Origin: a virus
IMG/VR virus record: IMGVR_UViG_3300046328_000890
Location: 1-28,567 of that record
Length of the DNA: 28,567 nt
Direction: 5' to 3' (one strand)
In this document: positions 1-28,567 of the stretch, piece by piece
Numbering within the stretch: position 1 is the stretch's first letter
Layout of the letters: each line of letters starts with the position of its first letter
Notes under the pieces: generated by a model
The model's input: only the letters and a program-made list of their open reading frames with translations
The model's database searches: none
Told to the model about the DNA's origin: nothing
Position numbers and translations under genes: made by a program

Positions 1-1
1 T

Positions 2-79
2 TTTGTTGAAAAAAGACAATTTTTAAATTTAGTCCATGAATATAATTTAAAAAAATATTCTACATTTATTAAAAATTAA
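2..79 (+). CDS. C-terminal fragment of an upstream ORF (partial)
   Basis: Reading from base 2, a frame is open for 25 codons (ending STFIKN) and closes at TAA 77-79, 11 bases before the next start codon. The fragment is Lys/Asn/Leu-rich and probably helical, and the tight spacing fits the same transcription unit. It is too short to recognise. The alternative is chance: an open frame of this length is not rare in AT-rich DNA. Confidence 0.4.
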   Translation, partial: FVEKRQFLNLVHEYNLKKYSTFIKN

Positions 80-82
80 ACA

Positions 83-90
83 TACTTTTG
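83..90 (+). promoter_or_regulatory. TAnnTTTG box (Bacteroidota -7-like) abutting the first gene
   Basis: TACTTTTG matches the Bacteroidota -7 consensus TAnnTTTG exactly and lies directly against ATG 91. No TTG/TTTG -33 partner is seen 17-23 bases upstream. If it is used, transcription would start inside the gene or give a leaderless message, so a chance match is likely here. Confidence 0.2.
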
Positions 91-708
91 ATGTATCTAT
101 TGCAACTTAATCCAATTACTGGATTTATAAAAGAAGATGATGAATTAGATCATTGGATGGCTATTGAATCTTTTAGAGATTTATTTGCTAAAAAAGGACA
201 TGGAATACAGGCTTTGACTTGTGTCGCTTTAGTAATTGATTATGGTTCCATAATTAAAAACTACAGTGAAAAAGAAAGACCTTTAAAAGCAATGGAAATT
301 GTTTTTAATAATAGAAAAGCTTTAAATTGGAATTGTGATGAAATACAATTAGCTTGTATTAATTATAAAGAGTTACAATACAATCCAGCGCTGGAAGAAA
401 AAACGTTATTAGATGAATTAAGAATTACAAAACTTAATGAAATTAAAAATGCAGACAATACATTAAAAAAAACAGTATTACTAGCCGAACTTTCAAAGAT
501 TAATGCTTTACATGATTCTTTTGAACAAAAAAATGGAGTAAAAGATTTGTTTGTAGAAAGTCCTGTTAGAAATGGTTATCAATTATCACGATTAGAAGTA
601 AAAATTTTAGACAAAAAATCCTTTTATTATGAAAGACAAAAAAGAGAATCCGATGCCAAAGAGCGAGAGCTTGCAGCCAGTAAGTCCACAGAATCCAACA
701 ACAGCTGA
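91..708 (+). CDS. Conserved hypothetical phage protein upstream of terminase
   Basis: A 205-aa soluble protein without signal peptide or membrane segment. I start it at ATG 91 (MYLLQLNPITGF); the TTG at 88 is in frame but adds only one residue. The first half mixes helices and strands, with a GHGIQALTCVALVIDYGS core and a SEKERPLKA stretch. The middle (about residues 85-150) is helical and Lys/Leu/Glu-rich, and the C-terminal tail is highly charged. Proteins of this pattern occur, from my memory of the group, just before the large terminase in Bacteroidota phages. A small-terminase role is possible from position alone, but no DNA-binding helix-turn-helix can be claimed. Its 3' end overlaps the next gene by about 56 bases, so the two are probably co-translated. 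Confidence 0.8.
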   Translation: MYLLQLNPITGFIKEDDELDHWMAIESFRDLFAKKGHGIQALTCVALVIDYGSIIKNYSEKERPLKAMEIVFNNRKALNWNCDEIQLACINYKELQYNPALEEKTLLDELRITKLNEIKNADNTLKKTVLLAELSKINALHDSFEQKNGVKDLFVESPVRNGYQLSRLEVKILDKKSFYYERQKRESDAKERELAASKSTESNNS

Positions 709-1027
709 TGTTGTTCCTGGACCACCAGTAATAAAAGCCGAAATAGAAGAACAAGCTTCTATTACAAGCGAAGATTTAGATTTGTTAGAAAATCCAATAG
801 AAAATAACAAATCTGAATCAATAGAGCCAATTTTTGAAAACAAAGTGGAAACAGAAAAATTTCCAGACGAAACCGTTTTTAAATATCCTTTAGATTCTAA
901 AGAAAAAACGCATTATGAAACTATTCTGAAAGCTAATAGAGAAGCTATTTCTAGCTTAAGAAAACAGTTGCAGGAAAGTTTGGCTGAAAATGAAAGCTTA
1001 AAAGCTGAAATAGAAGCTTCAAAATAA
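653..1027 (+). CDS. Small acidic protein with C-terminal coiled coil
   Basis: A 124-aa protein if started at ATG 653 (MPKSESLQPV), or 132 aa from ATG 629. I prefer 653 because it follows a purine-rich AAAAAAGAGAA at suitable spacing. The first 80 residues are Pro/Glu/Ser-rich and look disordered. The last 40 carry leucines and isoleucines in heptad spacing (ILKANREAISSLRKQLQESL and onward), a clear coiled coil. Both starts overlap the previous gene, which is in another frame, so translation may be coupled. The position just before terL allows a terminase accessory or small virion role, but nothing in the sequence identifies the function. Confidence 0.7.
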   Translation: MPKSESLQPVSPQNPTTADVVPGPPVIKAEIEEQASITSEDLDLLENPIENNKSESIEPIFENKVETEKFPDETVFKYPLDSKEKTHYETILKANREAISSLRKQLQESLAENESLKAEIEASK

Positions 1028-1042
1028 AATAAAGGAATAATT

Positions 1043-1050
1043 TATTTTTG
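1043..1050 (+). promoter_or_regulatory. TAnnTTTG box upstream of terL
   Basis: TATTTTTG in the 113-base gap matches the Bacteroidota -7 consensus. No -33 TTG is found at the expected distance. It lies upstream of the hairpin at 1087-1121, so a transcript from here would carry that hairpin in its leader before terL. Confidence 0.3.
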
Positions 1051-1086
1051 ACAGTTTGAAAGAGTCCCTTTTTTTTATTGTTTCCT

Positions 1087-1121
1087 GAAACAGCTTTCCA
1101 TTTATTTGTGAAAGCTGTTTC
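1087..1121 (+). promoter_or_regulatory. Perfect 12-bp hairpin in the terL leader
   Basis: GAAACAGCTTTC (1087-1098) and GAAAGCTGTTTC (1110-1121) are exact reverse complements separated by an 11-base loop. The stem ends 19 bases before ATG 1141. What follows (TATTTAAAACC) is not a proper U-tract, so it is a poor intrinsic terminator, although a run of eight T lies just before the stem at 1069-1076. It could be an mRNA processing or translational control element, or a terminase recognition site on DNA. Confidence 0.6.
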
Positions 1122-1140
1122 TATTTAAAACCAAAAGCAA

Positions 1141-3321
1141 ATGGCTGTAACTATTCTTGATCATACTTACGATGCAAAAAGATTTAGTCCTCTTGTATAT
1201 GATGAAAAAATAATAAAATATTCTCAAACACTTCGACAAGGAACTCTTTCTTATGATGATTTTTGGGATGACCAAGATGATAAATGTCTTTTTGGATTTA
1301 AACCAAAAGGAATGAATGATATTACGGGAGAGCATTATTTTCATTTAAATATGAATAAAATTGAAATGCTTGTTCAAGGAGAATCCCGAAAAAGACTGCA
1401 TTCACCATACTATAGAGAATTAGATAATAGGCTTTTTAAAATAACCTATGATGCTAAAAAAAATAGATACGGATTAATTGTTGGTAAACCTCGTAGGGTT
1501 GGACTTTCTGAATTTGGTGCTGTACAATTGCAATACGAACTATTAATGCATTTAGCAAATAGAGTTGGTATATGTGCCGGAAAACAAGAAAAAGCCGATG
1601 ACTTTTATAAAAAAGTATTATCGTTATTTAAAAATGTACGTCCAGAATATCAAGTTGCAAGACTGCATAAAAACGATAAAGAAATGAAGTTTGGTTATAA
1701 TGATATTATAAACAAACAATCAGTTGAAGGAGGATTATTATCCGAAATGCTTATCCGAACAATGTTTGTTGATAGTACAGGATTTGAAGGACAATCTCAA
1801 TCAGTAGTTATTTTTGAAGAAGCGGGTTTATTTGCCAATCTTATTGCTTCTTATAAATCTACAGAACCTTGTTTTAAAGAAGGAGCAATACAATTTGGAA
1901 CACCACTTATTTACGGAACTGGTGGCCAAATTGAAAAAGGTTCTAAAGGTTATATGGATATGTGGGAAAATCACAAAGCATATAATCTTGAAAAAGTATT
2001 TATTCCGGCTTATGAGTATTATCCAGGAGATGGAGAAATTGACCCAAAAACTAAAATAAAAGCACCTTCCTTTTTTGATTTAAGAACAGGAAGAACCAAT
2101 CAGGATGCAGCACTTAAGCATATTCTGGAACAACGTAAAATTGCTTCTAAATCTAAAGAAGGAATTACAAAACACATTCAGTCTTACCCAATAAAAGAAT
2201 CTGAAATTTTTATAAAATCAAAAGGAGGTATTTTAGATCGAATTAAGTTGAATAATCAAATAATGGCCATTGATGAAGGTTTGTGTCCTTATGAAATAAG
2301 AACTGGCAGATTAGAATGGATTGATGATGAAAGAACTATTAAATTATTAAATCGTTGTAAAGACACTAAAGAAAAAACAAAACTTAGAATTAAAAATAAG
2401 TCAAAGCTTCGTTGGTTTGACGATCCAAATGGTTCTATTAGAAAATTAGCTGATCCTATTAATCATGATGACATGGACCACAAACCAGATATTGCTGCTT
2501 GTGATAGTTATGATGAAGAAGTAGAACAAGATTCTAAAACGGCTTCTGATGGAGCTACTTTAATTTATAGAACTTATGCCGGGCCAACAAGAGCTTATAA
2601 TTTACCCATTGCTGTTTTGTCAGAACGTGGAGATTCAAGTAATGATGATGTGTTTTATGAAAACAATGTAAAATTGGCTGTTTATTATAATTACGAACTG
2701 CTTTTTGAATATTCTAAAATTGCTATTGAAAGTTATTTTAAAGATGTTGGCGCCGAAAAATATTTAAAATTAAGACCAGATTTACGTAAAGATTTAGGCC
2801 CTACAAAAGCTAAAAATGAATACGGACAACGTATGACTACTGACGTTAAAACTTTAGGAACAAAATTGTTAAAAGCCGAAGTAAAAAATAATTCAGATAA
2901 TATTTGGTTTAAAAACATATTGTTAGATCTTGTTGATTTTGGAGATGCTAATACGGATATAGCCATGGCCTATATGATTATTCTTCTTTATAAATTAGAA
3001 TTATTTGAAGAAATGATTGACGAAGATGATGATGAGGAATATGGCGGAGGTGAAAATATTTTTGATGCTATGGCTTATTATGATGTTGACCACAAAGGAA
3101 ATGTTAGTATTAAAACATATAGCGGAAATGAGTTAGATTTATTTGAAACCTTTGACCCGGATATTCATCTTAATGATTATGATCGTACAGAAATTTTAAG
3201 AAAAAGAAATGAAGAAAAAAAGAAGCTAGAAGAAATTAAAAAAACTTTTGAAATCAAAAGAAAAACTACTTTTGAAGATTTAATTCAAGAAGAAATTTTA
3301 AGAAGTATAAAACATTCATAA
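1141..3321 (+). CDS. terL: Terminase large subunit (TerL)
   Basis: A 726-aa packaging motor that hydrolyses ATP to drive DNA through the portal and cuts the concatemer. The N-terminal ATPase carries a Walker-A-like loop GKPRRVGLS (115-123), a Walker B SVVIFEEAG (221-229, with catalytic Glu 226/227) and a coupling motif YGTGG (258-262). The RNase-H-like nuclease follows, with acidic residues in IAACDSYDEE (451-460), YNYELLFEYSK (516-526) and DFGDANTD (599-606). The C-terminus (680-720) is a charged helix. The Walker A lacks the usual Lys before Ser/Thr, a variant I associate with crAss-like and other Bacteroidota phage TerLs. Length fits that group (about 700-750 aa). The portal gene follows after 33 bases. 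Confidence 0.9.
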   Translation: MAVTILDHTYDAKRFSPLVYDEKIIKYSQTLRQGTLSYDDFWDDQDDKCLFGFKPKGMNDITGEHYFHLNMNKIEMLVQGESRKRLHSPYYRELDNRLFKITYDAKKNRYGLIVGKPRRVGLSEFGAVQLQYELLMHLANRVGICAGKQEKADDFYKKVLSLFKNVRPEYQVARLHKNDKEMKFGYNDIINKQSVEGGLLSEMLIRTMFVDSTGFEGQSQSVVIFEEAGLFANLIASYKSTEPCFKEGAIQFGTPLIYGTGGQIEKGSKGYMDMWENHKAYNLEKVFIPAYEYYPGDGEIDPKTKIKAPSFFDLRTGRTNQDAALKHILEQRKIASKSKEGITKHIQSYPIKESEIFIKSKGGILDRIKLNNQIMAIDEGLCPYEIRTGRLEWIDDERTIKLLNRCKDTKEKTKLRIKNKSKLRWFDDPNGSIRKLADPINHDDMDHKPDIAACDSYDEEVEQDSKTASDGATLIYRTYAGPTRAYNLPIAVLSERGDSSNDDVFYENNVKLAVYYNYELLFEYSKIAIESYFKDVGAEKYLKLRPDLRKDLGPTKAKNEYGQRMTTDVKTLGTKLLKAEVKNNSDNIWFKNILLDLVDFGDANTDIAMAYMIILLYKLELFEEMIDEDDDEEYGGGENIFDAMAYYDVDHKGNVSIKTYSGNELDLFETFDPDIHLNDYDRTEILRKRNEEKKKLEEIKKTFEIKRKTTFEDLIQEEILRSIKHS

Positions 3322-3354
3322 AAAAAGAATAATTTTACCAAAAAGATAAAAAAC

Positions 3355-5598
3355 ATGAGTTCATATATCCTTACTAATCAAAAGATTCCAGATAGCGAAA
3401 AAACAATAGAATGGCATAAAGACCATATTAAAAATTTTGTTCGATTTGATAGTAGCAGAAGTCCTTCAGTAAGAAAGGAAATGCAACTAAAATGCTGGAA
3501 TGCTTACAGTTGTCAGCAAGGAGAACAACACAATCAAAAAACATCTCCTATAACAAATCCTTATGGATTTAGTCTTGGAATGGAATGGATTGATTATCCT
3601 CTTATTGAAAGTAAATTAGAACAAATGGTTGGAGAATTTATGACGCGAGGTATCAAAAGAAAAACTTATGTTATAAATAAAAAAGCTCAAACAGCTAAAC
3701 TTAATGAGATGTTTGATATGATTTCAGAAGACATACTTCGAGAAACCAATAAAGAAATTGGTCCGGAATTAGGTTTTGATCTTGAAACAGCTTCTCCAGA
3801 TAAAGAGCTTCCGCCAAATATTGAAGAATTTTTTGAACAAGGATATAAAACAGTTTCAGAACAAATATCAGATACTATTTTAAATCAAGTTCTTATTAGT
3901 AAAAAAAACATTGATAAAATAAAAGATTTGTATTTAGATTTTTTACTATACGATGAATGTATTGGGTACATTGACGAAAAAAATGGAAGTCCAAATATTA
4001 GAAAATTAAATATTTTTCAAACAGAATTAGATTATGATCCTGATTTAGAAGTTCAAAGTGACCCTCAGTTTTTAATTTTTAACAAAGTTCTTTCTTATAA
4101 TGAAATTATTAATACTCATGATTTAAGTGATGATGAATTAGTAATTTTAAAAAGCTATATGAATATTCATCAAAATAGTACTTTAAGTAATCATACTGAT
4201 TTAGGAACTGGAGGAATGGACACCAATTATGATAATTGGATTATTGGTGATAAAAATAATTTACGTATTCGTTGTGTAGAAATGATTTGGATTTCTCAAA
4301 AGAAAGTTTCTGTAAAAGTTTCCATTAATTCTAAAACTGGAAAAGAAATTTATAAAAACATTCCTGATAATTACAAAAAACGAAAAGGAGATGATGTAAA
4401 AAGTATTTGGATAGAGCAAAAGCGTAATTGTTTAATGTGTGGTCCAGATTTAGTATTAGAATGGGGAGTTGACAATGAACGAGCTTCACGTATTGATAAT
4501 CCTAAAAAAGATAGCATATTTGTTACAGCTATTAGAAGAAACAATAATTTAAGCAGTATGCAAATGCGTTCTGCAGCATACAAACTTTTACAATTACAAG
4601 ATTTTGCTTCCGAATGTTTGTTTGAACTTCGTTTAGCTATGAGAAGAAATAATGGCCGAGTATTATTATATGATTCTAGTCAAATTCCAAAACAATTTTT
4701 AAAAACAGGAGGTTACACAAATGCTATAAATCGCGTAATGCATCATGCTAAAAAAGACCAATTTCTTATTATTAATTCAGCTGATAAACAATCTCGAAAC
4801 AATTTTAATCAATTTACTTCATTAGATTTATCAACTAAAGGATTAATGCAAGATATTTTTAATATGCTTGGTTTAATTGAAGAACTTGCGGGTAAATTTT
4901 TAGGTTTGTCTCCACAACGAGAAGGACAAATTGACCAATATGAAAGTGCTACCGGAACAGAAAGAGCGGTTAGTCAATCTACAGCCAGAACTGAAATTTA
5001 TGTAAAACCTTTTGAATCTTTTTTAAAATATCTTTTAGATAAAATTTTAATTAAAGGAAAGTACACTTATGAGGAAGGAGAAGTTACTCAATACATTTTT
5101 GGTGATTTAAAAACAAAATTTTTTAAAATATATCCTGAATATTTTCAAGAAGATGTAGGTGTTTATATTGCTGATAATTTTGCCGAACAAAAAAAGAAAT
5201 CAATTATTGATAGTGCTGCTCAACAAGCTTTATCAAATTCAGCTACTCCAGATTTAATTTTATCTCTTATTGAAACTTTAAATGCAGATACTGCAGGAGA
5301 AAGTGAAGCTATATTTAAACGTGCTGTAAAAGCAATGAATAAATTAAAAGAGCAAGAAGCGCAAGCACAAGCAGAAGCGCAAAAATCCCAACAAGAAGCT
5401 ACTGCAGCTATTGAAAAAGGCAAAATAGATTTAAAACGTGAAGAATTTCAAAATAATATTGATCTTGCCAAAATTAATAATGAAGGTTCTACAAATAAAG
5501 AAATGAACAAAATAAACTCTAATGAAAAAATAAAATTAGCTGAAGTAGAAAAAGATTTATTGTTGTCAGAACAAAAAAACAGTAATACTTCAAAATAA
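3355..5598 (+). CDS. Portal protein
   Basis: A 747-aa protein directly after terL, the classical portal position and a typical size. The dodecameric portal forms the unique capsid vertex through which DNA enters and leaves and onto which tail adaptors dock. The central part is mixed alpha/beta. Residues about 523-560 (GQIDQYESATGTERAVSQ and following) match the Gln/Glu-rich helix and crown-proximal segment seen in Bacteroidota phage portals. The last 90 residues are a long Ala/Gln/Glu/Lys coiled coil beginning near LKEQEAQAQAEAQKSQQ, consistent with a C-terminal crown or barrel. No membrane segment is seen. The assignment rests on order, length and domain pattern rather than a single diagnostic motif. 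Confidence 0.8.
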   Translation: MSSYILTNQKIPDSEKTIEWHKDHIKNFVRFDSSRSPSVRKEMQLKCWNAYSCQQGEQHNQKTSPITNPYGFSLGMEWIDYPLIESKLEQMVGEFMTRGIKRKTYVINKKAQTAKLNEMFDMISEDILRETNKEIGPELGFDLETASPDKELPPNIEEFFEQGYKTVSEQISDTILNQVLISKKNIDKIKDLYLDFLLYDECIGYIDEKNGSPNIRKLNIFQTELDYDPDLEVQSDPQFLIFNKVLSYNEIINTHDLSDDELVILKSYMNIHQNSTLSNHTDLGTGGMDTNYDNWIIGDKNNLRIRCVEMIWISQKKVSVKVSINSKTGKEIYKNIPDNYKKRKGDDVKSIWIEQKRNCLMCGPDLVLEWGVDNERASRIDNPKKDSIFVTAIRRNNNLSSMQMRSAAYKLLQLQDFASECLFELRLAMRRNNGRVLLYDSSQIPKQFLKTGGYTNAINRVMHHAKKDQFLIINSADKQSRNNFNQFTSLDLSTKGLMQDIFNMLGLIEELAGKFLGLSPQREGQIDQYESATGTERAVSQSTARTEIYVKPFESFLKYLLDKILIKGKYTYEEGEVTQYIFGDLKTKFFKIYPEYFQEDVGVYIADNFAEQKKKSIIDSAAQQALSNSATPDLILSLIETLNADTAGESEAIFKRAVKAMNKLKEQEAQAQAEAQKSQQEATAAIEKGKIDLKREEFQNNIDLAKINNEGSTNKEMNKINSNEKIKLAEVEKDLLLSEQKNSNTSK

Positions 5599-5602
5599 TT
5601 TT

Positions 5603-5610
5603 TACATTTG
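5603..5610 (+). promoter_or_regulatory. TAnnTTTG box upstream of the scaffold gene
   Basis: TACATTTG matches the Bacteroidota -7 consensus and sits 30 bases before ATG 5641, so initiation just downstream would leave a leader of about 25 bases containing the purine-rich AAAAAAAGGAAAAC. A -33 element at normal spacing is not seen. Confidence 0.35.
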
Positions 5611-5640
5611 TTAAAACATTAATAAAAAAAGGAAAACATC

Positions 5641-6657
5641 ATGCCAAAAGAAAACAACAATACTCAGAATAATTTAGACGCTATTGATACAGATTCAAAT
5701 TTGTTTGAAACATTAAATAATCGTGAAGATTATGATGATGATGACGATAGCGATCTTTTAAATAAAGAATTGTCTTTTGAAGATTTTGATAATCAAGAAG
5801 AAGAGGAAGAAGAATTTGATGACAATGTAAATTTTGAAGACGAAGACGAAGAAGAGGAAGAAGAAAAAGAAGAAGAAAGTAATGAATTTAATGAAAAAGA
5901 AATTGAAATTCTAAATAAAAAATTAGGTACTGATTTCAAAAATGCAGAAGAAGTAAAAAATCTTTTAAAATCAACTGAAAAAGAATCTGATTCTGAAAAA
6001 GAAGCTATTGAATACAAAGTTCTTACTAATAAAATTGGGCTTTATGATAGATATATTGGAATGGATAATGAAAATTTAGTCCGAAATCAATTGCTATCTC
6101 AAGCTACTGGAGATAAAAAAGATATTGAAGACCAAAATGTTTTAGATGAAATTGAAGAGCAAATACAAGGTTTACATGATTTAAATCAGTTAGATACTTT
6201 TGCAGAAACATTAAGAAGTAATCTACAAACTCAAAAAGATAAAACACAAGTTTCAATTGATAAAATCGAAGATAAAAGAATTGAAACTGAAAATGCTATT
6301 GCTAGAAAAAATATTGATAATTTACAAAACGCTTTAAGCGATATGTATATTCAAAAAGAATTTTTAGGAATTACAATAACAAAAGACGACGTTAAAGAAG
6401 TTTACGAAGACGTCAGAACAAATAAATTTTTCGATCGCATTAACAATAACCAGGAAATGATTGTTAAGTTGGCTATGTTTCTTAAAAAAGAAGAAGAACT
6501 TCAAAAATTAGGAAATAGACCAACTCACAGTGATAATACAAAAACTGCATTTGAAGCTTTGACAGGAAATCAAAAAGCTCGCAGAAGTATCATACAAGCC
6601 AATGGCTCTACATCATCAGGTAATGCGAAAGACAATTTAATGGGATGGTTAAAATAG
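5641..6657 (+). CDS. Probable capsid scaffolding protein, strongly acidic
   Basis: A 338-aa protein between portal and major capsid genes, the standard place for a scaffold. Residues about 28-85 are almost entirely Asp/Glu (for example EEEEEEFDD and EDEDEEEEEEKEEES). The rest is helical and charged, with a Gln/Lys/Asp-rich middle likely to form coiled coils and a short hydrophobic end (NLMGWLK). Scaffolds of this kind assemble inside the procapsid and leave or are degraded before packaging. No protease catalytic triad is apparent, and no separate prohead protease is visible nearby. An A/G-rich leader precedes the ATG. The function is inferred from position and composition. Confidence 0.65.
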   Translation: MPKENNNTQNNLDAIDTDSNLFETLNNREDYDDDDDSDLLNKELSFEDFDNQEEEEEEFDDNVNFEDEDEEEEEEKEEESNEFNEKEIEILNKKLGTDFKNAEEVKNLLKSTEKESDSEKEAIEYKVLTNKIGLYDRYIGMDNENLVRNQLLSQATGDKKDIEDQNVLDEIEEQIQGLHDLNQLDTFAETLRSNLQTQKDKTQVSIDKIEDKRIETENAIARKNIDNLQNALSDMYIQKEFLGITITKDDVKEVYEDVRTNKFFDRINNNQEMIVKLAMFLKKEEELQKLGNRPTHSDNTKTAFEALTGNQKARRSIIQANGSTSSGNAKDNLMGWLK

Positions 6658-6660
6658 GTC

Positions 6661-6690
6661 AAAGACTAATTTTGCTGTCTTTATTTTTAC
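6661..6690 (+). terminator. Weak intrinsic terminator-like hairpin after the scaffold gene
   Basis: AAAGAC (6661-6666) pairs with GTCTTT (6677-6682) around a 10-base loop, followed by ATTTTTA. The 6-bp stem is short, so termination would be partial. An alternative pairing, GACTAA (6664-6669) with TTAGTC (6701-6706), overlaps it, so the leader before the capsid gene can fold in two ways. Confidence 0.35.
6667..6674 (+). promoter_or_regulatory. TAnnTTTG box upstream of the major capsid gene
   Basis: TAATTTTG matches the Bacteroidota -7 consensus. It lies in the loop of the weak hairpin and about 100 bases before ATG 6776, so a transcript from here would have a long leader. No -33 TTG is seen at the normal distance. 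A separate promoter would fit the high demand for capsid protein. Confidence 0.35.
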
Positions 6691-6775
6691 GGAGAAGGAT
6701 TTAGTCAAAGATAAAATCCAACAATGTTTTGAGTAAAAAAAATTTAAAGTAAAAATCTTAAAACAAAAAAAGATT

Positions 6776-8464
6776 ATGGCAATTTTAATGAGAGGAACAA
6801 GAGAAAATTTTAATCCTCAAATTCACACAGAAGCTAATTCATTAACTTCTCAAATGAATAAACACATGGAAGTTCGTAGAAAATCAATGGATTTATTTGC
6901 GCGCTACACCAAGTTTACTTCATTCATGTTTGCATCAGGTAGATCAAACGGTGGTTCAGCATCAGGAAAAGTGATGTCTGCTGCAAAAGACACATTGTTA
7001 GACAATGCGTACCGTATTGCTTATGATGGAGCATTATTGCTTCCCGCTTATGCAACTGGTGGAGCGCAAATTGGTTCTTGGTTTGATGCCGGAAATAGCC
7101 AACCAGATATGAGTGCTGTTGCTACAGTTACTTTTACTAATGGCCTTTCTGCTTTAACTGTTGTTACAGACGTTGCTGGAAGTATTGCTATTGAGCACGA
7201 TCCAGACAATGAAATTTACGGAGACAAATTTAATCCTAATGATTCCATCATTTTAGGACAAGGTTTAGGTTCTTTGTTTATTATTCAACAACACCCAAGA
7301 CGTTCTCTTGATGGTAGTCATTATGTTCTTGATGGAAAATTTGTTGGTACTGCTAACTTATTTAAAACAGAATATTTGGCAGCTGGAGAAGTAATGACCG
7401 AAGGTGGTAATTATTTCGGAGAAGGTTCTTTGAGAGGTTGGCAACGTTACAACCGTTCTAAATGGAGAATTAACTATTCTTCTATTCATAGAGCGTCTAT
7501 GACAATGACTGGTTCTGCAAAGAAACAAAAAGTTGCTTGGATTGTTAATCCAGAAAGCCAAGCTAAAATGTGGGAGTATGACGAGGTTTTAAAACAAGAC
7601 AAACTTTTCCATCAAGCAAATGAATTAGCATTAAGATTCTCACGTATTTCTATGGATGCTACAGATCATTCTTGGTTTGAAAACTATGGCCGTAATAAAC
7701 TTACGCTTACTGGTTTTAAAGCAGAATCAGGTTTAGCAGCTCCAATATTAGGTGATGGATGGATTCCACAAATTCAAGAGAATTTGACAATCGATTATGA
7801 TCCAAATGCGGGATTATCTTATTTGGCTTTAGAGTCATTATTGATGATTCTTGGACAACGTTCTCCTGTAGGTTCTGCAGGAAATCACTTTGTTGGTATT
7901 GGAGATACTATTGGTCATTCAGTATTGGATGCATCATTTAAAAAATTGATTGGTTTTGGAAATCATATTTCTAATTCTGCTTCTGGAACAATGTCATCTA
8001 ACATTGTTGATATTAAAACTGGAGAAGACAATAAAATTGGATTTGAAATTACAAATTATTACTACTTGGGTAATACTTTTACTTTCATTCAAGATGATTT
8101 GTTTAACAACCCTGGTTTGTTCAACACAAGTGGTGGTGTTACTGGAACAGGTAATATTTATGTATTAAACTGTTCTAATGTTGATGGAGTTTCTAACTTT
8201 GAGTTATTAGCTCGTTCAGGAAGAGAAATGAAACGTAAATATGAAAATGGTATGCATTCATTTAATGAAGCGCATGAAAACAGCGATTTAGCTTCTTCAG
8301 GCTTTGATGGTTGTTCAGTGCATACATTGAGTGAATTATTGCCAATTCTTTACGATGTAAGAAGTTGTGCTATTATCAAAGCGACTACTAAGTATAATGG
8401 CGGAGCTTTATCAGCACTTCCTATTGCAAGTGGAACGCACCAAGCAGCTAAGTTCTTATACTAG
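6776..8464 (+). CDS. Major capsid protein
   Basis: A 562-aa protein following the scaffold, the usual major capsid place. The N-terminal 70 residues are helical and charged (MAILMRGTRENF; HMEVRRKSMDLFARYTKF). The body is rich in Gly, Ser, Ala, Thr and Asn with alternating strands, as in a large shell protein, and the end is a beta-rich segment (IKATTKYNGGALSALP). Codon use is less AT-biased than in neighbours (more CGT, GGT, GCT and AAC), as expected for a highly expressed gene, and a strong terminator follows at once. I cannot demonstrate the HK97 fold by eye; a structure prediction would settle it. The 118-base leader holds a TAnnTTTG box and hairpins. Confidence 0.75.
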   Translation: MAILMRGTRENFNPQIHTEANSLTSQMNKHMEVRRKSMDLFARYTKFTSFMFASGRSNGGSASGKVMSAAKDTLLDNAYRIAYDGALLLPAYATGGAQIGSWFDAGNSQPDMSAVATVTFTNGLSALTVVTDVAGSIAIEHDPDNEIYGDKFNPNDSIILGQGLGSLFIIQQHPRRSLDGSHYVLDGKFVGTANLFKTEYLAAGEVMTEGGNYFGEGSLRGWQRYNRSKWRINYSSIHRASMTMTGSAKKQKVAWIVNPESQAKMWEYDEVLKQDKLFHQANELALRFSRISMDATDHSWFENYGRNKLTLTGFKAESGLAAPILGDGWIPQIQENLTIDYDPNAGLSYLALESLLMILGQRSPVGSAGNHFVGIGDTIGHSVLDASFKKLIGFGNHISNSASGTMSSNIVDIKTGEDNKIGFEITNYYYLGNTFTFIQDDLFNNPGLFNTSGGVTGTGNIYVLNCSNVDGVSNFELLARSGREMKRKYENGMHSFNEAHENSDLASSGFDGCSVHTLSELLPILYDVRSCAIIKATTKYNGGALSALPIASGTHQAAKFLY

Positions 8465-8472
8465 CAAACTTT

Positions 8473-8520
8473 AAAACTGCGAGATTCTCGGAGATTCTCG
8501 GATTTTCTCGCAGTTTTTAT
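8473..8520 (+). terminator. Strong intrinsic terminator after the major capsid gene
   Basis: AAAACTGCGAGA (8473-8484) pairs perfectly with TCTCGCAGTTTT (8506-8517), a 12-bp stem followed by further T and ATTATTT. It starts 8 bases after the capsid stop codon. The loop is made of near-palindromic 10-base repeats that could form alternative inner stems. Confidence 0.75.
8481..8510 (+). repeat. Three 10-bp tandem units inside the terminator
   Basis: GAGATTCTCG occurs twice in tandem (8481-8490, 8491-8500), followed by the variant GATTTTCTCG (8501-8510). Each exact unit is itself nearly palindromic (GAGA/TCTC), so the region can fold as one long stem or several small ones. Confidence 0.8.
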
Positions 8521-8544
8521 TATTTAAAAAAAAAATAAATTGCT

Positions 8545-8814
8545 ATGTTACAACCTAAAAAAAAACCTGTTTATAAAGCCACAAAAGATAGTTCAAACTA
8601 TTTTTTAGAAAAAGCTATTCTTCGATATGAAGATAGTAAAAATAAAAAGCCTTCGGGAGAAGTTACTAATTACGAAGACAAAAAAGCATTAAATAAAATT
8701 AATGAAAATAGAGAACGCCAAAAGTTAAAAGGCAAACCAGGTTATGATGGAAATGGCTATCCTTTAAGAAAAATAAGCCCTCTCCAAAATGCCAAAAATT
8801 TTGTAAAAAAATAA
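8545..8814 (+). CDS. Small basic protein sharing both ends with the 9715 gene
   Basis: An 89-aa, Lys-rich, soluble protein of unknown function. It begins MLQPKK and ends QNAKNFVKK. The 78-aa protein at 9715-9951 also begins MLQPKK and ends KNAKAFVGKK, and both have ATKD near residue 12-20. The middle is charged and probably helical, with a Gly-rich turn (GKPGYDGNGYPL). It is the first gene after the capsid terminator and 15 bases ahead of the 292-aa gene. Possibilities are a DNA- or capsid-binding minor head protein or a packaged cargo protein; the shared ends suggest a common binding or targeting tag. No homology-based assignment is possible here. Confidence 0.7.
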   Translation: MLQPKKKPVYKATKDSSNYFLEKAILRYEDSKNKKPSGEVTNYEDKKALNKINENRERQKLKGKPGYDGNGYPLRKISPLQNAKNFVKK

Positions 8815-8829
8815 TTAAATAATAAAAAA

Positions 8830-9708
8830 ATGGAAACAATAGTAGAAAAAGGAACAGAAGAAAAAAGACAAGATTATTTAAAAGCGGTAGTGCTTGATCC
8901 TAAAAAAATGCAAGGTGTTTGGGAATTAAAAATTGAAGTTTCTAATACTCAAGGAACAAAAGCATTTGGAGGTCGAAGATTGACAACTTACATTCATCCA
9001 TTAACTGGGGTAAGAGTTCCATTAATTGACCTTGATGGACAAGAAACTCTTGGTTATATGATTGATAAACCAACAATGAGATTATATCCTGATACCAATC
9101 AAATGCATAGAAGAACTGTTGATTGGTTATTAGCACATCCACAAGTAGGTGTTGAAGGAATTCCTCTTACTGAAAAAATAAGTTCAAAAAAAGAATCTAA
9201 TCCAACCATTACACTTAAAAATGTTGATAGACAAGAATTATCAATGATTGATGATCAAGATACTATTGATGTTGTTATTGGAAAACTTTCTGATGACAAT
9301 CCAAAAACTGGTATTTCATTAGAGCGATTAAGATATTTATTAGCTCATTTTAATTTACCTTATTTTGATATTCGTTGGGTAAAAAACAAAACAACTGAAA
9401 GAAAATTACTTCGTCAAAAAATGAAAAATTTTGCAAGAGGTGTAAGCGCTTCAGGAGTTTTAAATGCAATTCTTGTTGACAATGTGCTTTCAGATATTGA
9501 CAATTTAAAATACAGCTATGAGTTTAAAGAAATGTTGCGTTTTGATATTGTTCGAGAAGCTAATGGTATTTATAAATTTAATAACGTTCCCATTGGAAGC
9601 AATGAGACAAGTGTTATTACATGGATGAAAAACAATTTAGATATTTATACCGAAATGGTGGCAATATTGTACCCTAAACTTAAAGCAGAAGGATTCACTT
9701 TTAAATAA
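8830..9708 (+). CDS. Unknown protein, probable head accessory component
   Basis: A 292-aa soluble protein without membrane segments. The first 120 residues are beta-rich, with a conserved-looking patch around THYIHP-like TTYIHPLTGVRVPLIDLDGQ. The middle (about 125-160) is charged and contains SMIDDQDTIDVVIGKLSDDN. The C-terminal half is helical, including RLRYLLAHFNLPYFDIRWVK and the basic stretch KTTERKLLRQKMKNFARG. It lies between the two small MLQPKK proteins, 15 bases after one and 6 before the other, so the three are likely one unit. Its place after the capsid gene suggests a head auxiliary or connector role, but I do not recognise the family. Confidence 0.75.
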   Translation: METIVEKGTEEKRQDYLKAVVLDPKKMQGVWELKIEVSNTQGTKAFGGRRLTTYIHPLTGVRVPLIDLDGQETLGYMIDKPTMRLYPDTNQMHRRTVDWLLAHPQVGVEGIPLTEKISSKKESNPTITLKNVDRQELSMIDDQDTIDVVIGKLSDDNPKTGISLERLRYLLAHFNLPYFDIRWVKNKTTERKLLRQKMKNFARGVSASGVLNAILVDNVLSDIDNLKYSYEFKEMLRFDIVREANGIYKFNNVPIGSNETSVITWMKNNLDIYTEMVAILYPKLKAEGFTFK

Positions 9709-9714
9709 AAAACT

Positions 9715-9951
9715 ATGTTACAGCCAAAAAAAGAAGCAGTTAAAAAAGAATTATTTGAAGCAACAAAAGATGTTTTTATAAATGATCCTAAAAATGCTAT
9801 AAAAAAGAAAGTAAAAGATTTTACTAAAGATGTTTCTAAAAAACGAAATAATGAATTAGTAGAATCTGTTAAAGATGTTTTTATAAATGATCCTTTAAAC
9901 AGTATAAAAAAAGGTTTAAAAAATGCTAAAGCTTTTGTTGGTAAAAAATAA
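9715..9951 (+). CDS. Small basic repeat protein, paired with the 8545 gene
   Basis: A 78-aa, very Lys-rich protein made of two copies of one unit: EATKDVFINDPKNAIKKKVK and ESVKDVFINDPLNSIKKGLK, 35 residues apart. Both are likely amphipathic helices. The ends MLQPKK and KNAKAFVGKK match those of the 89-aa protein at 8545. The net positive charge would suit contact with packaged DNA, with the acidic scaffold, or with a membrane surface. Spacing is 6 bases from the previous gene and 11 to the next, so it is co-expressed with the head accessory genes. The function is unknown. Confidence 0.7.
   Translation: MLQPKKEAVKKELFEATKDVFINDPKNAIKKKVKDFTKDVSKKRNNELVESVKDVFINDPLNSIKKGLKNAKAFVGKK
9766..9894 (+). 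repeat. Internal 24-bp direct repeat in the 78-aa gene
   Basis: Two identical 24-base copies lie at 9766-9789 and 9871-9894, both beginning AAAGATGTTTTTATAAATGA and encoding KDVFINDP in the same frame. The spacing of 105 bases (35 codons) points to a duplication within the gene, with weaker similarity continuing downstream (NAIKKK versus NSIKKG). Confidence 0.85.
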
Positions 9952-9962
9952 ATAAAAAAACT

Positions 9963-10610
9963 ATGTCATATACCGTAACGGAGGCGTACAATAGAATATT
10001 AGAGGAAGCAGATAAATTAGGTTCAGACTATTTTTCGCTTCCTCAAGTTCTAAAAGCTTTCAAAAAAGAAACATTAAGTTTTGTTGGCGCCAAAGCCAAA
10101 GAAATTGAATTAAATCAGGAAGTTACTGATGATATGAAATCTTTGCTTGTTCCGGTATTAATTCCATTTATTAACAATCCTGATAATGCAATGGAAAAAA
10201 TGGCAGTAGTTCCTAATAACTATCACACTAAAGTTTCATTAAATGTACTTTATGATGATGGTTTAAAAGCAAGGATTCCCACTATAGAAAGACATGGTGA
10301 ACATAATACCAATAGCGTTAGTCCTTATCGTAAACCTGAAAGATCATATCCTTTAATTAGACAATTTTCTAATTATTTTAATGTTAGTACAGGTATTCCG
10401 CTAAACGCTACAATACAACCATCAAAACTTATTTTGATTTATATTAAACAACCTACTTTTGGGCAAAACCCCAATGATGTAGTTGTTGATTTACCCGATT
10501 CCGTATGTGAATATCTTTTTGCAGAAACCGCTAATCACATGCGTTTAAATACCGGGGAACCGCAAGCTGCTCAAGACTTTCAATTTAACCAGACTTATAG
10601 AAATAAATAA
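9963..10610 (+). CDS. Head-tail connector / ring-like protein
   Basis: A 215-aa soluble protein that starts with helices (TVTEAYNRILEEADKLGSDY, then FSLPQVLKAFKKETLSFVGA) and continues with a beta domain (VVPNNYHTKVSLNVLYDDG; PSKLILIYIKQPTFG) and a terminal helix before QFNQTYRNK. This plan of an N-terminal 'YNRI...' helical part, a middle beta sandwich and an 'LPDSVCEYLFAETANHMRL' helix is one I know from structural proteins of Bacteroidota podoviruses, where they sit between head and tail genes. The next gene starts within its stop codon (TAATG), so translation is coupled. The role as an adaptor ring is inferred from pattern and position. Confidence 0.6.
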   Translation: MSYTVTEAYNRILEEADKLGSDYFSLPQVLKAFKKETLSFVGAKAKEIELNQEVTDDMKSLLVPVLIPFINNPDNAMEKMAVVPNNYHTKVSLNVLYDDGLKARIPTIERHGEHNTNSVSPYRKPERSYPLIRQFSNYFNVSTGIPLNATIQPSKLILIYIKQPTFGQNPNDVVVDLPDSVCEYLFAETANHMRLNTGEPQAAQDFQFNQTYRNK

Positions 10611-11323
10611 TGGGAACAGAAGAAGAAATTGTTTACTCTATTATAGAAACAGCCAAAAAAGGAAATTTGTCTGATGACAATCGAATTAATGAAAGATTAG
10701 TTCGTGGGTTCTTGAAAATATATCGTGCTACTGCTATTGCTAAAAGCTCAACAATGGGCATTACAATTACTGATGAATGTTTTCAATATCTTGGAAATTT
10801 AAAATTTGATTTTGTACGTTCAAGACAATTTCAAAGACAATTGCCCAAAATGATATTATTAAATAGCAATTTTGGAGTTCGGTTTGAAACCAACGGAGAA
10901 AACATACCTGTTTTAAACTCAGAAGAGTTTACTTTAAGCTTAAAAAGTTTATTGAATGGAAAACTACCTAAAGCTAAAATGATAGCAAATAAAGCTGTTA
11001 TTTACACTGGAGAATACATTATTGTAAATGGAAAACAAAAACCAAAATACAATTACGCCATTGAAGATTTACAAAATCAAATGAGTACTAATCAAAACAA
11101 TTTTGTAAATGTTGAAGTGTATGGTGTTTTAGATGATCCAGACAATGCAGAAGATTATGATTGGACTACTAGTCCTTATCCTTGTCCTTCTGAATTGATT
11201 GAAGATATTAAAACAAAAATATTAGCAAAAGAATTTAATTTGATTTTAAATCTAAAAGTAGATAAAGTAACCGATTCAAATGATGACGAACCAGAAAGAC
11301 AAAGAAGTCAACAAGGTCAATAA
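10610..11323 (+). CDS. Connector / ring-like structural protein
   Basis: A 237-aa protein whose first 60 residues are helical and include SDDNRINERLVRGFLKIYRA, the 'DDR-L-R-FL-YRA' pattern typical of a connector family in Bacteroidota phages. A beta-rich domain follows (QLPKMILLNSNFGVRFETNG; EEFTLSLKSLLNGKLPKAKM), then a Pro/Cys patch YPCPSELIEDIKTKIL and a charged disordered tail ending QRSQQGQ. It overlaps the upstream gene by one base and the downstream gene by about 44, in a block of adaptor-like genes. It probably attaches to the portal or to a neighbouring ring in the neck. No catalytic motif is seen. Confidence 0.6.
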   Translation: MGTEEEIVYSIIETAKKGNLSDDNRINERLVRGFLKIYRATAIAKSSTMGITITDECFQYLGNLKFDFVRSRQFQRQLPKMILLNSNFGVRFETNGENIPVLNSEEFTLSLKSLLNGKLPKAKMIANKAVIYTGEYIIVNGKQKPKYNYAIEDLQNQMSTNQNNFVNVEVYGVLDDPDNAEDYDWTTSPYPCPSELIEDIKTKILAKEFNLILNLKVDKVTDSNDDEPERQRSQQGQ

Positions 11324-11792
11324 ATATGATGATGTTTTTGGAGTAGATTATTTTTGTGACAACTTTAAAAATAAATACTCTCCTAAAATGCTTGGAGAGA
11401 AAAAAGGCGTACGGCCAAAAAGAATAGATAAATCTCTTTATAAAAAAATATTAATGGAATACCTTGATATTTATTTTAAAGAGATTTATTTTTTAGAAGG
11501 TGCTTCTTATTTTTTATATACTGGACTTTTGACTAAAGTAAAATATCGACCAAGAGTAATTATCAATAAAGGAATTAAAAAAATAATCAATGCTTCTATT
11601 GGTTTTATGTGGTATCATAGGCCATCTGAATTGTTTTTTCTTTGTGCTAAATTTGAAAAATTAACCGGTTCCACAAATAAATTACCTCAAATTGAAAAAA
11701 TTTATAAAAACAATTTTGATGTTAATTTAATTGTTAATTTTGAAGATGCTATAGAAGAGCAAAGAGCAAACAATAACAACTACATATTATGA
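11280..11792 (+). CDS. Unknown protein of the connector block
   Basis: A 170-aa protein with a basic, helical start and a beta-rich core. Recognisable patches are SLYKKILMEYLDIYFKEIYF (about 52-71), YFLYTGLLTKVKYRPRVIIN and SIGFMWYHRPSELFFLCAKF, followed by KLTGSTNKLPQIEKIY. Similar compact proteins with a membrane-free 'Y-L-G-L-K-V-RP' core lie in this part of Bacteroidota phage genomes. I start it at ATG 11280 (or 11283); no later in-frame ATG precedes the conserved part, so the 40-44 base overlap with the previous gene looks real. The stop overlaps the next ATG by four bases (ATGA). It is probably a minor neck or DNA-binding virion protein. Confidence 0.65.
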   Translation: MMTNQKDKEVNKVNKYDDVFGVDYFCDNFKNKYSPKMLGEKKGVRPKRIDKSLYKKILMEYLDIYFKEIYFLEGASYFLYTGLLTKVKYRPRVIINKGIKKIINASIGFMWYHRPSELFFLCAKFEKLTGSTNKLPQIEKIYKNNFDVNLIVNFEDAIEEQRANNNNYIL

Positions 11793-12823
11793 TATCAGGA
11801 ATAGTGCCTTTTGAAGAAATTGTCCAATCTGTAAAAGATGAAACAGGTATTGAAAACATCAGGCCTTTTTATGAAAAAATACGTAGATTAATATTTAGAG
11901 GTGAAAGAGAAATAGGGTATGGTGGTACCGTAGTTTTATATAAAAAAATATATGCTATTGCTGGAGTAGCAGATTCTAATCCTAATTTTGGCAAGTATTT
12001 TAAATTCCCGGAAGATTTTATTGAATTAGAAGGTATTGGTCAAAAATGTAAAATTGTTACAGAAAACAAATACATGGCTACTTCAGAAGGAGTTCGATTT
12101 AAAGAAAAACAAAGTGAAAATCTTGTTTTATTATATTGGGGTTTAAAAACAGATGATAATGGTTACCCAATGGTAACACGTAATCACGAAGAAGCTGTTA
12201 TTGCTTTTGTTGTTTGGAAATTGTATTCTGCCAAAATATTTTTAGGAATTGGGAATATGAATGCTAATAAAAATTACGAAGAAAGTTTTATTTCAGCTTT
12301 ATTAGAAGCGCGTGGTGACGATGCATTCCCAACCTTAGAACAATGGAATGCTTTAGGAGAACTCTCTTTTACTGATAGAAGAACTCTTATTGATCAGCCA
12401 GTTTATTCATACGATTATTGTGCAGAATATGAAGACGCTATCGTTGAAGATGATAACCCATTTCCGCCAGCCAATAAAAAAGTTTATTATTGGAGTGAAG
12501 ACAATGCTACAGGTACTATTACTGAAATAATTCCAATAGTAAATCCAACATTCCTTTTAACTAAAAACAATAAAACATTAGAAGAATTTCAAAGTGTTGT
12601 TACTGTTGAAAATCTGCCTGGAAACGGAAACCCTGTTTTGAGTAGAATTTGTTTTGCAGTTAATAATACAGAAAATCTTTCTTATTTAATATATGATGGT
12701 TTTAACAATAATATCACACCTCTTTTTGATGTGTTTTATTATGGTGATACTAAAATCAAATTATATGTTAGCCAGTCGGTTTATAGTTTTTATAGTTTAG
12801 GATTTAAAATTCAAAATCCATAG
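11789..12823 (+). CDS. Tail-adaptor / ring protein, P22 gp4-like in plan
   Basis: A 344-aa protein. The first 200 residues are helical and contain IRPFYEKIRRLIFRGEREIG, a beta hairpin (KYFKFPEDFIELEGIG), and NHEEAVIAFVVWKLYSAKIF followed by ANKNYEESFISALLEARGDD. That layout (helix, small beta domain, then two long helices) recalls podoviral adaptor proteins of the P22 gp4 or crAss ring type. The C-terminal 120 residues are a separate Asn/Val-rich beta domain (KKVYYWSEDNATGTITEIIP). The ATGA overlap with the preceding gene and the 2-base gap to the next indicate coupled translation. It would join the portal to the nozzle. Confidence 0.55.
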   Translation: MISGIVPFEEIVQSVKDETGIENIRPFYEKIRRLIFRGEREIGYGGTVVLYKKIYAIAGVADSNPNFGKYFKFPEDFIELEGIGQKCKIVTENKYMATSEGVRFKEKQSENLVLLYWGLKTDDNGYPMVTRNHEEAVIAFVVWKLYSAKIFLGIGNMNANKNYEESFISALLEARGDDAFPTLEQWNALGELSFTDRRTLIDQPVYSYDYCAEYEDAIVEDDNPFPPANKKVYYWSEDNATGTITEIIPIVNPTFLLTKNNKTLEEFQSVVTVENLPGNGNPVLSRICFAVNNTENLSYLIYDGFNNNITPLFDVFYYGDTKIKLYVSQSVYSFYSLGFKIQNP

Positions 12824-12825
12824 TT

Positions 12826-13782
12826 ATGATTACATTTGAAATAACACAAAAACCAATAAGAAGTTTAATGACTGTTCAAGACATTGAAGTTGTTGTTGGT
12901 GCAAAATATAATATTGCTTTAGAATCACAAATTAAAATTGAAAATCAAACTGATTTTTTTGGAGAACCTTTTGATTCTTTTAAATATAAAATACATAATG
13001 AAGATGTTGTTTCCGTAAATGAAGGCAATGTTGTTATAAATTTTGAAACTAATAAAACACAAACTCCAGATTTAATAAATATTATAAAAAATTTAAGACT
13101 TCAAGAATCTTTTTTATTTAGTTCTGAAGTAACATCAAATCAATATTATGATAGAATTATAATTACAAATATTTCTGGGAAAGGTTCTTGGTTTTACAAT
13201 AGTAACATTGTTAATGTTGGAGATGTTTTTTTTAATTATAATTTATTTTCTAATTTATATTTTGTTTCTGATGATTTAGGAATTGAAGATAATTATAATG
13301 AAATTAATTGGCAGACAGGAACAATATTAGAAACACATTCAGGAGTAAATTCTTTAATTGTAAATACTTTTTCTGATGGAGCTGAATTAACTTTAGAAAG
13401 TTTTAATGGACCATCTATTAACGAATTAGGTGTTGAAAAATATACTTATTTTGTAAATATAAAAGCGGGAATGACAAATGCTGTTTATAAAATAAATATT
13501 GACGCTACTGGATTTATTGATATAGGAGGTGATGAAATAATTGAACTTAATGAAAGAGATTTACCATTACAAACTATAAACACATTAGAAGTTATAGAAA
13601 GAATTTCTAATTTAGATTCAAATGGCCAAACATCTTATGTAATTTCTATATCTAAATTAGCTGTTACAACTGTTATTAATAATGTTGTTTTAACTTTAAC
13701 AGAAGTTGCAGGAACATCAGACAATGTAAATCCATTAAATACACAAATAACATTAATAATCCCAATAACACCAACGCCATGA
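12826..13782 (+). CDS. Beta-rich virion protein of unknown role
   Basis: A 318-aa protein composed almost wholly of short strands with Asn, Thr, Val and Ile, without helical stretches, Cys or membrane segments. The C-terminal end is TQITLIIPITPTP. Ig-like or fibre-like domains are likely, as in head or tail fibre proteins. It begins 2 bases after the adaptor gene, and its stop overlaps the next gene by four bases. Codon use is extremely AT-rich. The position directly ahead of the tail spike suggests a part that anchors or decorates the tail, but I cannot name the family. Confidence 0.65.
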   Translation: MITFEITQKPIRSLMTVQDIEVVVGAKYNIALESQIKIENQTDFFGEPFDSFKYKIHNEDVVSVNEGNVVINFETNKTQTPDLINIIKNLRLQESFLFSSEVTSNQYYDRIIITNISGKGSWFYNSNIVNVGDVFFNYNLFSNLYFVSDDLGIEDNYNEINWQTGTILETHSGVNSLIVNTFSDGAELTLESFNGPSINELGVEKYTYFVNIKAGMTNAVYKINIDATGFIDIGGDEIIELNERDLPLQTINTLEVIERISNLDSNGQTSYVISISKLAVTTVINNVVLTLTEVAGTSDNVNPLNTQITLIIPITPTP

Positions 13783-14036
13783 GTAGATCTATAAAAATTG
13801 AAAAAATCGGAAAATCAACAATAATTGAAGTAGTAAATGAAGGACAACAAACTCCGGAAGTACATGTAATTAATAAATTGACAAATCTTACATTAAGAAA
13901 TGATGTTATTGAAATAAAAACTGATAATGATTTTATTTTATTTATTCAATATGATGAAATTTTTAATAAATTAGCCTCAACAGATATTAAAGATTATTTG
14001 CATAAAGCAGCTGCTATATTTTTGTTTAATCAATAA
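13779..14036 (+). CDS. Small protein between adaptor and tail-spike genes
   Basis: An 85-aa protein with a beta-rich first half (IKIEKIGKSTIIEVVNEG; VHVINKLTNLTLRNDVIEIK) and a helical end (STDIKDYLHKAAAIFLFNQ). It starts in an ATGA overlap with the gene upstream and ends 12 bases before the tail-spike gene, so it is certainly part of the same unit. No signal peptide is seen. A spike adaptor or chaperone is possible from context only. Confidence 0.65.
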   Translation: MSRSIKIEKIGKSTIIEVVNEGQQTPEVHVINKLTNLTLRNDVIEIKTDNDFILFIQYDEIFNKLASTDIKDYLHKAAAIFLFNQ

Positions 14037-14048
14037 AAATTAAATTAA

Positions 14049-17000
14049 ATGAACGGAACAACAGATATTGCAACCGGATTAAGAGTACCTCTTCAAATAC
14101 CATTAGATAGTAAACAAATTATAACTTCAGAAGCTTTATTGTCAAATTTAGGAATTGGAGACAATCTCGCATATACCTATTACGATGGTCTTGTTGTTAC
14201 TTGTTTAGAAGAAAGAACAAATTATGAATGGAGACAAGCGCTTGTAGGCGAAATAGGCTTATTGCCTAATAATTTTGTATATCCAGAAAATTGGATTGTT
14301 TTTGGAAAAAATTATTCTTTACTTCCTTTTAACTTTTTTGATGTTACTCTTAAACATTTATTAGAATCTAAATTAGATAAAGGAGAATTTGAAGGTGATG
14401 CTTCAAATTTAGATGATAGAATTTTTGAATTAGAAAATATAAACATTCCTGATGCTGTATTAAAATATGGCGAAATTGTAATTACTAATGGAGTTGGCAA
14501 TATTCCTGCAGATACTTTTAATTGGAGATTAAACAAAATAGAATTCTTAAACACTGCTGCTTATAATTTTAATATTTTAGAAGCTACTGATGGTTTTTAC
14601 AGAACTGATTTAATAGTAGGAAACAACACAGGAAATTACGAAATTATTCAAGGAGAAGAAAATGAAATAGCTGCTGCAGAACCTGATGTTCCTGAAGGAA
14701 CAATAAAATTAACTTTAATTCCTGTTTTTGGCTCTGTTATTAGTCCTCCAGTCATTGTTCCTAATTATGACGATAAGTTTTTAAAACGATATAAGTTTAC
14801 CTATAAAACAATTCAACCTATTTTTAATATTGGTCCTGGAGAAGATGATTATAATGTAATTTATAATAATACTTTAGATTGTCAAATTAGAATTTGGGAA
14901 AATGGATATTATGGAAAATTTGTAAAAAACGGCGCTATTTACCCTTTTAAAAGTATGGGTGCTGGAAAAGTTACTGTAATGATTATGAATAATTTAGTTA
15001 CAGTAAATGCTCCTAATGGACTTGTTTTAAATAAAAATCAACAATGCTATTTAATTAAAGATGATTATAATGAATGGACTTTAATCAATCCAATAACAAA
15101 TAGAGCTGTAGTTAGAAATATAGAAATTGATATTTTGTTGCTTTCTGAAACAGTAAATTTTGAACAAAGTATTTGTAATTACATATTAAATTTACCAGAA
15201 GAAGAAAGAACGGTTTTTATAGACGGAAGTAAAGTAAATATTTTGGTAGGTCAAAAGCTTATATCTAATCCACTTTTTGTAATATTTCATTCTACTAATA
15301 ATGGCGCAATATTATGGTCAAGAGAAGGTGTTTATAATAATCCAAATATAGTATTGCATTATTCTACAGATAGTGGAATTTCATGGAACACAATCCTACA
15401 TGATTATTCTATAACATATAATGCTACTAATGATGGATATGTACAAATAGGTAATAACATATATAGCAATCAATTTTATATTTATGCTGAAAATTTAGAC
15501 ACGGGCGAATTGACTGGTATTTACAGAACAGCATTAGGAGTATTTATACCAAATCCTTACGAAACACCATTTAAAAATATTACTAATCCAGATATTTACG
15601 AAGTAATAAACAAAGGAACAGGTCTTATTGAGTCTATTACTCCTGATAATCTTTTGTTAATAGAAAAATACAAAGAAATAACTGCTCCTGGATTACAAGA
15701 AGTTTTAAATTCAGGAAGTAATGCTGAATTTGACAATGGAAATTCATACGTGAGGTTTCTAGGAGGAAATCCTAATGATAGATATTTTGAATTTTTTATT
15801 CAAAATGGAATCCCCTATCCAAATACAGAATCTAGTTATTTTTACACAGATAATAATAGTTTAGAATTTCAAAATACAGTATCTTCTTCGAGTGGAGTTA
15901 TTGGCGTATACGATGGTAGTATAAAATTGACACAAGCTAAATCGGGTAAAGAAACCTATGTAGATTTTGAAACCCCAGTATCTATTGGTCCATCTACATT
16001 AAAATTTCCAGCACCATTAGTTGGGGGATCATATATCTTGGCTACATTAAATGAAGCCTATCCAAACTTAAATTTTAAATATCCTTCTGGTTTTAATTTT
16101 AGACCTTTTAACATTATAGAACAAAATGGTGTATTTTCTGTAGATAAAAAACCGTTTGATTTAATTTCTGACAAAGTTAGCAAAATGCAAGCCTATTATG
16201 TCGATTATCAAAATGGTTCTAATTCAAACAATGGTTTAAGTGCAACAACTGCATTTAAGACAATAATTTACGCTATTAACACCGCAGGAGCAAGACTTAT
16301 ATATACACGTGGAGGTGATATTATTCAATCAGATGGATTTGGATTGATCAGTAGTACATCTGGCGTGGAAGACATTTTTATAATAAAAAAAGGAATAGAG
16401 CAAACTTATATTTTAAATAATATAATGAATCCAGTATTTACCTTAGATACAGATACTACATATAGTACTCCAATAGGTTCAAATATAGTGCCTAATGTTA
16501 TTGATTATAAATTTATTAATAGTTATGGATTTCCTTCTAATTTGTTAAAAGTAGCAACGTTAATAGACGTAAACGCAACGCCTAACAGTTATTTTATTGA
16601 TACAAATACTACAACTTTATATTTAAGACTAGAAGACGGAAGAGTTCCAGATGCTTCTGTTTTTGTTTTAAAAAGTTCATCTGATAATCGTATTCAAAAA
16701 GATGGAGGTTACGTATATAATGAAGGATTGACGTATTTAGGAGGTTTATACGCATACAGACATCGAGGTATTACAACAGCAACTGCGGTGTCTGTCGCTA
16801 ATTACTTTGCAGAAAATTGTAATTATTTGTATAGTGAACAAAATGGATTTGGAACTACCGATAATCAAGGAGTTACTTGGTTAAATAACTGTAAAGCATA
16901 TAAAAATAAATCAGACGGATTTAATTATTCACAAGGTAACATATATACTTTATCAAAAAATATTGAAGTAAATTGTCAAAGTTTTGATAATGGACTTAAT

Positions 17001-17936
17001 CAAACGATAACTTCGTTTCACAATGGAAGTTCTGCGCACGTAAAACATACTGTTATTCGTGTAGGAGGAAAATATTTTAGAAATACAGGCCCAAATGTAA
17101 TAGATGTGTTTGGTTCTCACTCTTTAAACGTAGGGGTAGAAGCATTTGAATCTTTAGGTTTTAATGATGTTGATAATAATCCAACGACAGCAGGAGTTAA
17201 TTTTGCAGATTATGGAGATTTTGGCTGCGGAACAATGGCAGGTGAGCCAGCTACAAAAATGTGGTTATATGCATGTAAATCAAAAGATAATAGATTATCA
17301 TTTCATAAACCATTATATCTTTCTGACGGAGTATCATTAGATATGTCTATTTTGTATGTTGATAATAGCTTAAAATTATCAAATATATTTGGAGATATTG
17401 TTTACGGAAGTTTTAACTCTTCAGAAATAATACCATACGTTTTTTCTAATTTATCAAGTTACACAACTCCATTTTATCAGCCTACTAAAATTAGAGATAC
17501 AGCAGTAAGTTCAACAGTTACAGGAATAGCTGTGGATACCGAAGTAAAAAGTTATTTTATACCCGCTAAAACTTTAAATGTAAACGATATTTTAGATGTT
17601 ATTGTAGAGGTAAATAAAACAGGAGCGGTAGGTACGGGAACGTATAAAGTTTGGAAAAATACAGCTAACAGTTTTGCTGGAGCAACGCAAATTGCAACAT
17701 TTACAACAGTGGCTGCAAATTTAATGACAAAGATGTCAAGACAGTTTACCTTAAGAAGTAATTTGTTGTTTGGAAATAGTTTCACAACTTCTTTAATCTC
17801 AGATATAATTTCTACGTCAACAGCGTTCAATAATACTATATTTGACACAGAAGTAGATAATTACATCTTTGTTTCAATAGCATTGGCAGGTGCAGCAGAT
17901 ACAGCATTTGTTTCATCAGTAAAGATTAATAATTAA
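14049..17936 (+). CDS. Tail spike / tail fibre with beta-helix domain
   Basis: A 1,295-aa receptor-binding candidate. The N-terminus (about 1-110; LRVPLQIPLDSKQIITSEAL, NYEWRQALVGEIGLLPNNFV) is an adaptor type I associate with Bacteroidota phage fibres. The middle holds beta domains, including a repeat-like GLQEVLNSGSNAEFDNG (from 548). From about 716, YYVDYQNGSNSNNGLSATTA matches the entry to right-handed parallel beta-helices of the DUF1565/pectate-lyase type, continuing to about 1160. The last 130 residues are Ala/Thr/Val-rich and look like a C-terminal trimerisation or capping domain. Tail spikes of this form often bind and sometimes cleave surface polysaccharide; no catalytic residues can be assigned by eye. 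Confidence 0.75.
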   Translation: MNGTTDIATGLRVPLQIPLDSKQIITSEALLSNLGIGDNLAYTYYDGLVVTCLEERTNYEWRQALVGEIGLLPNNFVYPENWIVFGKNYSLLPFNFFDVTLKHLLESKLDKGEFEGDASNLDDRIFELENINIPDAVLKYGEIVITNGVGNIPADTFNWRLNKIEFLNTAAYNFNILEATDGFYRTDLIVGNNTGNYEIIQGEENEIAAAEPDVPEGTIKLTLIPVFGSVISPPVIVPNYDDKFLKRYKFTYKTIQPIFNIGPGEDDYNVIYNNTLDCQIRIWENGYYGKFVKNGAIYPFKSMGAGKVTVMIMNNLVTVNAPNGLVLNKNQQCYLIKDDYNEWTLINPITNRAVVRNIEIDILLLSETVNFEQSICNYILNLPEEERTVFIDGSKVNILVGQKLISNPLFVIFHSTNNGAILWSREGVYNNPNIVLHYSTDSGISWNTILHDYSITYNATNDGYVQIGNNIYSNQFYIYAENLDTGELTGIYRTALGVFIPNPYETPFKNITNPDIYEVINKGTGLIESITPDNLLLIEKYKEITAPGLQEVLNSGSNAEFDNGNSYVRFLGGNPNDRYFEFFIQNGIPYPNTESSYFYTDNNSLEFQNTVSSSSGVIGVYDGSIKLTQAKSGKETYVDFETPVSIGPSTLKFPAPLVGGSYILATLNEAYPNLNFKYPSGFNFRPFNIIEQNGVFSVDKKPFDLISDKVSKMQAYYVDYQNGSNSNNGLSATTAFKTIIYAINTAGARLIYTRGGDIIQSDGFGLISSTSGVEDIFIIKKGIEQTYILNNIMNPVFTLDTDTTYSTPIGSNIVPNVIDYKFINSYGFPSNLLKVATLIDVNATPNSYFIDTNTTTLYLRLEDGRVPDASVFVLKSSSDNRIQKDGGYVYNEGLTYLGGLYAYRHRGITTATAVSVANYFAENCNYLYSEQNGFGTTDNQGVTWLNNCKAYKNKSDGFNYSQGNIYTLSKNIEVNCQSFDNGLNQTITSFHNGSSAHVKHTVIRVGGKYFRNTGPNVIDVFGSHSLNVGVEAFESLGFNDVDNNPTTAGVNFADYGDFGCGTMAGEPATKMWLYACKSKDNRLSFHKPLYLSDGVSLDMSILYVDNSLKLSNIFGDIVYGSFNSSEIIPYVFSNLSSYTTPFYQPTKIRDTAVSSTVTGIAVDTEVKSYFIPAKTLNVNDILDVIVEVNKTGAVGTGTYKVWKNTANSFAGATQIATFTTVAANLMTKMSRQFTLRSNLLFGNSFTTSLISDIISTSTAFNNTIFDTEVDNYIFVSIALAGAADTAFVSSVKINN

Positions 17937-17952
17937 TTAATTAATATATATA

Positions 17953-18483
17953 ATGAACTACATCAAAGAAACCTTATGTCGAATCATATTGTTAGCTGAT
18001 AGCCGACCATCTTTTACGGATAAATTAAGTTATTTTTTTAATCTAATTGGTGCCTTTGCTCCGATAGCTTATTTTTTAGATGGCTTAGATTTTTGGTTTA
18101 AAACTAATCAACAATTTTCATCTTTTATTTTGATCTGCTTAATGGTCAATTTATTTGTTGGCGCCATTTTTCACAATAAAATGGGAACATTTGATTGGGT
18201 GGAATTATTTAAAAAAAACGTGCTAATGTGGGTTATTTTAATTGTAGTTTATACTATGCTAGAAATGCTTCGATTAACAGCAGGTCATAATTTTGTTGGA
18301 GAAAGTTTTAAGATATTAATTCAAACCATGACGCTTTTGTATCCAATTTCAAAAGCTTTGAAAAACATTTACATTCTTTCAAACAAGCAGTTCCCGCCAG
18401 CATTTATAATGGATAAAATTTACAATTTTGAAAAAAACGGAGATTTAAAAGATTTATTTGATACTGATAAAAAAGAAAAATAA
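17953..18483 (+). CDS. Holin
   Basis: A 176-aa membrane protein with three or four hydrophobic segments: about 25-44 (YFFNLIGAFAPIAYFLDG), 53-71 (SSFILICLMVNLFVGAIFH), 83-103 (KNVLMWVILIVVYTMLEML) and a weaker one at 117-135. The cytoplasmic tail GESFKILIQTMTLLYPISKA and FIMDKIYNFEKNGDLKDLF matches the pattern of the phage_holin_4-type family common in Bacteroidota phages. It would accumulate in the inner membrane and open it at a set time for the endolysin. The endolysin ATG overlaps its stop (TAATG), a typical holin-lysin pair. An AT-only stretch separates it from the spike gene. Confidence 0.8.
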   Translation: MNYIKETLCRIILLADSRPSFTDKLSYFFNLIGAFAPIAYFLDGLDFWFKTNQQFSSFILICLMVNLFVGAIFHNKMGTFDWVELFKKNVLMWVILIVVYTMLEMLRLTAGHNFVGESFKILIQTMTLLYPISKALKNIYILSNKQFPPAFIMDKIYNFEKNGDLKDLFDTDKKEK

Positions 18484-19007
18484 TGGCAAACATTTACAAT
18501 TGGCTAAAAACAGAAACAGCACCAAAAATTTTAGTAGAAGCCGTTAAACTTTTAGGAATAAAAGAAGTTCCAGGGCAAGGTGACAATATAGTAATTCTCA
18601 AATGGGCCGAAACTTTAGGCTTAGAAAAAGAATATCGAAAAGACGATATCCCCTGGTGTGGATTATTTATTGCTTATGTTTGTCACATGGCTGGAAAAAA
18701 AATAGTTGACAAGCCATTATGGGCACGTAATTGGGCTAATTTTGGAACAAAGCAAACAGTAGCAATGTTAGGTGATATTCTTGTGTTTGTACGTGATGGA
18801 GGTGGACATGTTGCTATTTATGTTGGAGAAGACAAAACAGCATATCATGTGCTTGGTGGTAATCAATCAGATATGACATGCATCACTCGCATTCGCAAAG
18901 AACGGTGTATTGCTATAAGAAGAACTCCGTGGGCAATTGCTCAACCAGAAAATGTTCGCGTTATTAAATTAGAATCAACGGGAAGCATTTCAGTAAATGA
19001 AGGATAA
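18483..19007 (+). CDS. Endolysin, TIGR02594 / CHAP-like cysteine peptidase
   Basis: A 174-aa peptidoglycan hydrolase. The catalytic Cys is in IPWCGLFIAYVCHMAG (Cys59) and the His in GGGHVAIYVG (His109), with the usual GDILVF strand between them. WARNWANFG and YHVLGGNQSDM are further signatures of the TIGR02594 family, which belongs to the NlpC/P60-CHAP superfamily and cuts peptide or amide bonds in the wall. The N-terminal helix (PKILVEAVKLLGIKEVPG) is typical of these enzymes. There is no signal peptide, so release depends on the holin encoded one base upstream. The C-terminal 25 residues are an extra charged tail. Length is normal for a single-domain lysin. Confidence 0.9.
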   Translation: MANIYNWLKTETAPKILVEAVKLLGIKEVPGQGDNIVILKWAETLGLEKEYRKDDIPWCGLFIAYVCHMAGKKIVDKPLWARNWANFGTKQTVAMLGDILVFVRDGGGHVAIYVGEDKTAYHVLGGNQSDMTCITRIRKERCIAIRRTPWAIAQPENVRVIKLESTGSISVNEG

Positions 19008-19033
19008 TTAATAACTATAAAAACAAAAAATAC

Positions 19034-19528
19034 ATGAATTACAATGGTGCAATTAAACAGCTCTACAAAGTAGAATGTTTTGATAAAGACGGAAATTTAA
19101 AATGGAAAGATGGGTTTGAAAATCTTGTGGTTACTACCGGAAGAAACCAATATCTTGATGCTACGCTAAAAACAGGTGTAACTTCTCCAACATGGTTTAT
19201 TGGATTAAAAGATGCTGTAGCTGCTATTGCTGCTGATACAATGGGATCACATGCTGGATGGGCGGAATTAACTCCATACTCACAAGGAACTCGACCAGCT
19301 TTTGTGTTAGGAACTATTGCTGCAGGAAGTGTTGATAATTCTGCTTCAAAAGCAGTATTTACAATAAATGGTACTGCAACTATTGGAGGTGCTTTTGTGG
19401 CCAACAACTCAACTAAAGCGGGTAGTACTGGAATATTATTAGGTGCTGGAGAATTTGCAGCGGCACGTTCTGTATTATCAGGAGATACTTTAAATGTTAC
19501 CGTTACTTGTTCAATCACTTCAAGTTAA
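19034..19528 (+). CDS. Widespread small phage structural protein
   Basis: A 164-aa, Gly/Ala/Thr-rich beta protein. Its pattern, an N-terminal FENLVVTTGRNQYLDATLK, then TWFIGLKD, DTMGSHAGWAELTPYS, KAVFTINGTATIGGAFVANN and a final SGDTLNVTVTC, is one I know from many tailed phages of Proteobacteria, usually unnamed or called a structural protein. Base and codon use are noticeably less AT-rich than in the genes on either side, which suggests acquisition from another phage. The ORF on the opposite strand over the same bases is a shadow. It is probably a virion decoration or fibre-associated component. The next gene starts 6 bases later and has the same composition. Confidence 0.7.
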   Translation: MNYNGAIKQLYKVECFDKDGNLKWKDGFENLVVTTGRNQYLDATLKTGVTSPTWFIGLKDAVAAIAADTMGSHAGWAELTPYSQGTRPAFVLGTIAAGSVDNSASKAVFTINGTATIGGAFVANNSTKAGSTGILLGAGEFAAARSVLSGDTLNVTVTCSITSS

Positions 19529-19534
19529 TATATT

Positions 19535-20359
19535 ATGGCAATTGAAACAGTTGATGGAATAGTAAAAGCTTTGGGGAACAATTCCAGCCGAATGGTGGTG
19601 GATAAGACTTCTATAGCCAATGCGGTAGCGGGTCAGTTTTTTTCTTTATGGAGAGCTACAGGATTCCCAACGCAAGGAGCAATTCCAACTACATCTGTGT
19701 TATGCACAAATGCGCTGACTGGAGCCGTAGGTTTTGCTAACCAAATAGCACCCGCTGATTCATATTTAGCATTTTTAGCTTTGACCAGTTCAAATAGCGG
19801 TACATCTATTGAGATTCACGACAGATTAATTCATAATGGAGGTTTAGTTCTGAATCTTGCGACATCTCAAGTAACTAATTTGCCGTTGAATTTAGCCACG
19901 TTAGGAGTAGCTGCAGATAGAATAGGTGATGCTAATTACAGCGACATCCAATGGTGGTTAGAAGTTTATACGGATGGTGGTGCCACTGCTTCTAATGCAA
20001 CTATAAATGTAACTTACAATGATGATACAACTGGTAATTTAGCAGTCGTGGCAGTTGGTGGAACTTTAAGAGCAGGAAGAATGATTCCTTTAATCACTGC
20101 GGTAGCGGGTAAATATATAAAAGGAATTAACTCTGTAATACTTTCTGTGACAACAGGGACCGCAGGTAACTTTGGATTTACGGCGACCAAAATTAGAGCA
20201 AATGCACCTTTGAATTTAGCCAATAAACAAGAAATATTTGACTGGGCAAATTTAGGCTTTCCCGAAATCGCCAATGACAGTTGTTTGTCATTTATTGCAA
20301 TGCCTACTACAACCAGTACAGGAACATTAAGGGGTTCTGGAAAAATAGCACATGGTTAA
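19535..20359 (+). CDS. Phage structural protein, partner of the 19034 gene
   Basis: A 274-aa beta-rich protein with many Ala, Thr, Gly and Asn and no Lys-rich tracts. Landmarks are GQFFSLWRATGFPTQGAIPT (about 33-52), AFLALTSSNSGTSIEIHDRL, NYSDIQWWLEVYTDGGATAS and the end SFIAMPTTTSTGTLRGSG. The same sort of protein occurs in diverse phages from memory, with unknown exact function but virion-linked neighbours. The composition matches the preceding gene and differs from the AT-rich fibre gene that overlaps its end by 8 bases. The two are best seen as an imported pair. No catalytic or membrane motif is present. Confidence 0.65.
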   Translation: MAIETVDGIVKALGNNSSRMVVDKTSIANAVAGQFFSLWRATGFPTQGAIPTTSVLCTNALTGAVGFANQIAPADSYLAFLALTSSNSGTSIEIHDRLIHNGGLVLNLATSQVTNLPLNLATLGVAADRIGDANYSDIQWWLEVYTDGGATASNATINVTYNDDTTGNLAVVAVGGTLRAGRMIPLITAVAGKYIKGINSVILSVTTGTAGNFGFTATKIRANAPLNLANKQEIFDWANLGFPEIANDSCLSFIAMPTTTSTGTLRGSGKIAHG

Positions 20360-21764
20360 GTATTTTAAAATAATAAAAAGAATAAGAGGGGGAAGTGCTT
20401 TATGGCATAATAATTCCCCCATTTCTATTATTTTAAATAATGAATTTTTTACAGTTTCTTCTGGAACAATTTATGAAGAAACAATTAGTCTTAATTCAAA
20501 TAATAATATTGTTCTTAATCAAGATTTAATTTTAAATGCAATTGTTGCTTTATCTCAAGACATTACTTTATCAAATCAAAACATAGCTGATTTAGTTGCT
20601 TCATTTATTTTGTCTAGTGATAATAATACTGCTCTTTTAAATGACGTTTTATTAAATGCAAACATTTCTTTGTCTTCAGATAATTTAAATACAATTGCCG
20701 GTGGTTCTGATTATTTTAATTCAATAGCATTATCTCAAGACGTTACTGTTTCTAATCAAATAACACTAATTTTTGATTTAGTAATTTCATTGCTTAAAAA
20801 TATTTCAATTACAAATTTAAATACATTAGATCAGGTAGTAAGTCTTAATTTAACTCAAGAAAATAATGTTTTAGTTTCTAATATTACTACAATAAATGCG
20901 ATTTTAAATTTAAGTTTAGATGCTGCCATAGCTAATCAATGTTTATTAATTATTGATGGGATTTTAATTTTAATTTCAGACAAACAATTTTCAAGTATTA
21001 ATACTGCAGTATTAAATGCTAATTTAAATATTGATATTGATAGCGCTATTGTTCCTTTAGCAAATTTAATAGCAAATGAAATTCTTGGATTAGCTATAAA
21101 TAATTTATTTAATGCTGAAAATTCTATAACAATAAACGAACAGTTAAGCTTACAAACTGTTTCTGAATTTTCAGACGATACTATGTCTGATTATTTAAAA
21201 ACAATAATTTACATAACAGACAATAATATAGAAATATCTTATGATTTATTATCTGAATTAATTACTCAATTAATGTCTTTGTCTCAAATAAATTTTGAAA
21301 CAACAAAAGATATTTTAGATGATATTGAATTACTAATAAATAATCAAATTATTTTTGATTTGTTTATGGAAGCTTATGATGAAATTGTAATTAGTTCTGA
21401 AGCTGGATTCTTAACTATTGGTGATGTTCTTGAAATAGCATCTTCAGTATTTAATTTAAATCTAACAACTTCAATGATTTTTGAAGCTTCAAAATTATTT
21501 GAAGAAAATATTACAATAAATGCAAATTCTTTTATTTCCTTTGTAGAAGGAATAATTGATGATTTAAATAATGAAATTATTATTATTTCTTCTAAAATAA
21601 CAAATAAGATTATTTTAAAATCAATGCTTTCTAAAATAATTTTTGAAAAATCAATAATGAAAGATGAAATTGCTTTAAAATCAATATTTTCTAAAATTGT
21701 TTTAGAAAAATCAATAATGACAAATGAAGTAAAAAATAATTCAAAAATTAAACGAAATGAGTAA
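20352..21764 (+). CDS. Fibre-like protein of 20-residue solenoid repeats
   Basis: A 470-aa protein. After a short head (residues 1-44, basic start MVKYFKIIKRIRGG) the chain divides into about 21 units of 20 residues. Units 1-13 (45-304) run without any insertion, for example VALSQDITLSNQNIADLVAS, IALSQDVTVSNQITLIFDLV and LNLSLDAAIANQCLLIIDGI. One extra residue precedes unit 14, unit 19 is four short, and units 20-21 are near copies. Consensus: hydrophobic at 1, Leu at 3, Ser at 4, Asp/Asn at 6, hydrophobic at 9, Leu/Ile near 15. Such periodicity predicts a solenoid rod. The start overlaps the preceding gene by 8 bases and the end overlaps the next by 8. It is probably a tail or head fibre shaft; I know no matching family. 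Confidence 0.75.
   Translation: MVKYFKIIKRIRGGSALWHNNSPISIILNNEFFTVSSGTIYEETISLNSNNNIVLNQDLILNAIVALSQDITLSNQNIADLVASFILSSDNNTALLNDVLLNANISLSSDNLNTIAGGSDYFNSIALSQDVTVSNQITLIFDLVISLLKNISITNLNTLDQVVSLNLTQENNVLVSNITTINAILNLSLDAAIANQCLLIIDGILILISDKQFSSINTAVLNANLNIDIDSAIVPLANLIANEILGLAINNLFNAENSITINEQLSLQTVSEFSDDTMSDYLKTIIYITDNNIEISYDLLSELITQLMSLSQINFETTKDILDDIELLINNQIIFDLFMEAYDEIVISSEAGFLTIGDVLEIASSVFNLNLTTSMIFEASKLFEENITINANSFISFVEGIIDDLNNEIIIISSKITNKIILKSMLSKIIFEKSIMKDEIALKSIFSKIVLEKSIMTNEVKNNSKIKRNE
20484..21734 (+). repeat. Array of about 21 degenerate 20-codon repeats
   Basis: The coding region for residues 45-461 of the 470-aa protein is a 60-base-period repeat at protein level. DNA identity between distant units is low, so the array is old, except for the last two. 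Register changes occur only at residue 305 (one extra codon) and within unit 19 (16 codons). Confidence 0.75.
21615..21734 (+). repeat. Recent 60-bp tandem duplication at the array end
   Basis: Bases 21615-21674 and 21675-21734 align without gaps with 48 of 60 matches, and 40 of the first 45. They encode LKSMLSKIIFEKSIMKDEIA and LKSIFSKIVLEKSIMTNEVK. Unlike the older units these are Lys-rich, so the distal end of the rod differs chemically. Confidence 0.85.
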
Positions 21765-22050
21765 AATTTATAAAGGTCAAACTAAATTGACATTTAATAT
21801 AGAAACAGAAACTGATTTAACTGGAGTGATTAGTGTAGAACTAAAATACAAAAATCCTGCTGGAATATTAGGTTCATTTCCTGCTACTATTTTAGATATT
21901 ACTAAAGGAATTATAAATTTTACTTTTTCTAATTCAACTCAAACAACACCTTCTGGTTCTTGGACTTATTGGGTAAAAGCTACATATTCATCAGGACAAG
22001 TAATATTTGGTGAACCTTACATATTGACAATACACGAAGAAGGATCTTAA
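21757..22050 (+). CDS. BppU/Ig-like phage fibre or baseplate protein
   Basis: A 97-aa single beta domain. The pattern KGQTKLTFNIETETDLTG, ISVELKYKNPAG, ITKGIINFTF and SGSWTYWVKATYSSGQVIFG follows the plan of the N-terminal domain of baseplate upper proteins (BppU) and related Ig-like phage proteins, where it docks a fibre to the tail. Its ATG lies inside the last codons of the solenoid gene (8-base overlap), so the two are translated together and may interact. There is no signal peptide or membrane segment. The function is inferred from the fold pattern and the neighbour. Confidence 0.6.
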   Translation: MSKIYKGQTKLTFNIETETDLTGVISVELKYKNPAGILGSFPATILDITKGIINFTFSNSTQTTPSGSWTYWVKATYSSGQVIFGEPYILTIHEEGS

Positions 22051-22074
22051 TTAAAAATCTTAAATTTATTTTAA

Positions 22075-22257
22075 ATGGAAAATATACCAACAAAAGAGGA
22101 ACTAAATCCTGTAAAAAAGAAAGCTAAATTTTGGACTATTTTAAAAACAATATTATTGTTTATTGGCCCAATAATTATAAAAAATCAAAAACACATTAAG
22201 AACACAGATAATGAAAAAAAAGTTGATGATGCTGTTGACATATTACGTAATTTATAA
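22075..22257 (+). CDS. Small single-pass membrane peptide
   Basis: A 60-aa peptide with a charged N-terminus (EELNPVKKKAK), one hydrophobic helix at about 19-37 (FWTILKTILLFIGPIIIK) and a charged tail (KHIKNTDNEKKVDDAVDILR). It is the only membrane protein here outside the holin and the glycine-zipper gene. It could be a second holin, an antiholin or an inner-membrane spanin-like component, but it lies 3 kb from the lysis pair. No lipobox or second spanin gene was found beside it. The start has an AT-rich leader. Confidence 0.55.
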   Translation: MENIPTKEELNPVKKKAKFWTILKTILLFIGPIIIKNQKHIKNTDNEKKVDDAVDILRNL

Positions 22258-22268
22258 TTTTTAAAATA

Positions 22269-22511
22269 ATGAATTGGAACGAACTAAAAGCAGCGTTGTT
22301 ATTATTACCTATTTCAGACCAACCTGTAACCGTAGAACGTTTAGGTGTAATTACAGATGAAAAACAATTTATAAAAACACATATTGCAGTTGTTGATAAA
22401 TATCCGCAAATTAACCCACGAACAGAAGCAAACAATAGACATAGACTTACTATTGCAAAACCACATTTTGATAGATTAATGGCCTATTATATTCTTAAGA
22501 CACAATTATAA
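22269..22511 (+). CDS. Unknown 80-aa protein before the terminator
   Basis: An 80-aa soluble alpha/beta protein (NWNELKAALLLLPISDQPVT; RLGVITDEKQFIKTHIAVVD; RHRLTIAKPHFDRLMAYYIL). It is 11 bases after the membrane peptide and the last gene before the terminator at 22510-22538. I do not recognise the family. Codon use matches the phage neighbours, and the ORF shadow on the other strand is not supported. Confidence 0.6.
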   Translation: MNWNELKAALLLLPISDQPVTVERLGVITDEKQFIKTHIAVVDKYPQINPRTEANNRHRLTIAKPHFDRLMAYYILKTQL

Positions 22512-22538
22512 CACACTTTTAACAGGTGTGTTTTTTTT
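22510..22538 (+). terminator. Intrinsic terminator ahead of the nozzle gene
   Basis: AACACAC (22510-22516) pairs with GTGTGTT (22526-22532) around a 9-base loop, and a run of eight T covers 22531-22538. The stem begins within the stop codon of the 80-aa gene. A classic short terminator that closes the unit coming from the capsid side. Confidence 0.75.
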
Positions 22539-22541
22539 GTT

Positions 22542-22549
22542 TAAATTTG
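22542..22549 (+). promoter_or_regulatory. TAnnTTTG box upstream of the nozzle gene
   Basis: TAAATTTG matches the Bacteroidota -7 consensus, 3 bases after the terminator U-tract and 16 before ATG 22566, the right spacing for a short leader. No -33 TTG is seen at 17-23 bases, because that interval is the terminator. A new transcript is needed after the terminator, which supports real use. Confidence 0.45.
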
Positions 22550-22565
22550 TTTAAAATATATTACT

Positions 22566-25500
22566 ATGGCAAAAGATTCTGTAAACAGAAGTAATGACCT
22601 TAATGGAGTTGAACTTCATCAATTTTCAAAAGGTTGGAGTGTTGATTTAGATAACAATTCTGAAAGATCAGAAGGATATGCCGATGCTTGGAATGGAAGA
22701 CTTTATTCCCATGAAGGAACTTTAGCTTTTACTTCTTTAAAAGGTTCTAAATTTGTTTATAATAATAATAATATTAAAAAATATAATGGATATTATTCTT
22801 TTGCTGATGAATTAATTGTTTTTGCAAAAGGAGATTTGCCTTTAAGTAACACAGAAACAGAAGAGCAAACTATTATTGAAATTGTTGTAAATGATTTTAA
22901 TGTAAATTCAGCTACTGATACAATTAATGGAATATTATTTTCAAGTAATTATATTGAAAATAATATTGTCATTGAAGTTCCTGTAGAACCAATAGATGAA
23001 GATGATTTTAAACAAAATTTAACAGAAGTTGAAGATATTAATACTATTGATGTAACTTTTGGAGGCTTGTTTAAAACGCTTACTTACATGCCTAATAATC
23101 CAATAAATTGCTCTATAAATAATGAAGTTCCTATTAACAACGAGCCTATAGGAGAAATGAATGATATTATCATTTCTTTTAAATTTAATGCTTTAGGTTT
23201 ACTTGTTTCTAAAGTATTATACAATGGCTATTTAAACATTCCATTTAATGCTGTAATAACAACTGAAGGTGTTGATGAAAACACTAATTACAAAAGAGTA
23301 TATTTTAGTGATTATTATAATAGCACAAGAGTTTTTAATATTAAAGATAAAGATCTTTATAAAAGAAGACCTGAAGAATTTGATATTAAAACAAAAGGAG
23401 TTTTATTAAGCCCGCGCATAACATCTATAAAAGAAAACGGTCAGTTAAAAGCAATGACTGTTTTTTATGTAATGAAATTGTTTACTGAAAATGGACAAGT
23501 TTCCGATTTTTCTCCTTTATCAAAAGGAGTTAAAATAGGCAAAGGAGTAGGCGCTGAAATAATTGGTGAAGACATAAGTGAAATAACAAATAAATCAGTT
23601 GTTATTGATTGTTATATTCCAGACTATAAAAACTTTAAAGAAGTACAATTAGTAGCTATTGAATTTGAAGCAAAAGATGTACCTACTACTATTCGTTTAG
23701 TAGGTACAAAAGTTGTAAATGCTATTGTTTCTTTTGAGCACTTTGGTTCAGAATCAGAATTTAAAGAAAATATTACTATTGCTGATTTATTTGCTAATTC
23801 TATTAGTTGGAAATACAATTCTGATTTTACAACTAAAAACAATAAAATGCTTGTTTCGGGATTGCGTAATGATCCGTTGTTTTTAAATTCAAAAAATGTA
23901 GCATTAGATTTTTCTTTATCAAGCTTTGACGAGAATGGAAATACACACACTTCATTATTAAATCCAGACCCCTTAGCTTATAATCTAATCAACAATAATC
24001 TAACCGAAGCATTCTTTTATGTACAAAGAAAATTGTATCGTAAAATCGAAGTATTTGGCAATTTTAAAATAAAATTACAAAACACTTTAAATGCTGATGA
24101 TTTTTATGAATTTATTCAAACAGAAGTTTCTTATGAATATGTTGATCATACTAAATTAATTGGAGATTTTTTATTAGTAGTACAATTAGATCCTAATTTT
24201 TTAGTTAAATTTCCTAATTTACATATTAAAATTACGGGAGGTAAAATATTGTTTGAGCCAATAGATCCTTTAGTAATTACAGATTTTCATAATTATAATT
24301 TAGTGTTTTCAACATCACAAGTAATTATTGATTTAGATAATGATATTGAAAACAAAGTAATTGCATGGCCAACAACAAACCAAGCTAAAGAAGCTGCTTT
24401 AGTATATGGCGGAGTTTCTAATGGTTGGTTTAGTGGTAATGGTGTTAAAGTCACTATGCATAGCGTAAAAGAAAATGTTTTAAGTAAAAATACACAATGG
24501 ATGTCTGGAACAGATTTACCTTTAAAAATCAAAGAACCAGTTCAGAAAAAATGTGTAATGAAAGGAGAAATATATCGTTTAGGAATTCAGTGGTATAAAA
24601 ATGGAAATCGTTTGTTCTCAACTATTCTTGGAGATTTAAAAATACCAGATATTGGTCAAAAAAAAAGAGAATTAGATGTTAATGGTAATATTATTATATC
24701 TTCAGATACTTATAAAAATTGGAGTGTTGATGGAAATGAAATGTATGCTGAAAAAATAGAATTGCAATTTGATATTCGTTTAAATTGTGAATTGTCAAAA
24801 GAAATTGATGCTTATCAAATTGTTTACGTAGAACGTACCGAAAATAATAGAACTATTTTAGCGCAAGGTATTTCTGCCCCGTTAGAAAGAATGGCCGACT
24901 TTGGAGTTTCTGGACAAGGAGATCTTCCTGATTTTGAAGAAACAATAGTAAAAAAATGGTCATTACCAAGTAATGGAGGACCAGTATATGATTATCAAGG
25001 ATTATTAAATTTTGATACAGATCCTAATTTTGATTATAATGGTCCAAGTGATGGCAATGCAATTAAAGCAATAACTACTAATAGAAAATCTTTTTATTTT
25101 GATAGTCCAGATTTAGTATATGATAAAATTTCTTCCAATTTTGTTGCATCATGTATTTTAGAATATATTGAATCAATAGCAACCGATCATGATAGGCACA
25201 ATATAATGGGGGGTTATAATGCTTTTACTTGTGGAAATGACCTCTATCATGGCGGCGATGAAAATGATTCTGGTAATCCAGGATGTAAAGCTTATTCAAT
25301 TACTGGTGCAGAAAGTTCTAGTGGACCATACAATTTTGAAGGCTCAAAATTTTCACAAAAAATACCTTCAAATTTGTTAGCTGGAAATGAAAAAACAAGA
25401 CCTTTTTGGGTAAACGCGAGTGTGTTTGCTAATAGATTAAAAACAAGAACTTATACAGCATTTCAAAATACATTAAGTTCAGAATACAAATATCTTATTA

Positions 25501-27299
25501 ATAATGCATCAGAAATCAATCCGGGAGAAATACTTTCAGGTTATAAATTAAATGATAATTTTGATTATGCTAATCATGCTTTATCTTTAGGAAATCCAGG
25601 TTGGTATTATGGATTAAGCGCAAGACGTGGAAGTCGCGAACACAGTACTTTTAAAGTTTATAATATTGCTCAAGGAAGAAAAAGTATTTTTATAAAAACA
25701 AAAGAAAACTTTTTTACTACTTCTAATATTGCTCAAACACCATATACTATAAAATCAAAAGTAAATTTTGGTGAACAAGGTTATAGAAACGATGATCAAC
25801 TTAAAGGACAAGATTCTTATATTGTTTCTAATCTTAAAAGAAATAATAATGACTCTTTGTACGGAGGTCGTTCAGAGTTTGCTTATTCTTCTAATGAATA
25901 TATTCCTTTAAGCGATGTAATTCCAGTTACTACAAATAGAATTGTTTCTCAAATTTTTTATGTTGAAGGAGATACGTATTGTAGTCTTTATTTAAGAAAC
26001 AAAACGTCTTATCAAAATTCTAAAACTCCAAATTTAATTAGTTTGCATTGGGATAATTTCCCTTCTACTGGAGGTAATTCTGGACAAAGAAGATATCAAT
26101 ACAATAAATATAATGCTTGGTGTTATGCTGTTGTTTTAGAAAGTACTGTAGAGCCAAGATTTACCAATTCAGAAGAATTTTATTTATTCAGTAAATCAAT
26201 TAATTTTAACTATGAAGAACTTTATAATTCAGCTTATCTCCAAGAAAATAATTTAAGAAAATCAATACCTATTCCGTATAATTTTAAAGATAATCCAATG
26301 TTAGAAAATATCATTGCAGTATCTAACACTAAATTAAGCGGAGATTATGTTGATGCATGGACTCAATTTTTAACAAATGAATTTTATGAATTAGATAAAA
26401 ACAAAGGAGCTATTTTAAATATTGTAAAAGAAAAAAATGATATTTATGCTATTCAAAAATTACAAACATCTAAAATTTATATAGACGAAAAAAAATTTAT
26501 TACTCCGGACGATAATGGAGCTGCTATACAAATTTCTCAAGGAAATGGAACTTCAATAAGCGGTCATGAAATAATTAGTGATTACGGTACTTCTTTTAGA
26601 AGAGCAGTTGTTGAAAATCCTTTTGGTTTTGTTTTTTTTGATGAATTAAAAAATGAAATTGTAAAAATTATAGAACCGTTATTAGTTACTAATAATCTTG
26701 CTTTAGAAGCCAAAAAAATGTTTGACAACAATAAAGTTATTGGTATTGAAGGATTTTATGATGATGAATTTAAAGAAACTAATTTACGTTTTCGAACCGA
26801 AAAAGGAATTAATTTTATAATTTCATATAATGAATTGCTTAAAGTTTTTAATGGTAAATATGATTTTGAAAATGATTTATATTTTGTTTTTCAAAACAAA
26901 GTGTTTGCTCCTTATGATGATTCTCAAAAAATAGGCCAATTAAACAATGGAGAACAATTAAAATTCTTTGGAAATCAAAAAAATCTAAAATTAAAAGTAA
27001 TTTCAGCACCACAATTTTATGATATAAAAATAAATAAAGGAATTTCTGTATATACAAATACAAATTATCCATTGTTAAAAACTACTTTTATAACTTCTTT
27101 AGAACATTTAAGAATTATTACTAATAGACATCATTGGTATAAAATTAGAGAAGGGTTGCATACGCTTCCCGCCAAGAACCCAACTGATTACGATGACATA
27201 AGAGGTACTTGGTGTTCTATAGAAATAGAATCAGAAATTGTAAACAACAAAGAAGTAAAATTCTTTTCTATTTTAAATTTTTTTAGAAAATCATATTAA
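22566..27299 (+). CDS. Very large virion protein, tail-nozzle/muzzle-like
   Basis: A 1,577-aa soluble protein, the largest in the window. The N-terminus (HQFSKGWSVDLDNNSERSEG, then DAWNGRLYSHEGTLAFTSLK) and the segment near 243-262 (KRVYFSDYYNSTRVFNIKDK) follow the plan of crAss-type muzzle and T7 gp12-like nozzle proteins: an opening 'F-x-G-x-x-D' segment, then strand-rich propeller-like domains. The rest is Asn/Asp/Tyr-rich beta structure with a Gly/Ser loop region near 890-930, and it ends in a short helical patch (EHLRIITNRHHWYKIREG, FFSILNFFRKSY). It would form the exit tube of a short tail. It has its own candidate promoter, and the ejection-protein genes follow within 10 bases. Alternative: an unrelated large fibre. 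Confidence 0.55.
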   Translation: MAKDSVNRSNDLNGVELHQFSKGWSVDLDNNSERSEGYADAWNGRLYSHEGTLAFTSLKGSKFVYNNNNIKKYNGYYSFADELIVFAKGDLPLSNTETEEQTIIEIVVNDFNVNSATDTINGILFSSNYIENNIVIEVPVEPIDEDDFKQNLTEVEDINTIDVTFGGLFKTLTYMPNNPINCSINNEVPINNEPIGEMNDIIISFKFNALGLLVSKVLYNGYLNIPFNAVITTEGVDENTNYKRVYFSDYYNSTRVFNIKDKDLYKRRPEEFDIKTKGVLLSPRITSIKENGQLKAMTVFYVMKLFTENGQVSDFSPLSKGVKIGKGVGAEIIGEDISEITNKSVVIDCYIPDYKNFKEVQLVAIEFEAKDVPTTIRLVGTKVVNAIVSFEHFGSESEFKENITIADLFANSISWKYNSDFTTKNNKMLVSGLRNDPLFLNSKNVALDFSLSSFDENGNTHTSLLNPDPLAYNLINNNLTEAFFYVQRKLYRKIEVFGNFKIKLQNTLNADDFYEFIQTEVSYEYVDHTKLIGDFLLVVQLDPNFLVKFPNLHIKITGGKILFEPIDPLVITDFHNYNLVFSTSQVIIDLDNDIENKVIAWPTTNQAKEAALVYGGVSNGWFSGNGVKVTMHSVKENVLSKNTQWMSGTDLPLKIKEPVQKKCVMKGEIYRLGIQWYKNGNRLFSTILGDLKIPDIGQKKRELDVNGNIIISSDTYKNWSVDGNEMYAEKIELQFDIRLNCELSKEIDAYQIVYVERTENNRTILAQGISAPLERMADFGVSGQGDLPDFEETIVKKWSLPSNGGPVYDYQGLLNFDTDPNFDYNGPSDGNAIKAITTNRKSFYFDSPDLVYDKISSNFVASCILEYIESIATDHDRHNIMGGYNAFTCGNDLYHGGDENDSGNPGCKAYSITGAESSSGPYNFEGSKFSQKIPSNLLAGNEKTRPFWVNASVFANRLKTRTYTAFQNTLSSEYKYLINNASEINPGEILSGYKLNDNFDYANHALSLGNPGWYYGLSARRGSREHSTFKVYNIAQGRKSIFIKTKENFFTTSNIAQTPYTIKSKVNFGEQGYRNDDQLKGQDSYIVSNLKRNNNDSLYGGRSEFAYSSNEYIPLSDVIPVTTNRIVSQIFYVEGDTYCSLYLRNKTSYQNSKTPNLISLHWDNFPSTGGNSGQRRYQYNKYNAWCYAVVLESTVEPRFTNSEEFYLFSKSINFNYEELYNSAYLQENNLRKSIPIPYNFKDNPMLENIIAVSNTKLSGDYVDAWTQFLTNEFYELDKNKGAILNIVKEKNDIYAIQKLQTSKIYIDEKKFITPDDNGAAIQISQGNGTSISGHEIISDYGTSFRRAVVENPFGFVFFDELKNEIVKIIEPLLVTNNLALEAKKMFDNNKVIGIEGFYDDEFKETNLRFRTEKGINFIISYNELLKVFNGKYDFENDLYFVFQNKVFAPYDDSQKIGQLNNGEQLKFFGNQKNLKLKVISAPQFYDIKINKGISVYTNTNYPLLKTTFITSLEHLRIITNRHHWYKIREGLHTLPAKNPTDYDDIRGTWCSIEIESEIVNNKEVKFFSILNFFRKSY

Positions 27300-27309
27300 A
27301 CTAAAAAAT

Positions 27310-28029
27310 ATGCTACAGTCAAACTACAACATCAAATCGGAAGATCCAATAGCTAAACTTAAAAAAAGGTTGTTAGCTAAACCTGAAATTGATAACGAAG
27401 CTCTTACCACAGAAGAAATAGACGCTGATATAAATGGCAATAGACCCGCTCTTTCAAAAGAAGAAGTAGATCGTTTTAAAGCCAATGAAGAAAAAAGCGA
27501 TAGTGAAATAACAGGTGGAAATTATAACGTTAAAAAACCTATATCAACTGCTGATTATTCTAAAGACATTATAGCTGATGGAGAAGAAGCTTCTGTTGGT
27601 AAAAAAATAGGCGCTGGTGCTATAGCTGGTGCCGGAGGCGTTTTAGATATGGTTTCTACTGTTGCTGCTCAAAAAGGGCCAATGACAAAAAAAGAAAATA
27701 CAGCTAATACTATGAATTTAGGAATGAAAGGAATGTCTACCGGAGCAAGTATAGGAACCGCTATTGGTGGGCCTTATGGTGCAGCAATAGGAGCAGGCGC
27801 TGGACTTCTTGTTGGTGTTGGAACAGGTTTAATAAAAAGCATTGGTGACAAAGATGAATTAGCAAATAAAGCTAAATTAGAAAGAGCTACAAAAATGAAT
27901 GGAATTAAAGATAGTCGCGAAGAAGCTCAAAAATTATCAGAAGGTAAAAAAGTAATTCAAAAGCAAAAAAATATATTACAAGCACAAATGGGAATGTTAG
28001 GTTCTAATTATTCAACATCTAAAAATTAA
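27310..28029 (+). CDS. Glycine-zipper protein, probable ejected virion protein
   Basis: A 239-aa protein in three parts: a charged helical N-terminal half (1-95), two Gly/Ala-rich hydrophobic stretches (97-121, KKIGAGAIAGAGGVLDMV; 139-178, STGASIGTAIGGPYGAAIGA and onward), and a Lys/Gln-rich coiled-coil tail. GxxxG-type repeats of this kind insert into membranes and assemble pores. The order of nozzle, this protein and a muralytic protein matches podoviral ejection cassettes such as T7 gp14-16, where internal proteins form a channel for DNA. Like the two small proteins near the capsid gene it starts MLQ, without the PKK. It follows the nozzle gene by 10 bases with no terminator between. Confidence 0.6.
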   Translation: MLQSNYNIKSEDPIAKLKKRLLAKPEIDNEALTTEEIDADINGNRPALSKEEVDRFKANEEKSDSEITGGNYNVKKPISTADYSKDIIADGEEASVGKKIGAGAIAGAGGVLDMVSTVAAQKGPMTKKENTANTMNLGMKGMSTGASIGTAIGGPYGAAIGAGAGLLVGVGTGLIKSIGDKDELANKAKLERATKMNGIKDSREEAQKLSEGKKVIQKQKNILQAQMGMLGSNYSTSKN

Positions 28030-28034
28030 TAGTT

Positions 28035-28567
28035 ATGCCAAATTCTGAATACTTACGGTTAAAAGCATTGCTTGAAAGCAATCCACAATATAAAACAATG
28101 TTAGATACTATTTCTAAGGCCGAAGGCACTTGGGGAAAAGATGCTTATTCTACAAAATTTGGAGGAAGTAAATCTGATTGGAAAAAAGGAAAAGATAAAA
28201 CAGTTATTAAAAATTCAAGTGCTCATGGTAAATATCAATTTATGAATGATACTTGGAAAACGCTTTCTCAATCTTTAGGTTTAAATGGTTTCTCTCCAGA
28301 AGAGCAAGATGTAGCTGCTTTAAAATTATTAGAAGATTCCGGTGCTTTAAAACATATTGACAATGGTGAAATTGATAAAGCAATTTTTGCTGCTGCTCCG
28401 GTGTGGGCAGGATTGCCAAAAGATGCCAGTGGAAAAAGCGCAATGGCAGGACAAAGAGCCAAGCCCATCAAAACGGTTTTGAACTACATGAACTCCAATG
28501 AATCGGCAAGAGCCAAGATCAATGGTGAATATAAAAAACTGAATGACGATAATGGAAAAGAATATAT
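28035..28567 (+). CDS. GH104 (lambda R-like) lytic transglycosylase domain, partial gene
   Basis: The window ends inside this ORF after 177 codons. Residues about 19-130 align with the lambda endolysin R family: LDTISKAEGTWGKDAYSTKF contains the catalytic Glu (Glu30, in the place of lambda Glu19), HGKYQFMNDTWKTLSQ matches the lambda GRYQLL region, FSPEEQDVAALKLLEDSGAL matches lambda FSPKSQDAVALQQIKERGAL, and GEIDKAIFAAAPVWAGLP matches its final helix. The enzyme cleaves the glycan strand with anhydro-muramyl ends. After residue 130 the frame continues, so this is probably the N-terminal domain of a larger virion protein, as in T7 gp16. It starts 5 bases after the glycine-zipper gene. Codon use becomes less AT-rich toward the end. 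Confidence 0.8.
   Translation, partial: MPNSEYLRLKALLESNPQYKTMLDTISKAEGTWGKDAYSTKFGGSKSDWKKGKDKTVIKNSSAHGKYQFMNDTWKTLSQSLGLNGFSPEEQDVAALKLLEDSGALKHIDNGEIDKAIFAAAPVWAGLPKDASGKSAMAGQRAKPIKTVLNYMNSNESARAKINGEYKKLNDDNGKEY

What the first reader, a model, noticed from the sequence alone, without database searches (positions are those of the whole stretch)
20484..21734. Fibre protein made almost wholly of a 20-residue solenoid repeat
Residues 45-461 of the 470-aa protein fall into about 21 units of 20 residues, the first 13 with no insertion or deletion. The pattern (hydrophobic 1, Leu 3, Ser 4, Asp/Asn 6, hydrophobic 9, Leu/Ile 15) is clear by eye, and I do not know a named family with this motif. 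The strict register over 260 residues suggests a rigid rod about one turn per 20 residues. It sits next to a BppU-like docking protein, which fits a fibre shaft. Inference: a new class of phage fibre solenoid.
Basis: partly seen in the sequence, partly recalled or inferred. Interest (0 to 1): 0.65.

Follow-up and report, generated by a model that had tools for sequence, protein, structure and literature searches.

The report
Phage fibre with swappable repeat rod
A virus of bacteria carries a fibre protein whose middle is a strictly paced 20-residue repeat; the same gene position in dozens of unrelated viruses keeps the ends of the protein but swaps in a completely different repeat of nearly the same length, which suggests an interchangeable rod between two fixed attachment points.

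Summary
The repeat is real, but shorter than claimed. Residues 45-304 are 13 gapless 20-residue units (z about 6 at lags 20, 40 and 60; cross-validated, 0 of 2000 shuffles). Residues 305-404 lose the register. Residues 405-464 are a different, 10-residue repeat. No Pfam, PHROG, NCBIfam or PDB sequence match exists. The gene belongs to a mobile cassette. In 80 viral and 21 prokaryotic-genome loci, the conserved upstream 274-aa protein is nearly always followed by a protein with the same ~35-residue N-terminal anchor (RGG..W...EFF) and a repeat array. 47 of 54 distinct long versions are periodic, mostly at 20-23 residues, with unrelated unit sequences. In the closest relative (274-aa protein 85% identical) the array is 22-residue and no more similar than shuffled sequence. 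Many arrays end in a 9-11-residue repeat tail beside a ~100-aa adaptor gene; some adaptors match the podophage GP4 fiber-tail adaptor (Gp77). In two Gordonia phages the order is reversed, with the tail still facing the adaptor. Best reading: a spacer rod of a neck or collar fibre, docked by its tail. The solenoid fold is unproven: AlphaFold2 failed on the window protein (pLDDT 33) and gave a moderate-confidence beta-solenoid for the sister protein.

The parts
20352..21764 (+). 470-aa repeat fibre protein (whole gene)
   Evidence: ORF; no Pfam/PHROG/NCBIfam/PDB sequence match
20352..20465 (+). N-terminal anchor, residues 1-38 (IRGGSALW...NNEFF), shared with the downstream gene of the 274-aa protein in most related loci
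   Evidence: 65 distinct anchors aligned; alignment A9
20484..21263 (+). array of 13 gapless 20-residue units, residues 45-304
   Evidence: autocorrelation; cross-validated register
21264..21563 (+). residues 305-404, degenerate: not in register with the array
21564..21743 (+). C-terminal 10-residue repeat tail (SxITNxIxxK type), residues 405-464; includes a 60-bp duplication at 21614-21728
21757..22050 (+). 97-aa adaptor-like protein (GKIY class), 8-nt overlap with the fibre gene
   Evidence: same class follows the repeat protein in L010, L011, L017, L053 and L065; PF10651 E 0.031 and NF041539 E 0.0025, both below cut-off
19535..20359 (+). 274-aa conserved partner protein, 8-nt overlap with the fibre gene
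   Evidence: 52-68% identity across unrelated phages, A2; 80 viral and 21 genome loci
19034..19528 (+). 164-aa structural protein of the cassette (phrog_8123; weak GP4 gp80 fibre I similarity)
   Evidence: phrog_8123 E 8e-28; PF23140 E 0.037, below cut-off; PDB 26la_U E 9e-14

Best explanation
The protein is the rod (spacer) segment of a virion fibre belonging to a horizontally exchanged cassette: [164-aa protein]-[274-aa protein]-[repeat protein]-[~100-aa adaptor]. Its N-terminal anchor associates with the 274-aa partner, its 20-residue array forms an elongated, probably beta-rich rod, and its C-terminal 10-residue repeat tail docks on the adaptor, which by analogy with podophage GP4 Gp77 belongs to a collar around the neck or upper tail. 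Unit sequence is nearly free to change while the pitch (20-23 residues) is kept, so a phage can exchange the rod without changing either attachment. Shown here: the periodicity, the conserved anchor, the cassette, the array swap between near relatives, the tail/adaptor association. Inferred: docking, rod shape, fold, oligomer state and position in the virion.
For: Period and register. Cassette and widespread anchor. Periods in 47 of 54 long downstream proteins, mostly 20-23. Array swap: against L017 the holin is 96%, endolysin 88%, 274-aa protein 85%, anchor 58%, tail 39%, adaptor 43% identical, but the array 18% (shuffled mean 20%). Adaptor genes follow long arrays (20 of 51) rather than short proteins (2 of 41, P 1.3e-4), and in both exceptions (L006, L048) an array-like ORF lies in between. 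Gp77-class adaptors: PF23148 E to 1.4e-26, PDB 8jou_D E 1e-11. In cultured phages the 9-residue tail lies at the end of the array protein nearest the adaptor gene (DSL-LC06, Mwe-JY26, Mae-JY04, and Mae-JY22 with two genes between), and in Gordonia phages Moosehead and GodonK both gene order and protein order are reversed. All six GKIY-class loci, and no other of 51, carry the SxITN-type tail. Neck context elsewhere: lambda-family portal after L005/L012, gp6-like connector after L020/L039. DEV paper PMC10925440: fibre N-terminal domains form a 15-mer collar, as in GP4.
Against: The window's own adaptor class shows no sequence homology to Gp77 and PF23148 finds nothing in the window. The Gp77 link is therefore by size, gene position and tail architecture only. 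31 of 51 long-array loci have no detected adaptor of the five classes, and 10 of those 31 still have a periodic tail (P only 0.04 for tail against adaptor; L030 has an adaptor upstream of the module). A loose motif test across all ORFs was not significant (P 0.057). In prophiGD54-2 and Shagrat the tail is at the C-terminus although the adaptor is upstream, so the polarity rule is not universal. Tail classes were defined after seeing the sequences. No usable structure for the window protein.
Confidence: 0.55

Rival explanations
1. Opposite polarity: the N-terminal anchor docks on the virion through the 274-aa protein, and the array plus C-terminal tail is the distal, host-contacting part; the small adaptor-like protein caps or chaperones the tip.
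For: Phage fibres usually dock by their N-terminus (general knowledge). The anchor and the 274-aa partner are the conserved parts, as expected of docking elements, while the variable array would then be the exposed part. In two Gordonia phages a different domain lies C-terminal of the array, like a tip.
Against: The adaptor classes include Gp77, a virion adaptor in the solved GP4 structure. In the Gordonia phages the tail repeat and adaptor are at the end opposite the tip-like domain.
Confidence: 0.27
2. The array is a largely unstructured or loosely ordered low-complexity linker whose period reflects slow duplication history rather than a folded rod.
For: AF2 confidence for the window protein is very low. 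The composition is dominated by I, L, N, S in an AT-rich gene. AF2 over-predicts beta-solenoids for repeats (PMC11795689).
Against: Gapless register over 13 units that are only 20% identical implies selection on the pitch. Hydrophobicity alternates with periods 2.0 and 6.7. Unrelated unit sequences share unit lengths of 20-23 residues. The sister model is regular beta at pLDDT 72-89.
Confidence: 0.12
3. Ordinary chance or compositional repeat with no family meaning.
For: Hydrophobic and Asn/Ser-rich composition can mimic periodicity.
Against: Shuffle and cross-validation tests; 47 of 54 proteins at the same gene position are periodic.
Confidence: 0.02

Closest known systems
Podophage GP4 fibre system (Gp77 fiber-tail adaptor PF23148 / PDB 8JOU; Gp80 fibre I PF23140)
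   Same: Adaptors downstream of repeat proteins in L025, L037, L072, L083 match PF23148, and their profile matches 8jou_D. The 164-aa cassette protein has a weak PF23140 match.
   Different: The window's own adaptor does not match Gp77. No 20-residue array is known to me in GP4; its paper (J Mol Biol 2023) was not available here.
LSH1 gp34-gp36 'extra structural module' (PMC13243795)
   Same: A small structural module near the lysis genes with a protein related to a GP4 fibril chain (8JOU_g), an Ig-like small protein, and a large protein with poorly predicted, possibly repetitive parts.
   Different: No anchor-plus-20-residue array described there; sequence relation to this cassette not tested.
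Curli CsgA and right-handed beta-helices (structural resemblance of the sister model only)
   Same: AF2 model of L017: 22 residues per unit, long plus short strand; VIA Z 22.9 (rmsd 9.6) to 8c50 CsgA, Z 15-20 to beta-helices.
   Different: No Foldseek PDB match below E 1; no curlin or other Pfam hit to the window protein; model partial and from a biased method.
BppU N-terminal domain (lactococcal phage baseplate)
   Same: Weak similarity of the 97-aa neighbour, PF10651 E 0.031.
   Different: Below the curated cut-off (14.4 against 23.1 bits).

Membership tests
GP4-type collar fibre system | Gp77 (PF23148) adaptor encoded beside the fibre | tested here: not met
   No PF23148 match in the window; profile comparison of the GKIY and Gp77 classes E 0.45, probability 0.1%. 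Met in related loci L025, L037, L072, L083.
GP4-type collar fibre system | Gp80-like fibre I protein in the cassette | tested here: inconclusive
   PF23140 E 0.037, 14.8 bits against cut-off 27; PDB 26la_U 'Structural protein' E 9e-14, phage not identified.
GP4-type collar fibre system | 15-fold adaptor ring around the neck with trimeric fibres | not testable with these tools
   Needs cryo-EM; the 15-mer collar in DEV, like GP4, is stated in PMC10925440.
BppU-like docking protein | Match to PF10651 above cut-off in the 97-aa neighbour | tested here: not met
   14.4 bits against 23.1.
Curli-type beta-solenoid (CsgA) | Curlin repeat sequence motif | tested here: not met
   No Pfam family at E <= 1 for the window protein.
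beta-solenoid / beta-helix fibres | Confident predicted or solved solenoid fold of the array | tested here: inconclusive
   Window protein pLDDT 33; sister L017 pLDDT about 72-89 over residues 50-220 with regular strands, below 50 after 265; method bias reported in PMC11795689.
Triple beta-spiral shaft (adenovirus/reovirus type) | 15-residue repeat | tested here: not met
   Lags 20, 40 and 60 dominate residues 45-304 and lag 15 is not among the eight highest; the 15-residue definition is from general knowledge.
crAss-like phage (the virus that carries the gene) | Crassvirus major capsid protein PF23898 above cut-off | tested here: met
   29.7 bits against cut-off 27, E 2.9e-7 for window 6776-8464.

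The most novel reading that the evidence does not exclude
Phages of many groups share an 'interchangeable rod' fibre system: two fixed couplings (anchor to the 274-aa partner, 9-11-residue docking tail to a collar adaptor) joined by a repeat rod whose pitch is conserved but whose sequence is almost unconstrained, a fold defined by pitch rather than by sequence family.
Probability: 0.35. Interest if true: 0.78.

Novelty: new variant of a known kind. Interest (0 to 1): 0.58.

Why it matters
The cassette gives a name and a function hypothesis to a large set of 'hypothetical' phage proteins that family databases miss because their repeats do not align with each other. If the docking-tail reading is right, fibre rods could be recognised and matched to their adaptors from sequence alone. 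It also offers a natural experiment on how little sequence is needed to define a repeat fold: the same gene slot holds dozens of unrelated arrays of 20-23 residues per unit.

Tried and rejected
Direct homology of the window protein: none in phages, none in viral contigs, and only L011 plus a short anchor match when searched with an alignment. PDB sequence searches with the window protein, L006 and L030 arrays, the 274-aa profile, the GKIY adaptor profile and the 9-residue tail profile found nothing useful. Homology of the GKIY adaptor to Gp77 was tested and not found. AF2 of the window protein failed. Foldseek against PDB gave no match below E 1; the one BFVD match below 1e-3 (S-CAM3 protein, E 5.8e-4, TM 0.26) is too weak to use. 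A loose 9-residue motif scan over all ORFs was drowned by shadow frames and not significant. The first version of the adaptor count missed long stop-to-stop ORFs (16 of 51) and was redone with the end coordinate (20 of 51). Literature searches for a description of the repeat found none. Ralstonia phage GP4's genome record was not found under the accession tried, and its paper is not held.

Full report
What is there. The gene at 20352-21764 (+) encodes 470 residues. The window is a 28,567-base virus record, a linear fragment by IMG/VR's class. Its capsid protein passes the Crassvirus capsid cut-off, and terminase, portal, holin and endolysin genes are recognisable, so the virus is crAss-like. 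The fibre gene follows a holin, an endolysin-like protein, a 164-aa protein and a 274-aa protein, and precedes a 97-aa protein. It overlaps both immediate neighbours by 8 nt; the same 8-nt overlap with the 274-aa gene is the commonest spacing in the related loci (33 entries).

Is the repeat real. Yes, with a correction. Autocorrelation of residues 45-461 peaks at lags 20, 40 and 60 (z 6.3, 6.1, 5.8; 1000 shuffles never exceeded 4.4 at any lag) and hydrophobicity peaks at periods 2.0 and 6.7, which is beta-like and not helical. A profile trained on residues 45-164 finds 165-304 in the same register, and the reverse, with 0 of 2000 shuffles as good. The register is weaker in 245-304 and lost in 305-404, and 405-464 is a different repeat of about 10 residues. 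So there are 13 gapless units, not 21. Units share 20% identity on average, and the array DNA has no 60-base tandem repeat, whereas the tail has a recent 60-bp duplication.

No known family. Pfam, PHROGs, NCBIfam and the PDB sequences gave nothing for the window protein, and no close relative was found in phage records or viral contigs. The gene could be placed only through its neighbour.

The cassette. Relatives of the 274-aa protein were found in viral contigs, in cultured Rhodobacter and Microcystis phages and in 21 prokaryotic genome contigs, mainly cyanobacterial and proteobacterial. In nearly all, the next gene begins with a ~35-residue anchor, RGG-x-x-x-W ... EFF; 65 distinct anchors align. 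What follows varies. Short versions carry about three 14-residue units (KVWTGSAWV type; Rhodobacter phages, cyanobacterial genomes). Long versions carry arrays: 47 of 54 distinct proteins of 140 aa or more are periodic beyond the 99% shuffle limit, with best periods 20 (15), 22 (15), 21 (7), 23 (3), 24 (1), 10 (4), 14 (1), 12 (1). Some of the 54 are probably mis-framed ORFs (L040, L051, L110), so the fraction is approximate. Unit sequences are unrelated between phages.

Swap between near relatives. L017 shares the holin (96%), endolysin (88%) and 274-aa protein (85%) with the window, the anchor at 58%, the tail at 39% and the adaptor at 43%, yet its array has 22-residue units and is 18% identical, no more than shuffled sequence (mean 20%). 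L011 is the only true array orthologue found (33%, BLASTP E 4e-35); its contig shows no match to the crAss capsid family or the window's terminase (the capsid search had no positive control and the contig may be partial), and its 164-aa protein is 84% identical, so the module appears to move between phages. Two viruses with 80-82% identical terminase (L003, L004) lack the 274-aa protein in the contigs held, so the cassette appears exchangeable.

The other end. Many long proteins end in a second repeat of 9-11 residues. A ~100-aa protein of one of five sequence classes follows the repeat gene in 20 of 51 long loci and 2 of 41 short ones (P 1.3e-4; class models were built from some of these loci, so presence in seeds is by construction). 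In the two exceptions an array-like ORF lies between. One class is the GP4 fiber-tail adaptor family, PF23148, E down to 1.4e-26, and its profile finds the GP4 chain 8jou_D at E 1e-11. The window belongs to another class (GKIY), for which homology to Gp77 was tested and not found. All six GKIY loci have an SxITN-type tail and none of the other 45 does (motif chosen after inspection). Periodic tails are commoner with a detected adaptor (13 of 20 against 10 of 31, P 0.04), a weak association; one counter-example, L030, has an adaptor upstream.

Support from cultured phages. Gp77-type adaptors occur in 139 phage records. In DSL-LC06, Mwe-JY26, Mae-JY04 and Mae-JY22 a gene upstream has an array of 20-23 residues followed by a 9-residue tail with Arg in register; in Mae-JY22 two small genes intervene. 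In Gordonia phages Moosehead and GodonK the adaptor gene comes first and the next protein starts with Arg-rich repeats, followed by a 22-residue array, with a different C-terminal domain beyond it. In these six the tail repeat faces the adaptor gene. In prophiGD54-2 and Shagrat it does not. I sampled nine such records plus Faith1, not all 139.

Fold. AlphaFold2 on the window protein with its single orthologue gave pLDDT 33. On L017 with three relatives it gave regular long-strand/short-strand units at pLDDT about 72-89 for residues 50-220 and below 50 after 265. VIA-align places this among beta-helices and CsgA; Foldseek finds no PDB match below E 1. [quoted passage not shown] L017 units are 28% identical, which makes the warning less direct but does not remove it. 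The fold is therefore a hypothesis.

Mechanism. The explanation that accounts for most observations is a rod between two couplings: anchor to the 274-aa partner, tail repeat to a collar adaptor. The collar analogy rests on DEV, where 15 fibre domains are modelled as a ring around the tail that joins five trimers, compared by its authors with GP4 (PMC10925440), and on loci where the module precedes a lambda-type portal or gp6-like connector. No step of docking was tested. The main rival is the opposite polarity.

Verdict. A real and unusual repeat, part of a widespread cassette that is undescribed as far as the searches here show. New variant of a known kind, phage fibres with repeat shafts. 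The claim of a new solenoid class is open.

Noticed in passing
L014:8830-9078, L016:8824-9069 and cyanobacterial loci among L094-L109: Short version of the same gene: anchor plus about three 14-residue KVWTGSAWV units, no adaptor detected.
   Followed up: partly
L006:6832-7062 and 8618-10333; L048: Anchor and array are split onto separate ORFs; the L006 array ORF is followed by a Gp77-type adaptor.
   Followed up: partly
L122:5271-6804 (Gordonia phage GodonK gp95/gp96): The 22-residue array continues across two overlapping ORFs in different frames: possible frameshift, programmed or annotation artefact.
   Followed up: no
L012:7683-8246: Small adaptor-like protein carries a C-terminal extension that resembles lambda gpW by eye, directly before a lambda-family portal.
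   Followed up: no
L005:5929-6837: The 274-aa homologue carries an N-terminal stretch that looks like a signal peptide.
   Followed up: no
hit H26, Methanosarcina virus MetMV 23315-23761: The 164-aa cassette protein has a 36% identical relative in a virus of an archaeon.
   Followed up: no
L066, gene downstream of the 274-aa homologue (768 aa): Very strong 12-residue period, unlike the 20-23 rule.
   Followed up: no
window 14049-17936: 1295-aa protein upstream of the lysis genes without a confident family; possible second fibre or spike.
   Followed up: no
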